Shown here piece after piece: positions 1 to 64,000 of a stretch of DNA of 64,000 nt (the stretch's first letter is position 1; each line of letters starts with the position of its first letter). Location: positions 62,001-126,000 of the forward strand of contig BGOK01000003.1 of NCBI GenBank assembly GCA_003569205.1, read 5' to 3'. The stretch is from Verrucomicrobiota bacterium. GTDB taxonomy: Bacteria; Verrucomicrobiota; Verrucomicrobiia; Opitutales; UBA953. The position numbers were made by a program, and so were the translations under genes. Under the pieces are notes generated by a model that worked only from the letters and a program-made list of their open reading frames with translations, did no database searches and was not told the origin of the DNA.

Positions 1-772
1 CCGTTGCGAAGTCGTCGGGGAGCGGGGCGGTCAAGTCAATCGGGACGCCGGCCACGAGGCCTTGAATCCGGCCGAGATGGAGGAGTAGGCAGCGATGCAA
101 AGGCTTATCGTCGCCCTTATTGAGGCGACCTCGCCGCGTCGTGTCGGTGAGTGTCACGCGGCCTGAGCGGGCGTATTCGAGTTCGCCGGCGATACGCAGT
201 CCGCATTCGTTGGCGTGGGCGCGGATTTGGTCACGACGCGGGAAACGCGTGGTCGCAGTCCAGCGACGCCAGCGATTGAAAAGCTCGCCGCCGTGAAAGG
301 TCGTCTCGGCTTGTTTGCCGAGCCGATGCGAGACGAAGGCCCGCCCGCGCGTGTCGTCCATACCCAGTGGTAGGTCGCAGAGCCCGCCTTCGGCGGGGGC
401 CTCTTCGGTGCGGGCGATGAACTCGTAGGTGAAGTTAAGTTGAAACGACCCGATGGCCTCGCGCCACGAGGCGAGCGTGCTGGCCCGGTCAGCGAGGATG
501 AGTAGTCCAGAGACTTGTGGCTCGGGACCGAAGGCCACCGCCGGTTCTTTTAGTCCGAGCTTAACGATCTCGGGTTTCTCCAGTTGAAGTTGGACGCGGA
601 GTTCGCCGACTAAGTGGGCGGCATTTTCCTGCCAGGGATGGTCGTCGCTGGGTAAATTAACTGGCTTGTTGAGGGCGACCCAGCCTGGCCCGTGCGTGAG
701 AACATCGAGCCGCAAGGGCGCCACGCCGAAGACTCCCGACGGGAAGCCGATGGAGGAAGGGAGCTGGCTCAT
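1..772 (-). CDS. RluA-like pseudouridine synthase homologue, catalytic motif lost (3' end outside window)
   Basis: The minus-strand frame opens at an ATG at 770-772 and runs off the window edge; about 257 codons are visible. It has the RluA skeleton: a 'WVALNKP' strand at residues 31-37, 'SGLLILAD' at 88-95, and 'RRDQIRAHA' at 179-187, which matches the RluA motif GRxHQIRxH. In active RluA enzymes the catalytic aspartate lies in HRLDxxxSG. Here the aligned stretch is F-G-P-E-P-Q-V-S-G, so the His, Arg and Asp are replaced and a Glu occupies the Asp position. It is probably an RNA-binding relative or an enzyme with altered chemistry. The start lies directly downstream of the rpsT terminator, so it is probably transcribed separately from rpsT. 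Family assignment is fairly sure; activity is not. Confidence 0.75.
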   Translation of the reverse strand, partial: MSQLPSSIGFPSGVFGVAPLRLDVLTHGPGWVALNKPVNLPSDDHPWQENAAHLVGELRVQLQLEKPEIVKLGLKEPAVAFGPEPQVSGLLILADRASTLASWREAIGSFQLNFTYEFIARTEEAPAEGGLCDLPLGMDDTRGRAFVSHRLGKQAETTFHGGELFNRWRRWTATTRFPRRDQIRAHANECGLRIAGELEYARSGRVTLTDTTRRGRLNKGDDKPLHRCLLLHLGRIQGLVAGVPIDLTAPLPDDFAT

Positions 773-780
773 CCTAAAAC

Positions 781-809
781 AAAAAACCCCGGCGTCTCAG
801 ACGGCGGGG
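781..809 (-). terminator. Intrinsic terminator of rpsT
   Basis: A GC-rich hairpin with arms at 787-797 and 799-809 (one mismatch) is followed on the minus strand by six T residues at 786-781. It lies 27 bases past the rpsT stop and just before the RluA-like start. Confidence 0.85.
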
Positions 810-835
810 TTGTGGAGAGGCCCGAAAGGCATCTC

Positions 836-1081
836 TTACTTCTTGGCGGCAGCCAGCTTCTTCGCGAGGCGAGCCTTGATGCGGTTCGCTTTGTTGCGAT
901 GGATGACGCCCGTCTTGGCGGCCTTGTCGGCGGCGGAAGCCACGGCGGCAGGGCTGGCGGAAGCCGCGCCTGCGACGAAGCCCTTGACGAGGCTCTTAAG
1001 GCGGGTGCGGACGATCTTATTGCGAGCGGCGCGAGCAATGGTTTGGCGGATGCTCTTCTGGTTAGCTTTGATGTTGGCCAT
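836..1081 (-). CDS. rpsT: 30S ribosomal protein S20
   Basis: This 81-residue, Lys/Arg/Ala-rich protein begins MANIKANQKSIRQ, the typical S20 opening, and ends in a basic AKKLAAAKK tail. S20 binds 16S rRNA in the body of the small subunit and helps early assembly. Length and composition match the family. It is preceded on the same strand by tRNA-Tyr and followed by an intrinsic terminator at 781-809, so it is probably expressed alone or with the tRNA. Confidence 0.97.
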   Translation of the reverse strand: MANIKANQKSIRQTIARAARNKIVRTRLKSLVKGFVAGAASASPAAVASAADKAAKTGVIHRNKANRIKARLAKKLAAAKK

Positions 1082-1139
1082 GTGTGTCAGTAGGGAAGCC
1101 GTGGGCGGCCCTCGGAGTCAACGCGGATTTAACGATTTC

Positions 1140-1157
1140 GCCCCCGGAGTCGGGGGC
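1140..1157 (-). terminator. GC hairpin downstream of tRNA-Tyr
   Basis: A six-base-pair perfect stem (GCCCCC/GGGGGC) with a six-base loop lies 20 bases past the tRNA-Tyr CCA end. No good T-run follows (GAAATCGTT), so it is a weak terminator or a processing and stability hairpin. Confidence 0.4.
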
Positions 1158-1176
1158 GTCGTCAAAATTGTCCTGC

Positions 1177-1263
1177 TGGTGGAAGGGGTGGGATTCGAAC
1201 CCACGAACAGCGAAGCTGAACGGATTTACAGTCCGCGACCTTTAGCCACTTGGATACCCTTCC
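1177..1263 (-). tRNA. tRNA-Tyr (anticodon GTA)
   Basis: The minus strand folds as a class II tRNA. The acceptor arm is GGAAGGG (1263-1257) paired with CCCTTCC, the anticodon loop contains CTGTAAA with anticodon GTA, there is a long variable arm, the T-loop is GTTCGAATC, and CCA is encoded at 1179-1177. The bases flanking the acceptor (CTGCTGG before, CCAGCAG after) are also complementary and would extend the acceptor helix in the precursor. Confidence 0.96.
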
Positions 1264-1392
1264 GGCCAGCAGGAAGGGCTTTTTGGCAGTCCGAGGCTCC
1301 CGTGACAAGCGCTTTCCCTCGCTTTTAGTGGTTCGGGTCTGGAAATGCCGAAAGGCCTTCACTCCCCGCCAATTTTGGCTCATTCAGGGAGC

Positions 1393-1779
1393 ATGGAGGC
1401 GTCCCCTATCATCGTCTTGATTGATGGAGACTGTGCTTTGTGTAATCGGTCGGCCCAATGGTTCTCCGCCCGCGATACCCGTGGGACCATGGTTTTCGCG
1501 ACGAACGCAGGGGAGACGGCCCGTATCCTCGGCGAGCCCCCTGGGGGCGATCAGGGGACGGTGGTGGCTTGGGTCGGCTCGCAGCGGCTGGTTCGGTCGT
1601 CCGCCGTTTTATTCATGCTGCGGTGCTTGGGGGGCGGTTGGGGTCTCTTGGCTTGGTCGCTCGCCTGGGTGCCCACCTTTTGGGCCGACGCCGTCTATAA
1701 CTTTATCGCCCAGCGTCGGCATTGGTTCGGTCGCCCCCTGGCTTGTACGCTCTTGAGCCCCACTCACCTCGCTGATTAA
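1393..1779 (+). CDS. DCC-family thiol-disulfide oxidoreductase (DUF393)
   Basis: A 128-residue protein with the DxxCxxC signature of the DCC/DUF393 family at residues 11-17 (DGDCALC). The family has a thioredoxin-like fold and is predicted to do thiol-disulfide exchange; substrates are unknown. A hydrophobic stretch near residues 80-105 is typical of the family. I chose the ATG at 1393, not the upstream one at 1345, because it follows an AGGGAG-like ribosome site and puts the motif at the usual place near the N terminus. It is followed after 9 bases by a small lipoprotein gene. Confidence 0.85.
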   Translation: MEASPIIVLIDGDCALCNRSAQWFSARDTRGTMVFATNAGETARILGEPPGGDQGTVVAWVGSQRLVRSSAVLFMLRCLGGGWGLLAWSLAWVPTFWADAVYNFIAQRRHWFGRPLACTLLSPTHLAD

Positions 1780-1788
1780 TCTGCGCAC

Positions 1789-2064
1789 ATGAAGACCCTC
1801 CTCGCCTTTGCCGCGGCCCTGATGCTGGCGGGCTGTGGTGTCTTCAAGACTTACGTGCAGAATGATGCCCAAGCGCAGATGGAGCGGGATAGCGCCGAGC
1901 GTCAGGCCCGCCTGAAGGCGGAGGGTAAACTGAATGCCAAGGAGCTGGAAGCTGTGTCCGCTCGCATGGGGTGGGTGCGGGCGGAGGCGAATGGCCTCCC
2001 GGCCGCTCTGTCCATTGAGGAAATGGAGCGCCGTGCCAAGGCGGCCAAAGAAAAGCAGCCTTAG
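1789..2064 (+). CDS. Small hypothetical lipoprotein
   Basis: A 91-residue protein with a lipoprotein signal: positively charged start, hydrophobic core, and lipobox L-A-G-C with the lipidated Cys at residue 16. The mature part is charged and helical (rich in Ala, Glu, Lys, Arg), probably one long amphipathic helix. I do not recognise a family. It sits between the DCC oxidoreductase and the OppB-like permease on the same strand and may be cotranscribed with both, but nothing in the sequence ties it to the transporter. Confidence 0.7.
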   Translation: MKTLLAFAAALMLAGCGVFKTYVQNDAQAQMERDSAERQARLKAEGKLNAKELEAVSARMGWVRAEANGLPAALSIEEMERRAKAAKEKQP

Positions 2065-2114
2065 TCCCGTAGGCTTGCAACCCACCTCGTCCGTCCCACG
2101 CTGGCCTCGCCCCG

Positions 2115-3038
2115 ATGTTCCTCTACGTCCTCAAGCGGCTGGCTGAAATGATCCCCGTCCTCTTGGTCGTGGTCATTACCACCTTCTTTTTAGCGCATGC
2201 GGTGCCCGGTGGTCCGTTCGATAAGGAACGCCCGATGCCAGCAGAAGTGAAGAAGCAGGTCGAAGCCTACTACGGACTCGACCAGCCGCTGCACGTGCAG
2301 CTGGGTAACTATATCGGCAATCTCTCCCAGGGCTCGTTGGGCCCTTCGATGAAGTACCCTGGCTGGACGGTGAATCAGATCATCGGCGAGCGCATCCCGG
2401 TCTCGGTCGTCTTGGGTTCACTTTCCCTGCTCATCGCGATTCTCGTGGGCATCCCCATCGGGGTGATCGCAGCGTCTCGTCCGAATACCTGGATGGACCG
2501 CGTACCCATGGGGTTTGCACTGATTGGTATCTGTGTGCCGTCCTTTGTTTTCGGGCCTTTGCTCGCCTTGGTCTTCTCGCTCCAGCTCGGTTGGTTTCCG
2601 CCGTGCGGTTGGGGTACGGTGTCCCACCTCGTGCTGCCTTCGTTGGCTTTGGGCCTGATCACCGCTGCGCCCTTGGCACGCTTGACGCGCGGTGAACTCA
2701 TGGAAGTCTATACCTTGGATTACGTGCGCACCGCGCGCGCCAAGGGCGTGTCGCCGATGCGAGTGCGTTTCGTGCATGCGCTGCGTAACGGTATTTTACC
2801 CGTCGTCACTTACCTCGGGCCCGCCGCCGCCGCCTTGGTTTCCGGCTCCTTTGTCGTCGAATCTCTCTTTGACGTTCCCGGTGTCGGCCGGCTCTTTGTC
2901 ACCGCCATCATTAACCGCGACGTTCCCGTCATCCTCGGGACGACGTTGCTCTACGCGGTCGCTTTACTCTGCCTTAACCTGGTGGCCGACCTCGCGAAGG
3001 CCGCCCTCGACCCGCGCACCGCGCGCGACCGCCGATGA
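2115..3038 (+). CDS. ABC transporter permease, OppB/DppB type
   Basis: A 307-residue inner-membrane permease of the peptide/nickel ABC family. It has the typical N-terminal segment (ExIPVLLVVVITTFFLAHAVPGGPF), about six membrane spans, and the EAA-like coupling loop around YVRTARAKGVSPMRVRFVHALRNG, which contacts the ATPase. The C-terminal FDVPGVGRLFVTAIINRDVPVI is characteristic of OppB. It overlaps the OppC-like gene by four bases (ATGA), so the two are translationally coupled. No solute-binding protein or ATPase lies nearby, so the substrate cannot be read from context; oligopeptides are the default guess. Confidence 0.93.
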   Translation: MFLYVLKRLAEMIPVLLVVVITTFFLAHAVPGGPFDKERPMPAEVKKQVEAYYGLDQPLHVQLGNYIGNLSQGSLGPSMKYPGWTVNQIIGERIPVSVVLGSLSLLIAILVGIPIGVIAASRPNTWMDRVPMGFALIGICVPSFVFGPLLALVFSLQLGWFPPCGWGTVSHLVLPSLALGLITAAPLARLTRGELMEVYTLDYVRTARAKGVSPMRVRFVHALRNGILPVVTYLGPAAAALVSGSFVVESLFDVPGVGRLFVTAIINRDVPVILGTTLLYAVALLCLNLVADLAKAALDPRTARDRR

Positions 3039-3913
3039 GTTCCACGGTGACCAACGCCTCCGCCCCGACCGAAACCGGCTGGCAACGCTTCCAGCGCGAT
3101 CGCACCCCGGTGATCGCCCTGTGGTTCTTGGTCGGCATCGCCGCCCTCTGCTTTAGTTCGCCGCTCCTGACGGCCCTGCACCTACTACCCGACTACAAGG
3201 CGCAAGACCTCGCGCTCGGCCCGGTGGCCCCTTGTGCCGCGCATTGGTTGGGGACGGACCTCTTGGGGCGCGACCTCCTCGCCCGCCTGCTGCAAGGCGG
3301 GATGATTTCCATCTCCGTCGGCTTGATTGCCACGACCGTCGCGCTGTTCGTCGGGGTGATCTACGGTGTCGTCGCCGCGGAAATCGGTGGTCGGTTCGAG
3401 GACCTCGCCATGCGGGTGGTCGATATCGTGAGCACTCTCCCGCTGACGCTCATCGTCATTCTCTGCACCGTGATCTTTGGGCAAAATATCTGGATGATTT
3501 TCTTGGCGGTGGGCGGCGTGTCTTGGCTGACGATGGCCCGCATCGTTTGCACCAAGACCCGTTCGCTGAAGAACCGCCAATTCGTCGAGGCGGCAGTTTC
3601 CTTGGGCCAATCGCGCCCGGGTATCGTCCTGCGCCATTATCTCCCGAACCTCTCCGGTACCATCGCGGTCTATGCGACCCTCACCGTTCCGGGTGTGATG
3701 TTGCTCGAGGCCTTCGTCAGCTTCCTGGGCCTCGGCGTGAAGTCGCCGATGACCTCCTGGGGGATGCTGATCAAAGAAGGCTCCGATGTCATGGAGCAAT
3801 GCCCTTGGCTACTGTTCATCCCCTCCGTCGTCTTTGCGGGAACCTTACTCTCGCTCAGTTACCTCGGGGATGGTTTACGCGATGCTTTTGACCCGCGTAC
3901 GGCCAAGAAATAA
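3035..3913 (+). CDS. ABC transporter permease, OppC/DppC type
   Basis: A 292-residue partner of the preceding permease. It has the OppC N-terminal segment before the first span, the HWLGTDLLGRDLLARLLQGG motif near residues 70-90, and the coupling-loop motif FVEAAVSLGQSRPGIVLRHYLPN. Its start codon overlaps the OppB-like stop, so both are probably made in equal amounts and form a heterodimeric channel in the inner membrane. Binding protein and ATPase subunits are not in this window. Confidence 0.93.
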   Translation: MSSTVTNASAPTETGWQRFQRDRTPVIALWFLVGIAALCFSSPLLTALHLLPDYKAQDLALGPVAPCAAHWLGTDLLGRDLLARLLQGGMISISVGLIATTVALFVGVIYGVVAAEIGGRFEDLAMRVVDIVSTLPLTLIVILCTVIFGQNIWMIFLAVGGVSWLTMARIVCTKTRSLKNRQFVEAAVSLGQSRPGIVLRHYLPNLSGTIAVYATLTVPGVMLLEAFVSFLGLGVKSPMTSWGMLIKEGSDVMEQCPWLLFIPSVVFAGTLLSLSYLGDGLRDAFDPRTAKK

Positions 3914-3914
3914 G

Positions 3915-4178
3915 ATGCCGCTGCGACGTTACATCGTGCTCAAGGCCGACGGCACCGAGGGTGACGAATTTGAGGTCGATCTGCCGGCGGAAGCGGCCGA
4001 CTTCACTCAGCACCCAGTCACGAAGGAGGCCTGCCGCCGTCTCCTCGCTTCGCCGAGCTTAACGATTCGTTATGGTGAGGGAGCGATGAAGCAGGCCGTT
4101 TCCGATAAGCGCTTAGCGCAGGCGGGCTTTCAGAAGCTGGAGAAGAACGGCGAAGGCGGTTGGACGAAGGTCAACTGA
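3915..4178 (+). CDS. FmdB-like small protein lacking the zinc-ribbon cysteines
   Basis: An 87-residue protein starting at the ATG one base after the OppC-like stop, so it ends the permease operon. The opening M-P-L-R-R-Y, the 'DEFEVDLP' strand, and 'ACRRLLASPSLTIRYG' follow the layout of FmdB-type regulatory zinc ribbons (MPxYEY..., FE..., LISAP...). The paired CxxC motifs that bind zinc in FmdB are absent; only one Cys remains, before RRLLASPS. It may be an FmdB derivative that no longer binds metal. The similarity is by eye, so the family link is tentative; the gene itself is well supported. Confidence 0.6.
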   Translation: MPLRRYIVLKADGTEGDEFEVDLPAEAADFTQHPVTKEACRRLLASPSLTIRYGEGAMKQAVSDKRLAQAGFQKLEKNGEGGWTKVN

Positions 4179-4205
4179 GTGGCTCGCTGACCCCACCAAA
4201 CGAAA

Positions 4206-4227
4206 CACCCTGCTGGTGGGCAGGGTG
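4206..4227 (-). terminator. Terminator hairpin of rpsP
   Basis: A seven-base-pair stem (CACCCTG/CAGGGTG) with an eight-base loop lies 41 bases past the rpsP stop on the minus strand, followed by TTTCGTTT. It also lies 27 bases after the FmdB-like gene on the plus strand, so it separates the convergent units. Confidence 0.6.
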
Positions 4228-4268
4228 AGACGTCGTCAGGGTGGGCGTTTCCGCCGTGTAGAGGGGAC

Positions 4269-4535
4269 TTAGGCCTTCGGAGCAGCGGCAGCGGCACCAC
4301 GGGCACGCTTCACGAGCGACTTCGCGGTATCGGATGGCTGGGCGCCGAGCTTGACCCAATGGTCTACGCGTTCGACGTTGATCACGAGAGGGATGGCCTT
4401 ACCGCGGGCGCCTGGGTTATAGTGGCCGAGGACTTCGACGAAGCGACCGTCACGGCGGATGCTCTGTTCGGCAACGACGAGGCGATAGGTCGGCTCGTTT
4501 TTGGTACCGAAGCGTTGGAGGCGGATGCGAAGCAT
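4269..4535 (-). CDS. rpsP: 30S ribosomal protein S16
   Basis: An 88-residue protein opening MLRIRLQRFGTKNEPTYRLVVAEQ, with the S16 signature RRDGRFVEVLGHYNP near residues 27-41. It ends in an Ala/Lys-rich tail. S16 is needed for 30S assembly. In many bacteria the order is rpsP-rimM-trmD-rplS. Here trmD-rplS lies upstream, rimM is absent from the window, and a terminator plus a candidate small RNA separate rplS from rpsP, so rpsP is probably expressed from its own promoter in 4536-4640. Confidence 0.97.
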   Translation of the reverse strand: MLRIRLQRFGTKNEPTYRLVVAEQSIRRDGRFVEVLGHYNPGARGKAIPLVINVERVDHWVKLGAQPSDTAKSLVKRARGAAAAAPKA

Positions 4536-4644
4536 TGTAGTTGGGAAGAGGGAGGGAGTTGCCGGACGCTTGGGCTAGCCAAACGAGGGATGTGGAAAGA
4601 CGCAGGCGGGAAGGGGGGAGTCAAGCCTGCAGGCGGCGTTTTCA

Positions 4645-4741
4645 GAAAAAACTTTCAGTCCCTTCGTGGGGAGCTGAAACGACTGTGTACAGGGTAAGTA
4701 ACTTATTAACAGCAGGTTGATTTGCCTGATTGCAGTCGTTT
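4645..4741 (-). ncRNA. Candidate small structured RNA between rplS and rpsP
   Basis: On the minus strand a -10-like TAGTAT (4750-4745) is followed by a roughly 97-base segment with three structural elements. The first is a nine-base-pair closing stem, AAACGACTG (4741-4733) with CAGTCGTTT (4685-4677). Inside it is a CAGG/CCTG hairpin (4728-4713). At the end is an intrinsic terminator, TTTCAG-TCCC paired to GGGA-CTGAAA (4679-4653) plus six T residues (4651-4646). No reading frame of note is present. It could be a free small RNA or an attenuated rpsP leader; the last three bases of the closing stem are shared with the terminator stem. I do not recognise an Rfam family. Confidence 0.5.
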
Positions 4742-4769
4742 AAGATACTAGGCCTTTATCTTTAGGTAT

Positions 4770-4793
4770 AAAAAAGCCCCGGAAGCGGGGCTT
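4770..4793 (-). terminator. Intrinsic terminator of rplS
   Basis: A GCCCCG/CGGGGC stem with AA/TT extension and a GAAG loop (4774-4793) is followed on the minus strand by six T residues (4775-4770). It lies 21 bases past the rplS stop. Confidence 0.92.
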
Positions 4794-4813
4794 TTGGACG
4801 GCGCAGGGAGCGC

Positions 4814-5203
4814 TTACTTGACCTCGGCGGCAGCCGAAGGGTCGTAGCGCTTTTCCTTAACCTTGGTGGCAGACTTACCGTGGCGATCGCGGAGGTAGAA
4901 GAGGCGAGCCTTCATGACCTGGGACACGCGTTCGACTTCGATTTTCTCGATGTTCGGGGAGTGGACCGGGAAAGTGCGCTCAACGCCTTCGCCAAAGGAG
5001 ATGCGGCGGACGGTGAAGGTTTCTTGGACGTTGCCGCCCTTGCGGGAGATGACGATGCCGGAGAACAGCTGGGTGCGCTCTTTGTCGCCTTCGCGGACCT
5101 TGGTGGAGACGCGGACGCCATCACCGACCTTGAAAGTGTCGTGACCGCGGCCGGGCTTCAGCTGCGATTGGGTGGCGTATTGGAGGAGGGGATGGTTGCT
5201 CAT
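4814..5203 (-). CDS. rplS: 50S ribosomal protein L19
   Basis: A 129-residue protein beginning [14 protein letters not shown], with the L19 signature [20 protein letters not shown] and [18 protein letters not shown], and the [14 protein letters not shown] strand. L19 sits at the 30S-50S interface. I chose the ATG at 5203 because it overlaps the trmD stop as ATGA and matches family length; an upstream in-frame start would lie inside trmD. Transcription ends at the terminator at 4770-4793. Confidence 0.96.
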
Positions 5204-5892
5204 GGCTGGTGTTCTTGGTCTTCCAGTAGGTCGGGCCTGCGGTGCTTTGTCTTCTCGATTTGCTTTACCCGGCGCCACTTTTCGATTTCGGCGTGGTGTC
5301 CTCCTAGGAGGACTGGGGGCACTTCGAGACCATCATAAACAGCGGGTCTGGTGTACTGCGGAAAGGCGAGCAACTTGCCGTTGTAGCTATCCCCAGTCAA
5401 GGAGTTTTCCTCGCCGAGGACCCCAGGGATTTGCCGGCCGATGCAATCCACTAGGACGCAAGCCGGGAGGGTTCCGTTGGTCAAAACATAGTCACCAATC
5501 GAGATTTCGCGAGTAACCTTGCGGTCCCGGAAGCGCTGGTCGATCCCTTCATAATGGCCAGAAATGAGGATTAAATGGCTTTTTTGGGCTAATTCCCGGG
5601 CCAAGGGGTTAGTCAGCTGCTCCCCATCCGGGCAAAGGTAGATGACCTCGCAATCGGGCGTGGCCAAGGCGTCCACGGCATCAAAAAGGGGCTGGCAGGT
5701 CATCAGCATGCCTGGACCACCCCCATACGGGATATCGTCGACCTTCCGGTGCTTATCCTTCGAGTACTGCCGTAGGTCGTGGGCCTTGAACCCGAGGGTG
5801 CCCTTTTCAATGGCACGGCCGATGACGGATTCCTGGAGGAAGCCGTCGGCCATGGCCGGGAAGAGGGTAAGTAGGTCGATGCGGATGGCCAC
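5200..5892 (-). CDS. trmD: tRNA (guanine37-N1)-methyltransferase TrmD
   Basis: A 230-residue SPOUT methyltransferase that methylates G37 of tRNAs next to the anticodon using S-adenosylmethionine, which prevents +1 frameshifting. Signature segments are [12 protein letters not shown] near residue 53, [14 protein letters not shown] near 108, the knotted SAM-binding segment [12 protein letters not shown] near 128, and [14 protein letters not shown] near 200. Length is normal. Its stop overlaps the rplS start by four bases, giving a two-gene operon. rimM, usually just before trmD, is missing here. Confidence 0.97.
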
Positions 5893-5952
5893 GGCGATGT
5901 CAGGCCATCCAACGGGAGAAAGCCACCCGAGGGCAAGCCTCGGTAAGGGGGC

Positions 5953-6999
5953 TTACTTCTTCTTCCGCAGATTCATCCGGGTCTCCGACTCGGCCGGCAC
6001 TGGCTTGCCGACTTCGTCGACGGGGGAAGTGTAGAGGTAGCGCCAGACGTCTTCCTGCACCGGCACGCCCTTGGCGTCCTTGGGCGGGTTCTTGCCGACT
6101 TGGACGAAGCTGTGGCCTTTGTTGGCATCGCCTTTGACGTCATACTTGGTGATTAGGCGGCGGGAGTTGCCGTAAGGGTACTTGGCTTCGTCGGTATTCA
6201 CGATGGGGCCGAACTTATTCAGACCCATGAGTAACCATGAGCGGGGGTAATGGTCGCCGCTCCAGCCGCTGTCGAGCACGTGGCTGTAGCCGAAGAAACG
6301 GTTGGATGGAGTCGCCGAAGGCAGCGCCTGCCAATCGTCGAGCTGGTCGCGCGGGCCGCAGAACATCACAATGCGCGCGCACTTCTGCGCGATGCCGAAA
6401 CGGGCCGCAGAGGTCGCGCCGTGCGAGGCACCCGAGACGATCACTTTTTCCCAATCGAGGGCTTTGCCATCTTTCGTGAGGAAGAATTCCCAGCGGCCTG
6501 CCGAGTTAGCTTTGGCGAGCGCCTTCACGAGTTGATACGCGCGTTCCTGCATGCTGTCGGGTACGGGGATGTCGATAGCCTTGGACGCATCCCGGCCGGT
6601 GGTGGCTTCGAGGCGGATGTTACCGAGGTGCTGCGAGTCATCGAGCGGCTCAGTGTTGAGTTTGGCGAACCACTCACGCGCATAGGCGACTTGGATGTAG
6701 TGCAGGCCGTAGCTATTGACCTTTTCGGCGAGTGGCTGGCTGTGGCCCATGAGCCAAATCACGAGCTGGCCCCGCGGCGCAACCCGCGTGTCGACGGTGG
6801 CTCGTTGGGCGTCGGCGGGCTTGCCGGCCGCCTCGAGGACAAACCCGACTTCTGGATGCGACTTGCAGCGCGGGTCGATCTCACTGGCGCGAAGCGTCAG
6901 GCTATAGGCTTGGGGCTTCGGGTCCGCAAACTTCAGCGCGGACTCGGTCGAGGCTGCGAAACCCGTGAGGGCCAGGAGGAGGGGCAGGAGGGACTTCAT
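5953..6999 (-). CDS. Secreted alpha/beta-hydrolase (BPSS1187-like)
   Basis: A 348-residue protein with an N-terminal signal peptide (MKSLLPLLLALTGFAASTES). The nucleophile elbow G-A-S-H-G puts Ser at residue 192, and a candidate catalytic His is in KGHSF at residue 296. The acid residue is not certain. It resembles the BPSS1187-type secreted hydrolases of unknown substrate found in Verrucomicrobiota and Planctomycetota. The C terminus is basic (NLRKKK). It follows trmD on the opposite side of a short gap and is probably a single-gene unit. Confidence 0.75.
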   Translation of the reverse strand: MKSLLPLLLALTGFAASTESALKFADPKPQAYSLTLRASEIDPRCKSHPEVGFVLEAAGKPADAQRATVDTRVAPRGQLVIWLMGHSQPLAEKVNSYGLHYIQVAYAREWFAKLNTEPLDDSQHLGNIRLEATTGRDASKAIDIPVPDSMQERAYQLVKALAKANSAGRWEFFLTKDGKALDWEKVIVSGASHGATSAARFGIAQKCARIVMFCGPRDQLDDWQALPSATPSNRFFGYSHVLDSGWSGDHYPRSWLLMGLNKFGPIVNTDEAKYPYGNSRRLITKYDVKGDANKGHSFVQVGKNPPKDAKGVPVQEDVWRYLYTSPVDEVGKPVPAESETRMNLRKKK

Positions 7000-7089
7000 G
7001 GGGATAAGACACCGAAGTCCTTTTCGGCGTTCCCTGCAAACCTTCTAGGATATTCGTCGTCGCAGCGAGGAACCCGCCGCCGCTGGCTT

Positions 7090-7767
7090 TTAGCGGCGCC
7101 GGGATTTCTTACCCTTCATGGCATCAATCTTAGCTTTGACCTTGAGGGCAACAATGGCGAGCGAGATGGCGGCGAAGCCTGCGAAGAGGATGTTGCTGAG
7201 TTGGAAGCCGCCGAAGCCATCGTCGGCTACGCCATCGGTTGCGCCCAAGACGGGGTGGGGATCCGGGTCTGCCTTAGGGACTTCCTTGGGCGCTAGGACG
7301 TTTACCACGGGCTCACTGGTCTTGAGTAAGGAGTAGTAGGCGCCTTCGAACTTCGCTGCACCGCTGAACGTGCCGCTGACGCTGAACTTTTGGCCTAAGG
7401 TATGTCCGCTGCCAAAGATAACGACCGGCGTAGGCACTGGCACGTCGAGTACCATCACTAGTTCTAGGCCTTCGAGTTCTGCGTGAATGAGTTGCACCAA
7501 GATGGGCCGTCCGCCGGTGGTCTCCGTTTGGCGGGCCTTGATTTGCGAGCGCAAGGCATCGAACTCCGCTTGGTCCTCCCGACTCATGGCGCCGTTTGCT
7601 GGCGCTGGTAGCGGGGCGGCGGTGGGCGGCACCGTGTCCTCCCGTGACTTTTGCCGAAGTTGTTCGAGCTCAGCCAAGTCCGCTGGCGAGATCGGCGCCG
7701 GCGTCGGTTTCTCCGCCGCCCCCAGGGCGAGGCAGAGGCCAAGGAGGAGTGGGGTTGCCCAGCGCAT
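7090..7767 (-). CDS. Exported protein with C-terminal membrane anchor, unknown function
   Basis: A 225-residue protein. I chose the ATG at 7767 because it gives a clean signal peptide (MRWATPLLLGLCLALGA); longer in-frame extensions upstream look non-coding. The middle holds a Glu/Gln/Arg-rich helical segment and a predicted beta-rich domain around 'SGHTLGQKFSVSGTFSGAAKFEGAYYSLLKT'. A single hydrophobic span near residues 192-212 is followed by a basic tail (KKSRRR), so the protein is probably anchored with its body outside the cytoplasm. No family recognised. It is divergent from the ABC ATPase at 7867. Confidence 0.65.
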   Translation of the reverse strand: MRWATPLLLGLCLALGAAEKPTPAPISPADLAELEQLRQKSREDTVPPTAAPLPAPANGAMSREDQAEFDALRSQIKARQTETTGGRPILVQLIHAELEGLELVMVLDVPVPTPVVIFGSGHTLGQKFSVSGTFSGAAKFEGAYYSLLKTSEPVVNVLAPKEVPKADPDPHPVLGATDGVADDGFGGFQLSNILFAGFAAISLAIVALKVKAKIDAMKGKKSRRR

Positions 7768-7866
7768 ACTTAAATCATAAACAGACCTCAGGGCGAAGGG
7801 CAAGGATGGGCGTGCACGCTTTGCGACTTGGAAGTCGGACCGCGCCCTCCCTAATAAGGTGAGCCC

Positions 7867-8658
7867 ATGAAGCCGCCGCTCCCGCCTGTCCTCGAGGTCG
7901 CTCGCCTGCGCATCGCCCGCGAAGGGAAGGTCATCCTTAAAGGTATCGATTGGACGGTGCGTGCCGGCGAGCACTGGGTACTCCTCGGCCCGAATGGTTC
8001 CGGTAAGTCTTCGCTCTTGGCGGCATTGACGGGCTATTTCGCCCCGACGTCCGGACGGGTCACCGTCCTCGGGGAAACGTTCGGTCGTAGCGACTGGCGC
8101 GAACTCCGCCGGCGCATCGGCTTGGCGGGCCCGTCCATCGCTGCGATGGTGCAGCCAGCCGAACCCGCCTTGCACGTCGTCGCTGGGGGTGTCGATGGGG
8201 TCATTAATCTTTGGCGTCGTCCGCCAGCCGCAATTTTAGCGCGCGCCCGCACGATGTTGCGGCGGCTGAAGGTCGGTGCGCTGGCTTCCCGTCCCTACGG
8301 GCATCTCTCCCAAGGCGAGCGTCAGCGCGTGCTCATTGCGCGGGCGTTGATCGGTCAGCCAGCTTTGCTGATTTTAGACGAGCCTTGTGCGGGCCTCGAC
8401 CCGGCGGCGCGGGCAGATTTTCTGGCGTTGCTACAGCGGCTGCCGACGGTGGCCAAGCGTACGTCCATCGTGCTCGTCACCCACCATGTCGAGGAAATCG
8501 TCCCGGTCTTTACGCACGCGTTACTCTTGCGGAAGGGTGCCAAGCTGGCCGCCGGCCCCGTCGCCGAAGTCCTGCGTCGTCCGCAGCTGGCTGAGTTATT
8601 CGGGCGGCCGGTGGTGCTGTCCAAGACGCGGGCCGGCTGGAGCCTCCGGACGCCTTAA
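7867..8658 (+). CDS. Orphan ABC transporter ATP-binding protein
   Basis: A 263-residue soluble ATPase with all ABC motifs: Walker A GPNGSGKS (residues 41-48), signature LSQGE (from 147), Walker B ILDEP (about 170), and the H-loop His at 206. A GLDP D-loop follows Walker B. The overall look is close to the single-domain ModF/YlmA-like group of uncharacterised ABC ATPases. No permease lies next to it, so its partner and substrate cannot be assigned. A flavoprotein gene follows after 64 bases on the same strand. Confidence 0.9.
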
Positions 8659-8722
8659 AGGCCGCCTGCAAACAGGTTTCGGCTTTGCCTTCCGCCCGTT
8701 TCTTTCTACCTGTCCCTGTCCG

Positions 8723-10213
8723 ATGCCTTCGCCTTTCGAAAACCTGCTCCCTCGCTACGACGCCGTCGTCATTGGCGCCGGTCTGGGCGGGATGACGGCC
8801 GCGAACAACCTCGCCAAGTTCGGCCGGAAGGTCCTGCTGCTTGAGCACCATTACCAGCTCGGCGGGTTGGCGACTTTCTTTAAGCGCGCCGGCGGCCATG
8901 TCTTCGATATCTCCCTGCACGGCTTCCCGCATGGGATGATCAAATCGACCCGGCGCTACTGGACCAAGGAAATCTCCGACCGCATTCATCAGCTCAGCGA
9001 CGTCCGTTTTATCAACCCGGATTTTGATGTCCGTACGACGTTCGACCGCGCGGACTTCACGCGGATTATGATCGAGCAGTTCCGCATCCCAGCCGAAACC
9101 GTCGAGGCGTTCTTCGCCCACCTTCGGGAGATGAACTACTACGACAATGACCCGCGCACGACGCGCGAGCTCTTTGAACAGTTCTTTCCCGGTCGCCCTG
9201 ATATCCAACGTCTCCTGCTCGAGCCGATTGCCTACGCCAATGGCTCGACCCTCGACGATCCAGCCATCACGTTTGGCATCGTCTTCTCGAACTTCATGTC
9301 GAAGGGCGTGTTCATCTTTCAGGGTGGCACGGATACGATGATCAACCTGATGACGGTGGAGATGAAGGCCAATGGGGTCGACATCCGCCGCAATGTCCTC
9401 GTCGAGAAGGTCCTCGTCGAGAAAGACGCCTCCGGCCGCCGCCGGGTGGTCGGTGTCAAGCTCCGCGGCACGCGGTTGGGCGAAGAGGCCGAAGTGGCCT
9501 GTGCCACGGTCGTCTCCAATGCGAATATTAAGGATACCGTTCTGAAGCTGGCGGACGCCACGGCGTTCGATGACTCCTTCCTCGAGCAGGCCCGCCAGGT
9601 CCGCGTCAATACGTCCTCCTGCCAAGTCTACATGGGCGTACGGACGGGCGAGAGTATCCCGCACATCGGCGACCTCGTCTTCACCTCCGAGGCGAAGCCG
9701 TTCTCTAGTCGCGAACTCATCGACTTCCATACGACCTCGCGGACCTACTCGGTCTACTATCCGGATACCCGTCCCCACACCAAGATCCCCCGTTACGCGA
9801 TCGTCACTTCGGTCAATCAGCAGTACGAGGATTGGGCGAACCTCTCCGAGGCTGACTACCAGACGCACAAGGCGCGTGTCATTGAGGAATCCTTCCGGGG
9901 GTTGGAGAAGTTCATCCCCGACATTCGCGCTAAGGTCGACCACGCCGAGGCAGCCACTCCGCGCACGGTTAACCGCTACGTCCGCCACGTGGCGGGAACT
10001 TCCTTCGGCACGAAGTTCGAAGGGCTTAAGGTTTCGATGGGGCTGCCCGAGCAAGTGGGTGGGCTGTACCACGCCGGAAGCGTCGGCATCATTATGTCGG
10101 GTTGGTTAGGCACCATTAATTATGGCGTGATTGTTTCGGCCAAGGCCGATGCCTACCTGCGGGAGCCAAACGCCGACCCGCTCGGCGAGGCCGCGGCGAG
10201 CGCGGGCGTCTGA
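8723..10213 (+). CDS. FAD-dependent oxidoreductase of the phytoene desaturase/isomerase group
   Basis: A 496-residue flavoprotein. The dinucleotide-binding motif GAGLGG is at residues 18-23, followed by the E-rich second strand ([16 protein letters not shown]), typical of CrtI/CrtN/CrtISO-like enzymes. The C-terminal FAD-binding segment ([26 protein letters not shown]) is present. It may act on a carotenoid or other polyene, but no other carotenoid gene is near. I start at the ATG at 8723; the upstream frame overlaps the ABC ATPase in another frame and looks non-coding. The stop codon is the first TGA of a 7-base tandem repeat. Confidence 0.82.
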
Positions 10214-10245
10214 CGTCTGACGTCTGACGTCTGACGTCTGACGTC
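10211..10245. repeat. Five tandem copies of TGACGTC
   Basis: Five perfect back-to-back copies of a 7-base unit lie exactly at the end of the flavoprotein gene; the first TGA is its stop codon. Each junction forms GACGTC palindromes. It looks like replication-slippage expansion. Confidence 0.95.
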
Positions 10246-10253
10246 ACCACGGC

Positions 10254-10283
10254 TTGACGAATGGATTAGAATACTAATTCTAA
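10254..10283 (+). promoter_or_regulatory. Operator-like palindrome and possible promoter of the UPF0114 gene
   Basis: TTAGAAT (10266-10272) and ATTCTAA (10277-10283) form a perfect 7-base inverted repeat with a 4-base spacer, ending four bases before the start codon. A -35-like TTGACG lies at 10254-10259; 17 bases on, ATTCTA could be a weak -10, which would put the transcript start at the ATG (leaderless). The palindrome is seen; the promoter is inference. Confidence 0.4.
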
Positions 10284-10287
10284 CGCC

Positions 10288-10851
10288 ATGTCTAAAGACA
10301 CAAAGTCCGAAAGTTTTTTCAAAAAACTCGAGCATGGCTTGGAGTATTTTATTTTCGCCAGCCGCTGGGTACAGGCCCCGATTTACGTCGCCCTCATCTT
10401 TGCCGCCATCGCCTATGCGTGGAAGAGCGTCCAGGAATTAGTCCACCTGCTCGCCGGGTTTGCGACCGCGACGGAGAGTTCCATCATGTTGGGCATCCTT
10501 TCCCTGGTCGATATCTCCATGGTGGCCAATCTCGTGAACATGGTCGTCGTCGGCGGCTATGTGACGTTCGTCAGCCGGATTGACTTCGGCGAAAACGGCG
10601 ACCGCCCAGACTGGCTCGACCACATCAACGCGAACACGCTGAAGGTGAAACTAGCCGGCAGTTTGGCGAGTATCTCGGCGATTCACCTTCTAAAGAGCTT
10701 CATCGATATCACCGCCTCCGCCGTCGAAAAGCCCATGTCGGCGGGCCAGGAGAAGGTGATCTTCTGGCAGGCCATCATTCACGGTGTGTTCCTCGCCTCG
10801 ATGATCCTTTTCGCCTGGGGCGAAAAGATGCAGCGGCATGATAATCACTGA
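10288..10851 (+). CDS. UPF0114 family membrane protein (YqhA-like)
   Basis: A 187-residue protein matching the UPF0114/TIGR00645 family: the RWVQAPIYVALI segment at the first span, the LVDISMVANLVNMVVVGGYVTFVS core, and the FLASMILFAWGEKM last span. About four membrane helices are visible. The biological role of this family is not established. Start is the ATG at 10288, just after an AT-rich palindrome. It stands alone between the flavoprotein and the convergent pyrophosphatase. Confidence 0.92.
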   Translation: MSKDTKSESFFKKLEHGLEYFIFASRWVQAPIYVALIFAAIAYAWKSVQELVHLLAGFATATESSIMLGILSLVDISMVANLVNMVVVGGYVTFVSRIDFGENGDRPDWLDHINANTLKVKLAGSLASISAIHLLKSFIDITASAVEKPMSAGQEKVIFWQAIIHGVFLASMILFAWGEKMQRHDNH

Positions 10852-11022
10852 GCCTTCGGCGCGAGTTCGCCGACCCAGCCGACGAGGGGGCGCTCCAGAT
10901 GGGCGGACCACCCGTGGTGAATCCGTAGGCCCGTCCCGGCGGGGTTTGGGTTGGATCCGCCCGTCGGTTTGTCCAGCGGAGCGACAGCGTTTTTTAAAAT
11001 AGTATCCCCCCCGATTTACAGG

Positions 11023-11053
11023 TAAAAAGAAGGGCTCCCCAGTCGGGGAGCCC
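11023..11053 (-). terminator. Intrinsic terminator of hppA
   Basis: A nine-base-pair perfect stem (GGGCTCCCC/GGGGAGCCC, arms 11032-11040 and 11045-11053) is followed on the minus strand by TTCTTTTT. It lies 23 bases past the pyrophosphatase stop. Confidence 0.92.
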
Positions 11054-11076
11054 TCGCTGGCCGTCGGCTGGCTAGG

Positions 11077-13503
<2,427 letters not shown>

Positions 13504-13624
13504 GGTAGGGGTAGGGGGATTGACCGCGGGGTGCAGTCGAGGTCTCTGTTCTCGGAGATTATCCCTCGGACTGCGAGGCGAATCTCCCCCCGGACGCCGT
13601 CATTTATTGTCTAATAGACTGCGG

Positions 13625-15550
13625 TTAGTCCAGGAGGTTGGCCTTTAGGAAGAGGACCGTGGCTTGGAATTGGAAGTCGGCATTCGACTTCTTCGCGAAG
13701 CCGTGGCCCTCGTCGTTCGCCATCACGAACCAGACGCGCCCGCCCTGGGCCCGGATGGCGTCCCGCATGCGCTCCGCCTCGGTGAAGGGGACGCGGGGGT
13801 CATTGCGCCCTTGGATGATAAGCAGGGGCGCGCGGATCCGGTCGGCATGGTTCGCAGGCGAGATGCGCTCAAGGAAGGCCCGGACCTCGGGCTTGCTTTC
13901 ATCGCCGTACTCGAGCCGACGATTGGCGCGGCGGTAATCCGCAGTGTCCCGCAGGAAGGTGACGAAGTTGGCAATGCCGACATTGTCGATGCCGCAGCGA
14001 AAGCGGTCAGGGTAGTTCGTGAGGCAAGCTAAGCTCATGAAGCCACCGTAGCTGCCACCGTAGACCGCGACGCGCTTGGGGTCGAGGCGATCGGACTTGG
14101 CGACCCAATCGAGCACGGCGCTGACGTCCTTCACCGCATCCTCACGCTTAATGGTGTCGTCGAGGCTCAGGAAGGTGCGGCCGTAGCCAGTTGAGCCACG
14201 GATGTTCGGGTAGACCAGCGCCACGCCGAGTTCGTTGAGATAATAGAGTGCCGAACCGCGGTAGCCTGGGCGCGATTGACCTTCCGGCCCGCCGTGGAAG
14301 AGCATCAGCACGGGGCGCTTCCCCGGGAATTTCTTGGCGTCAGGGTAGTAGACCAAGGAGGGGATGCTGAGCCCATCGAAGCTCGGCGTGCGCACGACTT
14401 CCGGTTGGGTCACGGGAATTTCCTTTTTGGGCTTCGTCGTCCGGTTCGTCCAACGGGTGAGCGCCCCCGCATCGAGGTCTAGCGACCAGGCATCGCTGGC
14501 GGAGTCTTCGCTGTTCAAGGTGAAGCCAAGCTCGTGGCTGCCTGCGCGCCAGGCCAGGTTGCTGAGGACGCCAGGCTTGAGTGTCGGCCCGGGGATTTCC
14601 TTACCGGTCTCAAGGTTCCAGCAACGCAGTTGCGAGAAACCTTCCACGTTCATAGCGAAGGCGAGGCGCTTACCATTAGATGATACGGCGAGTTCTTCGG
14701 CGTCCCACTTCGGTGCTGGCACCAAGAGGGTGAGTTTCCCGGTCGCGACTTCGAGGCGCATCACGGAAAGGAAGTCGGACCCATGGTTGGTCAAGGCATA
14801 GATCGCCTGGTCGCCTTCGGCGAAGACGGCTTGCTGGTAGAGGCAGGAGACGCCCTTCGGACTGACTTGCGTGCGTTTGCCCGTGGCCACTTCCACAGTC
14901 CACAGGCGCGAGGCGGCGTTGCCGAGGCTCTGCCGAACGAGCAAGGACTTGCCGTCCGCGGTCCAGTCGACTGGTGCCCAGCCGCCGGCGTCCAGGCGGA
15001 CGAGTTCGCGCGGCTCACCGAGACTGCGTGCATCGGCGATGAGGATGTCGCTGTCTTTGCCGTTACGTCGATTGGAGCTGAAGGCAATCAGGGTGCCATC
15101 CTTGGACCAGGTTGCGTCGGTGTTGCGTGATTTTCCATCCGTCAGGCGCCGGGGCGGCTGCTCGGGGTGGGCCGCATCCGTCAGCCAAAGCTGGAAGTTT
15201 TCATCGCCGCCTTTGTCCGCGGAATAAAGCAGGCGCGTACCCTTGGGCTGGAACGAACCGCTCCGCACCGTGTCGGGTCCGCGGGTGAGCGGGGTGCGCT
15301 TCGCGAGGGGCGCGGCCATCGTGTGCAGGTGGGAGGCATCACCACTGCGGGTGGTTACCAAGATGGTGCGCTGAGTGGTCGCCCAGCCGCGGAAGCTGGC
15401 GCCACCGAGGTTGGCGTAGGGCTCGAGCTCTGCCTTGAGTTCTGGGGTGATGGCCGGGACGCCTTCGACGACGAGGTTCGCGGGGTGCTGCGGGATTGCC
15501 TGGCAGGCGGACAGCAGGACGAGTAGGCTGAGCAGGGCGGGGCGGACCAT
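13625..15550 (-). CDS. S9 family prolyl oligopeptidase, lipoprotein
   Basis: A 641-residue peptidase with a lipoprotein signal (LLVLLSAC), a WD40/beta-propeller-like N-terminal half, and a C-terminal alpha/beta-hydrolase domain. The catalytic triad is readable: Ser500 in GGSYGGF, Asp584 in QGRNDPRVP, His616 in EGHGF. The oxyanion segment HGGPEGQ and the YPNIRGSTGYG strand support the S9C/S9A acyl-peptidase type. It probably works on short peptides outside the inner membrane. I start at the ATG at 15550; a longer in-frame extension overlaps the next gene antisense and lacks a signal. Confidence 0.92.
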   Translation of the reverse strand: MVRPALLSLLVLLSACQAIPQHPANLVVEGVPAITPELKAELEPYANLGGASFRGWATTQRTILVTTRSGDASHLHTMAAPLAKRTPLTRGPDTVRSGSFQPKGTRLLYSADKGGDENFQLWLTDAAHPEQPPRRLTDGKSRNTDATWSKDGTLIAFSSNRRNGKDSDILIADARSLGEPRELVRLDAGGWAPVDWTADGKSLLVRQSLGNAASRLWTVEVATGKRTQVSPKGVSCLYQQAVFAEGDQAIYALTNHGSDFLSVMRLEVATGKLTLLVPAPKWDAEELAVSSNGKRLAFAMNVEGFSQLRCWNLETGKEIPGPTLKPGVLSNLAWRAGSHELGFTLNSEDSASDAWSLDLDAGALTRWTNRTTKPKKEIPVTQPEVVRTPSFDGLSIPSLVYYPDAKKFPGKRPVLMLFHGGPEGQSRPGYRGSALYYLNELGVALVYPNIRGSTGYGRTFLSLDDTIKREDAVKDVSAVLDWVAKSDRLDPKRVAVYGGSYGGFMSLACLTNYPDRFRCGIDNVGIANFVTFLRDTADYRRANRRLEYGDESKPEVRAFLERISPANHADRIRAPLLIIQGRNDPRVPFTEAERMRDAIRAQGGRVWFVMANDEGHGFAKKSNADFQFQATVLFLKANLLD

Positions 15551-15637
15551 GATGTTGTCATATAAATGGTATGACGTTGGGGTGGTCGATGCCGAAGATG
15601 GCTCGCCACGCCTGAGCTCGGCCGCCAACTTGGCGTC

Positions 15638-16765
15638 ATGCCTCGCCTGTTGCCCCACATGCTGCTTCTTTGCCTCGCTGGCTTGGCTTTGCCTGCCGCG
15701 GAGGGTCTGACGCGCAGTCAGGCCGAAGTCGCGGTCGCGGCGATCACCGCCGAGCGGACGGGTGAGCTCAAGAAAGAGCGCGGACCCGAGGTCGCCGCGA
15801 AGGAACTCAAGCTCGGCGACAAGTCCCTTCGCTGGTTGGAAAAGGAATTCAACCTCGCGCCGGAAGGTCAGCGCAGTCTGTGGATTTCGATGCATGGGGG
15901 CGGGGGCGCCCCCGCCGCGGTCAATGACCAGCAGTGGAAAAATCAGATTAGGCTCTATGCGCCGGCGGAAGGCATCGTCGTGGCGCCCCGCGCTCCGACC
16001 AATACTTGGAATCTTTGGCACGAGGGGCACATCGACCCGATGTTCGCCCGCTTGATTGATGATTTTATTGCCGTGCGCGGCGTGCATCCCGCGAAGGTCT
16101 ATCTTCTGGGCTATTCCGCCGGCGGCGACGGCGTCTGGCAATTAGCTCCGCGGATGCCCGATCGCTTTGCCGCTGCCGCGATGATGGCCGGCCATACCAA
16201 TGGCGTGAACACGCTCGGCGTGCGTAACCTGCCTTTTGCGATGTTCGTCGGCGGCGCTGACGCGGCCTATAATCGTAATAAAGTCGTCGCCGAGAAGATC
16301 ACCGAATTTGGCCGCCTGCATCAGGAGGACCCCGAGGGCTATGAACACCTGGGCCGGGTCTACGAAGGCCTGCCCCATTGGATGAGCCTGAAGGATGCGG
16401 AGGCTTTGCCGTGGATGGCCAAGTTCACACGCCAAGCCTGGCCGAAAAAGGTTATCTGGGTGCAGACGGGCGTGCCGCACCATAAATTCTATTGGCTCCA
16501 AGTGCCAGCGGACAGCACCAAGCCTGGCCAGAAGATAGTGGCCACCGTCAAGGGGCAGGCCATCGCGTTGACTGGCGACGTCCCTAAGGGCACCGCCCTC
16601 CGCCTCAGCGATACGCTGCTCAACCTGGATGAGCCCGTGACCGTGTCGGTGAATGGCGTGCAGGTTTTTCAAGGTAAGGTTCCGCGGACGGAAGCCGTCA
16701 TTCGCGCAGCGCTGACCGAGCGACTCGACCCCCAGCTTTGCCCCACCGCTTTACTGACTCTCTAA
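15638..16765 (+). CDS. Secreted alpha/beta-hydrolase, esterase/PHB-depolymerase-like
   Basis: A 375-residue protein with a signal peptide (PHMLLLCLAGLALPAAEG). An HGGGG oxyanion-hole motif lies near residue 87, and the elbow G-Y-S-A-G puts the nucleophile at Ser160. His residues in VPHHKFYW are candidates for the triad. The C-terminal 80 residues look like a separate beta domain. It is divergent from the S9 peptidase and ends 1 base before the DUF1080 gene, so those two form an operon. Substrate unknown; a plant or algal polymer ester is a guess from context. Confidence 0.82.
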   Translation: MPRLLPHMLLLCLAGLALPAAEGLTRSQAEVAVAAITAERTGELKKERGPEVAAKELKLGDKSLRWLEKEFNLAPEGQRSLWISMHGGGGAPAAVNDQQWKNQIRLYAPAEGIVVAPRAPTNTWNLWHEGHIDPMFARLIDDFIAVRGVHPAKVYLLGYSAGGDGVWQLAPRMPDRFAAAAMMAGHTNGVNTLGVRNLPFAMFVGGADAAYNRNKVVAEKITEFGRLHQEDPEGYEHLGRVYEGLPHWMSLKDAEALPWMAKFTRQAWPKKVIWVQTGVPHHKFYWLQVPADSTKPGQKIVATVKGQAIALTGDVPKGTALRLSDTLLNLDEPVTVSVNGVQVFQGKVPRTEAVIRAALTERLDPQLCPTALLTL

Positions 16766-16766
16766 T

Positions 16767-17441
16767 ATGAAAACCCTCCTCTGCTTATGCGGCCTCGCCG
16801 CTGTCCTCAACGCCGCTCCGGCGAAGGATCCTTACCCGGTCTCGGCCCCGGCAATCGCGGTGACGCATCCCGCCGCCGACGCGCCGGGTTTCACCCCGTT
16901 ATTTAACGGCACAGACCTGGCGGGCTGGAAGACCAAGGGTAATTGGGTCTACGACACGGACGGGTCGGTCACGTTAAAGCCGCGGGCCGGTGAGACGGGC
17001 TGGAAGCGTTTTGATGCCTACCTCTTCACCGAAAAGAAATTCCGCGACTTCGTGCTCGATCTCGAATTTAAGATCGAGCCTAAAGGCAATTCCGGCGTCT
17101 TCTTCTGTGTCGCGGACCCGCTCAATCCGGTGGATAAGGGCATCGAGCTCCAAGTGCTCGACACCTATGGCTTGGCCACGCCCGGCAACCATGACTGCGG
17201 CGGGATCATCAAGGCCATGGCCCCGGCCAAGAATATGGTGAAGCCAGTCGGTGAGTGGAATCGCTACACGCTTACACTCAAAGATCGCCTACTTCAGGTG
17301 GATTTTAACGGCCAGCGTATCATCCTCCTCAAGCTCGACGAATCGCCGATGAAGGATCGCCCCGCTGACGGCCATGTTGGTTTTCAGGACGAAGCGAAGC
17401 GCGTCTGGTATCGCGGCGTTCGCCTCCGTGAACTAAAGTAG
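16767..17441 (+). CDS. Secreted DUF1080 protein (3-keto-disaccharide hydrolase-like)
   Basis: A 224-residue protein with a signal peptide (MKTLLCLCGLAAVLNAAPA) and a full DUF1080 domain: GFTPLFNGTDLAGWKTKG near residue 41, EFKIEPKGNSGVFF near 96, GEWNRYTLTLKDR near 157, and the closing DGHVGFQDE. This concanavalin-like fold is common in secreted proteins of Verrucomicrobiota and Planctomycetota; some members cleave 3-keto-glycosides. It follows the esterase-like gene by one base and is convergent with the DedA-like gene. Confidence 0.92.
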   Translation: MKTLLCLCGLAAVLNAAPAKDPYPVSAPAIAVTHPAADAPGFTPLFNGTDLAGWKTKGNWVYDTDGSVTLKPRAGETGWKRFDAYLFTEKKFRDFVLDLEFKIEPKGNSGVFFCVADPLNPVDKGIELQVLDTYGLATPGNHDCGGIIKAMAPAKNMVKPVGEWNRYTLTLKDRLLQVDFNGQRIILLKLDESPMKDRPADGHVGFQDEAKRVWYRGVRLRELK

Positions 17442-17442
17442 T

Positions 17443-18084
17443 TCAGCGCCGCCAGCGTTGGCTCAGGAGCCAAGCACCGATGGGGAGGCCAGCACTCAGG
17501 GCCAGCGCCAGGCCTTCGCGGTCCTCCGTCAAAGTGCCAATCCAAGCAAAGGTTAGGCCGAGGGGGACGCTGCCGACCGTGAGGGCCCAGAAGAAGGTGC
17601 GGAAGGGCATGCGCGCCAAGCCGGCTAAGCAGGCCACCGCCTCGGGCAGGATGGGCAACCAACGCGAAGTCAGGACGAGCCACGCGCCGCCGCGGGCAAA
17701 GAGCTCTTCGGTGCGGACGAGACCGTCTTCGCCAGCGATCCAAATCGCCGCCGGTCGGCCCGCCCAGCGGGCTAAGCCGTAGGCGGTCAGCCCCGCGAGC
17801 ATCGAGCCTAAGATGGAGAGCAAGCTGCCGACCCAAAAGCCATAAGTCGCGCCCAGCGCGGACATGACAATCGTGCTGGGAATGGGTAACGCGATATCAG
17901 CGACCAACAGACCAACGCCGGCCGCCGCCGCCCACGGGCCGAGTTCCCGGAGCCAAGCCAGCGTGCCCGCTAGACTAAAAGAGCGGTCAAAGGCTTCGCC
18001 CCAAATTAGCCACGGCCCAATCGTGCCCACCAGTAGCAGCGCCACGAGGGCGGCGAGCACGCGGTGTCCTCGGGTGAATTTCAT
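17443..18084 (-). CDS. DedA/SNARE-associated (VTT domain) membrane protein
   Basis: A 213-residue protein with about five hydrophobic segments and the VTT/DedA signature: PIPSTIVMSALGATYGFWVGSLLSILGSMLAGLTAYGLARWAGR, followed by RWLPILPEAVACLAGLARMPF. The family includes lipid scramblases and carrier flippases. I start at the ATG at 18084, which overlaps the cupin stop as ATGA, so the pair is coupled. An upstream in-frame extension lies inside the cupin gene and is rejected. Confidence 0.9.
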   Translation of the reverse strand: MKFTRGHRVLAALVALLLVGTIGPWLIWGEAFDRSFSLAGTLAWLRELGPWAAAAGVGLLVADIALPIPSTIVMSALGATYGFWVGSLLSILGSMLAGLTAYGLARWAGRPAAIWIAGEDGLVRTEELFARGGAWLVLTSRWLPILPEAVACLAGLARMPFRTFFWALTVGSVPLGLTFAWIGTLTEDREGLALALSAGLPIGAWLLSQRWRR

Positions 18085-18491
18085 CGCGAGCCGCGCAGGC
18101 TCTTCCAGGGCTCTTGGTCGCTGACGTCGACCATGAAGGGGCCTTGGCTGTCGCCGGGCGAAAGAATCGCGAGGATCGTGGCGTCGGCCTGCGAGCTGTT
18201 GAAGGTTGCGTGGACGAGCCCCGCGGGAATGTGGGCGCTTTCTCCCGCCTTGAGGATGCGGCATTCTTCTTCAACCCACTGCTCCACTTCTCCCTTGAGT
18301 ACGTAGATCATTTCTTCGAGCTCGGGGTGGGTGTGAAAGTTGTGACCTTCCCCCGCCGGCAGCGTGGCTTCACAGACTTGCAGGGCCTTGGCTTCGGTCA
18401 CGCCCGGTCGGCAGAGCCAGTAATTCGTCCGGCCTTTATATTCTTCCTTCAGGGCGTTGGCGGGGGTAACGAAGCGCAAGTTTGGGCTCAT
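18081..18491 (-). CDS. Cupin-domain protein
   Basis: A 136-residue single-domain cupin. Motif 1 shows H-T-H-P-E-L-E-E (metal-binding His, His and Glu) followed by MIYVLKGEVE; motif 2 is PAGLVHATFN. This arrangement fits a small metal-binding cupin, either a dioxygenase/isomerase or a ligand sensor; the reaction cannot be read. It is translationally coupled to the DedA-like membrane gene through a four-base overlap. Confidence 0.88.
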   Translation of the reverse strand: MSPNLRFVTPANALKEEYKGRTNYWLCRPGVTEAKALQVCEATLPAGEGHNFHTHPELEEMIYVLKGEVEQWVEEECRILKAGESAHIPAGLVHATFNSSQADATILAILSPGDSQGPFMVDVSDQEPWKSLRGSR

Positions 18492-18600
18492 TTCCGCAAC
18501 CTAGCGTCATTTAGGGCGGGGGAGCAAGAATGCACCTGCGGGTCACTGTTGACTCCGGTAGGTCGCCGTCCGAAATGAAGGGTCTACCCCAAATATCCCG

Positions 18601-19398
18601 ATGAAATCCAAACTCTCCATTCTCTTGGGCCTCTCCCTGCTGGCTCAGGTTTCTCTCTCTGGCGCCGACGAGGCGAAGAAGCCTGCCGCCGATGCGGCTA
18701 AGGTCGCCGTCAAGGCCGCCGCCCCGAAGGCTCCAGGCCAACCCGCCGATATCGCCGCCCCGAAGGTTGGAGCCGATGGCAAAATCCAAGCTGGCTTCCA
18801 GAAGCAGCACGAGGCCTTTGTAGAAATCGCCAAGAAGGGTGAAGCCCAGGTCGTCTTCCTCGGTGACTCCATCACCGCCGGCTGGAACGGTCAGAAGGCC
18901 CTCTTCGAAAAAGAGTACGCCCAATATAAGGCCGCTAACTTCGGTATCGGTGGCGACCGCACCCAGCATGTGCTCTGGCGCGTCGAGAACGGTGAATTCG
19001 AAGGCATCAAGCCGAAGGTCGTCGTCCTCATGATCGGTACCAATAACAGTGGCGTCGGCGATAACTCGGTCGAACAAATCGCCGCCGGCATCAAGAATAT
19101 CATCACGGCCATCCATAAGCGAACGCCTGACACCAAGGTCCTCCTTCTCGCCATCTTCCCGCGCGGGGCTGGTGAAACCGGTAACCCTGGTCGCACCAAG
19201 AATAAGGCCGTGAATGAAATCATCGCTAAGTTCCACGACGGCAAGAAGGTCCACTACTTCGATATCGGCGCCAAGTTCCTCGCCGCCGACGGCACGCTCT
19301 CTAAGGAAATCATGCCTGACCAGTTGCACCTCAACGCTAAGGGCTATCAGATTGAAGCGGACGCCATCCGCGAGAAGCTCGCCGAGCTCGCTAAGTAA
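18601..19398 (+). CDS. Secreted SGNH/GDSL hydrolase (PAF-acetylhydrolase-like)
   Basis: A 265-residue protein with a signal peptide, then an Ala/Lys/Pro-rich linker (residues about 22-60) and an SGNH hydrolase domain. Block I is FLGDSIT with Ser90, block II is NFGIGGDRT, block III is IGTNN, and block V is DQLH with Asp240 and His243. The family splits acetyl esters on carbohydrates or lipids. It is preceded by a 109-base gap and divergent from the cupin gene; a weak hairpin follows at 19427. Confidence 0.92.
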   Translation: MKSKLSILLGLSLLAQVSLSGADEAKKPAADAAKVAVKAAAPKAPGQPADIAAPKVGADGKIQAGFQKQHEAFVEIAKKGEAQVVFLGDSITAGWNGQKALFEKEYAQYKAANFGIGGDRTQHVLWRVENGEFEGIKPKVVVLMIGTNNSGVGDNSVEQIAAGIKNIITAIHKRTPDTKVLLLAIFPRGAGETGNPGRTKNKAVNEIIAKFHDGKKVHYFDIGAKFLAADGTLSKEIMPDQLHLNAKGYQIEADAIREKLAELAK

Positions 19399-19426
19399 GC
19401 CATCCGGTCCTGATGGTCACGCAGGC

Positions 19427-19448
19427 CGACCCCACGGGGTCGTCCTTT
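19427..19448 (+). terminator. Weak terminator after the SGNH hydrolase
   Basis: A CGACCCC/GGGGTCG hairpin with a tight loop is followed by TCCTTTTG. It lies 28 bases past the stop and just before the convergent protease-like gene. Confidence 0.5.
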
Positions 19449-19455
19449 TGCGTGC

Positions 19456-20217
19456 CTATTCTCCGGAGGTCAGGAAGCCGATGAGCTGACGGCGCGGGGC
19501 GAAGGCGAGAAAATGCCGGGAGAAGAATTCCGCCCCGAGGATGCCATCGAAGTCCACTGGTAGGATTTCCTTTCGGAGGCTCGCCGGCAAGCGACCAGTG
19601 CGGAGGTTATCCGCCGCAAATTCCGCGCCGAGCTTCATCGGGACGTGAAAGGAATCCGTCTGGAACCAGCCCCCGATGAAATAGACGTGGAAGTCGCGGC
19701 CCTTGCCGGCCGAGGGAAAATTCTCAATCAATGGGTGCTCGAAAAAGGTCAGCTGAAAGCCTGTGTCTAGGCGCAGCCGATACTCGCGGTCGCGGATCGT
19801 GACCCGGGTGCTGAGCTGGCCGTTCTCTGTCTTAAGGGGGAAACTCCGGTCGCGAATGAGCGTTACCTCCGTCGTCGCGGTGCAAGTGCGCTTGGCGGCG
19901 TTGAGTGTCCAGTCGAACTCGCCAATGATGTCCATGCCCAAGAGACCGGCGCAAGGGGTGCCCAGGAATTGGACGAGTTTTGGCACGCCGATAATGGGCT
20001 TACCAGGCTTGCCGGTCATAATGGGCTTCAGCGCAAAGGTGCGCTCCGCGAGCGTCAGGCTCGGCGCCATGCCGTAACTGATGGCCGTGCCAGTATCGAA
20101 CAGCCAGCGTTGGTTATTAATCTCCACGAACAAGTGTCCGCCTTGGAGATGGAGGGGGTAAGTAGCCATATCCTTAGGCTCATCTTGCCCACCCGACCGA
20201 AGTCCCACAAGCGACAT
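19456..20217 (-). CDS. Retropepsin-like aspartic protease homologue with two DTG motifs
   Basis: A 253-residue protein with two copies of the aspartic-protease core. The first is WLFDTGT with Asp41 and then AGLLGMDII; the second is LRLDTGF with Asp151 and then GILGAEFF. Pairing of a DTG with a later hydrophobic-G motif in each half is what a fused, pepsin-like or duplicated retropepsin protein shows. There is no signal peptide. An alternative start at 20169 (MATYPLH) follows an AAGGA and is equally possible. Activity is likely but not proven; the substrate is unknown. Confidence 0.7.
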   Translation of the reverse strand: MSLVGLRSGGQDEPKDMATYPLHLQGGHLFVEINNQRWLFDTGTAISYGMAPSLTLAERTFALKPIMTGKPGKPIIGVPKLVQFLGTPCAGLLGMDIIGEFDWTLNAAKRTCTATTEVTLIRDRSFPLKTENGQLSTRVTIRDREYRLRLDTGFQLTFFEHPLIENFPSAGKGRDFHVYFIGGWFQTDSFHVPMKLGAEFAADNLRTGRLPASLRKEILPVDFDGILGAEFFSRHFLAFAPRRQLIGFLTSGE

Positions 20218-20250
20218 CTCGCCGGGGAATTGTAAAAGAAATATAAAAAA

Positions 20251-21570
20251 TTACTTCTGCCGCCAAGCGGGCGGGAGGTCGGGGAGGGTCGCCGTGAGGA
20301 TTTCGGCGATGGCTTGGCGTTCCGCAGTCGGGAGGAAAGCGTAGTCTTTGGGGGGCTGCTCGGCCCGGAGGATGGCCCCTAAACGGGTGAGGACCAAGGT
20401 CCGCAGTTCCGGCGGGAAGCCGCGGAAGGATTCGCTGTAGATGAGGGGGCTGCACCGGTAACGGAAAAGCCGGGTCTTGAGGTCGAGGTCGCGTAGCGAC
20501 CGGCCTTGGGGGTCGGGCCGCCGACCTTTCGCATAAGCTTTCTCAAACTCGCCATCGCCGTGGAGGCCATCGCTCGGTAAAGCCGGTTCATCCCGGCAGA
20601 GCAGCGCAGCGACCACCTTGTCGGCTTCGCTCGCCAGGGTGACGAGCGTGGAACCAGCGAGCGGTGCATCCGCAGGTAACTGTAGGATTTCGCGGGTCGC
20701 CGGCCAGCGAGCCAAGGACAAACGAGCTGTCTGGTTGGCAGCGGCGATGACGTTATGGACGTAGACTTGGTGATCGTGGATGCTGAGCGCAACGATGTCG
20801 CTCGTCGGCTTCGGGTAGCGGCCAACGTCGAAGTGGTCTTTCAGCGACTGCAGGGTGACGCCACCTTTGCCGGCTGCCGTAAGGAAGTCGGCCTCCGTTT
20901 TGCCTACGGTATTTCCACGGTGGCGAAAGGGGCTGGGCGCACCCGTCACATACCAGCCGCCCCAGCGGTCCGCATACGGGGTATCGGGTTCAAGGTTGGA
21001 AATATTGGATCCGCTCAAGGCTTCGCCTTCCGCGTCGGGCATGATGGAGCGGGCCCGCAGGCTCGGCGTGCGTTCATAGCTCTTGTGACAGGAGAGGCAT
21101 TGGTTGTCGCGCTGAAGGAGCGGCTTTTCGCCGTCCTCTTGCGCATCGAGCAGGTAGAAGGTCGCCCCGAGGACGGGATCGAAGAGCGTCACTTCAATGG
21201 CGCCGCCCGGCACCCAGCCAACATAGGCTTCGTCCGAGAAGAAGAGGACGCGGGGGTTCTTTGGGCCAATGAGCGCGCGTTGCTGACTGGTTTTGCTGAA
21301 AACGAGGATTTGCGAATCGAGGGGTATGTCGAGTTGTTCGAGCAGCCAGCGTAGTCGCCGGCGGGCGGGCCAGCCGCGGATTTCATCAGCCTGCTTTTGA
21401 AAGGCCTCGTTGAGTTTCGTTGCCGGGTCATTCGGCTTCGTTGCCGAATAATTAATCGGCGGGTCTTCAAAAGGCTCTGCTTCTTGACTCCGTGCCGTGG
21501 CGGCGGCCAGCAGTAGGCCGAGCCCGAGGAAGAGGTTCCGGCGTGTGCGGATGGGCGCCTTCATACGCAT
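20251..21570 (-). CDS. Exported monoheme c-type protein, unknown family
   Basis: A 439-residue protein with an N-terminal export signal (RRNLFLGLGLLLAAATA). One heme c site, C-L-S-C-H at residues 158-162, lies in the middle. The surrounding 'LFFSDEAYVGWVPGGAIEVTLFDPVLGATFYLLD' stretch and the long C-terminal helical part do not match a family I know. The heme suggests a periplasmic electron-transfer or sensing role. It lies 33 bases upstream of the protease-like gene on the same strand, so the two may be cotranscribed. Confidence 0.7.
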   Translation of the reverse strand: MRMKAPIRTRRNLFLGLGLLLAAATARSQEAEPFEDPPINYSATKPNDPATKLNEAFQKQADEIRGWPARRRLRWLLEQLDIPLDSQILVFSKTSQQRALIGPKNPRVLFFSDEAYVGWVPGGAIEVTLFDPVLGATFYLLDAQEDGEKPLLQRDNQCLSCHKSYERTPSLRARSIMPDAEGEALSGSNISNLEPDTPYADRWGGWYVTGAPSPFRHRGNTVGKTEADFLTAAGKGGVTLQSLKDHFDVGRYPKPTSDIVALSIHDHQVYVHNVIAAANQTARLSLARWPATREILQLPADAPLAGSTLVTLASEADKVVAALLCRDEPALPSDGLHGDGEFEKAYAKGRRPDPQGRSLRDLDLKTRLFRYRCSPLIYSESFRGFPPELRTLVLTRLGAILRAEQPPKDYAFLPTAERQAIAEILTATLPDLPPAWRQK

Positions 21571-21686
21571 AGCCTAACGCGTGGGGAAGGGGAGGACAAG
21601 GTTAGCCTCCGCCCGCCAGACAGTGTCTCGGGTTATTAGCCGAACGCACCCACGGCTTAAGTGGGCGGCTTGGACGGGCGGAAACC

Positions 21687-22670
21687 TTAGTTGGCGTTCG
21701 CCGCCGCTGGCATCAGCAGGGCGCGCAGTTTACGGTAGGCCCGTTCCTCCAACTGTCGCACCCGCTCGCGGCTGACGTTGAGGCGTCCGCCGACCTCATC
21801 GAGGGTCCATTCAGCGCCGTCGCTCAGCCCGTTGCGGAGCTCGATAATCAGGGCTTCGCGATCGTTCAGCGTCCGCAAGTGTGCGCGGATGAGTTCGGCG
21901 TCGAGTCGCAACGTAGCTTGGTCGGCTGTCCCCGGTGCCTCGTCGTCGCGGAGGGTTTCGCCTAGCGTCAGCTCGCCGTCTTCGCCGATTGGGGCATCGA
22001 GCGAGACGTTGCTTTGCGAGAGCCGGCGCAAAGACGCTACTTTATGTTCATCCTCCTGCATCGCCGCCGCGAGCTCGGCATCCGTTGCCTCGCGCCCCTC
22101 GCTCTGGAGCAAGGTCGCTGCAGCGCGGCGCAGGACTTTGAGGGCTTCGCGGATATTGCGCGGCAGGTCGACCACGCGGCGGCGGCCAATCTCCGCCATG
22201 ATGAGACTATAGATGGCCCAGCTGGCATAGGTGTTGAAGCGCACCTGTTTCTCGGCGAGGAAACGTTCCGCCGCGATGACAAGGCCATGGTTGGCGGCAC
22301 TGGTCAGTTCCTCGCGCTCCTCCAGGGTGTGGGCATACTTACCCGCACAGTAGACCGCGAACTTGAGGTTATGGCGAATGAGCTCGTCGCGAGCCTGCAG
22401 TGCATCGGACGTGAACTGACCTTCCGCTAGGCGCCCGGCTTGGATGCGCACGGCGAGCTGGAGCTCTTCGGTGGCGGTCAGGATTTTATGCTGCCCGGCT
22501 TGCTGCAGGTAGGCTTGGTAGCCAGAGATTTCGATGGCTTCACCGGCTTCGAAGGCGTCCGAGGTCTCTTCGGCAGCGTCGACGACGGGGCGGAGCAAGG
22601 CCTGCTCGGTGGGCAGGCGATCAAGGGTGGTCGGGGTGACAGGCGTGGCGGTGGGGATGAGTGTGATCAT
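21687..22670 (-). CDS. RNA polymerase sigma-70 family factor with divergent region 2.4
   Basis: A 327-residue sigma factor with regions 1.2, 2, 3 and 4 but no long region 1.1. Region 2 runs from 'HNLKFAVYCAGKY' to 'FNTYASWAIYSLIM'; region 4.2 is 'TLDEVGGRLNVSRERVRQLEERAYRKLR', very close to RpoD. In region 2.4 the RpoD stretch TWWIRQAIT is SWAIYSLIM here, so the residues that read the -10 element in E. coli sigma-70 (Gln437, Thr440) and one melting Trp (434) are changed. It is probably an alternative (group 2/3) factor. I start at the ATG at 22670; the upstream frame runs through the promoter. Confidence 0.9.
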   Translation of the reverse strand: MITLIPTATPVTPTTLDRLPTEQALLRPVVDAAEETSDAFEAGEAIEISGYQAYLQQAGQHKILTATEELQLAVRIQAGRLAEGQFTSDALQARDELIRHNLKFAVYCAGKYAHTLEEREELTSAANHGLVIAAERFLAEKQVRFNTYASWAIYSLIMAEIGRRRVVDLPRNIREALKVLRRAAATLLQSEGREATDAELAAAMQEDEHKVASLRRLSQSNVSLDAPIGEDGELTLGETLRDDEAPGTADQATLRLDAELIRAHLRTLNDREALIIELRNGLSDGAEWTLDEVGGRLNVSRERVRQLEERAYRKLRALLMPAAANAN

Positions 22671-22738
22671 AAAAAAGTGATGGGCCTCTATATAAGGGGC
22701 TCCTAAAAGGCCTTTTTGGGGGCACGTTTTCCTAACCA

Positions 22739-22751
22739 ACTGATAATCAGT
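22739..22751. promoter_or_regulatory. Palindrome in the sigma-factor leader
   Basis: ACTGATAATCAGT is a perfect 13-base palindrome about 70 bases upstream of the sigma-factor start and inside its predicted transcript. A second TATAAT (22770-22765) sits next to it, without a clear -35. It could be an operator for an internal promoter. Confidence 0.35.
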
Positions 22752-22838
22752 GAAATAAAATCGTATTATACTTTCAGTACCCCCGGCGGTGGTCGTTTGG
22801 GACGGATACCTTGGGCTCGGTCTGAGGCTCAGGCCGAC

Positions 22839-22866
22839 ATTATACCCGAGGGGCTTGGAATCGCAA
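22839..22866 (-). promoter_or_regulatory. Strong sigma-70-type promoter for the sigma-factor gene
   Basis: On the minus strand TTGCGA (22866-22861) and a perfect TATAAT (22844-22839) are separated by 16 bases. The transcript would start near 22832 and carry a leader of about 160 bases before the sigma-factor ATG, which is unusually long for this compact region. Confidence 0.7.
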
Positions 22867-22932
22867 GGGGGGTGCCAGCGATTTTCTAAAAAAAGGGTTC
22901 CGCAGAGTCGGCGGGTGGATTGACTGTTCGGC

Positions 22933-24933
22933 ATGCTGCGTACCCCCTGCTTGGCCCTGATGCTGGCCACCGCTTTGGCTCAGGCCGACCTCGTCGAGTC
23001 AAACCGCGATACGTCGATTGCGCCCACCAAGGACTTTTGGCTCCACGCCAATGGACGCTGGAATCAAGCGAACCCCATTCCGGCCGATCGGTCGGTCTAT
23101 AATTCCTTCGCGTGGCAGGATGACCTCATCAAGAAGGACCTGCTCGCGATTAACGCTGACTTGTTAGTAAAGAAGGACGCCAACGGCGACCAGCGCCGCC
23201 TCGCCGATTTCTGGCGCTCCGCCCTTGGGTTTGAGCATGGCCCGACCGAGCTGCCCGCGGGCTTACGCGGCGTGTTGGCTAAGCTCGACGAGGCGAAGAC
23301 CCCGCAGGCGTTACTGGATGCCTCGGCGGCTCTCTACGCCGAAGGTACCGGCTCCTTCCTAGGTGTCTTTGCCTCTCAAGATAAGAAGGACGAGACCAAG
23401 GTTGCCTTGTATCTCTGGCAGACTGGGCTCTCCCTGCCTGAGCGGGCTTTCTATTTCAGTGACGAGCCCGCCACCAAGCGCGTGCGCGATGCTTTCCCAG
23501 CGCACGTCGCCAAGATGTTGGGTTTCCTAGGCTACGAGGCCGCGCGCGCCCAGCAGGCTGGCGCGGCCGTTCTGGCCTTCGAGGTCAAGCTAGCCGAAGT
23601 CTCCTTGCCGATGGTGAAGCTGCGTAACCCCGATGCACATTATCACCCCATGTCTTGGGCAGAAGTCGATGCCCTCACGCCTGGGCTGCGCTGGGAAGCC
23701 GCCACCCGCCGAGCCGGCGCCCCCGCCGTCACCCGCGTCGTCGTTGGCCAACCTGATTTCCTTAAGGCCCTCGCCCGTATCCTCTCTGAAACCCCCGCCG
23801 AGGACATTCGCGACTACCTGCGCTTCCAAGCAATCGCAGGCTACGCTTCCATCCTGAACGCGACCACGGCCAAGGCCGCTTTTGAATTCGAAGGTGTTGT
23901 TCTGACCGGCGCCAAGCAGCAACGTAGCCTCGAGGAGCGCGCCCTTAAGATGCAGGATGGCGCCTTGGGCGATTTGATGGGCAAGGAATATGTGGCCCGG
24001 CGGTTCTCGCCGGCGCAGCGCGAACGTTTCCGCCTCGTCTGCGAAAATGTCCGGAGCGCCTTCGCCGCCCGGATTCGTAAACTGGAGTGGATGGACGCCG
24101 AGACGCAGGCCTGGGCCTTGCGTAAACTCGCGGCCATTAAACTGCGCGTGGGCTATCCCGATAAATTCCGCGGCTATGAAGGCGTGGAGATTCGCGCCGA
24201 GGGCCTCGCCCAGAACATGGTCAACGTTAGCAAGTGGTCGCGGGCCCGTACTTTCGCCCGCGTGGGTGGGTCGCCCGAACGCGAGGAGTGGGGCATGCGT
24301 CCTTATACGGTGAACGCCTACTACAGTCCGATGAATAACGAGATAGTCATGCCCGCCGCCATCCTCGCGGTACCGACGTATGACGGCGAACTGCTCGACG
24401 ACGCAGTCCTCTACGGTTTCATTGCCTGTACGATTGGCCACGAGCTCACGCACGGGTTCGACGACTCCGGTCGTCGGTTCGGTCCGACGGGCCGCCTGGA
24501 GCAGGGCTGGTCGCCACCGACGGAAAAGGCCTTCCGGGATCGTTGCGACTTGATCGTCGCTCAGTACGATAAGGAAGAGCCGTTGCCGGGTATCCGCGTC
24601 AACGGTAAGCTCACCTTGGGCGAGAACATCGCTGATATTGGCGGCGTCGAAATCGCCCTCGATGCTTTTCGCACGACGGAAGCCTACCGCTCAGGTCGGC
24701 TGATTGCCGGGCAGACGCCCCTCCAACGCTTCTTCCTCGCCCACGCGTTTGCCTTCGCCGGCAACATCCGGGCGGAGACGCTCCGTAATCGCTTGCTGTC
24801 CGATACGCACTCGCCAATGCCTCAGCGTATCAACGTCGTGCTTCGCAACGTGGACACCTTCCATGAGGTCTTCGGTACTAAGCCCGGTGACGGCATGTGG
24901 CTCGACCCGAAGGACCGCGTCAAAATTTGGTAA
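22933..24933 (+). CDS. M13 family zinc metallopeptidase (neprilysin/PepO type)
   Basis: A 666-residue peptidase with a signal peptide. The zinc site is complete: HELTH with His503, Glu504 and His507, and ENIAD with Glu564 as third ligand and Asp568. The N-terminal 'DFWLHANGRWNQANPIPADRS' and the closing 'NVDTFHEVFGTKPGDGMW' are M13 signatures. The family cuts short peptides outside the cell or in the periplasm. It is followed after 8 bases by the sulfatase, so the two are likely cotranscribed. Confidence 0.95.
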   Translation: MLRTPCLALMLATALAQADLVESNRDTSIAPTKDFWLHANGRWNQANPIPADRSVYNSFAWQDDLIKKDLLAINADLLVKKDANGDQRRLADFWRSALGFEHGPTELPAGLRGVLAKLDEAKTPQALLDASAALYAEGTGSFLGVFASQDKKDETKVALYLWQTGLSLPERAFYFSDEPATKRVRDAFPAHVAKMLGFLGYEAARAQQAGAAVLAFEVKLAEVSLPMVKLRNPDAHYHPMSWAEVDALTPGLRWEAATRRAGAPAVTRVVVGQPDFLKALARILSETPAEDIRDYLRFQAIAGYASILNATTAKAAFEFEGVVLTGAKQQRSLEERALKMQDGALGDLMGKEYVARRFSPAQRERFRLVCENVRSAFAARIRKLEWMDAETQAWALRKLAAIKLRVGYPDKFRGYEGVEIRAEGLAQNMVNVSKWSRARTFARVGGSPEREEWGMRPYTVNAYYSPMNNEIVMPAAILAVPTYDGELLDDAVLYGFIACTIGHELTHGFDDSGRRFGPTGRLEQGWSPPTEKAFRDRCDLIVAQYDKEEPLPGIRVNGKLTLGENIADIGGVEIALDAFRTTEAYRSGRLIAGQTPLQRFFLAHAFAFAGNIRAETLRNRLLSDTHSPMPQRINVVLRNVDTFHEVFGTKPGDGMWLDPKDRVKIW

Positions 24934-24941
24934 CCATACAT

Positions 24942-26264
24942 ATGCGCTCTCTCCTCTTTCTCTTTTGTGCGTTGACGCTGGGGGCTGCCGAGCCCGCGGC
25001 GCCGGCGAAGCGACCTAATGTGCTCATGATCATTTCAGACGACCATGCTTGGTTTGATTATGGGTTCATGGGCTCGAAGGCGGTCAGCACACCCCACCTC
25101 GATAAACTGGCGGCCGAGTCCCGCGTCTTCCCGCGCGGCTATGTCACAAACTCCCTGTGCGGGCCGAGCCTCGCCTCCATCTTGACTGGCCGGCACGTGC
25201 ACCGCCACGGCATCACGGGCAACGACCCGCTTGTGCCCGCCTCCGTGGCCCCAACGGCGCGACAGAAGAGCGCGGCGTTCCTTGAGGGCCGGGCTCAGAT
25301 GATCAAACTCTTCCAGCAGTCCCCGCATCTGCCGCGCCTTCTGGGCGAGCAGGGCTACGTGAGCCTGCAGACGGGTAAGTGGTGGATGGGCGACTACACG
25401 ACGGGCGGGTTCACCGAAGGCATGACGAAGGGAGGGCGGCATGGCGACGTTGGCCTCGATATCGGCCGCAAGACTTTGGCTCCGCTCACGGAGTTCATCA
25501 CCCGTGCGAAAAAAGACGGCAAACCGTTCTTCGCTTGGTACGCGCCGATGCTGCCGCATGACCCGCATACACCGCCCGAGCGCTTGCTCGCCAAGTATCG
25601 CGATCGGTCGCCCACGCCACAGGCGGCCCGCTACCATGCGATGGTTGAATGGTTTGATGAAACCATCGGGGAGATCCGCGCGCATCTCGAGAAGGAGGGG
25701 CTGACCCGCGATACGGTCATCGTCTACATCACGGACAACGGCTGGATTCCGCGCACGGACAAGCCAGTGGTTGATTTTGAACGCTCCAAGCAGTCGCCTT
25801 TTGATGGCGGCGTTCGTACCCCGATTCTGGTGAGCTGGCCTGGCCGCATCGCACCGACTGTGATCGACGCCCCCGCCAGTGCGGTCGATTTGATGCCGAC
25901 GTTACTCAAACTCGCTGGCGCCAAGGTGCCAGCTGACGGCGATGGCCTTGACCTCTTGGACGATGCGGCGGTCCGGGCCCGACCTTTTGTCGCCGGCCAG
26001 AACTCGACCCACGATATTCGTGAGCTCGGCCGCCCCGCTGCCAGCTTGCGTTACCGCTGGTTAGTCGCGGGCGACCTCAAGCTCATCGTTTCGAGTGGCC
26101 TGAAGACTGGTATGACGGCGAGTGGCTCTACCGACGCCACCGAGCCGCCGCGCCTCTTTGACCTTAAGGCCGACCCATACGAACTCCGCGACCTCGCCGC
26201 GGAACGCCCGGCCGATGTGAAGCGTCTGACCACTCGGCTGGACGCCTGGTGGGATGGTCGCTGA
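24942..26264 (+). CDS. Secreted sulfatase
   Basis: A 440-residue protein with a signal peptide (MRSLLFLFCALTLGA) and a type I sulfatase fold: RPNVLMIISDDHAWFDYGFMG near residue 22 (metal-binding Asp-Asp) and YITDNGW in the C-terminal part. The formylglycine site is C-G-P-S-L from Cys73. The usual consensus is C-x-P-x-R, and Arg is Leu here, so maturation or substrate fit may differ. Sulfatases strip sulfate from polysaccharides. I start at 24942 for the signal peptide. It sits between the M13 peptidase and the lactonase-like gene. Confidence 0.9.
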   Translation: MRSLLFLFCALTLGAAEPAAPAKRPNVLMIISDDHAWFDYGFMGSKAVSTPHLDKLAAESRVFPRGYVTNSLCGPSLASILTGRHVHRHGITGNDPLVPASVAPTARQKSAAFLEGRAQMIKLFQQSPHLPRLLGEQGYVSLQTGKWWMGDYTTGGFTEGMTKGGRHGDVGLDIGRKTLAPLTEFITRAKKDGKPFFAWYAPMLPHDPHTPPERLLAKYRDRSPTPQAARYHAMVEWFDETIGEIRAHLEKEGLTRDTVIVYITDNGWIPRTDKPVVDFERSKQSPFDGGVRTPILVSWPGRIAPTVIDAPASAVDLMPTLLKLAGAKVPADGDGLDLLDDAAVRARPFVAGQNSTHDIRELGRPAASLRYRWLVAGDLKLIVSSGLKTGMTASGSTDATEPPRLFDLKADPYELRDLAAERPADVKRLTTRLDAWWDGR

Positions 26265-26313
26265 GATTTTACTTGGAACTATCCCCCGTCCTTGCCCTCT
26301 CATCATTAACTCT

Positions 26314-27411
26314 ATGCGCCCGCTCCTCCCCCTCCTTGCTCTCATGTCCGCCACCGCTTTTGCCGCCGACCTCACTTATTACATCGGTACCTCCGGCCCT
26401 CAGGCGAAGGGTATTTTACGCGGCACCATCGATGCGGAGACGGGTAAGCTTTCCGCGCCCATCGTCATTGCTGAAGCGAAAGGGGCTTCCTTCCTGGCGT
26501 TGAGTAACGACGGTAAGGTCTTGTACGCGACCGCCGAAGTCGCGGGTGGCGGCGTCGCCGCCTATCGCCTATCAGCTGATGGTAAGGCGACCTTCCTAAA
26601 TGTTCAGGACACGAAGGGTAAGGGTGCCACGCACGTCTCGGTCGATCAAACGGGCAAGTTCCTCTTCGCCGCAAACTATGGTTCGGGCTCGGTGGCTTGC
26701 TTGCCGCTCCAAGCGGATGGCTCGATCGGCGCGGCCAGTAGTTTCTTTCAGCAGGAAGGTTCGGGGCCGAACAAGGGCCGCCAAGCGGGTCCGCATGCCC
26801 ACGGCATTTATCCGGACGTGGCGAACCGTTTTGTTTACGTGCCCGACCTCGGCACGGATGATATCTTCATCTACCGCTTTGATGCGACCAAGGGCACCTT
26901 GACGCCTAACGAGCCTAAGTCTGGCCGCGTGGCGCCTGGCTCGGGCCCGCGTCACCTCGCCTTCCATCCCAAGGGTGGTTTTGCCTATGTCTGTAACGAG
27001 ATGCTAATGACGGTGAGTGCCTTCACCGTGGACACATCAACGGGAGCCATGAAGGAAGTACAGGTCCTGCCGACGTTGCCCGAGGGCGCCTCCGCCAAGG
27101 GTGCATCGACCGCAGAGATTTTCTGCCTGCCTAATGGGAAGGCGCTCTACGTCTCCAACCGTGGCCATAACTCGCTGGCGGTTTATGCCATCGCCGCTGA
27201 CGGCAAACTTTCGCTTATCCAGCACGTCCTTGACGTCCCGGCAGTGCCGCGTGGTTTCGGTCTTAGCAACGATGGCCGCTGGCTCTTGTGCGCCGGCCAG
27301 AAGTCCGGCACGATCAACGCTTACCGCGTCGACCCGGCCACGGGCAAACTGACGGATACCCAGCAGTCGGTTGAGGCGGGGTCATCCTGCTGCATTGTTT
27401 TCGCGCGCTGA
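26314..27411 (+). CDS. Secreted lactonase-family seven-bladed beta-propeller
   Basis: A 365-residue protein with a signal peptide (MRPLLPLLALMSATAFA) and the YbhE/Pgl-type propeller: repeated 'xxxSNDGKxLYxT' blade strands, 'THVSVDQTGKFLFAANYGSGSV', 'GPRHLAFHPKGGFAYVCNE' and 'RGFGLSNDGRWLLCAGQKS'. Cytosolic members hydrolyse 6-phosphogluconolactone. This one is exported, so another sugar lactone or simple ligand binding is more likely. It follows the sulfatase and ends before a bidirectional terminator. Confidence 0.88.
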   Translation: MRPLLPLLALMSATAFAADLTYYIGTSGPQAKGILRGTIDAETGKLSAPIVIAEAKGASFLALSNDGKVLYATAEVAGGGVAAYRLSADGKATFLNVQDTKGKGATHVSVDQTGKFLFAANYGSGSVACLPLQADGSIGAASSFFQQEGSGPNKGRQAGPHAHGIYPDVANRFVYVPDLGTDDIFIYRFDATKGTLTPNEPKSGRVAPGSGPRHLAFHPKGGFAYVCNEMLMTVSAFTVDTSTGAMKEVQVLPTLPEGASAKGASTAEIFCLPNGKALYVSNRGHNSLAVYAIAADGKLSLIQHVLDVPAVPRGFGLSNDGRWLLCAGQKSGTINAYRVDPATGKLTDTQQSVEAGSSCCIVFAR

Positions 27412-27430
27412 GCGGAAATTGAGGAAAGCA

Positions 27431-27456
27431 AAAGGGCGCCCGACGGGCGCCCTTTT
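27431..27456. terminator. Bidirectional intrinsic terminator
   Basis: A perfect hairpin (AAAAGGGCGCCC/GGGCGCCCTTTT) with A and T runs on both sides serves the plus-strand lactonase gene and the convergent minus-strand zinc-ribbon gene. Confidence 0.88.
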
Positions 27457-27477
27457 CGTTGGCGGAAGCGGCGGCGC

Positions 27478-27741
27478 TCAGTCGCGCTTGCGCTTATCGG
27501 TCGTCTTGCAGGGCTTGCAGACAAAAATCTTAAAGATGCCGCCGCCGTCGTCGGGTAACATTTCAAAACCTTCGAGTTCCATCTCCTTCTTGCACTTCGG
27601 GCAGACGGGGATGGCGGGAGGTGCAACCTTCGGGGCGGAGGGCTTGATTTCCGGTTTGGTCTCGGGCTTGGTGTCCGCGGCGACGACGCCCGCAAAGAGT
27701 CCGCAGAGCAGGCAGACGAGTAGGGTGGGTCGAAGGGGCAT
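27478..27741 (-). CDS. Small exported zinc-ribbon protein
   Basis: An 87-residue protein with a signal peptide (LLVCLLCGLFAGVVAA), a Lys/Pro/Thr spacer, and two CxxC pairs (CPKC and CKPC) about 30 residues apart, as in a zinc ribbon. The C terminus is basic (DKRKRD). An exported zinc ribbon is uncommon; if the signal is cleaved, the metal site would fold outside the cytoplasm. I chose the ATG at 27741 since upstream residues lack any signal. No family recognised. Confidence 0.65.
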   Translation of the reverse strand: MPLRPTLLVCLLCGLFAGVVAADTKPETKPEIKPSAPKVAPPAIPVCPKCKKEMELEGFEMLPDDGGGIFKIFVCKPCKTTDKRKRD

Positions 27742-27840
27742 AAAAGTAGCCTGACGTTTCTTCAAGGAATCGGAAAGGTAAAACCATGCGAACTTGCGCA
27801 ACGGCTTGATAAGCGGCGGTGACCCCCTAATTTGCCCCCT

Positions 27841-30237
27841 ATGCGGAGTCCCCTGGTCCACTTACTTTTCCTCGCTGCCATCCCCCTGGCGGCGGCCGTG
27901 GATTTTGACCACGAGATTGTGCCCTTGCTCCGCAAACAGTGCGGCGAGTGTCACACGGGCGACAAGCGCAAGGGCGGTTTCTCGATGAATACCCGCGTTT
28001 CCTTGCTCGAAGGTAGCGAGAATGGGGCCGTCGTGGTGCCGTCGGATGTGGCTAAAAGCAAGCTACTAGAGCTCGTGGCGAGCGCTGACCTGGATGTGCG
28101 TATGCCGCCCAAGGGGCCTGGACTGAGTCCGGCGGAGGTCGCCAAATTGAAGGCGTGGATTGCCGAGGGGGTGGTTTGGACGAGCGGCTTCGCCTTTAAG
28201 CAACCAGCTTACGAGCCGCCCTTGAAGCCACGCGCCCCGGTGCTGCCGACGGCCCAGGATGGCCGCGAGCACCCCCTCGATCGCGTCCTCGACGCGTGGG
28301 TGAAGGCGAAGCAATTGCCGCGCCCCGTCGTCGCCGATGATGCGACCTTCTTGCGCCGCGTTCACTTGGACTTGGTCGGGGTCTTGCCGACGGCCGCCGA
28401 AAACGCCGCGTTCCTCGCCGAGCGTGCTCCGGACAAGCGGGCCAAGCTGGTGCGTACCTTGCTGTCTCGGGACGCCGACTACGCGGACCATTGGATGGTA
28501 TTCTGGAACGACCTCCTCCGTAATGACTATGCTGGTACGGGCTATATCGATGGGGGCCGTAAGCAGATTACGGGCTGGCTGTACACCGCCCTCTCGGAGA
28601 ATAAGCCGTACGATGCCTTCGTGCGCGAACTCATCGCGCCGACGCCGGCCAGCGAAGGTTTTGCCAAGGGTATCATCTGGCGCGGGAGCGTGAGCGCGGG
28701 CGCACGCCCGGAGCTGCAGTTCTCGCAAAGCATCTCCCAGACTTTCCTGGGCATTAACATGAAGTGCGCGTCCTGCCATGACAGCTTCGTTGATCGCTGG
28801 AAGCTCCGCGACGCCTATGGTTTGGCGGCCATCACTTCCAATCAGCCTTTGGAGTTGGTGCGTTGCGATATCCCCACCGGTAAGACGGCCGTGGCCGCTT
28901 GGCCCTTCCCCGAACTCGGCCAAGTCGATCCGACGAAGCCACGGACCGAGCGCTTACAGCAATTGGCGGCGCTCATGACGCATCCCGAGAATGGTCGGCT
29001 ACAGCGCACGATGGTTAATCGACTCTGGCATCGTCTCATGGGGCGGGGGATCGTCCACCCCGTCGACTCGATGCAGACCGAGCCTTGGAATCAAGACCTG
29101 CTCGATGTCCTCGCCAATCGTCTCGTGGAGTCAAAGTATGACCTGAAAGCCGTCTTGGAATTCATCGCGACTTCGCAGGCTTACCAGTCGCGGACCGAAA
29201 CGTTGACGCGCACGACGGACGACAAAGGCTATGTGTACCGCGGCCCGCGCGCTAAGCGACTAACGGCTGAACAGTTCGTCGATGCCCTGTGGCGACTGAC
29301 GGGTACGGGCCCGCTGAAGGTCGATGCCTCTGTGGCCCGGACACCGGCAGGGCAGACGTCCATGGCGTGGCAGGCCCAACCACTTTGGTCGAATGACAAG
29401 GCCAAGGGCGCGCTCCCTCCGGTGGGCGAAACCCGCGTCTTCCGCCTACGCTTCCAGGTGCCCGCGGCCTTGGCCAAAGCCGGCTGTGTTGTTTCGTGCG
29501 ACAATAGCTATGAACTCTTCGTCAATGGTAAGACGGCCTCCAAGGGCGACGATTGGCAGGCGCCGCAGGCCTTCGACCTGACTTCCTATCTCCGGGCCGG
29601 TGAAAACGAATTCCTCTTGGTCGGTCGTAATGGCGGCAATGCGCCGAACGCCGCCGCCATCTGGCTACAGGCCTTCCTCCGCGACGCCAACGGTAAGGAC
29701 ATTACCATCGCGACCAGTCGCGCGTGGGAATGGACGGCCGCGGTGCCGAACGCCAAGGGCGTCCTGCCGGCGAACGCCACGTGGCGCCCCGTGGCGGTGC
29801 TGACCAATCCCGTCTGGACTACGGGCGAGCCTAAGATGGCCGAGCTCCTCGCGCAGTTGTCCGGGAAGGGCGTCCCGCCTGCCCGTGCCTCCTTGGTGAA
29901 GTCCGACCTCCTGCAGCGCTCGCTGGGTCGGCCTAACCGCGAGCAGATTGTCTCCATGCGCCCCAATGAATTGAGCACGCTGGAAGCCATCGACCTCGCT
30001 AATGGCCAAGCCTTCACTGACCTGCTCGGCCGGGGTGCGGCCAACCTTTTGCGCCGCCCCTGGAAGTCGCCCGATGATTTTACCCAGTGGCTCTATGTTT
30101 CCGCGCTGTGCCGTTCGCCCTCCGCCGCTGAGTTGAAGGTGGCGCAGGAAATCCTCGGCCCGCGGCTTAACGAACAAGGCGTCGCCGACTTGCTCTGGGC
30201 CGTTTGCATGCTCCCCGAATTTCAGACTATCCGCTAA
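27841..30237 (+). CDS. PSD1-type cytochrome protein (DUF1549/DUF1553) with jelly-roll insert
   Basis: A 798-residue exported protein. After the signal peptide comes a PSCyt1-type heme site, C-G-E-C-H at residues 34-38, then a DUF1549 domain (HPLDRVLDAWV..., FLRRVHLDLVGVLPT) with a second site CASCH, then DUF1553 features (MVNRLWHRLMGRGIVHP). Between residues about 520 and 620 lies an extra beta-rich segment (RLRFQVPAALAKAG..., YELFVNGKTASKG) that looks like a beta-galactosidase jelly roll. An in-frame TTG at 27832 is less likely than the ATG at 27841. It is followed six bases on by a DUF1501 gene, the usual partner. Confidence 0.88.
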   Translation: MRSPLVHLLFLAAIPLAAAVDFDHEIVPLLRKQCGECHTGDKRKGGFSMNTRVSLLEGSENGAVVVPSDVAKSKLLELVASADLDVRMPPKGPGLSPAEVAKLKAWIAEGVVWTSGFAFKQPAYEPPLKPRAPVLPTAQDGREHPLDRVLDAWVKAKQLPRPVVADDATFLRRVHLDLVGVLPTAAENAAFLAERAPDKRAKLVRTLLSRDADYADHWMVFWNDLLRNDYAGTGYIDGGRKQITGWLYTALSENKPYDAFVRELIAPTPASEGFAKGIIWRGSVSAGARPELQFSQSISQTFLGINMKCASCHDSFVDRWKLRDAYGLAAITSNQPLELVRCDIPTGKTAVAAWPFPELGQVDPTKPRTERLQQLAALMTHPENGRLQRTMVNRLWHRLMGRGIVHPVDSMQTEPWNQDLLDVLANRLVESKYDLKAVLEFIATSQAYQSRTETLTRTTDDKGYVYRGPRAKRLTAEQFVDALWRLTGTGPLKVDASVARTPAGQTSMAWQAQPLWSNDKAKGALPPVGETRVFRLRFQVPAALAKAGCVVSCDNSYELFVNGKTASKGDDWQAPQAFDLTSYLRAGENEFLLVGRNGGNAPNAAAIWLQAFLRDANGKDITIATSRAWEWTAAVPNAKGVLPANATWRPVAVLTNPVWTTGEPKMAELLAQLSGKGVPPARASLVKSDLLQRSLGRPNREQIVSMRPNELSTLEAIDLANGQAFTDLLGRGAANLLRRPWKSPDDFTQWLYVSALCRSPSAAELKVAQEILGPRLNEQGVADLLWAVCMLPEFQTIR

Positions 30238-30242
30238 ACGTC

Positions 30243-31706
30243 ATGTCCTTCCCTCACGGTTTACCTCTCGATCCCGCTTTGCCTGAACCCCTGGCCCGGC
30301 GGGAGTTCTTACGCCTCCTCGCGGGTGCGGGTTTGGCCACCTTATCGTTAGGTGCCCCGAAACTGCTCGGAGCCGACGACAAGCCCGTCGTCCACCCGCC
30401 CGCCAAGGCGGATGCGTGCATCCTCATCTGGCTTGCCGGTGGGATGGCGGCGCCCGAGACCTTCGATCCGAAGCGCTACGCGCCTTACGAGAAGGGCCTC
30501 GAATATAAGCGCGTGCTGAGCACCTTCCCCGCTATTAACACTTCGGTGGATGGCGTGCGTATCTGCCAAGGCCTTGAGTCGATCGCTCAAGTGATGGACC
30601 GGGCGACCCTCATTCGCTCGGCGGTTCAGCCCGACCTCGGTAGTATCCTGCACTCCCGTCACCAATTCCATTGGCATACGGGTTATGTCCCCCCGCAGAC
30701 CGTGGCGGCGCCGCACATCGGGGCGTGGATGGCGCGCGTCCTCGGTCCGCGTAACCCCGTGATGCCCGCGTTCATCAACATCGGCCAGCGCCTCGAAGGC
30801 GTCGGCGAAAGCGAAGAGCTTAAGGCGTTTACGACCGGCGGCTTCTTTGGCGGTGAATACGGCCCGATGAACCTGCCGTTTCCGGAGGACGCCGCCGCGG
30901 CGGTCCGTCCGCCGAAGGGCATGGATGCAGGGCGTTTCGTCAACCGCGATAAGGAGTTCCGGCGCTTAGTCGACGCGACGCCGCACCGCGATTTACTCAG
31001 CGATTACCAGCAGGAGTCGATGCTCCGCTCGATGGATAATGCCTACCGCCTCCTCAGTGCGAAGGAGCGTGCAGCGTTTGACCTAACCTTGGAGCCCAAG
31101 GACGTGCAGCAGGCCTACGACACCTCTCGCTTTGGCCGGGGCTGCTTACTCGCGCGTCGCCTCGTCGAGAATGGCGCCCGCTTCGTCGAAGTGACGACGG
31201 AGTACGTGCCTTTCTTCCAGTGGGACACGCACGGCAAGGGCCACGATATGGTTTCGAAGATGCATAAGGAAATCGATCGGCCGATTGCGCGCCTGATTCG
31301 TGACCTCGAGGCCCGCGGGCTCTTGGACCGCACCTTGGTCGTCATCGCCAGTGAGTTCAGCCGCGATGCGATGATTGAAGGCCGTCCGGGTTCTAAGGCG
31401 GGTGACCAATCCTTCCATAAAGGGACGACCATCGAGAACCCCGACCACTACGGCCTGCACCGTCACTTCACCGGTGGCACCAGTGTTGTTATGTTCGGCG
31501 GCGGCGTCGGTAAGGGCAAGGTGTACGGCGCGACCGCGGATGAGCGACCGCTCGTTGCGATCAAAGACCCGGTCTCCGTCGAGGACATGCACGCGACGAT
31601 TTTTACGGCGATGGGCATCAGTCCGAAAACAGCTTTCGACATCGAAGGCCGGCCCTTCTACGCGACGGTCGACGGCAAAGGGAAGTCCGCGAATATCTTC
31701 GGCTGA
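30243..31706 (+). CDS. DUF1501 protein, Tat-exported
   Basis: A 487-residue protein with a twin-arginine-type signal (ARREFLRLLAGAGLATLSLGAPKLLGA) and the DUF1501 core: 'ILIWLAGGMAAPETFDPK' near residue 66, 'GARFVEVTTEYVPFFQWDTHGKGHD', and 'RTLVVIASEFSRD'. The fold is alkaline-phosphatase/sulfatase-like. In Planctomycetota and Verrucomicrobiota it is nearly always next to a PSD1-type gene, as here. The pair's biochemical role is not established. Its stop abuts the convergent glycerate kinase stop with no gap. Confidence 0.9.
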   Translation: MSFPHGLPLDPALPEPLARREFLRLLAGAGLATLSLGAPKLLGADDKPVVHPPAKADACILIWLAGGMAAPETFDPKRYAPYEKGLEYKRVLSTFPAINTSVDGVRICQGLESIAQVMDRATLIRSAVQPDLGSILHSRHQFHWHTGYVPPQTVAAPHIGAWMARVLGPRNPVMPAFINIGQRLEGVGESEELKAFTTGGFFGGEYGPMNLPFPEDAAAAVRPPKGMDAGRFVNRDKEFRRLVDATPHRDLLSDYQQESMLRSMDNAYRLLSAKERAAFDLTLEPKDVQQAYDTSRFGRGCLLARRLVENGARFVEVTTEYVPFFQWDTHGKGHDMVSKMHKEIDRPIARLIRDLEARGLLDRTLVVIASEFSRDAMIEGRPGSKAGDQSFHKGTTIENPDHYGLHRHFTGGTSVVMFGGGVGKGKVYGATADERPLVAIKDPVSVEDMHATIFTAMGISPKTAFDIEGRPFYATVDGKGKSANIFG

Positions 31707-32816
31707 TCAGCGCAGGGCGCGCAGTTCAGCCGTGTGCGCGGCGATGGCCTGGCCGATGAGTTCGTCGGTGCGGCGCATCGCCTCGGGGAGAGGCATGTCT
31801 GTCGGTTTGATGGCGATGAGTAGGTCGAAGCAGTCGCGGAGGCCAGGGGCGTCGGTCACGCTGCCCGCAATCCCCACGACCTTTTTACCGAGGCTTTTCG
31901 CGAGTTTAGCGACGCCGATTGGTCCTTTGCCTTGTAGGCTTTGGTCATCGAGTCTGCCTTCGCCCGTGAAGACGAGGTCGGCCTGGCGGATGCGTTCGGC
32001 GAGGCCGACTTGTGCGGCGATGAGCTCGAAGCCGCTCGTTAGTTTCCCGCCGGCGAAGGCCATCAGCCCAAAGCCGAGGCCGCCGGCCGCGCCGGCGCCC
32101 GGTTGATGTTGGTGGTCGGTACCTGTGGCCGTCGCGGTCAACTGTGCAAGGTGTGCGAGCCGCTCTTCAAACCACGTAAAATCCTGCACCCCTTTTTGGG
32201 GTCCGTAGACGCGCGTGGCGCCCCGCGGTCCAAGCAAGGGGTTATCAACGTCGCAAGCGACCAGGATTTCCGGCAGCGGGTGGGACGGGCTTTCCATCCG
32301 TACGGCGGCCAAGACCGTCTCGAGCGTGGGCTGAAAGGTCGAGCCGTCGGCCCGGAAGAAGCGCCAGCCCAGCGCCACGGCGACGCCGAGGCCGCCGTCG
32401 TTGGTGGCGCTGCCGCCGATACCGATGATAATTTTGCGTGCGCCACTTGCCATCGCCGCGAGCAGCATTTCGCCCGTGCCGAAGGTGGAGGCTAGTTTGG
32501 GCTGCAGGGGGCGGTCCTGCACTAAGGCCAGGCCGCTGGCGGCGCTCATCTCAAGGATGGCGACCTGGGGGGCGGGCACCCAGCCGTAGCGGGCGAGTCG
32601 CGGCCGGGCTTGGGCGTCGAGAACCGTCGTTTCCCGCCAGACCCCGCGAAGGGCCGCCACCATCGCCTCCGTGGTTCCTTCGCCGCCATCGGCAATCGGA
32701 CAGGCATCAAAAACTGCCCCCGGAAAGACGCTTTGGAGGGCCTTTTCGCAACTCTGAGCCACCCCTTGCGCCGATAGGGCGCCTTTAAACTTATCGCTGG
32801 ATAGGAGGATCCGCAT
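31707..32816 (-). CDS. Glycerate kinase, type I
   Basis: A 369-residue protein of the GlxK/GarK family that phosphorylates D-glycerate using ATP. The opening 'ILLSSDKFKGALSAQGVAQS', the 'PIADGGEGTTEAMV' segment near residue 40, 'GTGEMLLAAMASGARKIIIGIGGSATNDGGLG' near 112, and 'VFTGEGRLDDQSLQGKGPIGVAKLAK' near 280 are family hallmarks. In this setting it could feed products of sugar-acid breakdown into glycolysis. It is convergent with the DUF1501 gene and transcribed alone. Confidence 0.95.
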   Translation of the reverse strand: MRILLSSDKFKGALSAQGVAQSCEKALQSVFPGAVFDACPIADGGEGTTEAMVAALRGVWRETTVLDAQARPRLARYGWVPAPQVAILEMSAASGLALVQDRPLQPKLASTFGTGEMLLAAMASGARKIIIGIGGSATNDGGLGVAVALGWRFFRADGSTFQPTLETVLAAVRMESPSHPLPEILVACDVDNPLLGPRGATRVYGPQKGVQDFTWFEERLAHLAQLTATATGTDHQHQPGAGAAGGLGFGLMAFAGGKLTSGFELIAAQVGLAERIRQADLVFTGEGRLDDQSLQGKGPIGVAKLAKSLGKKVVGIAGSVTDAPGLRDCFDLLIAIKPTDMPLPEAMRRTDELIGQAIAAHTAELRALR

Positions 32817-33005
32817 GGGCGACTTCTTTTAGCATCGTTTGGCCCAGCGGGGAAGGGCATTCCACCTTTTTTAGTAGCCCGCAGCCATCCCTCTTGCATC
32901 CCCTCCCTGAGGGTTTTATTTTATTAAAGAGTTACCCTTAGCGTTCCCCCTCGGAACCATCCCACTCGGGTCGCTGTTTAATCACTCATTCATTCTTAGT
33001 TGCCC

Positions 33006-36000
33006 ATGAACGTTTCCCTCCTCCGCCTGCCTCTCCTTGCCGCCGTTTGCTTCGCTCGTCTCGCCGTCGCCGCCGAGACCGCCCCCGAGCCGACCAAGGC
33101 CGGCCTCGAGTTCTTCGAGAAGAACGTCCGCCCGATTTTGGCTGAGCACTGCTACAAGTGCCACTCGATTACCGAAAGCACCTCGAAGGGTGGCCTGATT
33201 TTGGACTCTCGAGACGGCATGTTCAAGGGGGGAGATCAAGGTCCGGCGGTGGTGCCTGGCAACACCGCCAAGTCGTTGTTGCTCCAAGCGATTAGCTATA
33301 CCGACAACGAGCTCCAGATGCCGCCTTTGAAAGCGGGGGGCAAGATTCCCGTCGCCAAGATCAAAGTACTGGAAGAGTGGGTTAAGATGGGTGCCCCGGC
33401 TCCCGTCGGCGCTGGCAATAAGTTAACCGGCCTTTCCCAGAAAGCCCGTGATCACTGGGCCTACAAGCCGGTCGTGAAGCCCGTTGTGCCCGAAGTGAAA
33501 AACAAGGTTTGGGTGCACAACCCTATCGACTCCTTCGTACTCGCGAAGCTCGAGTCTGTCGGCCTACAGCCCAACCCGACCACCAACCCGGAGTCGCTCT
33601 TGCGCCGTATCCATTATGATTTGGTCGGCCTGCCGCCCGTGGCGGACAAGGTCCGTGCCTTCAGCGGTCAATACACCGCCGCCGTCCTGGTGGATGCCGC
33701 CAGTATCCAGCGCGGCCAGCCAGGGAAGGCCGTCGACACCCTCATCGCCAAGGAAGTCGACGAACTATTGGCCTCGCCGCATTACGGTGAACGTTGGGGT
33801 CGTCACTGGCTTGATACCGCTCGTTACTCCGACACCCGCGGCTTAGCGGTCGAACAAGGCAATTCGCTCTTTGAGGATTATCGTTACGCCTATGCTTGGA
33901 CTTATCGCAATTACGTCATCGACGCCATTAACACGGACAAGCCCTACGATCAGTTCATCGTCGAGCAGTTAGCAGCGGACCGGCTACCCGACCTCAAGAA
34001 AGAAGACCCGCGGCTCGCGGCCCTCGGCTTCATCACCGTCGGCAAGCGCTTCGATAATAAGGATGATACCATCGACGAGCGCATCGACACCACGACCAAG
34101 GCCTTCCTCGGGCTCACGGTCGCCTGTGCCCGTTGCCATGACCATAAGTTCGACCCGATTCCAGCGGCAGACTATTACTCCCTCCACGGCATTTTCGCCT
34201 CGACCATCGAGCCGTTGCAGCGTCCGCAGATTTCTTCGCCTGATGCCGCCGCGCAGCGCGCAGACTTCGAGAAGCGCCTGAAGGCACTCCAGGAAGAAAG
34301 TGCCGCCGGTTTCTACGAGTACATCCGTGAGATGCGCGCCCGTTACAATCGCGAGATGGCTGGCCGCCTCGTCGCGACGACCTTCCGCCGTGGCTCCGCG
34401 GAATGGGGCGATATCAACGAGCGCTATAAGCTCGAGACCCCGTTGCCGGACTTCGAGCCCATGCGCGTGCAGATTGATTCGCCCATCACTGGGCCCTTTG
34501 CCCGCTGTGCTTCCATCCCGGTCGCTGAATTCGCCGAACGCGCCCCAGCGGTCATTGCCTCGGCGCTGGCGGATAAGAAGCATCCCGTAAACCCGCTGAT
34601 CGCTGCTGCCCTCCGCGACCTGAAGCCCAAGACAATTGATGACGTCGCGCTGGCTTACCAGAAGGTCTATAACGACGCCAAGGACTCAATCCTCGCGCAC
34701 ATCGCGCGCTGCGCCAAGCCGGGTAACAGCAGTAAGGATACCTCGCCCGCCGTCGCCCAACTCGCGAACTACCCTTGGCCAGTGCCTCCCGTCGAAGCCA
34801 TCTTGGATAACGAGGAACTCATCGCGATGTTCAACTCCCGCAAGTTCTGTAACGACTGGCAGAATCGACCCATCTACGGTGGCCAGGGCAACCGTGCCCC
34901 CGCCCGTCATTTCCGCTTCACGCAGATCAACGAACTCCGTCTCACGCACCCGGGCGTCCCGCGCGAAGCCATGGCCGTGGCTGATGCGGATAGCCCCCGC
35001 GATAGTTACGTCTACCTGCGCGGCGATAAGAATAAGCGCGGCCCCGTCGCCCCTCGTCAGTTCTTGGATATCCTCACCACCGGTGCCCGCAAGCCCTACA
35101 CTGAGGGCAGCGGTCGCTTGGAGTTGGCGAAATCCATTGCGAGTAAGGACAACCCGCTGACCGCCCGTGTCGCCATGAACCGCGTCTGGCTTAAGCACTT
35201 CGGCGAGGGCTTTGTGTCCTCGCCCGATGACTTCGGTAACATGTCCGAGAAGCCTTCGCATCCGGAATTGCTCGATTGGCTCGCCAGCGAGTTCATGGCG
35301 AACGGCTGGTCCATCAAGCGGATGCATCGCCTCATCATGACGAGCGCCACCTACCGCCTCGACTCCAACCCGAACGTCAATCCGCTCGTCGTTAGAAAGG
35401 GCGCCATTGATCCGTTGAAGCTCGATGCTGGTAACCGCCTGCTCTGGCGCGCCAACCTTCACCGCCTCGATTTCGAAGCCATCCGCGACTCCATGTTAAA
35501 GCTCACGGGTAAGTTGAGCCCCGTCGTCGGCGGTCAGCCCGCCAACATTACGGACGAGCCATACTCTTACCGTCGCAGTATCTACGGCTACGTGGACCGC
35601 CTGCGCTTGAGTGACACGCTTTCGCAGTTCGACTACGCTGATCCGGACATGACGAACTCGAAGCGTGGCTCGACCATCGTGCCACAGCAGGCCTTGTTCT
35701 TTATGAACAACCCGCTCTCGGTCGAAGTGGCCCGTGCGGTCGCGGCACGTCCCGAAGTCGCTAAGGCGATGTCCGAGGATTCCCGCATCAACGCGATGTT
35801 CCTCGCGCTCTTCCAACGCCGGGCGACCTCCAATGAAATCCGCTGGGCCAGCGATTTCCTTTCGAAGCAGCGCACCTTGACGAATGATGCGAAGCGCACG
35901 GTCGCGTCGGGCAAGGCTGCGCCGACCCCGCCTGGGGCGACTCCGGCCAAGGGCACCAAGGCCGTAGCCAAAGATGGCAAGGCCACGGAAGCCAAGGGTA

Positions 36001-36200
36001 AGACCACCCCAGCGGTCGCGACCAAGCCGGGGGCGGCGATGAAGGACGGCGGGGAGTCGATGATGGAGGCCAAGACCGGCGGCGGCGCCGAAGGCGTACT
36101 CCAGAACGTTGGGGAGATGGTTTCTCGCAACCCCTTGACTCCCATTGAGTTACTGGCTCACGCTTTACTTCTTTCTAACGAGTTTGTTTACGTAAACTAA
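33006..36200 (+). CDS. PSD1-type cytochrome protein (PSCyt1-DUF1549-DUF1553), copy A
   Basis: A 1064-residue exported protein. A signal peptide is followed by a PSCyt1 domain with C-Y-K-C-H at residues 49-53, a DUF1549 domain (SFVLAKLESVGLQPNP, RIHYDLVGLPP, ERWGRHWLDTARYSDTRG) with a second heme-like site CARCHDHKFDPI, and a DUF1553 domain (MNRVWLKHFGEGFVSSPDDFGNMSEKPSHPELLDWLA, QQALFFMNNPLSVEVARAVAARP). Before the final helix there is a low-complexity Ala/Lys/Thr/Pro linker. A paralogue follows at 36411. The pairing with DUF1501 genes suggests a shared degradation or redox system. Confidence 0.93.
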   Translation: MNVSLLRLPLLAAVCFARLAVAAETAPEPTKAGLEFFEKNVRPILAEHCYKCHSITESTSKGGLILDSRDGMFKGGDQGPAVVPGNTAKSLLLQAISYTDNELQMPPLKAGGKIPVAKIKVLEEWVKMGAPAPVGAGNKLTGLSQKARDHWAYKPVVKPVVPEVKNKVWVHNPIDSFVLAKLESVGLQPNPTTNPESLLRRIHYDLVGLPPVADKVRAFSGQYTAAVLVDAASIQRGQPGKAVDTLIAKEVDELLASPHYGERWGRHWLDTARYSDTRGLAVEQGNSLFEDYRYAYAWTYRNYVIDAINTDKPYDQFIVEQLAADRLPDLKKEDPRLAALGFITVGKRFDNKDDTIDERIDTTTKAFLGLTVACARCHDHKFDPIPAADYYSLHGIFASTIEPLQRPQISSPDAAAQRADFEKRLKALQEESAAGFYEYIREMRARYNREMAGRLVATTFRRGSAEWGDINERYKLETPLPDFEPMRVQIDSPITGPFARCASIPVAEFAERAPAVIASALADKKHPVNPLIAAALRDLKPKTIDDVALAYQKVYNDAKDSILAHIARCAKPGNSSKDTSPAVAQLANYPWPVPPVEAILDNEELIAMFNSRKFCNDWQNRPIYGGQGNRAPARHFRFTQINELRLTHPGVPREAMAVADADSPRDSYVYLRGDKNKRGPVAPRQFLDILTTGARKPYTEGSGRLELAKSIASKDNPLTARVAMNRVWLKHFGEGFVSSPDDFGNMSEKPSHPELLDWLASEFMANGWSIKRMHRLIMTSATYRLDSNPNVNPLVVRKGAIDPLKLDAGNRLLWRANLHRLDFEAIRDSMLKLTGKLSPVVGGQPANITDEPYSYRRSIYGYVDRLRLSDTLSQFDYADPDMTNSKRGSTIVPQQALFFMNNPLSVEVARAVAARPEVAKAMSEDSRINAMFLALFQRRATSNEIRWASDFLSKQRTLTNDAKRTVASGKAAPTPPGATPAKGTKAVAKDGKATEAKGKTTPAVATKPGAAMKDGGESMMEAKTGGGAEGVLQNVGEMVSRNPLTPIELLAHALLLSNEFVYVN

Positions 36201-36225
36201 GGCCCGGCACCTGGGTTTAGTCCTT

Positions 36226-36270
36226 GGCGAGTCGGAGTCCTAGTGGGGGCTCCGCCTCGCCATTTTCTTT
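36226..36270 (+). terminator. Terminator between the two PSD1-type copies
   Basis: An interrupted hairpin (GGCGAG-CGGAG/CTCCG-CTCGCC, arms 36226-36237 and 36250-36261) is followed by ATTTTCTTTCTT. It lies 25 bases past the stop of copy A, so copy B likely has its own promoter. Confidence 0.65.
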
Positions 36271-36410
36271 CTTATATTAGTCTAAATCTATCGCTTGCAC
36301 TCTCTGAGGGTAAATAGAGAATTATCATTAGTAATCCCCTCTAACAAGCACCCCAGGCTTTCCCCTAAGCATGCGCGGCGTTGCTTTGTTTCCACTCCTA
36401 TCTCTACCCC

Positions 36411-39400
36411 ATGCATCGGCCTCTTCCTCATTTCCTGACGGCTTTGCTTGTCGCTGTCCTCTGCACGCCCTTCGTCTCCGGTCAGGAAATGCAAGAGATG
36501 GCCATGAAGGACTCGGCGATGAAGGCCAGCGCCACTGCCAAGGTGGAAGAGAAGATGGATCCGGCTGGTTTAGAATTTTTCGAGAAGAACGTACGGCCAA
36601 TCTTGTCGGAGCGTTGCTATAAGTGTCACTCCGCTGCCGAGAGCACCTCCAAGGGCGGGCTGCTGCTGGATTCACGGGCCGCCATGCTTGAGGGCGGCGA
36701 CCAAGGTCCAGCCGTCGTCCCGAATAACCTGAAGAAGTCTTTATGATTCTCTCGGTCCATCAGACCGATCCCGAGCTGTCGATGCCGCCCCGCAATAAGG
36801 GTGGTCCTAAGCTGACTGACGAGCAAATCAAGACCTTGGAGAAGTGGGTGATGATGGGTGCACCGGCTCCGGTGGGAGCGGGGGTCGGCAAGCTCACCGG
36901 TCTCTCGCAGAAGGCCCGTGACCACTGGGCATTCAAGCCCGTCGTTACTCCCGAACTTCCTTCGATTCGTAATCAAGCTTGGGCGCAAAACGAAATCGAC
37001 GTCTTCGTGATGCAGAAGCTCGAGCAGAACGGCTTGAAGCCAAACCCGGCCACCGATGGCGACTCCTTGCTCCGTCGCCTGACCTATGACTTGCATGGCA
37101 TGCCGCCCACCCCGGCGGAGTCCGATGCGTTCGCTCGTGATTATGATGCGGCGGTCGCCCGCGATGTCTACGCGATGCGTAATGGCCAGCCCGCCCGGGC
37201 GGCTTCCCTGGTGGTCGAGCGCGTCGTTGATCGCCTGCTGACATCGCCTCGCTACGGTGAGCGCTGGGCCCGTCACTGGCTCGACACCGCCCGCTATTCC
37301 GACACGCGCGGCAACCGTCGTGATATCGAAGGGGAGCGCTTCCCGAGCGCTTGGACCTACCGCGACTACGTCATCGAAGCTTTGAACAGCGATAAGCCGT
37401 ATGACCAGTTCATCATCGAGCAGCTCGCGGCCGACCGTCTGCCGGACCTCTCCAAGGACGATCCCCGTCTCGCCGCCCTCGGCTTCATCACCGTCGGCAA
37501 GCGTTTTGACAATAACGACGACACCATCGATGAACGCATCGATACGACCACGAAGGCGTTCTTGGGCCTGACGGTTTCGTGCTCCCGTTGCCATGACCAC
37601 AAGTTCGACCCAATCCCGGCGGCTGATTACTATTCCATGCACGGTATCTTTGCTTCGACCATCGAGCCGATGCAGGAGCCGGTGATTCGTGGGACCCGTA
37701 TCGGTAACGCCGCCGAGCGCGCCGACTTCGACAAGAAAATGCGCGACCTAGTCGAGTCCAATACGCGTGGCTACTACCGTTACATTACGGCCCAGTTGGG
37801 GGTTATCCATAAGGAGTTCGCCGGCCGCGCCTTGTTCCAGATGGCTGGCCAACGTTCGGAAAGGGCTTCGATATTCAGAAGCAGTATAAGTTCGAGCCCA
37901 TCCGTGAGATCGATGGCTCCATTAATATCGCCACTAACTCGCCAATCACTGGCCCGTTGGCTCGCTTGCGTCGGCTGACCGACGCCGAGTTCGCCGCCCG
38001 TGCCCCCGAAGCTCTCGCCGCCGCCCTTACGGACAAGAAGTATCCGGTGAACCCCCTGGTCGTAGAGGCCTTGGCTAACCTCAAGCCGAAGACCCTCGAT
38101 GACGTCGCCTTGGCCTACCAGGCCATGTTCCAGAAGCATCACTCCCGCATCGTCGCCCATATCGGCCTGCGCGGTAGCCCCGGCGGTGCCGGTGAGCGCG
38201 ATGACAAGGCGCTGGCCCAGTTGGCCGCTTGGCCTTGGCCCCTGCCCAATTATGAGGAGGTTGCCTCCGTCCCGCTCGTGACTGTGCTGATCTCGACCCG
38301 CAGCTTCTGCGAGTCGTGGCAGTCCGCGCCGAACTTCCGTAACGGCAATATCCCCACCAAGTATTTCCGTTTCGACGCCATCAATCAGCTCGAGCTGACG
38401 CACCCCGGCGGCCCAGGTACGGCGATGGTCGTCGCCGATAGCGAGCGCCCGAAGAACACTCCTGTCTACCTCCGTGGTGACCGCAATAAGCCCGGTGCCG
38501 TGGCGCCTCGGCAGTTCCTCGAAATCCTTGCCGGCCCTGACCGTCAGCCCTTCGTCGATGGTAGCGGCCGCCGTGAGCTCGCTGTGGCCATCGCCAGCCG
38601 CACTAATCCGTTGACCGCCCGCGTGCTCGTCAACCGCGTGTGGATGCACCACTTCGGCGCAGGGATCGTTTCTTCGCCTGATGACTTCGGCAATATGGCC
38701 GAGAAGCCCACGCATCCTGAACTGCTGGATTGGTTATCCGCCAACTTCGTCGACGCGGGTTGGTCGCAGAAGAAGCTGCACCGCAAGATTCTCACTTCGC
38801 AGACCTACCGCCAGTCGGCCAATCCGATGCTTAATCCGCTGGTCGCCCAAAAGGGCGGGGTTGACCCGATGAAAATCGATGCCGGCAATAAGTTCCTGTG
38901 GCGTTCCAACCTCCGTCGCCTCGACTTCGAGTGCATCCGCGACGCCATGATCATGCTCACCGGAAAGATGGATCTCTCCGTCGGTGGTCGCCCAGTGAAC
39001 ATCACCGAGGAGCCGATCAGCTACCGCCGCAGTATCTACGGCTACATTGACCGTGACCGCCTCAGCGACCTGCAGTCGCAGTTCGACTTCGCCGACCCGT
39101 CGATGGCTAACTCCAAGCGCGGTAACACGATCGTCCCCCAGCAGGCGCTATTCTTCATGAATAATCCGCTCTCGGTTGAGGTGGCCCGGGCGGTCGCCAC
39201 CCGGCCGGAATTCATGAGTGCCTCGAGCGATGAAGCGCGGATTGCGGTCCTGTACCGCGTGATGTTCCAGCGTGTGCCCAAGCCAGAGGAAGTCCTTCTG
39301 GCGAAGGAATTCGTCAAGAAGGTCGCTGGCTTCATTGATGAGCCGACACCGAAGGCGAAGCCCAAGACCCCGGTCGCCTCCACCAAGGTCACCAAGGAAG

Positions 39401-39600
39401 AGGCTCGGGCCATGATGAATAAGCCGCTTGTCCCCTCCACCCAGACCCCGGGCCAAGCCGCCACGAAGGGGGCCACCAGCATTGCGGGGGGTGTCATCGT
39501 CAACCTGGGCGATAAAATTTCCCGCAAAACCCCCAGTTCTCCTTGGGAGATGTTGGCCCAGGCCATGATTTGCTCGAACGAATTCGTTTACCTCGACTAA
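36411..39600 (+). pseudogene. PSD1-type cytochrome protein, copy B, broken by two single-base frameshifts
   Basis: A close paralogue of the preceding gene, in three frames. Frame 1 (36411-36746) carries the signal peptide and heme site CYKCH; frame 2 (36743 to about 37855) carries DUF1549; frame 3 (to 39600) carries DUF1553. Both breaks equal one missing base: at 36741-36746, restoring one base gives K-S-L-L-I-L-S, and at 37851-37860, restoring one gives Q-x-F-G-K-G-F-D-I-Q. With both repaired, the length is 1063 residues, one short of copy A, and conservation continues without a gap. So the gene is probably intact in the cell and the breaks are sequence errors; a recent pseudogene is the alternative. 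A DUF1501 gene follows after 41 bases. Confidence 0.8.
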
Positions 39601-39641
39601 CCCCAGCCACCTTTCACACTAAACATATAAATACCACCCCT

Positions 39642-41029
39642 ATGGAAATCCAGAACTGCAATAACAGCCTCCCGACGCCCTCCTCCCGCCGCGACTTCCT
39701 TCGCCAGACCGGTATGAGCATGGGCACCATCGCCTTCGGCACCATGGTCGCCGATTACATGGTTAATCCCGCGCACGCCGAGATCACCGCAACCTTGAAG
39801 CCCCGTCAGGCTCCGTTGCCGGCCAAGGCTAAGCACGTGATTCACATCTTCGCAGGTGGCGCCCTTCGCACCTCGACACCTTCGACTACAAGCCGGGCAT
39901 GAAGGCCTACGCTGAGAAGTCTCAGGGTGGCGGCGGTGGCGTGCTCTTCCCTACGCCCTTCGAGTTCAAGAAGTGCGGTAAGTCCGGCCTCGAGATCTCG
40001 GAAATTTTCCCGAAGCTCCAGGAGCAAGCGGACGAAATGTGCGTCATCCGTTCGATGCACTCCGACATCCCGGCCCACGGTCCAGCCGCCAAGCTGATGC
40101 ATACCGGCTCGGCGATTCTCACCAAGCCCTGCCTTGGTTCCTGGATCCTGTACGGACTCGGTACCGAAAGCCAAGATCTCCCCGGCTTCGTCAGCCTCGG
40201 TGGTGGTGCTGATGGCCGTCAGTCGGCCTTCCTCCCCAGTATCTTCCAGGGAGCGAAGACCTCCTTCCGTCCGGGCGCTCCGGCCAACAAGGTGATCGCC
40301 AACCTTCAGAGCGAGTTCACGACCGAAGAAGCTCAGCGCAAGCAGCTCGACCTCGTGGCCCAGCTCAATAGCCGCCACATGCAGACCGTCCAGAAGGACG
40401 AGCAGCTCGAGGCCCGCATTGAATCCTTCGAACTCGCCTTCCGCATGCAGACTGCCGCGACCGACGCTTTCGACATCTCCAAGGAGACCCAGAAGACCCG
40501 CGATATGTACGGCAAGAGCGACCTCGGTGCCAAGCTCCTCTGCGCCCGTCGCCTCGTCGAGCGCGGCGTCCGCTTCGTCCAAGTCGATGCCGGCGGTTGG
40601 GATCACCACACGAACGTCTTCACCTCGGCGGCCCGCACGGGTGCCGCCGTCGACACCCCCGCCGCGGCGCTCATCGCTGACCTCAAGCAGCGCGGCTTGC
40701 TCGATGAGACCCTCATCATCTGGGGCGGAGAGTTCGGTCGCACCCCGACGACCCCTGGTCGCGTGAACGCGAACTCTGGTCGTGACCACCACGCTAAGGC
40801 TTTCTGTTGCTGGATGGCTGGCGGCGGCGTCAAGGGCGGCATGCACTACGGTGAATCCGACGAAATCGGCAGCCAGGTGGCCGCGGACGGCGTCGACGTC
40901 CATGACTTGCACGCGACGATTCTCCGTCTCCTTGGTTTCGATCACACGAAGCTCACCTACCGCTACAACGGCCGTGACTTCCGCCTGACCGATAACTTCG
41001 GTAAGGTCGTCAATAAGGTCATCGCTTAA
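39642..41029 (+). pseudogene. DUF1501 protein, Tat-exported, one frameshift
   Basis: The frame opens at 39642 with a twin-arginine signal (SSRRDFLRQTGMSMGTIAFGT) and reaches 'HVIHIFAGGA', then breaks near 39861-39864 and continues to 41029. Restoring one C in the CCC run at that site gives 'GAPSHLDTFDYKPGMKAY', the exact family consensus. The repaired protein is 462 residues. DUF1501 features are 'RRLVERGVRFVQVDAGGWDHH' and 'LIIWGGEFGRTP'. It partners the PSD1-type copy B just upstream. A homopolymer sequencing error is the simplest reading. Confidence 0.82.
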
Positions 41030-41054
41030 GCGACCTGCGCTCGGTGCCCCGAAA

Positions 41055-41086
41055 GGGCGGACGTCTCTGGACGCCCGCCCTTTTTT
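41055..41086 (+). terminator. Intrinsic terminator of the DUF1501 gene
   Basis: A hairpin GGGCGG-CGTC/GACG-CCGCCC is followed by six T residues (41081-41086), 26 bases past the stop. Confidence 0.9.
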
Positions 41087-41139
41087 GTGCCGAGGCTTGC
41101 AGAAATTTCTTCTGATTGTATCTTAGAAGGACGTTCCCC

Positions 41140-41844
41140 ATGCCGTTTCGTTTCTTCATGATCTTGTTGGCATCCGGCACCGCGGTGGCCTTTCTGACCT
41201 GGCCGAGTGCGCGTGCGCCCAGCGGGGACCGTCCGGCGACCCGCGTGACTCCGGCGGTCGTGGTCCCATCGGTGGCCGTGGACGACGCCCCCGAAGCATC
41301 CGCCTCCGCAGGTGCGGTCGTCGGTGGCGGGTTGGCGCCCGCTTACGTCGGGCCTCGGGCGGTCACTGCCGCGGCCCCGCTCCGCGGAGGAGTGGTCGGC
41401 GGGCCTGCGGGCGACTTGCCACCCACCCCAGCCTCCACCGCGGGCTTAAAAGTGAATTCCACCGGCCGTCTACCCACCAGTGGCCAGGTCCGCATGGACG
41501 CCTTGGGGAATCGCGAGGTTCGCTTAGACAATGGAGTGACGGCGACGACGTCCCCAGATGCTCTCGGTGGAAGCACCACGCGGTTTAGTAACGGGGTGAC
41601 GGCTTCGTCGCGCACCGACGCCTTGGGTGGCACGACGACGCGTTACTCGAACGGAGTGACGGCCAGTTCACGTAAAGACCCCTTGGGTAATACGGACACG
41701 GTCTATAGCGATGGTACCCGCTCGACGACCCGGGTGGACCCGCTCGGGAATCAGGTGACAACCTACAGCGATGGTCGGACCGAAACGATTCGCCCCGATC
41801 CCTTCGCCCCGCGGTCTAAGGATGGTAAAAATGACCGAAAATGA
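41140..41844 (+). CDS. Exported protein with exact 20-residue RHS-like repeats
   Basis: A 234-residue protein with a signal or anchor segment near the N terminus (FMILLASGTAVAFLTW), a Pro/Ala/Val/Gly-rich spacer, and five repeats of exactly 20 residues (119-218) plus a partial sixth. The repeat reads roughly x-D-x-L-G-(N/G)-x-x-T-x-Y-S-(N/D)-G-x-T-x-x-x-R. The D-x-x-G, Y and D/N-G pattern recalls RHS/YD repeats, which form beta sheets. I start at the ATG at 41140 after AGAAGG. Function unknown; surface or matrix protein is a guess. Confidence 0.7.
   Translation: MPFRFFMILLASGTAVAFLTWPSARAPSGDRPATRVTPAVVVPSVAVDDAPEASASAGAVVGGGLAPAYVGPRAVTAAAPLRGGVVGGPAGDLPPTPASTAGLKVNSTGRLPTSGQVRMDALGNREVRLDNGVTATTSPDALGGSTTRFSNGVTASSRTDALGGTTTRYSNGVTASSRKDPLGNTDTVYSDGTRSTTRVDPLGNQVTTYSDGRTETIRPDPFAPRSKDGKNDRK
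41494..41793 (+). repeat. Five in-frame 60-base repeats
   Basis: Each 60-base unit encodes one 20-residue RHS-like repeat of the surrounding gene. Units are diverged at DNA level but keep period and key codons (Asp, Gly, Tyr/Phe-Ser, Gly). Confidence 0.85.
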
Positions 41845-41911
41845 AGCCCCACAGGCGCATAGGTCGCTTGCAACTTATCGGGCCGTTGGCAGTCTCACCT
41901 TTCATCACCCC

Positions 41912-43003
41912 ATGACGCATACCCTCACCCGCTGGGCCGCTACCGCTGCCTTGATTCTCGCCGCGCCGCTTCTGTTGGCTGCCGACACGTTTACTTCCGG
42001 CCCCGGCTGGCTCGACTTCCCGGGCGGCAAGGGCCCAGGTGCGGGCAAGACCGTCGTCCTCCTGGTCGGCGACGAAGAATACCGCTCCGAGGAATCGTTG
42101 CCGATGCTCGCGCGCATTCTGGCGGAGCGTCACGGCTTCCGTGCCATCGTGCTGTTTTCCCACGATGATGGCGTGATCAACCCGAACAACGGGGGTTCGC
42201 TCGCTAAGCCTGAAGCCCTCGATGGTGCCGATGCGGTCGTGCTCGGACTGCGCTTCCGTAAGTGGAATGAGGCGGCCCTCGCTAAGTTCGATGCCGCGGT
42301 GAAGCGTGGTGTGCCAATCATCGGCACCCGGACCAGTACCCACGCTTTTGCAGGCATCCCCAAGGAGAGCGCCTTCGCTTCCTATAATTGGAATGCCAAG
42401 GGCGGTTTCGGGAAGAACGTTCTCGGCGAAACTTGGATCAGTCACTGGGGCAACCACAAGGGCGAGGCCACACGTACGGCCACCGAACCAGGGGCTGAGA
42501 AGAATCCTATCCTTAACGGCGTGGAGAGCGCCTATGGCGACACCGACGTCTATGAAGCTTATCCGCCCGCCGACGCCAAGGTGCTGCTCCGCGGCGTGGT
42601 CCTCAAGGATATGGACCCCAAGAGCCCGCCTAGCGAGCGTCGTAAGAAGCGCGCGTCCGACAAGCAGGAGCAGGGCGTGAATGAGCCGGCGATGGCAGTA
42701 GCGTGGACCCGCGAGCTGAAGAACGACGCAGGTACCGTGAACCGCATTCTCTGCACCACGATGGCCTCCGCCAGTGACCTTAAGGATGAGTCGCTCCGCC
42801 GCCTGCTCGTGAACGGCGTCTTCTGGGGCCTCAAGCTCGACGTGCCGGCCAAGGCTGACGTCACCCCGCTCGTTGAGTGGAAGCCCAGCAAGTATTCCTT
42901 CAACGCTTTCCACAAGGGCTTGAAGGCGGCTGATTTCGCCGGAGTCCTGCCCGACCCCGTCGCCGCTCCGGCCCCTGCGCCGAAGAAGCCCGCCGCCAAG
43001 TAA
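41912..43003 (+). CDS. Secreted ThuA-like protein
   Basis: A 363-residue protein with a signal peptide (WAATAALILAAPLLLAAD) and a ThuA/glutamine-amidotransferase-like fold: 'KTVVLLVGDEEYRSEESLPMLARILAERHGF' near residue 46, 'ALDGADAVVLGLRFRKW', and 'KRGVPIIGTRTSTHAF'. ThuA-type proteins occur next to sugar-processing and PSD1/DUF1501 genes in these phyla; the reaction is not settled. The C terminus is Pro/Ala/Lys-rich. I start at 41912 for the signal peptide. A strong terminator follows. Confidence 0.85.
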   Translation: MTHTLTRWAATAALILAAPLLLAADTFTSGPGWLDFPGGKGPGAGKTVVLLVGDEEYRSEESLPMLARILAERHGFRAIVLFSHDDGVINPNNGGSLAKPEALDGADAVVLGLRFRKWNEAALAKFDAAVKRGVPIIGTRTSTHAFAGIPKESAFASYNWNAKGGFGKNVLGETWISHWGNHKGEATRTATEPGAEKNPILNGVESAYGDTDVYEAYPPADAKVLLRGVVLKDMDPKSPPSERRKKRASDKQEQGVNEPAMAVAWTRELKNDAGTVNRILCTTMASASDLKDESLRRLLVNGVFWGLKLDVPAKADVTPLVEWKPSKYSFNAFHKGLKAADFAGVLPDPVAAPAPAPKKPAAK

Positions 43004-43025
43004 GCCCTCTCGGTAAGTAACCATC

Positions 43026-43058
43026 GAGGCGTCCCGCGTGGGACGCCTCTTTTGTTTT
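43026..43058 (+). terminator. Intrinsic terminator of the ThuA-like gene
   Basis: A ten-base-pair perfect stem (GAGGCGTCCC/GGGACGCCTC) with loop GCGT is followed by TTTTGTTTT. The convergent gene ends at 43057, so the T-run overlaps its stop region. Confidence 0.92.
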
Positions 43059-44880
43059 AACTGCGAAGCCCGCGGCCAGCCAGCAGGCGCACGAAGGCTT
43101 CGTTGCTCAGAATAAATGCGCCCTGACGCGTGCAGGCGTCGCGGACCTCGGCGTCGTCAGAGACGATGAACCAGGGGCCCTCCGAGGACTTGTCCTTCCC
43201 CACGAGGTCCATGAGGTCGTGGTCGGCCTTAGCGCCCGCGCGGCTAAAGGTCGTCTTGAGACGAGGGTGATCCAGGCGCAGGTTCGAGGCCTGGCCATCA
43301 AAGCTCGCCCAGATGAGTAGGCCGGTTCCTTCGTGGGCGAGTTTCTCTAAGAGGTTGAGTACCTTCTGACGGGCGGGCGTATCCAAGAGTAGTCGTAGAT
43401 CGCCTTGGGTGTTGCGCTTTGAGGCGAGTTTTAAGCCGAGGTAAGCCTGTTGGAGGCAGGCAAAGTTATTGGCATCGATCCCCAGTCGGGCGGGCTCGCC
43501 CAGGGCCACCGCGCGTTCGAGCAGCGCGACCGGTCCGGATGGCTTTTGGTCGTGGAACCGCTGGTCGGCCGTGAAGGACCGCCGCCGATGGATGTCGCCG
43601 CGGTAAAGGTCGGCGTGCCGCGAATCGACGAGGCCCGACTGCTCGGCGGCCGCCAGCGCCGCCTCGATGGCCTTGAGTTCCGCTGGTTCGGCCACGTTGA
43701 TCTTGGCGGCAATGCGTTCTAAGAAAGGGTCGGAAGGGAGGTCGCGTCGTTCGAGTTCGTAGCGGACTTTTTCGATGTGTTCAGTGACGCGCTTCTCTAA
43801 ATTCACAATGGCGGGCAGTACGTTCCCCGCCGTCCGCTGGTAGCGTCGCAATAACTTCAACATATCCTCCATCTGCGGAATCGCCTGACGGAGTTCATGT
43901 TCTTTGGCTAAGAAGGGATCGGCGTCGCGCTGGGCCTTGCGGACGGCTTCCACGGTTTCCGCGGTGAGGTGGCGGAGTTGCGCGACTTCTTCGGACGCTT
44001 CGCGTAGCTTGCGCGCATCTGTGAACCACGGCCGCAGTTCTTCGGAGAGCAGGTGTTCTGCGATTTCGCGGGCCTTCTTCGCAACGTGTTCACGGGCTTG
44101 ATCGAGTTCGCCCTTCAGTCGGCTGACTTCGGTTTCCGTTTTGGCCAGGCGGGTCTGCAAGGCCTGCGCGGCTGCCTCCTGCGTGGCCAGTTGCAGGGCT
44201 TGGCTTTCGAGGTTAGCTTTCGCGGCAGCTTCGAGGGCGACGACCTGGACATCGCGTTCAGCGAGGAGGTGGGCGTGATGGCGACGTTCGGCACGGAGTT
44301 CGTTTTCACGGGCCGTCGCTATGCGGTCGATTTCTTCCTTCAGTTTACGGACCGAGGGGTCGGAGCTGGAAGCGGCTGCCTCTTCGGCGGGGGGCTCGAC
44401 GGTCGGCGCTCCAACCTTCTGGAGCCAGAGGCGCAGGGCTTTCGCCTCGGGGTTGGCGGCGCTGGGCTTGCCGTTGCTCGCGTGCTTGGTGAAGAGTTCG
44501 GAAGTGATGGCCGCGTCCTTATCTTCCGCGCGTGCGGCCCGCACTAGGCAGAGAAGGGCGGTGCGCGGGCCACCGAGGATATTAGCGAGTTCGTCAAGGT
44601 GCGCCACCAGCGTCGCCTTCTCGAGTTTTAGTAGGGCCGGCATCCAGGGCAACTCGTCGGCGATCGCATCGAAATCCGCGGCGATCAAACTATAGCGGGC
44701 CTGGAAGAGACGGCGCGCATTCTTCAGGAATGGCGTCCGGTGGCTCCAGCCGCCCGGGGTCTTTTTCGCGAGCGCCAGGAGCGGTCCCGCTGGGACGAAA
44801 GCCAAGTCGAACACTAGCTGCTCCGAGAGCGTCTTGCGCCAAGGGGTGACGAGGTCGTTCTTGTACGCGTATTGGCCCAT
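43057..44880 (-). CDS. Coiled-coil protein with C-terminal NYN/YacP-like nuclease domain
   Basis: A 607-residue cytosolic protein of three parts. Residues 1-150 are helical (no family recognised). Residues about 185-400 form long coiled coils rich in Glu, Ala, Gln and Arg. Residues 466-600 form a PIN-like NYN domain: 'LGIDANNF' with Asp469, 'ASFDGQ' with Asp528, 'AKADHDLMDL' with Asp553, and 'FIVSDDAEVRDACTRQGAFILSNEAF' with Asp575. The acidic residues and the final 'GA-F-I-L-S' match the YacP/Rae1 family, which cuts RNA on ribosomes. The fusion to a coiled coil is unusual. An RNA-decay role is inference. It is a single gene between the ThuA-like gene and panC. Confidence 0.7.
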   Translation of the reverse strand: MGQYAYKNDLVTPWRKTLSEQLVFDLAFVPAGPLLALAKKTPGGWSHRTPFLKNARRLFQARYSLIAADFDAIADELPWMPALLKLEKATLVAHLDELANILGGPRTALLCLVRAARAEDKDAAITSELFTKHASNGKPSAANPEAKALRLWLQKVGAPTVEPPAEEAAASSSDPSVRKLKEEIDRIATARENELRAERRHHAHLLAERDVQVVALEAAAKANLESQALQLATQEAAAQALQTRLAKTETEVSRLKGELDQAREHVAKKAREIAEHLLSEELRPWFTDARKLREASEEVAQLRHLTAETVEAVRKAQRDADPFLAKEHELRQAIPQMEDMLKLLRRYQRTAGNVLPAIVNLEKRVTEHIEKVRYELERRDLPSDPFLERIAAKINVAEPAELKAIEAALAAAEQSGLVDSRHADLYRGDIHRRRSFTADQRFHDQKPSGPVALLERAVALGEPARLGIDANNFACLQQAYLGLKLASKRNTQGDLRLLLDTPARQKVLNLLEKLAHEGTGLLIWASFDGQASNLRLDHPRLKTTFSRAGAKADHDLMDLVGKDKSSEGPWFIVSDDAEVRDACTRQGAFILSNEAFVRLLAGRGLRS

Positions 44881-44955
44881 GCCGCCAGAGTGCCCGAAAG
44901 GCGGTCGGGGGCAAGTGCCTGCCCATCCCGGCGGTATTTTTTCTACCGACCCAAC

Positions 44956-45798
44956 TTAGAGTAGGGTATTATCGATTAACCGGGTGTTCCCGAGGTGGCA
45001 GGCAATCGCCAAGGCGCAGCGGCCGGGGGTGACCTGCGTCACGGGGGTCATTGTCTCTTGGTCAACGAGCTCAATGTATTGGAGACGGATGGCTGGTTCC
45101 CGGGCGAGGCAGGCTTGCGCAGCGGTGCGGACCTGAGCTGCCTCCGTCGTGCCCGCGGCGACGAGGCGACGGGCTTCATTGAGGGCGGCGGGGATGGCGG
45201 TCGCTCGCTGGAAGTCCTCTGGTGAGAGGTAGCGGTTGCGCGAGCTCATGGCTACGCCGTTACTTTCGCGCACGGTCTCATGGGCGATGATGCGCACGGG
45301 GAAGTGCAGGTCGCGGACCATCCGGCGGATGACAGCGAGTTGTTGGAGGTCTTTTTGCCCAAAGATGGCGACGTCGGCTTGGACGGCGTTGAAGAGCATG
45401 GCCACGACGGTGGCGACGCCGCGGAAGTGCCCGGGACGGAATTCGCCACAGAGGCCGGTGGAGATGCCTTCGACATCGACCCAGGTCGAGGCGCCCGCGG
45501 GATAGAAGTCGGCTGGGGTCGGTGCGAAGATTAGGTCGGCCCCCGCACTTTCGCAGGCGGCCCGGTCCGCATCAAAGGTCCGAGGGTAGCGTGAGAAGTC
45601 TTCGTTCGGCCCAAACTGGGTCGGGTTCACGAAAATGGAGACTACGGTAAAGGTCGCCTCTTGGCGGGCGCGGGTGACCAACGCGAGGTGGCCGGCATGC
45701 AGGCAGCCCATCGTGGGTACAAAGCCGACGGACTTACCGGCCGCGCGGGCTTGGGCCACGGCGGCGCGGAGTTCGGTGATAGTTTGGACGACCTGCAT
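44956..45798 (-). CDS. panC: Pantothenate synthetase
   Basis: A 280-residue enzyme that joins pantoate and beta-alanine using ATP, the last step of vitamin B5 synthesis. The HIGH-type motif is HAGH in 'FVPTMGCLHAGHLALV' near residue 35, 'FVNPTQFGPNEDFSRYPR' near 57 binds pantoate, 'FGQKDLQQLAVIRRMV' near 145, and 'MSSRNRYLSPE' is the KMSKS-like loop. Length is normal. No other pantothenate gene is in the window. Confidence 0.97.
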   Translation of the reverse strand: MQVVQTITELRAAVAQARAAGKSVGFVPTMGCLHAGHLALVTRARQEATFTVVSIFVNPTQFGPNEDFSRYPRTFDADRAACESAGADLIFAPTPADFYPAGASTWVDVEGISTGLCGEFRPGHFRGVATVVAMLFNAVQADVAIFGQKDLQQLAVIRRMVRDLHFPVRIIAHETVRESNGVAMSSRNRYLSPEDFQRATAIPAALNEARRLVAAGTTEAAQVRTAAQACLAREPAIRLQYIELVDQETMTPVTQVTPGRCALAIACHLGNTRLIDNTLL

Positions 45799-45970
45799 CT
45801 CGGGCAGGCTAGGGCGCAGGGCAGGGGGTGCAAGGCGCAGTTATTTAGGCCCGTCCGCGAGCCGCCCTAGGTCGTATTAATCCTAAAGGGAGACTTTTAT
45901 TCTTTTATTGAAAATACCCTCTTGGCAGTCGTCCCCCGAATCCCAAAGTTGGAAATCGCTCATTAACGCT

Positions 45971-47281
45971 ATGTCGCACTTCCCTACTGTCCCAGTCATC
46001 GAGTTCGAAGGATTGAAGTCCAAGAACCCGTTCGCCTTCAAGCACTACAACCCGGACGAGAAGGTCGGCGGGAAGAAGATGAAGGACCACATGCGCTTCG
46101 CCGCGGCCTACTGGCACGTGATGCGTAATAGCCTCTCCGACCCGTTCGGCGCCGGCACCGCTCTCATGCCCTGGGATGACGGCTCCGATTCCCTCGACAA
46201 CGCCCTCCGCCGCGTGCCGGTCTTCTTCGAGTTTCTCCAGAAGTGCCAGATCGATTTCTACTGCTTCCACGACCGCGACATCGCTCCCGAAGGCAAGACC
46301 CTCACTGAGACGCACGCGAACCTCGATCGCGTCACGCAGGAGCTCAAGGCTTTCCAGAAGGGGACGGGCAAGAAGCTTCTCTGGGGCACCGCCTGCCTCT
46401 TCTCCCATCCGCGCTACGCGCAGGGCGCGGGCACCTCGCCCAACGCCGATGTGTTCGCCTACGGCGCTAGCCAAGTCCGCCACGCGCTTGAGGCCACCAA
46501 GGCTCTCGGCGGCGAAGGTTACGTCTTCTGGGGCGGTCGCGAAGGCTACGCCACACTGATCAATACCGACATGAAGCGGGAGCTCGACCACCTTGCCGCG
46601 CTCTTGCACCTCGCGGTCGATCACGCGAAGAAGATTGGCTTCAAAGGCCAGTTCCTGATTGAGCCGAAGCCGCGCGAACCCTCGACCCACCAGTACGATT
46701 CCGATGCCGCCGCTTGTCTCAACTTCCTCCGTGAATACGGCCTGCTGAAGCACTTCAAGCTGAACCTCGAGACCAACCACGCCACGCTCGCCGGTCACAC
46801 GATGGAGCATGAGATGGAAGTCGCGATGGGCTCGAACGCCCTCGGTTCGGTCGACGCCAACCGCGGCGATACGCTCCTGGGCTGGGATACCGACCAGTTC
46901 CCGACCGACCTCTACCTCACGACGAACATCATGCTGCGCATCCTTAAGATGGGTGGCTTCACTAAGGGCGGGCTTAACTTCGACGCAAAGCGTCGCCGCG
47001 AATCGCACGAGCCAGTCGACCTCTTCCACGCCCACATCGGTGGCATGGACGCCTTCGCCCGCGGCCTCAAGATCGCCCATGCGATTGTCCAAGACGGCAA
47101 GATGGATAAGTTCGTCTCGAACCGCTACGCTTCCTGGGACTCCGGCATCGGCAAGAAGGTCGAGTCCGGTAAGGTCACCCTCGCTCAGCTCGACGCTTAC
47201 GCCCAAGGCATCCAGGCCCCGCGCCTCGCTTCCGGCCGCCAAGAGATGCTCGAGAATCTCATCAACGAGTACATCCGCTAA
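45971..47281 (+). CDS. xylA: Xylose isomerase
   Basis: A 436-residue TIM-barrel enzyme converting D-xylose to D-xylulose with two divalent metal ions. Signature segments: '[13 protein letters not shown]' with the catalytic His near residue 98, '[13 protein letters not shown]' near 183, '[16 protein letters not shown]' near 230 (metal site), and '[17 protein letters not shown]' near 266. Length matches class II. I start at the ATG at 45971; an in-frame TTG upstream adds residues not seen in the family. It opens the xylose operon, with xylB six bases on. Confidence 0.97.
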
Positions 47282-47287
47282 GACCTT

Positions 47288-48817
47288 ATGGCGATTGTCC
47301 TTGGTCTGGACTTGTCCACGCAGAGCGCCACGGCGCTCGTGCTCGACACGCAAGCCGGCCAGACCTTGGCCCGCGCCCGCGCGGGTTTTGGCGCCGACTT
47401 TCCCGGCCGAGGGCATCCCGAAGGTTTCCTGCCCGGCGGACAGGGTGGGGTCGTTCATGCGGATCCTTTGCTGTGGCTCGATGGTCTTGAGCTTACGCTC
47501 GAGCGCCTGTCTAAACTGACCGATCTCTCGAAGATCGACGCGGTCTCGGTCTCAGGCCAGCAGCACGGGAGCGTCTACCTCGCCGACGGTTACACCGCCG
47601 CGTTGGCTGATGGCGACCGCACCACGGCTCTGTCTGCTAAATTTAAAGCGGTGCTCGCGCGTGCGACCTCGCCCATCTGGATGGATTCTTCGACGACCGC
47701 AGAGTGCGTTGAAATCGCGACGGCGCTCGGCGGCGACCAAGCCCTCTGCGACCTGACTGGTAGCGTCGCCACGCCCCGCTTTACGGGCCCGCAGATCCGT
47801 CGTTTCTTTAAGTCTGATCCGGCGGGCTGGGCTCGGACGCGTCGTATCCATTTAGTCTCCTCATTCTTCGCGTCGGTGTTGGCCGGCAAAGATGCGGCGA
47901 TCGATACTGGTGATGGTGCGGGGATGAACCTGATGGACATCCGCAAAGGTGACTGGTCACCCGCAGCACTCAACGCCACCGCCCCAGGCCTCGCTGATAA
48001 GCTGCCTCCGGTCCGTCCAGGTGCTACGGTGGCTGGTCCCATCTCGGCTTACTTCGTTCATCGCTACGGCTTCTCGCCGCACTGCCAAGTAGTCATCGGC
48101 ACGGGTGACAATCCTTCCAGCCTAGTCGGCATGGGCGCATCCAAACCGGGTAAGGTTGTCATCAGCCTCGGCACGAGCGACACGCTCTTCGCTGCGATTG
48201 AAGGTATCCGCACCGACGGCGCTGGCCTTGGCCATGCTTTCGGTAACCCACAAGGCGGTAGCATGAGTTTGATTTGCGTCCGCAACGGTTCCCTCGCCCG
48301 CGAAGCGATTAGTCGCGAATGTGGTTTGGCTGATTGGGCCGCGTTCTCCGCCGCCGTCGACGCCGCTCCCGCCGCGCGTAGTGCGGTCCTGCCGATGGAG
48401 GAGACTGAAATCACGCCGCGCCGCGCCGCGGGTCGCATCGCTTTGGGCACCCCAACCACGCAGGCCACACTGCCGCGCGCCGCCGTCGAAGGCCAAGCTT
48501 TGAGCCTTCGTTTGCATAGCCGCTGGGTGGGCACCCCGACGACACACCTCCTCTTGACGGGTGGGGCTTCCGAGAATCCCTCCGTAGCCAAGATTTTCGC
48601 CGATGTCTTTGGCGCTCCGGTACTCCGTCTGGCCGTCTCCGACTCCGCCGCCCTCGGTGCAGCCTTGCGGGCCGCCCATGCGGCCTGTGGTGCGAAAATG
48701 GCTGATTTAGAGGCTGTTTTTTGCGCCCCTGCCCCCGGTCAGGTCTCGCCCGACACCAGTTTGCGTGGGGCGTACGATGCTTTAGAGGCCGAGCTCGCCC
48801 AGGCCTTGGCCAAGTAA
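47288..48817 (+). CDS. xylB: Xylulokinase
   Basis: A 509-residue FGGY-family kinase that phosphorylates D-xylulose to xylulose 5-phosphate. 'IVLGLDLSTQSATALVLD' at the N terminus is the phosphate-1 motif, 'DAVSVSGQQHGSVYL' near residue 84 carries the xylulokinase substrate signature, and 'KVVISLGTSDTLFAAI' near 287 and 'LLLTGGASENPSVAKIFADVFG' near 418 are ATP-binding motifs. It starts six bases after xylA, so the two are cotranscribed. The product enters the pentose phosphate pathway. Confidence 0.96.
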   Translation: MAIVLGLDLSTQSATALVLDTQAGQTLARARAGFGADFPGRGHPEGFLPGGQGGVVHADPLLWLDGLELTLERLSKLTDLSKIDAVSVSGQQHGSVYLADGYTAALADGDRTTALSAKFKAVLARATSPIWMDSSTTAECVEIATALGGDQALCDLTGSVATPRFTGPQIRRFFKSDPAGWARTRRIHLVSSFFASVLAGKDAAIDTGDGAGMNLMDIRKGDWSPAALNATAPGLADKLPPVRPGATVAGPISAYFVHRYGFSPHCQVVIGTGDNPSSLVGMGASKPGKVVISLGTSDTLFAAIEGIRTDGAGLGHAFGNPQGGSMSLICVRNGSLAREAISRECGLADWAAFSAAVDAAPAARSAVLPMEETEITPRRAAGRIALGTPTTQATLPRAAVEGQALSLRLHSRWVGTPTTHLLLTGGASENPSVAKIFADVFGAPVLRLAVSDSAALGAALRAAHAACGAKMADLEAVFCAPAPGQVSPDTSLRGAYDALEAELAQALAK

Positions 48818-48900
48818 GCGGTTTCGAGCGGTTTCCTGTATTGCCCGCTTGAACAAAGCGGGGCGATTGGCTGACTCATAGGTCCCCAATCCCTCCTGCC

Positions 48901-49968
48901 ATGTCCCAACGCCCCGTTACTCTCTTCACCGGCCAGTGGGCCGACCTCCCGATCGCCGAACTCCTCCCCAAGGTCAAAGCCATGGGCTATGAAGGCGTTG
49001 AGCTCGCCTGTTGGGGCGACCACTTCGACGTCACCCGCGCCTTGAAGGAAAAGGGCTACATCGAATCCCTTTGGGCGCTGCTCGCTGAGCACGACCTCGG
49101 TTGCTGGGCCATTTCTTCGCACCTCGTAGGCCAGGCCACCTGCGACAACATCGACGAACGTCACAAGTCCATTCTCCCCGCGCATGTGTGGGGCGACGGT
49201 AAGCCGGAAGGCGTCCGTCAACGTGCCGCCAAGGAAATGGCGCTGACCGCCGAGGCAGCCCGCAAATTTTTCAATGCCGGCAAGGCCTACATGTCCAAGA
49301 AGCCGAAGGGTTCCGGCAAGGTCGTCGTTAACGGCTTCACGGGTTCTTCCATCTGGCACGCGCTCTACGCCTTCCCGCCGACCAACCAGGCTTTCCTGCA
49401 GAAGGGCTACGATGACTTCGCTAAGCGCTGGCAGCCGATCTTGGCGGCCTTTGAAAAGCAGGACGTCTACTTCGCGCTCGAAGTACACCCGACCGAAATC
49501 GCCTTCGACATCGCTTCGGCCCAGCGCGCCCTTGAGGCCGTCGGTAACCACAAGCGCTTCGGCTTCAACTACGACCCTAGTCACCTCGGCTACCAGGGCG
49601 TCGACTACGTGAAGTTCATCCGCACCTTCGGTAAGCAGATCCACCACGCCCACATGAAGGACGTCTGGTGGGGCCACGGTGACGGCACCGTCGGCGTGTT
49701 CGGTGGCCACACCGATTTCTGCGACGCCCGTCGCGCGTGGGACTTCCGCTCCGTCGGCCGCGGCGATATTCGCTTCGAGGACGTCATCGTCGCCCTCAAT
49801 GATGTTGGCTATGCCGGTCCGCTCTCCGTTGAGTGGGAAGACGGCCGCATGGACCGTTTCCATGGTGCGACCGAATCCTGCGCTTTCGTTAAGAAGCTGG
49901 CCTTCCCGACCAACAAGGTCGCCTTCGACGCCGCCTTCGACAAGGCCAAGCAGAAGTCCAAGAAGTAA
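48901..49968 (+). CDS. Sugar phosphate isomerase/epimerase family TIM-barrel protein
   Basis: A 355-residue cytosolic AP-endonuclease-2-like TIM barrel. '[19 protein letters not shown]' near residue 26, '[15 protein letters not shown]' near 190 (metal-binding Glu), '[18 protein letters not shown]' near 222 and '[11 protein letters not shown]' near 245 give the expected Glu/Asp/His metal ligands. No nuclease role is implied; most relatives epimerise or isomerise sugars. It lies 83 bases after xylB and 24 before a Gfo/Idh/MocA oxidoreductase, a pairing typical of inositol or keto-sugar breakdown. Confidence 0.9.
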
Positions 49969-49992
49969 TCTCCCCTCCAGTACCTCGTATTT

Positions 49993-51075
49993 ATGGCAAT
50001 CAAAGTAGGCATCATCGGGGCAGGCGGCATGCTCCAGTACCACGCCGCGGGCTTTAAGCAGGCCGGCGCGGAAATCATTGCCGTGGCGGATCTCGCGCCG
50101 GGCGCTGCCCAGAAGGCCGCCGCCAAGTGGGGCATCAAGCACTCCTACGAGTCCGTCGAAGGCATGCTGACCGCGCACCCGGAGCTCGACGCCATCAGCG
50201 TCATCGTCCCGAACAAGTTCCACGCTGCGCTCACCATCCAGTGTCTGAACGCGGGCAAGCACGTGTTCTGCGAAAAACCCCCGGCGCTCAGCGCCCCCGA
50301 GGTCCACGAGATCATCGCGGCAGCCCAGAAGTCTGGCAAGAAGGTGATGTTTAACTTCAACAACCGTGCGCGCCCGGAGTCGCAGGCGATGATGAATTAT
50401 ATCGCTGCCGGTCAGGTCGGTAAAATCAACTCTGCGCAAGCCAAGTGGATTCGCCGTACCGGCATCCCGGGCTTTGGCGGTTGGTTCACGACCAAGGAAC
50501 TCTCGGGCGGCGGTCCGCTCATCGACCTTTTGCACATGGTCGACCTCGCCATGTATTTCATGGGCTACCCGGAGCCCGCGCACGTGCTCGGCCAGACCTT
50601 TAATGATTTCATCGAAGACAAGTCCTTCAAAGGCCCGTGGGGAATCCCCGACCGCGTGGGCGGCGTGACGGACGTTGAGAACGCTGCGCACGGCTTCGTG
50701 ATGTTTAAGTCCGGCCAAGTCCTCACGCTTCAGGTTTCCTGGGCGGAAATGGTCAAGCGCGAGGAGGTCTCGGTTGTCTTCCAAGGCACCAAGGCTGGTG
50801 GCAAAGTCGAGCGCCTCTTCGGTATCGATGGCCTCGATAATACGGCGATCGATACCTGCGAACTCTACGTCCAAGAAAACGGTCACAGTGTGAATCGCTC
50901 CATCGTCACGCCGGCGTGCGAGGACATGGGCCGTATCGCCAGTGCCGCCAACTTCATTGAGGCGATTGAAGGAAAGGCCGCCCCGCTCAACACCCCGGAG
51001 CAGGCCCTGCGCTTGATGCAGGTCATCGACGCCATCTACGCATCCGCCAAGACTGGTAAACCCGTCTCCATCTAA
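49993..51075 (+). CDS. Gfo/Idh/MocA family oxidoreductase, copy 1
   Basis: A 360-residue NAD(P)-dependent sugar dehydrogenase. The Rossmann motif GIIGAGGM is at residues 6-13, and the 'HVFCEKPPALSAPEVHEI' segment near residue 90 is the family's EKP signature. 'GGPLIDLLHMVDLAMYFMG' near 175 carries the active-site region. It lies six bases before the second copy. With the TIM-barrel protein upstream it probably oxidises a hexose or inositol derivative at a ring carbon; the substrate is not readable. Confidence 0.93.
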   Translation: MAIKVGIIGAGGMLQYHAAGFKQAGAEIIAVADLAPGAAQKAAAKWGIKHSYESVEGMLTAHPELDAISVIVPNKFHAALTIQCLNAGKHVFCEKPPALSAPEVHEIIAAAQKSGKKVMFNFNNRARPESQAMMNYIAAGQVGKINSAQAKWIRRTGIPGFGGWFTTKELSGGGPLIDLLHMVDLAMYFMGYPEPAHVLGQTFNDFIEDKSFKGPWGIPDRVGGVTDVENAAHGFVMFKSGQVLTLQVSWAEMVKREEVSVVFQGTKAGGKVERLFGIDGLDNTAIDTCELYVQENGHSVNRSIVTPACEDMGRIASAANFIEAIEGKAAPLNTPEQALRLMQVIDAIYASAKTGKPVSI

Positions 51076-51080
51076 TTCCT

Positions 51081-52250
51081 ATGGCTACTCAGAATCGCAA
51101 ACTTCGTATGGGCATGGTCGGTGGCGGCCGTGGCGCCTTCATCGGCGGCGTGCACCGCATGGCGGCAGCCCTTGACGGCCAGATTGAACTCGTCGCCGGG
51201 GCGTTCTCCTCGGACCCCGAGAAGTCGCGCCTCTCCGGCGAGGATTTCTTCCTCGATGCATCTCGCGTCTACGCCTCCTACCAAGAGATGGCGAAAGCCG
51301 AGGCCCAGCGTCCGCTCGGTGACCGTATTGATTTCGTCTCCATCGTCGCGCGCAATGATATGCACTACCCCGTGGCCAAGGCCTTCCTCGAGGCGGGCAT
51401 CCACGTCGTCTGCGAGAAGCCACTGGCGTTCTCACTCGCTGAAGCGAAGAAGCTCCGGGTCGTCGTTAAGAAGAGCGGACTGATCTTTGCATTGCTGCAC
51501 AACTACACGGGCTATCCGATGGTGAAGGAAGCCCGTGATTTCGTAGCCGCCGGGAAGCTCGGCAAAATCAACAAGGTCCTCGTCGAATACCCACAGGGTT
51601 ACGCCATCGGCGCCCTGCAGTCGGGGAAGATTCAGAAGATCGCCAACTGGCGGATGGACCCGAACTGCTCGGGCCTTTCGAACTGCGTTGGCGATATCGG
51701 TACGCACGCCGAAAACCTCGTCCAGTATGTGACGGGTCTCGAGATCAAGGAAATCGCCGCCGACCTCAGTACCTACATCCCTGGTCGCCTGCTCGATGAT
51801 GACGCCAATATGCTCGTTCGCTTTAAGGGTGGTGCGAAGGGCGTGTTGCACGCCTCGCAGATTTCCACGGGCGACGAGAATAACCTTAACATCCGCGTCT
51901 ACGGTACCTTAGCTTCGCTGGAGTGGCATCAGGAGCATCCGAATGAGCTCATCGTGAAATACCTCGATCAGCCCCGTCAGACGCACCGTCGCGGTAACTC
52001 CTACAACGGCGACGCCTGTAAGAAGTACTCCCGTACGCCGTTCGGCCACCCGGAAGCCTTCATCGAGGCCTTCGCCAATGTCTACCGCTCCGTCACGGAA
52101 GCCGTGCGCGATCGTCTCGCCGGCCGCAAGGCCCCGAAGGCTGGTTACGACTTCCCGAGCATCGATGATGGCGTCACCGGCATGGCCTTTGTGGCCGCCG
52201 CGGTGAAGTCCTCGAAGGCCAACGCCCGCTGGACCAAACTCGACGCCTAA
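51081..52250 (+). CDS. Gfo/Idh/MocA family oxidoreductase, copy 2
   Basis: A 389-residue relative of the preceding gene. The Rossmann motif MVGGGRGAFIG is near residues 11-21, and 'HVVCEKPLAFSLAEAKKL' near residue 112 is the EKP signature. 'CVGDIGTHAENLVQYVTG' near 208 replaces the usual DxGxH region and keeps Asp and His. The two copies are clearly different in sequence, so they likely act on different intermediates. It is the last gene of the xyl cluster; a terminator follows. Confidence 0.93.
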   Translation: MATQNRKLRMGMVGGGRGAFIGGVHRMAAALDGQIELVAGAFSSDPEKSRLSGEDFFLDASRVYASYQEMAKAEAQRPLGDRIDFVSIVARNDMHYPVAKAFLEAGIHVVCEKPLAFSLAEAKKLRVVVKKSGLIFALLHNYTGYPMVKEARDFVAAGKLGKINKVLVEYPQGYAIGALQSGKIQKIANWRMDPNCSGLSNCVGDIGTHAENLVQYVTGLEIKEIAADLSTYIPGRLLDDDANMLVRFKGGAKGVLHASQISTGDENNLNIRVYGTLASLEWHQEHPNELIVKYLDQPRQTHRRGNSYNGDACKKYSRTPFGHPEAFIEAFANVYRSVTEAVRDRLAGRKAPKAGYDFPSIDDGVTGMAFVAAAVKSSKANARWTKLDA

Positions 52251-52271
52251 GCGTCCATTCAGTCCTTAACG

Positions 52272-52305
52272 CAGGCCCCGGGAGACCGGGGCCTGTTTTA
52301 TTTAT
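52272..52305 (+). terminator. Intrinsic terminator of the xylose cluster
   Basis: A hairpin GCAGGCCCCGG/CCGGGGCCTG with a short GAGA-like loop is followed by TTTTATTTATT. The convergent tspO stop (52298) lies in the T-run. Confidence 0.88.
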
Positions 52306-52783
52306 TGAGGCTGGCGATGGCCGAGTTCAGCGCGGTCGCGAAGAGCACCCAGGCGAGGTGCGGGAACTGCAGGGCCGCGGCGAGGCGGTCTTGGCGCCAG
52401 AGGTGGCGGATGAGCAGCGCGAGGGCTCCGACGTAGAAGTAGATGATCCAGAGCGAGAGGTCCGGACGATGCAGGGCGAAGAACACGGGCGACCAGGCCG
52501 CGTTGAGCAGGAGCATGAGGAAGAAGGCGACCTTCGTCTTCAGTGCATCGGCATGGGTGGACCGCCAAACCCGCCAGATGGAGACGGCCATGAGGACATA
52601 GAGCGTGGTCCAGACCGGCCCGAAGATCCAGTTGGGTGGGTTGAAGGCGGGCTTCTGGAGTTGGGCGTACCACCCGGGGATCTGCGGGACCGTCGCCAGC
52701 GAGCCGAGGGCGCCGAGGCCGAGGGTTAAGCCGAGGAGGGCGACCAGTGTGACGACCGAACCGCGCGAGGCAGGGGTTTCCAT
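52298..52783 (-). CDS. tspO: TspO/MBR family membrane protein
   Basis: A 161-residue protein with five membrane helices and the family signature: 'WYAQLQKPAFNPPNWIFGPVWTTLYVLMAVSIWRVW' near residues 38-73, and 'LLNAAWSPVFFALHRPDLSLWII' near 92. TspO binds porphyrins and related ligands and acts in stress responses. It is transcribed alone, convergent with the xylose cluster and divergent from dapL. Confidence 0.95.
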   Translation of the reverse strand: METPASRGSVVTLVALLGLTLGLGALGSLATVPQIPGWYAQLQKPAFNPPNWIFGPVWTTLYVLMAVSIWRVWRSTHADALKTKVAFFLMLLLNAAWSPVFFALHRPDLSLWIIYFYVGALALLIRHLWRQDRLAAALQFPHLAWVLFATALNSAIASLNK

Positions 52784-52879
52784 GGGTTAAGGCTGGCCGC
52801 GGGCGTGGCGGGCGCAAGGCAACGGTGATGACCGCTTGCCATCGGCCGTTTTGTCCCTCTTTTTCGAGGTCCCCTCGTC

Positions 52880-54124
<1,245 letters not shown>

Positions 54125-54199
54125 GCCCGTTTTTGACCCCTTCCTTGTCGGATTGACAGGGGAGGGGGTCTTTGGTCACCTTCAACCTCTAGTTAATTT

Positions 54200-54275
54200 G
54201 GCCTGATAGCTCAGTTGGTAGAGCAGACGCCTGAAGAGCGTCGTGTCGTTGGTTCGATTCCGACTCAGGCCACCA
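54200..54275 (+). tRNA. tRNA-Phe (anticodon GAA)
   Basis: A full cloverleaf: acceptor GGCCTGA (54200-54206) pairs with TCAGGCC, D-loop AGCTCAGTTGGTAGAGC, anticodon stem GACGC/GCGTC with loop CTGAAGA (anticodon GAA), T-loop GGTTCGATTCC, discriminator A, and encoded CCA (54273-54275). Confidence 0.98.
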
Positions 54276-54282
54276 CTTCAAA

Positions 54283-54318
54283 CCGGCCCGCTTGATATCC
54301 TCAAGCGGGCCGGACCTT
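54283..54318. terminator. Terminator after tRNA-Phe, shared with the convergent gene
   Basis: A 13-base-pair perfect hairpin (arms 54283-54295 and 54301-54313, loop TATCC) is followed by ACCTTTTAG. It lies between the tRNA and the minus-strand stop at 54319. Confidence 0.85.
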
Positions 54319-55071
54319 TTAGCGGTTAAAGAGCAGGCGCATCATCGAGAAGCGCTCGCCGTGCTCCAGGGGCGGCGGCGGGGTCTCGTCTTTACCGAAC
54401 TCGATCAGCGTGATGACTTTCTCGTCTTCACGGGTCTTATCGGCCTTGATGGTCTTTTCCGTCCACTTCGCCTGCACGACGCCAAAGGGCGTCGCGTCGT
54501 CGCGCCAGACCGTTCCCCTGAGGATGATGGTCTGCTTCTTTACGAAGGGTGGATCGATGATGGTGTAGGACTCCATCTTAAGGCGGCGGCACTGGAAGGT
54601 TTTCGCTCCGAGCGTCAGCGGTTCGAGCGCGGTGGTCTCTGGCTCAAGGGTATTGGTGGTCTTGTAGCCAGCCTTCTCCGCGATGGAGGCGACGTCCTCT
54701 GGCAACATATGCCAAGGCCCTTTGACCGGCTCGGAGAAGAGGATTTCTACCGACGACTCGAGGAGTTTGTTGGCGCCTTCACGGCTAAGGTCTTTGGGCA
54801 CCAGAAACCGGAGCGGCGCTTTGTTGCTGGAACCTAGCCAGGCCACGGGTTCGACGCTTAACCAGACGTGTGGCTTGTCCTTGATCATGCCGCCGTCGCG
54901 CACCGAAAGCTTAATGGTCGATGGTTCTCCCGCTGGCTCCGGGGTGATTTTTTTAATTTGATAGGTTGCCCAAGAACCGGGGGCGGGGAGTTTTTCTGCA
55001 AAAATATTCCACTGGGCGAGGGCACCGGCGGTGCTCCCGAGGAGGGCGAGAAGGGCGACCAAGTTTCGCAT
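54319..55071 (-). CDS. Exported protein of unknown function
   Basis: A 250-residue protein with a signal peptide (MRNLVALLALLGSTAGALAQ) and a beta-rich mature part: 'APGSWATYQIKKITPEPAG', 'KPHVWLSVEPVAWLG', 'AKTFQCRRLKMESYTI' and 'VWRDDATPFGVVQAKW' read like strands of an outer-membrane-associated or lipocalin-like barrel. The pattern of a 'WATYQI' opening and a 'P-F-G-V-V' late strand is common in DUF-type exported proteins of these phyla, but I cannot name the family. It is divergent from the cimA leader region. Confidence 0.7.
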   Translation of the reverse strand: MRNLVALLALLGSTAGALAQWNIFAEKLPAPGSWATYQIKKITPEPAGEPSTIKLSVRDGGMIKDKPHVWLSVEPVAWLGSSNKAPLRFLVPKDLSREGANKLLESSVEILFSEPVKGPWHMLPEDVASIAEKAGYKTTNTLEPETTALEPLTLGAKTFQCRRLKMESYTIIDPPFVKKQTIILRGTVWRDDATPFGVVQAKWTEKTIKADKTREDEKVITLIEFGKDETPPPPLEHGERFSMMRLLFNR

Positions 55072-55177
55072 AACACCATTTTCTGCTTAAAATCGGGGTT
55101 TTGGCGAGCCGAGTCTGTGCCTGCTTGCCTTTGCCTTTGACTCAAACGGGGGATTTCCCTGAAGTAGGCCTTCTCCC

Positions 55178-55261
55178 ATGGAATCCCCGGCACAGTCTCA
55201 GACCCTTCCCCTCGTGGGCGGTCGTGCCATTATCCCTGCGATTATCATCATCGGGCTCTAA
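55178..55261 (+). CDS. Isoleucine-rich leader peptide of cimA
   Basis: A 27-codon ORF opens at the ATG at 55178 and ends with TAA at 55259-55261, 89 bases before cimA. Residues 18-25 are Ile-Ile-Pro-Ala-Ile-Ile-Ile-Ile, so six of its last ten sense codons are Ile (ATT or ATC). Leu and Val codons are also present (residues 10, 12, 13, 27). This is the layout of ilv-type attenuator leaders, in which a ribosome stalls at Ile codons when charged tRNA-Ile is scarce. The downstream gene makes the committed precursor for isoleucine, so the codon content matches the end product. No homologue search was possible. Confidence 0.8.
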   Translation: MESPAQSQTLPLVGGRAIIPAIIIIGL

Positions 55262-55350
55262 GCCCGCTGAACGGGTCGCCTCCAGCGACTTCCCGTTCCG
55301 CGGCTTCCGGAACGGCGACCTCCCTTACACCTCTTCCCACCCCCACTACT
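55252..55350 (+). promoter_or_regulatory. Attenuator-like RNA between leader peptide and cimA
   Basis: Three foldings compete. Stem A: GGGCT/AGCCC around the leader stop (55253-55265). Stem B: AACGGGTCGC paired with GCGA-CTT-CCCGTT (55270-55297). Stem C: GGTCGCC (55274-55280) paired with GGCGACC (55314-55320), enclosing the hairpin GTTCCG/CGGAAC. B and C cannot coexist. No T-run follows C; instead 55321-55350 is a pyrimidine-rich stretch without any G, running up to the cimA ATG. This suggests Rho-dependent or translational control, not an intrinsic terminator. The helices are seen; the mechanism is inference. Confidence 0.6.
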
Positions 55351-56906
55351 ATGGCACGAAAAATCGAAATCTATGACACCACCCTCCGCGACGGCTCGCA
55401 GGGTCTGGGGATTCATTTCTCGGTCGCTGACAAGCTGCGCGTCGCCCAGGAGCTCGAGCGCTTCGGGGTGACCTACATCGAGGGCGGCTGGCCCGGTTCC
55501 AACCCGCGCGATATCGAATTCTTCCACGAAGCCCGCAAGTTGAAGTTCAAGCATGCTAAGCTCGCGGCGTTCGGCTCCACCCGTAAGAAGGGCATCCGCG
55601 CCTCCGAAGATGCGCAGGTCAAAGGCTTGCTCGAGGTCGAGACCCCGGTCGTCACTATTTACGGTAAGACCTCCGCCCTGCACGTCCGGGAAGTCCTGCG
55701 CTGCACGCCGGAGGAAAACTTGGCGATGATTGCCGACACGGTCGCTTTCCTGAAGTCCCATGGCCGTGAGGTCGTCTACGACTGCGAGCATGCAATCGAC
55801 GGGTGGAAGGAAGACCCCGCCTATGCGGCGGCCTGTTTCCGTGCCGCTGCGAAGCCGGTGCCTCGCGTATCGTCCTCTGCGACACCAATGGTGGTTGCTT
55901 GCCTGATGAGGTTGCTGAGGCCACCCGCCATGCCCGTGCCGCCGTGAAGGCCGCCATCGGCATCCACACCCACGATGACTCGGGCTTAGCCCTCGCTAAT
56001 GCTTTGGCCTCGTTGGACGCGGGCGCTGTCCATGTTCAGGGCACGATGAATGGTATCGGTGAACGCACCGGCAATTGTGACCTCACGGCCGTCATCCCGG
56101 TCGCGCAGATCAAGCGCGGTTGGAGCTGCGTCCCCGCCGCTTCACTCAAGAGGCTCACCGCGCTTTCCCGCTTCATCGATGGCGTTACCAACCAAGCCCC
56201 CGATCCACGTCGTCCGTGGGTGGGCGCGGCTGCGTTCGCCCACAAGGGTGGCACGCACGTCGATGCTATCCGAAAGTTTTCCGCCGCCTATGAGCACGTT
56301 GACCCTTCCGCCGTGGGTAATGCGCGTGACGTCTTGGTGAGCGACCAGTCGGGTCGCAGTAACCTGCTCCTCAAGGCCGCCGAGCTGGGTATCGAACTCG
56401 ACAAGGACGCTCCGTCCACCCGCGTCGCGCTTGAAGAACTCAAGAAACTCGAGCACAAAGGTTGGAGCTTCGAGGACGCCGATGCCTCGCTGGCCTTGTT
56501 GCTTCGTAGTCACATGGGCAAATCCGCCGTCGTGCCTTTCGAAGTCGTGAAGTATCACATCTCCGTGCAGGGCGGCCTCAAGGACGCCAGTTGCGAAGCC
56601 ACCGTGCGCGTCCGTATCAACGGCAAGGAATCCCTGACCGTCGCGGAAGGCGAAGGACCAGTGCATGCGCTCGACCAAGCTCTCCGCGAGGCCCTCGTGA
56701 AGGCATTTCCCAAGTTGAAGAAGGTACACCTCGCTGACTATAAGGTCCGCGTCCTCGCCGGTCAGGATGGGACCTCGGCCCAGACCCGCGTCGTCATCCG
56801 TTCCACCGACGGCACCCGCTCCTGGGGTACGGTCGGTGTCAGTAATAATCTCATCGAGGCGTCCTTACGGGCCATCGTTGATGGTTATGCCTACGCTTTA
56901 TCCTAA
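55351..56906 (+). pseudogene. cimA: Citramalate synthase, one single-base frameshift
   Basis: The enzyme condenses pyruvate and acetyl-CoA to citramalate, the first step of threonine-independent isoleucine synthesis. The N-terminal part (from 55351) carries 'IYDTTLRDGSQG' and 'RFGVTYIEGGWPGSNPRD', typical of CimA, not of isopropylmalate synthase. The frame breaks near 55845-55852; adding one base there gives 'EAGASRIVLCDTNGG', and the second frame runs to 56906 with 'GIHTHDDSGLALAN', 'TMNGIGERTGNCDL' and the C-terminal LeuA-type regulatory domain. The repaired length is 518 residues, as expected. Because the gene sits behind an intact leader and is otherwise conserved, a sequencing error is more likely than loss. 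Allosteric control by isoleucine is known for the family. Confidence 0.85.
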
Positions 56907-56967
56907 GCATCGGCTGACGGATTGACTGCCCGTGGGGGCGGGCTTGGATGAACTCCAGCCCGCCCCT

Positions 56968-57980
56968 ATGCGTTTCCTACTCCTGTTTGCTGCGGCGACG
57001 ATTTTCGCTGCGCCTGATCAAGCCAAGTTGCGCATCTACGATATCGCTGAGGCTGGTAAGCCAGCGACCTTAGCCGATCTCCCGCGGCTGCGAGACGCCC
57101 AGAAGGGGAAGATGTTTACGGCGGTGATGCCCAACCCCGTCTTTCGCCTCAGCGACCTGACCTTCCTTGCGGCTGCGCGAAAGGAAAAGCTCGACCTCTA
57201 TTTGCCGAACGGGCCGGCTCGGCAGGATCGCCCCGCGGTCGTCTTTATCCATGGCGGCGGCTTCACTGGCGGCGACAAGGCCGAGAACCGTTCCGCGAGC
57301 GTCAGCGCTGACCTCGCGCGGGCTGGCTATGTCGTCGTTAGCTGTAACTATGTGCTCGGTGCCAAGACCCAGGAAGGCGTGTGGCCGCAGAATATCGCGG
57401 ACTGCCGCGCTGCCGTTCGCTGGGTGCGGGCGCATGCGAAAGAGTTGGGCGTGAACCCGGACAAAATCGCCGTCGCGGGCGGTTCCGCCGGAGGCTACCT
57501 TGCACTCATGGTGGGCCTCTCCGACGATAAGACTGGCCCGGGGGCGACCCGAAGGCGACGGTCTCGGCCAAGGTTTCCGCGGTCATTGATATGTACGGCG
57601 TGGTGAATTTCTCCAAGCACGGTAAAGGCGAAGTCCCGGGCGCATCCGCCGCTGAGCAGGCGGCCTACCTTCCTGAAAACCAGTGTGACCCCCTCGATCC
57701 GCCCGTGCTTATTTTGCACGGCACCGCCGATACGACGGTGGATATCCAGCAGTCGAAAGACATGGCTACGGCCCTCGCCAAGGCGAAGGCCGACCATGAG
57801 TTTATCATCGTTGCGGGTGCGCCGCACACCTTTGACCTGCATCCGAAGGGTTCGGGTTGGACGCGCACGGCGTTACGTTGGCCGGCGAACGGCACTGCGA
57901 TCCGCAAGGAGACGACGAGCGACGGCGCCGACCTGGTGGAGCCGACCTTGGCCTTCCTTGTCCGGACGATCGGGAAGTGA
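56968..57980 (+). pseudogene. Secreted alpha/beta-hydrolase (esterase/lipase), one frameshift
   Basis: A signal peptide (MRFLLLFAAATIFAAP) precedes an esterase domain with oxyanion motif 'FIHGGGFTGGD' and nucleophile elbow GGSAGG at Ser173. The frame breaks in the G-run at 57540-57544; adding one G gives 'GPGGDPKATVSAKVSAVIDMYGVVNF', and the second frame (to 57980) holds 'LILHGTADTTVD' (acid) and 'GAPHTF' (His). The repaired protein is 337 residues with a complete triad. A homopolymer error is the simplest cause. It is convergent with the NYN-type gene; the stops almost touch. Confidence 0.82.
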
Positions 57981-59170
57981 TTAGGCGCCGCGCGCCTGGT
58001 CACCCGGCTGGGGCTTAAGCTTCGCCATCACCGTCGAGCCCTGTAGCTGGACTTCGAAGCATCCCGTATCCTCGAGCATCCGGTAGAACTTCGCGTAGCG
58101 TGGAGCATCGCGTTCCAGGCCTGGGTATTCCTGAATCAGGAACTTCTTGATCACCTCGACCTTGATCCATTCGCCTTCGGGGGCGAGGCCGGTGGCCACG
58201 TCGATGAGTGCTTCAATAATATCCTTCCGGACTAGCAGTTGCTGGCGGCGCTGGTCGGCCTCGGCTTTGCCTTGAGCCTGTTGCGCCGCGGAAAGGTTCG
58301 GGGTGTCGCGGTAATCTTGATCGTTGCCTGGATAGTTTTCTTGGCGCGGGGCGCGCGGCTGACGTTGGCCGCGCGGTTCCGGGCGGGGCGGGGTTTCCCG
58401 AACTGGGCGCGGTTCGCGAGCGGGGGCGGCGGCGCGGGTCGGACGAAGGTCGCCGAAACGGAGGTCGGGCAACATCTTCTCAAATTGCCCGAGTAACTCC
58501 AAAGCCTTCGTCTTGGTCTTAGGGGTCAGCTCGCGAATCGCTTGGCCAGCACGGCGAGGGCGGCGCGCGGTCGGACTTCGCTTGTTCTTCGGAGTCCATT
58601 CGTTCGCGGAGTTCCGACAGGTTGAGGTAGTGGTGGGCCGTCGAGCGGAGTGCCTTGTGCGTGCGTTCGCCCATGACCACAATGCGGACGCCGAGGCGCT
58701 TGGCGTCCTTCAACCACGGGGGTGAAGTCGCTGTCGTTGGTCACGAAAATGAGCGCGTTGGTGGGTTGGCCCCCGCCATTAGTTTGACCGCATCAATCGT
58801 CAGGCGCATGTCGCGGCATTCTTGCCCGGCGTGTAGCTACGCTGGTCGACGAGTTCGAGTTCTGGCCAGTCCTGGGCGAAGGCTCGCCAGCCGCTGAGGC
58901 GGCCTTGGAAGTCGCCATAAGCTCGGGCGGCGCAATGGGCGTTTCGCCGATGAAGCGGCGCAGGGTAGGGAGGTGTTGGTGTGAGACGTTGTCGGCGTCG
59001 ATTAAGACACCGATACGCTGACCCTGTTGGCCCTTGGCGGCTTCGGGGGTCGAGGTCGAGGCGGCGTCGGCTTGGCGGCGGGGGGCGCGGCCCTTAGCCG
59101 GGCGCTTGGAAGGTTTGGCGGTGCGACCGCGGGGGGCGGGGGCTTTTTGGACGGGGGACGGGCCACGGGA
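57981..59170 (-). pseudogene. NYN-domain RNase-like gene with C-terminal OST-HTH/LOTUS-like domain, many frameshifts
   Basis: Read on the minus strand, the coding signal shifts frame several times. Recognisable segments in order: a basic Ala/Pro/Arg/Lys-rich start, 'RIGVLIDADNVS' (NYN first Asp), 'AYGDFQGRLSGWRAFAQDWPELELVDQ', 'MRLTIDAVKLMAG', 'ALIFVTNDSDFTP' (second acidic pair), 'DAKRLGVRIVVMGERTHKALRS', a Pro/Arg-rich linker, and 'RKDIIEALIDVATGLAPEGEWIKVEVIKKFLIQEYPG' (helical C-terminal domain). The frame changes near 58951, 58821, 58770, 58715, 58565 and 58545; all but one equal a missing base. The stop is at 57981. No ATG precedes; GTG at about 59165 is a possible start. LabA/DUF88-like proteins with a C-terminal LOTUS-type domain bind or cut RNA. 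Decay or poor local sequence are both possible. Confidence 0.65.
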
Positions 59171-59582
59171 AGGAGAAAAAGGTTCTCCTATCCCTGTCGG
59201 GAAGCCTTCCCTACTACAATGCGAAACGACCCTCGGGGCGGTTACCGATCGGTCGGTCGGGTCTTTTCATACCACTTCTGGGGGTTCTACGAGCTTTCGG
59301 TACGACTTGAGCCCTTCACTCGCCGCCCAAGGTTAAGTCGGATGCCGCCCCGCGAGGAGGGCGCGTGCTGGCGTCCCGGGCTCGTCTGGTCGGATGGAGT
59401 TCGGCAACGTAGGCCCGGCCAAGCTGTTTATCTGTTATGTAAAACACCCACCCGGTGCGGCGGGTATCGAAAACGGGCTAAGGGTTCAAATGAGCGCTGG
59501 GAGTTTGCAACGGGGACGGAGCGGCTGAAATATCACAAATATTTTTATCGGAACTTTGCCGCGAATAGAGTGTTAAAAAGAA
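59171..59582. other. 412-base stretch without a recognised gene
   Basis: No frame here shows a family motif, and the open frame crossing it on the plus strand has the composition of random GC-rich DNA. Between about 59220 and 59480 there are many short GC stems and a CCGATCGGTCGGTCGGG run. I could not fit tmRNA, RNase P RNA, SRP RNA or 6S RNA. The last 70 bases are AT-richer and probably hold the promoter of the next gene. Confidence 0.5.
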
Positions 59583-60731
59583 GTGAAAGCAGTTTCCGCC
59601 TTTTTCGCTCTCTTGGTCATGACGTTCGGCCTTTGCGCTGCGCGGACCGAGCCAGTTTGGAAGGCTCAGCCTGGTCCGTGGGGCGACTTGGAGGTGCGCA
59701 CCGTTTACCTGGAAGTGCCGGATACGCTATTGGCGGCCGTGTCTAAGCCTAATGCCGTCACGCGTTGGGTCTTTGAGCAGACGACCGAGACGGCGGTCCG
59801 CGAGTTATTGGTGCGCCAAGGGGTCCCCGTGGCGATGGTTGAACGGCTCCTAGATCCAGCCAGTCGGACTCTCCGGGATAACATTGTCAGCCTTTACCCG
59901 AGCGTCGCCGAAATCACCTCCCTCAGCGTCACGGCTCGATCGGGTTTATACCGCGAGTTGGCGAAGTCCTCGGCCAATGAATATCAACGTGACCCCGTCT
60001 ACGTTCTAGGTGGCGATCTGGAGGACTGGTTAGAGACCTCCGGGCTGAACGAAGCTCAGGTGAAGCTCTTCCGCCGGCTGGTCTGGAAGCGTGGCGATGT
60101 CCTCGCCTTTAGTGACATCCAAGCCTTGCTGACCGTGGTGAAAGATGATGCGGAGATCCGTAATACCTTCCGAGCCTTGACCCGCGTGCGGAGTCTGCTC
60201 GTGGAGTTGAAACTCCCGTTGCAGGGTGACCGTAAGGCTTTCTTGGATTACTGGACCGCCGGGCAGGGGGACGCTCCGCAGCTGAGCTTCCTGCGTGCCG
60301 TCACCCAGCGCCAAGCGAGCCAGACGATAGACATCACACACTTTTTCCCGACGGTCATCCGTCAACGGGCCTATACTTTTCCTGAATTAGACCAAGGGGT
60401 CAAAGGACGCTTGCCGGATTGCCATTGGACTTCGCTGAACTTCTTTAATTCGACTCCGAAGGATGAGTACCTCGACATGCGCCAAGCGGCCACTCGTCTG
60501 GTGCAGGCTTACGCCACGGTCGAAGCACCCTATAAGTATGGCGACATCCTCTGCTTCCTTGACGGCGGTGAAGGGCTCCATACCTGCGTTTACATCGCGG
60601 ACGACATTGTCCTGACGAAGAACGGCGACAGCGTCTTGGCCCCGTGGGTCCTGATGCAGGTTAAGGACGTGGAGGCTATCTATCGGCGTTCAGCGGACAC
60701 CCGCATCCAGGGCTTCCGCCTCAAGCGCTGA
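59583..60731 (+). CDS. Exported protein of unknown function with NlpC/P60-like C-terminal part
   Basis: A 382-residue protein from a GTG start at 59583, with a signal peptide (VSAFFALLVMTFGLCAA). The mature N-terminal two thirds are helical. The last 80 residues contain 'YKYGDILCFLDGGEGLHTCVYIADDIVLTKNG', whose G-D-I-L, then G-x-H and A-D-D order resembles NlpC/P60-type peptidase folds; the usual catalytic Cys is not at the normal place, though a Cys is in ILCF. It could be a cell-wall peptidase relative. Family recognition is weak; the coding call is strong. tRNA-Arg follows on the other strand. Confidence 0.65.
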   Translation: MKAVSAFFALLVMTFGLCAARTEPVWKAQPGPWGDLEVRTVYLEVPDTLLAAVSKPNAVTRWVFEQTTETAVRELLVRQGVPVAMVERLLDPASRTLRDNIVSLYPSVAEITSLSVTARSGLYRELAKSSANEYQRDPVYVLGGDLEDWLETSGLNEAQVKLFRRLVWKRGDVLAFSDIQALLTVVKDDAEIRNTFRALTRVRSLLVELKLPLQGDRKAFLDYWTAGQGDAPQLSFLRAVTQRQASQTIDITHFFPTVIRQRAYTFPELDQGVKGRLPDCHWTSLNFFNSTPKDEYLDMRQAATRLVQAYATVEAPYKYGDILCFLDGGEGLHTCVYIADDIVLTKNGDSVLAPWVLMQVKDVEAIYRRSADTRIQGFRLKR

Positions 60732-60740
60732 AGCCCCTGC

Positions 60741-60812
60741 TGTCCCCGGCGGGAATCGAACCCACATCCTCGGTTTAGGAAACCAATGTTCTATCCGTTG
60801 AACTACGGGAAC
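60741..60812 (-). tRNA. tRNA-Arg (anticodon CCT)
   Basis: The minus strand folds as a cloverleaf: acceptor GTTCCCG (60812-60806) with CGGGGAC (one G-T pair), D-arm AGTTCAACGGATAGAAC, anticodon loop TTCCTAA with CCT, T-loop GGGTTCGATTCCC, discriminator A at 60741. CCA is not encoded, unlike the other two tRNAs here. Confidence 0.96.
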
Positions 60813-60942
60813 GCAGGAGTAAGTTAGCCTGGCGAGGGGTGGTCGGGCAAGCCTGCAACGGCGGCGGGGGCTTGACTCCGGTGGGTTTGAACCAATTTCT
60901 CTCCTATGTCCGTTTTTCCTACCTGTCCTCGCTGATGCCGCC

Positions 60943-61950
60943 TTGGTAATCCCCGGCTGGGCCTGGGTCGCCTTCTTAGGCTTCGTCGTCTTTATGTTGG
61001 CCCTTGATCTGGGCGTGTTCAACAAGACGGACCACATGCCCTCCTTCAAGGAAGCGGTGGCCTGGTGCGTCGTCTGGGTCTCACTGGCGGTCGGCTTCGG
61101 TTTCCTGCTGTCTGCTTGGCGGGGACCGGAGGACGCCCAGTTGTTCGCCGCTGGCTATGTCCTCGAACTCGCCCTCTCGGTCGATAACCTCTTCATTTTC
61201 ATCCTAGTCTTCGCCCACTTTAAGATCCCGGATCACCTGCAGCACCGCGTCCTCTTCTGGGGCATCATCGGGGCTGTCGCCATGCGGGCGGCCTTTATCG
61301 TCGTGGGCGTCGCGGCCGTCGAAAGCTTCACTTGGCTACTCCCGGTCTTTGGGGCTTTCCTCGTCTTCACTGGGGTCAAGCTGGCCCTGTCGCGGGACGA
61401 GCATGAAGGCAAAGGCATGGATGAAAACCTGTTCGTGCGGCTGGCCCGGAAGTTCTTCCCGCTCACGCCCCGTTTACATGGCAACAAGTTCTGGGTCATA
61501 GAAGAGGGCGTCCGCCGGTTCACTCCGCTCTTTCTCGTGCTGCTCGTTGTCGAGGGCACCGACCTGATCTTCGCGATTGATTCCATCCCCGCCGTGCTGG
61601 GCATCCTGCCTCCCGAGATGTCCATCGAGAATAAGCGCTTCATCGCTTTCACCTCCAATATCTTCGCCATCATGGGGCTGCGCTCGATGTATTTCGCCTT
61701 AGCGGGCTTCATGCACTTATTCCGTTTCCTCAAGCCGGCCTTGTCCTTCATCCTGGTCTTCATTGGCGTTAAGATGATCCTGCCGTGGGCTGCCGGTCTG
61801 GGTCAGCCCGAGGGACAGTTCGCCGGCTGGGCGCAGGCCCTCGTCCACGAAGGCCGCTTGCATGTCCCGACTTCGGTCTCCCTCTCAATCATCGGCTTTG
61901 TCCTGGCCATCGCCATCGCTCTATCGGTCGCGTTCCCGAAGAAGAAATAG
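60943..61950 (+). CDS. TerC family integral membrane protein (Alx/TerC-like)
   Basis: About 335 residues with nine hydrophobic segments and TerC landmarks: 'ALDLGVFNKTDHMPSFKEA' near residue 20, 'ELALSVDNLFIFILVFAHF' near 76 (conserved Asp-Asn), and 'VVEGTDLIFAIDSIPAVLGI' near 205. The family is linked to manganese export and tellurite resistance. The frame as given starts only at a TTG (60943). A better start is the ATG at 60906 if one T is removed from the TTTTT run at 60913-60917, giving M-S-V-F-L-P-V-L-A-D-A-A before the TTG codon. So the printed N terminus may be a sequence artefact. Confidence 0.9.
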   Translation: MVIPGWAWVAFLGFVVFMLALDLGVFNKTDHMPSFKEAVAWCVVWVSLAVGFGFLLSAWRGPEDAQLFAAGYVLELALSVDNLFIFILVFAHFKIPDHLQHRVLFWGIIGAVAMRAAFIVVGVAAVESFTWLLPVFGAFLVFTGVKLALSRDEHEGKGMDENLFVRLARKFFPLTPRLHGNKFWVIEEGVRRFTPLFLVLLVVEGTDLIFAIDSIPAVLGILPPEMSIENKRFIAFTSNIFAIMGLRSMYFALAGFMHLFRFLKPALSFILVFIGVKMILPWAAGLGQPEGQFAGWAQALVHEGRLHVPTSVSLSIIGFVLAIAIALSVAFPKKK

Positions 61951-61998
61951 GAAAGATTTGGTGTTTCCACCCGCGGGGCTCGCCGCCACGCTAGGGCT

Positions 61999-63801
61999 GT
62001 GTTCAACCGCCGCTACCAACCCTACTTGGTCCACCTTAAGGGGAGCCGGCGGCTTTTGGTGTTGGCGCTGTTAGCGGGCGTCTGTTTTGCGGCCAGCAGC
62101 GCGTTAGGTATCCCTTTCCTGATTGGGAAGGTCTTGCCAGCGGTTTTTGGCTCGGAGGCCCAGCAGGCGGCGCCGCTCATTGTCTTCCCCGCATGGTTGG
62201 GTTGGAGCCCCCTGCACTTGCCTAAGGGGCACGAGGTGACGTTCGCGGTCGCTTTTCTGCCGGCCGTTTTCTGCGTCCGTGGCCTCTCGGAATTCTCCGC
62301 CAATCTCCTCTTAAATCTTGCCGGCCTGCGCGTGGTCGAGTCCGTCCGGCGGGCGGTCTTTGCGCGGCTGCAGCGCCTGCACCTCGGTTTCTTTGCCAAG
62401 TTGCCGACGGGGGATCTCTTACAGCGAGTGATCAACGATGCTAACTCGGTTCGCACCGTCCTTGTGGACGTTTCGAATGATATCTTGATTCAGCCGCTGA
62501 CGTTACTCTTCGCCCTCGGCTACGTGACCTGGATTTGTTTGGCCAAGCCCGACGGCTACTGGTTCCTGGGTTGCCTCCTCGTCGTGCCCGTGGCCGTTTT
62601 CCTAGTGCGGTCTATCGGTGCCGCCATCCAGCGGCGCGCTCGCGCGGGTCTCACTTCGGCTTCGGATTTGAACGGTATCGCCGTGGAGAACTTACAGTCC
62701 GCCCGCGAGGTGCGCGCCTATGGTTTGCAGGACCGCGAGTGTGCCCGGTTCGACGCCGCCAGCCGCGAGGGCCTGCGGATTCAGGCTAAGCTGGTCCGCT
62801 ACGAAAAGGCTTTGTCGCCGCTGTTAGAAATTTCGGCGTCCATCGGCATCGCTTTGGCCATTGGCGTCGGTGCTGGTATTGGCTTCCGCTTCGAAGAACT
62901 CCTGGCGCTGATTGCCGCGTTCTATTTAGCCTACGGCCCCTTAAAGCGCCTCGGTTACGTGAACAGCCGCTTGAGTATGGCTGAGCCCGGCTTGGAGCGC
63001 TTGACGGAAATTCTGGAGGCCCCGATTGAGGTGGATGATACACCGGACGCCCGGGCCTTGGGGCGCGTGCGTGGTGAGCTCAGCATGGACCAACTGACTT
63101 TTGCCTACGGCACTGAGCCCATCCTGAGCGACGTCACGCTGCGGATTCCGGCCGGGCAGTCGGTGGCCTTGGTCGGTCCAAGCGGGGCCGGTAAGAGCAC
63201 GTTCGTCAATCTGGTGCCACGTTTCTTTGACCCGCAATCCGGTTCAATTCAGGTCGACGGCTACGACTTACGGACGGTGAAGCAGGTCGATTTGCGGGCC
63301 AACATCGCCTTGGTCTCGCAGGAGCCCGTACTGTTTAATGAGACTATCGCCGAGAACATCCGCCTCGGTCGCCCTGCCGCCACCGATGCGGAGGTCCGTG
63401 CGGCCGCCCAATTGGCGGGAGCTTTGGAGTTCATCGAGGCCCAGCCGCAGGGGTTCGCCACGCTGGTGGGTGAGCGCGGTTCGCGCCTTTCGGGTGGGCA
63501 ACGGCAGCGTGTCTCCATCGCCCGCGCTTTTTTGAAGGATGCCCCCATCCTGATTCTCGATGAAGCCACTTCGGCGCTGGATACCGACACCGAGCGAAGC
63601 ATTCAGCACTCGCTCGCCAAGCTGATGAAAGGGCGCACGACGCTGATTGTGGCGCACCGCTTCTCGACCATCCGTGATGTCGACCGCGTGCTCGTCTTCG
63701 ATGGCGGCCGCATCGTCGCGGACGGCCCCCGCGAGGAGGTCTACCGTTCGAACGAACTCTTTCGGCGTCTGTGGGATAACCAAGCCCAGGGCATTTCGTG
63801 A
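61999..63801 (+). CDS. ABC exporter, fused permease-ATPase (MsbA-type)
   Basis: A 600-residue half-transporter with an N-terminal six-span ABC membrane domain and a C-terminal ATPase: Walker A 'GPSGAGKS' near residue 392, Q-loop 'ALVSQEPVLFNETI', signature 'LSGGQRQR' near 497, Walker B 'ILILDEATSALD' near 514, and H-loop 'IVAHRFST'. It works as a homodimer in the inner membrane. Start is a GTG at 61999. A GT9 glycosyltransferase overlaps its stop by one base (TGATG), which supports a lipid A or lipopolysaccharide flippase role. Confidence 0.93.
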   Translation: MFNRRYQPYLVHLKGSRRLLVLALLAGVCFAASSALGIPFLIGKVLPAVFGSEAQQAAPLIVFPAWLGWSPLHLPKGHEVTFAVAFLPAVFCVRGLSEFSANLLLNLAGLRVVESVRRAVFARLQRLHLGFFAKLPTGDLLQRVINDANSVRTVLVDVSNDILIQPLTLLFALGYVTWICLAKPDGYWFLGCLLVVPVAVFLVRSIGAAIQRRARAGLTSASDLNGIAVENLQSAREVRAYGLQDRECARFDAASREGLRIQAKLVRYEKALSPLLEISASIGIALAIGVGAGIGFRFEELLALIAAFYLAYGPLKRLGYVNSRLSMAEPGLERLTEILEAPIEVDDTPDARALGRVRGELSMDQLTFAYGTEPILSDVTLRIPAGQSVALVGPSGAGKSTFVNLVPRFFDPQSGSIQVDGYDLRTVKQVDLRANIALVSQEPVLFNETIAENIRLGRPAATDAEVRAAAQLAGALEFIEAQPQGFATLVGERGSRLSGGQRQRVSIARAFLKDAPILILDEATSALDTDTERSIQHSLAKLMKGRTTLIVAHRFSTIRDVDRVLVFDGGRIVADGPREEVYRSNELFRRLWDNQAQGIS

Positions 63802-64000
63802 TGCGTATCTTGGTGGTCAAGTTCTCCGGCCTGCGCGGAGCCCTCGCCACCACGGCCGCCTTCCGCTCGCTCAAGGAGCGGCATCCGGGTGCGGCGGTCA
63901 CCTTCGTCACGGCCCCCGGCAGCGAGCCCGGCCTCGAGGGCTGTCCGGTCGTCAGTGAAATCGTGGCCTTTGACCCGCAGGCCAGTGCTTGGGAGGCTTG
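63801..64000 (+). CDS. Glycosyltransferase family 9 (heptosyltransferase-like), cut by window edge
   Basis: The ATG at 63801 overlaps the exporter stop. The visible 66 residues begin 'MRILVVKFSGLRGALATTAAFRSLKERHPGAAVTFVTAPG', the standard N-terminal Rossmann half of GT9 (RILxxKxSxxGDxxxxxPxxxxLKxxxP). The usual Gly-Asp after the first Gly is Arg-Gly-Ala here. Such enzymes add heptose or related sugars to the lipopolysaccharide core. The coupling to an MsbA-type exporter fits an outer-envelope operon. Confidence 0.85.
   Translation, partial: MRILVVKFSGLRGALATTAAFRSLKERHPGAAVTFVTAPGSEPGLEGCPVVSEIVAFDPQASAWEA

Follow-up and report, generated by a model that had tools for sequence, protein, structure and literature searches.

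The stretch from 55178 to 55350 of the window (the whole 64-kb stretch of DNA that was analysed, part of a 2.23-Mb draft genome in 34 contigs that is 85% complete) probably acts on cimA, the gene of citramalate synthase, as an isoleucine attenuator that depends on translation. A short leader peptide with a run of Ile codons precedes the gene, and the RNA behind these codons has the potential to fold into competing helices, one of which (3:4) would block the expression of cimA and another (2:3) would permit it. The coding frame and its Ile codons are conserved in relatives, the helices exclude each other and are properly placed with respect to the codons, and a flip between them is predicted by computation; the sensing half of the switch is well supported. 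The features of the locus are the following.

55137..55165, + strand: promoter-like block TTGACT-17-TGAAGT, located 12 nt upstream of the leader ATG
55178..55261, + strand: leader peptide ORF of 27 codons, MESPAQSQTLPLVGGRAIIPAIIIIGL and stop (ATG...TAA), from the ORF list
55220..55228, + strand: conserved GRA codons GGTCGTGCC, identified by codon counts; 7 bases are complementary to the cimA start GGCACGA, with no covariation support
55229..55252, + strand: Ile control codons, two at 55229-55234 and four at 55241-55252, from the sequence and codon counts
55252..55256, + strand: segment 1 (CGGGC), whose first base is also the third of the last Ile codon (55252)
55262..55274, + strand: segment 2 (GCCCGCTGAACGG), alternative partner of segments 1 and 3
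55275..55289, + strand: P2 hairpin (GTCGC...GCGAC), which separates segment 2 from segment 3
55293..55303, + strand: segment 3 (CCGTTCCGCGG), alternative partner of segments 2 (2:3) and 4 (3:4)
55308..55315, + strand: segment 4 (CGGAACGG), completes the attenuator hairpin 3:4
55318..55350, + strand: G-free pyrimidine-rich tract of 33 nt leading up to the cimA ATG, in which neither a U-tract nor a Shine-Dalgarno is seen
55351..56906, + strand: cimA, citramalate synthase, from profile matches and comparison with relatives; frame interrupted near 55850

The cimA gene

The cimA frame is in two pieces, both of which have TIGR00977 (citramalate synthase) as the best match (E 2.5e-62 and 2.3e-124, each below the whole-protein cut-off). 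One base that is present in three close relatives is absent from the window near 55850 (55845-55860), and the frame is broken there; the cimA genes of relatives are mostly open frames of >500 aa, and the break is either an assembly error or a recent mutation. Citramalate synthase catalyzes the first step of the pyruvate route to isoleucine. The control codons of the leader therefore fit the end product of the route that the downstream enzyme starts, in agreement with the original prediction.

Conservation of the leader peptide

The original prediction placed a 27-codon Ile-rich ORF 89 bases before cimA, and this is what is found, the distance being measured from the end of the ORF to the cimA ATG at 55351. 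We aligned 54 close cimA upstreams, as the prediction had called for (L032-L079, L081, L112-L115, and the window's own locus L004; some genomes are represented twice, from two sources). L080 has no usable upstream and was left out, as were L002-L031, except L004, which are largely from the same genomes. The ORF, its frame and most of its Ile codons, with ATT/ATC exchanges among the latter, are kept in 47 of the 54 upstreams, which amount to 39 distinct leaders. The Ile leader is absent in six; five of these (L074, L075, L076, L079 and L081) have a differing sequence upstream of cimA, and the sixth, L115, is from the sister genus g23, which could mean either a gain of the leader by the genus or its loss from the sister. 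In the seventh upstream that does not have a full leader, L060, the contig begins inside it, and the Ile part is visible. Among the 30 loci L002-L031, a leader scan detects the Ile leader in 28, the exceptions being L010 and the truncated L029. The expectation that relatives share the ORF thus holds for 47 of the close upstreams, and fails for six of them and for most of the distant ones (see below).

At the positions of the window's six Ile codons, Ile is found in 20, 33, 31, 38, 36 and 36 of the 39 distinct leaders. Single-residue replacements in the last Ile run are to Met, Leu, Val, Lys or Thr, and the weakest cases, L040-L042, have just two Ile in this run. The stop codon is TAA in 21 distinct leaders, TGA in 14 and TAG in 4. 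In the alignment, gaps within the coding sequence measure 3 or 6 nt, and it is these gaps that constitute the evidence for the frame, because leader lengths are multiples of three by virtue of how the ORFs were chosen. The N-terminal half of the peptide varies and the C-terminal half is conserved, with strong conservation of the GGT CGT GCC codons; the last residue changes between L, R, G and E. A run of end-product codons in a short leader ORF, a hallmark of classical attenuators, is thus present.

Upstream of the leader ATG, TTGACT is followed after 16-18 nt by TnnnnT, a loose pattern, in 39 of 42 distinct sequences. In the window, the -10 match of this block is weak and the site is absent from the list given by a promoter consensus scan. 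With a promoter at this place, the transcript would begin a few bases ahead of the ATG and the leader ORF would be nearly leaderless itself.

Competing helices

Four segments follow the Ile codons in the order typical of attenuators, and form three mutually exclusive helices: 1:2 (CGGGC/GCCCG), 2:3 (CCGCtGAACGG/CCGTTCcGCGG) and 3:4 (CCGTTCCG/CGGAACGG). In 41 distinct sequences, 99.5%, 98.8% and 96.3% of the cells in 1:2, 2:3 and 3:4, respectively, are paired, compared to 20-47% and 27-46% when the partners of whole structures are slid as a control; competing helices, also proposed originally, are confirmed by these counts. Of the 12 cells in which 3:4 is unpaired, L040 and L041 account, in our reading, for eight. 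In helix 1:2, L073 and L078 have a double change from C-G to G-C, which also alters the last sense codon. Helices 2:3 and 3:4 are nearly invariant, hence they display no double changes and have no covariation support of their own. The P2 hairpin has changes on both sides at four of its five pairs, with 69.8% of cells paired, and its outer two pairs are kept in 7 and 17 of the 41 sequences. The region 55221-55350 is more stable than its dinucleotide shuffles (z -2.84; 1 of 200 shuffles is as good), and the minimum-energy fold of the window contains 1:2 and 3:4. The control codons are located in such a way that a stalled ribosome, given the usual ribosome footprint, would cover segment 1, as is the case in classical attenuators.

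We folded the RNA with segment 1 masked, which represents a ribosome stalled on Ile, or with a mask extending up to the middle of segment 2, which represents a ribosome at the stop codon. The first mask gives 2:3 with a probability of 0.88 in the window and above 0.5 in 34 of 41 sequences; the second gives 3:4, with 0.93 in the window and above 0.5 in 32 of 41. When the RNA is folded without a ribosome, beginning at segment 1, 2:3 is favoured in 31 of the 41 sequences and 3:4 in only 6, although the window's own RNA favours 1:2 (0.70) and 3:4 (0.65). Because ribosome-free RNA mostly favours 2:3, silencing would need either a translating ribosome or kinetic folding, and this preference speaks against a simple equilibrium model in which the untranslated leader RNA would be silent.

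Proposed mechanism and output of the switch

We infer that the leader is transcribed and translated and that it responds to isoleucine, the Ile codons of the peptide acting as the sensor. When Ile-tRNA is scarce, the ribosome would stall on these codons and cover segment 1 (CGGGC), leaving segment 2 to pair with segment 3, so that 3:4 would be blocked and cimA expressed. When isoleucine is plentiful, the ribosome would reach the stop codon, located in the loop between segments 1 and 2, and would cover part of segment 2; 3:4 would then form, and cimA expression would be cut down. The output of 3:4 would most likely be premature transcription termination or lasting arrest, which we rank first, with pairing of the start codon ranked second.

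None of the 41 aligned rows has a U-tract directly after 3:4 (the tail in the window is CGACCTCCCTTACACC), and in some of them TTT or TTTT is found about 10-14 nt beyond the helix. U-tract terminators exist elsewhere in the window, e.g., at 52271-52296, and 16 of its 46 long ORFs are followed by a strong hairpin no more than 90 nt beyond the stop, about 5 of the 16 with a T-rich tail as judged by eye. Before cimA, hairpins with a T-run are seen only in some distant relatives. As the terminator feature was sought and not found in the genus, the cimA leader is best described as working like a classical attenuator and not as a proven member of that class.

Rho-dependent leader attenuation of the tna-like type requires Rho. 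At E<=1e-20, Rho (TIGR00767) was not found in 36 genomes of the genus (g1), 12 of them at least 90% complete, nor at 1e-10 in three further genomes of the genus and one of the sister genus g23; a looser search (E<=0.001) of five genus genomes retrieved, in all five, Rho matches of 18-23 bits only, far below the cut-off of 509. Rho-dependent attenuation is therefore unlikely, and Rho-dependent termination on a C-rich tract, considered as a way to explain the missing U-tract, was set aside. The original reading of the region as an attenuation leader for cimA is supported by the conserved Ile leader and the exclusive helices; termination at 3:4 in the genus is less certain, with no U-tract after 3:4 and no Rho found.

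That Rho was not found in the g1 genomes (G000 included) points to an apparent lineage-specific loss. Rho is present in all four genomes of the sister genus g22, and among 18 genomes of other families of the order the best match reaches 413-554 bits in all but one (G045, 78 bits); 16 genomes of these other families have two strong Rho matches, some of them perhaps fragments. In the literature that we found, represented by excerpts of PMC13323073, Rho loss is described for Bacilli only.

The last 30 nt before cimA contain 0-1 G in 38 of 42 distinct relatives, and the G content of the 55318-55350 tract is the lowest among the 46 long-ORF upstreams in the window, with starts taken mechanically as the first ATG or GTG. 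The predicted mean accessibility of the cimA start (-25..+15) is equal, at 0.72-0.74, across three fold states, the first of which is the only one to include the leader codons. The idea that hairpin 3:4 hides the cimA start was set aside on account of this equality.

Alternative explanations

The same isoleucine sensor might have a translational output, with the leader codons GGTCGTGCC pairing with the cimA start GGCACGA and so hiding it, and a ribosome that stalls on the adjacent Ile codons opening the start; we hold this to be unlikely. Leader TCGTGCC (55222-55228) is perfectly complementary to GGCACGA (55353-55359), 6-7 contiguous pairs are available in 33 of the 42 distinct sequences, with 29 of the 33 using, as we read the table, the CGTGCC:GGCACG register, the top single-pair probability is >0.5 in 14 of 42 and 0.49 in the window, and the codons involved are the strongly conserved GGT CGT GCC. 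An output of this kind would account for the missing U-tract and the missing Rho alike, and there is a precedent of sorts in the LEU element of Actinobacteria, where the Leu codon run has been proposed to pair with the leuA Shine-Dalgarno (PMC1262725, in part). However, the pairing was noticed after the fact and no compensatory change is seen; its register is broken in 13 of 42 sequences (L037, L040-L045, L068, L070, L071, L073, L077 and L078), and the start is predicted to be similarly accessible in the three fold states, as noted above. It is likewise unlikely that, with Rho gone from this lineage, a transcription attenuator has been converted into a terminator-free, translational isoleucine switch, in which the leader codons would hide the cimA start and a starved ribosome would free it, with distant relatives keeping the attenuator and its U-tract terminators.

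Other readings account for one or another of the observations. If the hairpins acted on mRNA stability or RNA polymerase pausing, with the peptide merely marking translation of the leader, the conservation of 3:4 without a terminator tail would make sense, but the Ile run adjoining segment 1 and the exclusive 2:3 helix would be left unexplained, and we consider this quite improbable. The conserved frame and C-terminal half would also be expected of a functional small hydrophobic protein that is not a sensor; yet the peptide is variable in its N-terminal half, its last residue may be L, R, G or E while the pairing of segments 1 and 2 is kept, and other families carry different Ile-rich peptides at the same place, all of which makes such a protein very improbable. 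Finally, short ORFs are common in the window, and one might think of a chance ORF next to chance hairpins, but this is already contradicted by the conservation of the ORF and helices and by the enrichment of Ile relative to shuffles and to all other amino acids, and deserves hardly any credence. The preferred reading thus remains an attenuator that senses isoleucine by translation of the leader and acts through 3:4.

Isoleucine-rich leaders outside the genus

We found cimA in 91 genomes of the order and 131 of the phylum, and the upstreams that were compared represent part of these: 30 loci from each search, with some overlap, and two further batches of 40 regions. The distant set consists of 146 distinct cimA upstreams outside the close set, in which Ile richness was tested against dinucleotide shuffles. 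Ile-rich short ORFs precede cimA at p<=0.01 in 13 of the 146, compared to 0 to 4 for the other 19 amino acids (Lys, 4, and Val, 3, come next), with the caveat that short ORFs need not be translated. The 13 cases include the related pairs L130/L203, L196/L206 and L099/L100, and therefore represent fewer independent events; most distant upstreams have no Ile leader by the shuffle test, so that control of this kind would be patchy. The peptides differ in sequence, for example MPSHQLILGLIIGTLIIS in L130, MKATIIIAAIITIARLPGQVDAA in L158 (GTG start), MASQPAIFGIRIIIGLLCA in L196 and MSARSANAISIIGSIIIGCRPGHGNGA in L099.

An Ile-rich leader is combined with a hairpin and T-run before cimA in L097, L099, L100, L158 (the same place as L193), L186 and L206. 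In the full fold of L099 and L100, leader codons after the Ile run pair with the 5' arm of the terminator, forming a predicted antiterminator, and the sequence downstream of the stop, folded by itself, gives the terminator; such predicted folding is textbook attenuator logic. Several other terminator-like hairpins before cimA were not counted as attenuators: those of L133 and L142 follow tRNA-like sequence and that of L151 follows a reading frame resembling one for a ribosomal protein (all judged by eye), and that of L128 is weak. A search of the window's own genome with the genus model hits a single place, before cimA, and other copies were not found.

Relation to known attenuators

Ribosome-mediated transcription attenuators of the trp/his/leu/ilv type consist of a leader peptide with control codons, segments 1-4 and a U-tract terminator. 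The cimA leader shares with them the control-codon peptide, the segments with their three pairings (1:2, 2:3, 3:4) and the stop codon between segments 1 and 2, and differs in its target, cimA, in its occurrence in Verrucomicrobiota, and in having no U-tract after 3:4 in the genus. No Rfam leader, T-box or riboswitch family scores at the gathering threshold in the window and 20 related loci, where only tRNAs are matched; within 55100-55400 there is a single weak Rfam match (E 0.85), to the opposite strand. In the open-licence PMC literature (subscription papers being outside the scope), we found no published leader-peptide attenuation for cimA or citramalate, or in Verrucomicrobiota or Opitutales, which agrees with the original statement that no cimA leader was known from Verrucomicrobiota-like bacteria. 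One paper of this literature, PMC13158618, concerns a methanogen.

Attenuation of ilvBNC and trp is described in sections of PMC10272879, which also deal with the ilvB-II, ilvB-OMG and Leptospira ilvB motifs. These resemble the cimA leader in that an uORF rich in branched-chain codons precedes a branched-chain gene, and ilvB-II moreover occurs once per genome, as the cimA element does in its own genome. On the other hand, according to the same sections, these motifs are located upstream of ilvB, and ilvB-II has a hairpin and uridine stretch at its end, whereas here nearly all control codons are for Ile and the gene is cimA. The cys leader peptides of Mycobacterium, as presented in excerpts of PMC1262725, likewise have control codons and no recognisable intrinsic terminator; in that case Rho is a weak possibility and there are no conserved terminator hairpins, whereas in our genus Rho was not found and the 2:3/3:4 switch is conserved. 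In the LEU element before leuA of Actinobacteria, discussed in the same excerpts, leader codons may also pair with the downstream initiation site, but that element combines a pseudoknot with Leu codons, and start-codon pairing in the cimA leader is weakly supported.

Val-rich leader-like ORFs are located before ilvB-type genes in L249 (MVNSSQRVVVALVVVLVALVVTSPVERAR), L250 (MISFAHRAVVALVTVVLVLVVGISPVERAR) and L251, from two other families of the order, which suggests a second branched-chain attenuator in those two families. Among five ilvB loci of the genus scanned for leader ORFs, there is one unconvincing ORF only, in L246.

Implications for isoleucine biosynthesis

Conservation of the leader in relatives suggests that the cell makes the cimA enzyme mainly when isoleucine is short. 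If the proposed mechanism is true, isoleucine synthesis via citramalate joins the pathways that are subject to end-product attenuation, Verrucomicrobiota join the bacteria that use it, and Ile-rich leaders of unlike sequence recur before the same enzyme. The genus would then offer a natural case of an attenuator with a conserved sensing half, in a lineage that lacks the customary termination signal and has yielded no Rho match above the cut-off.
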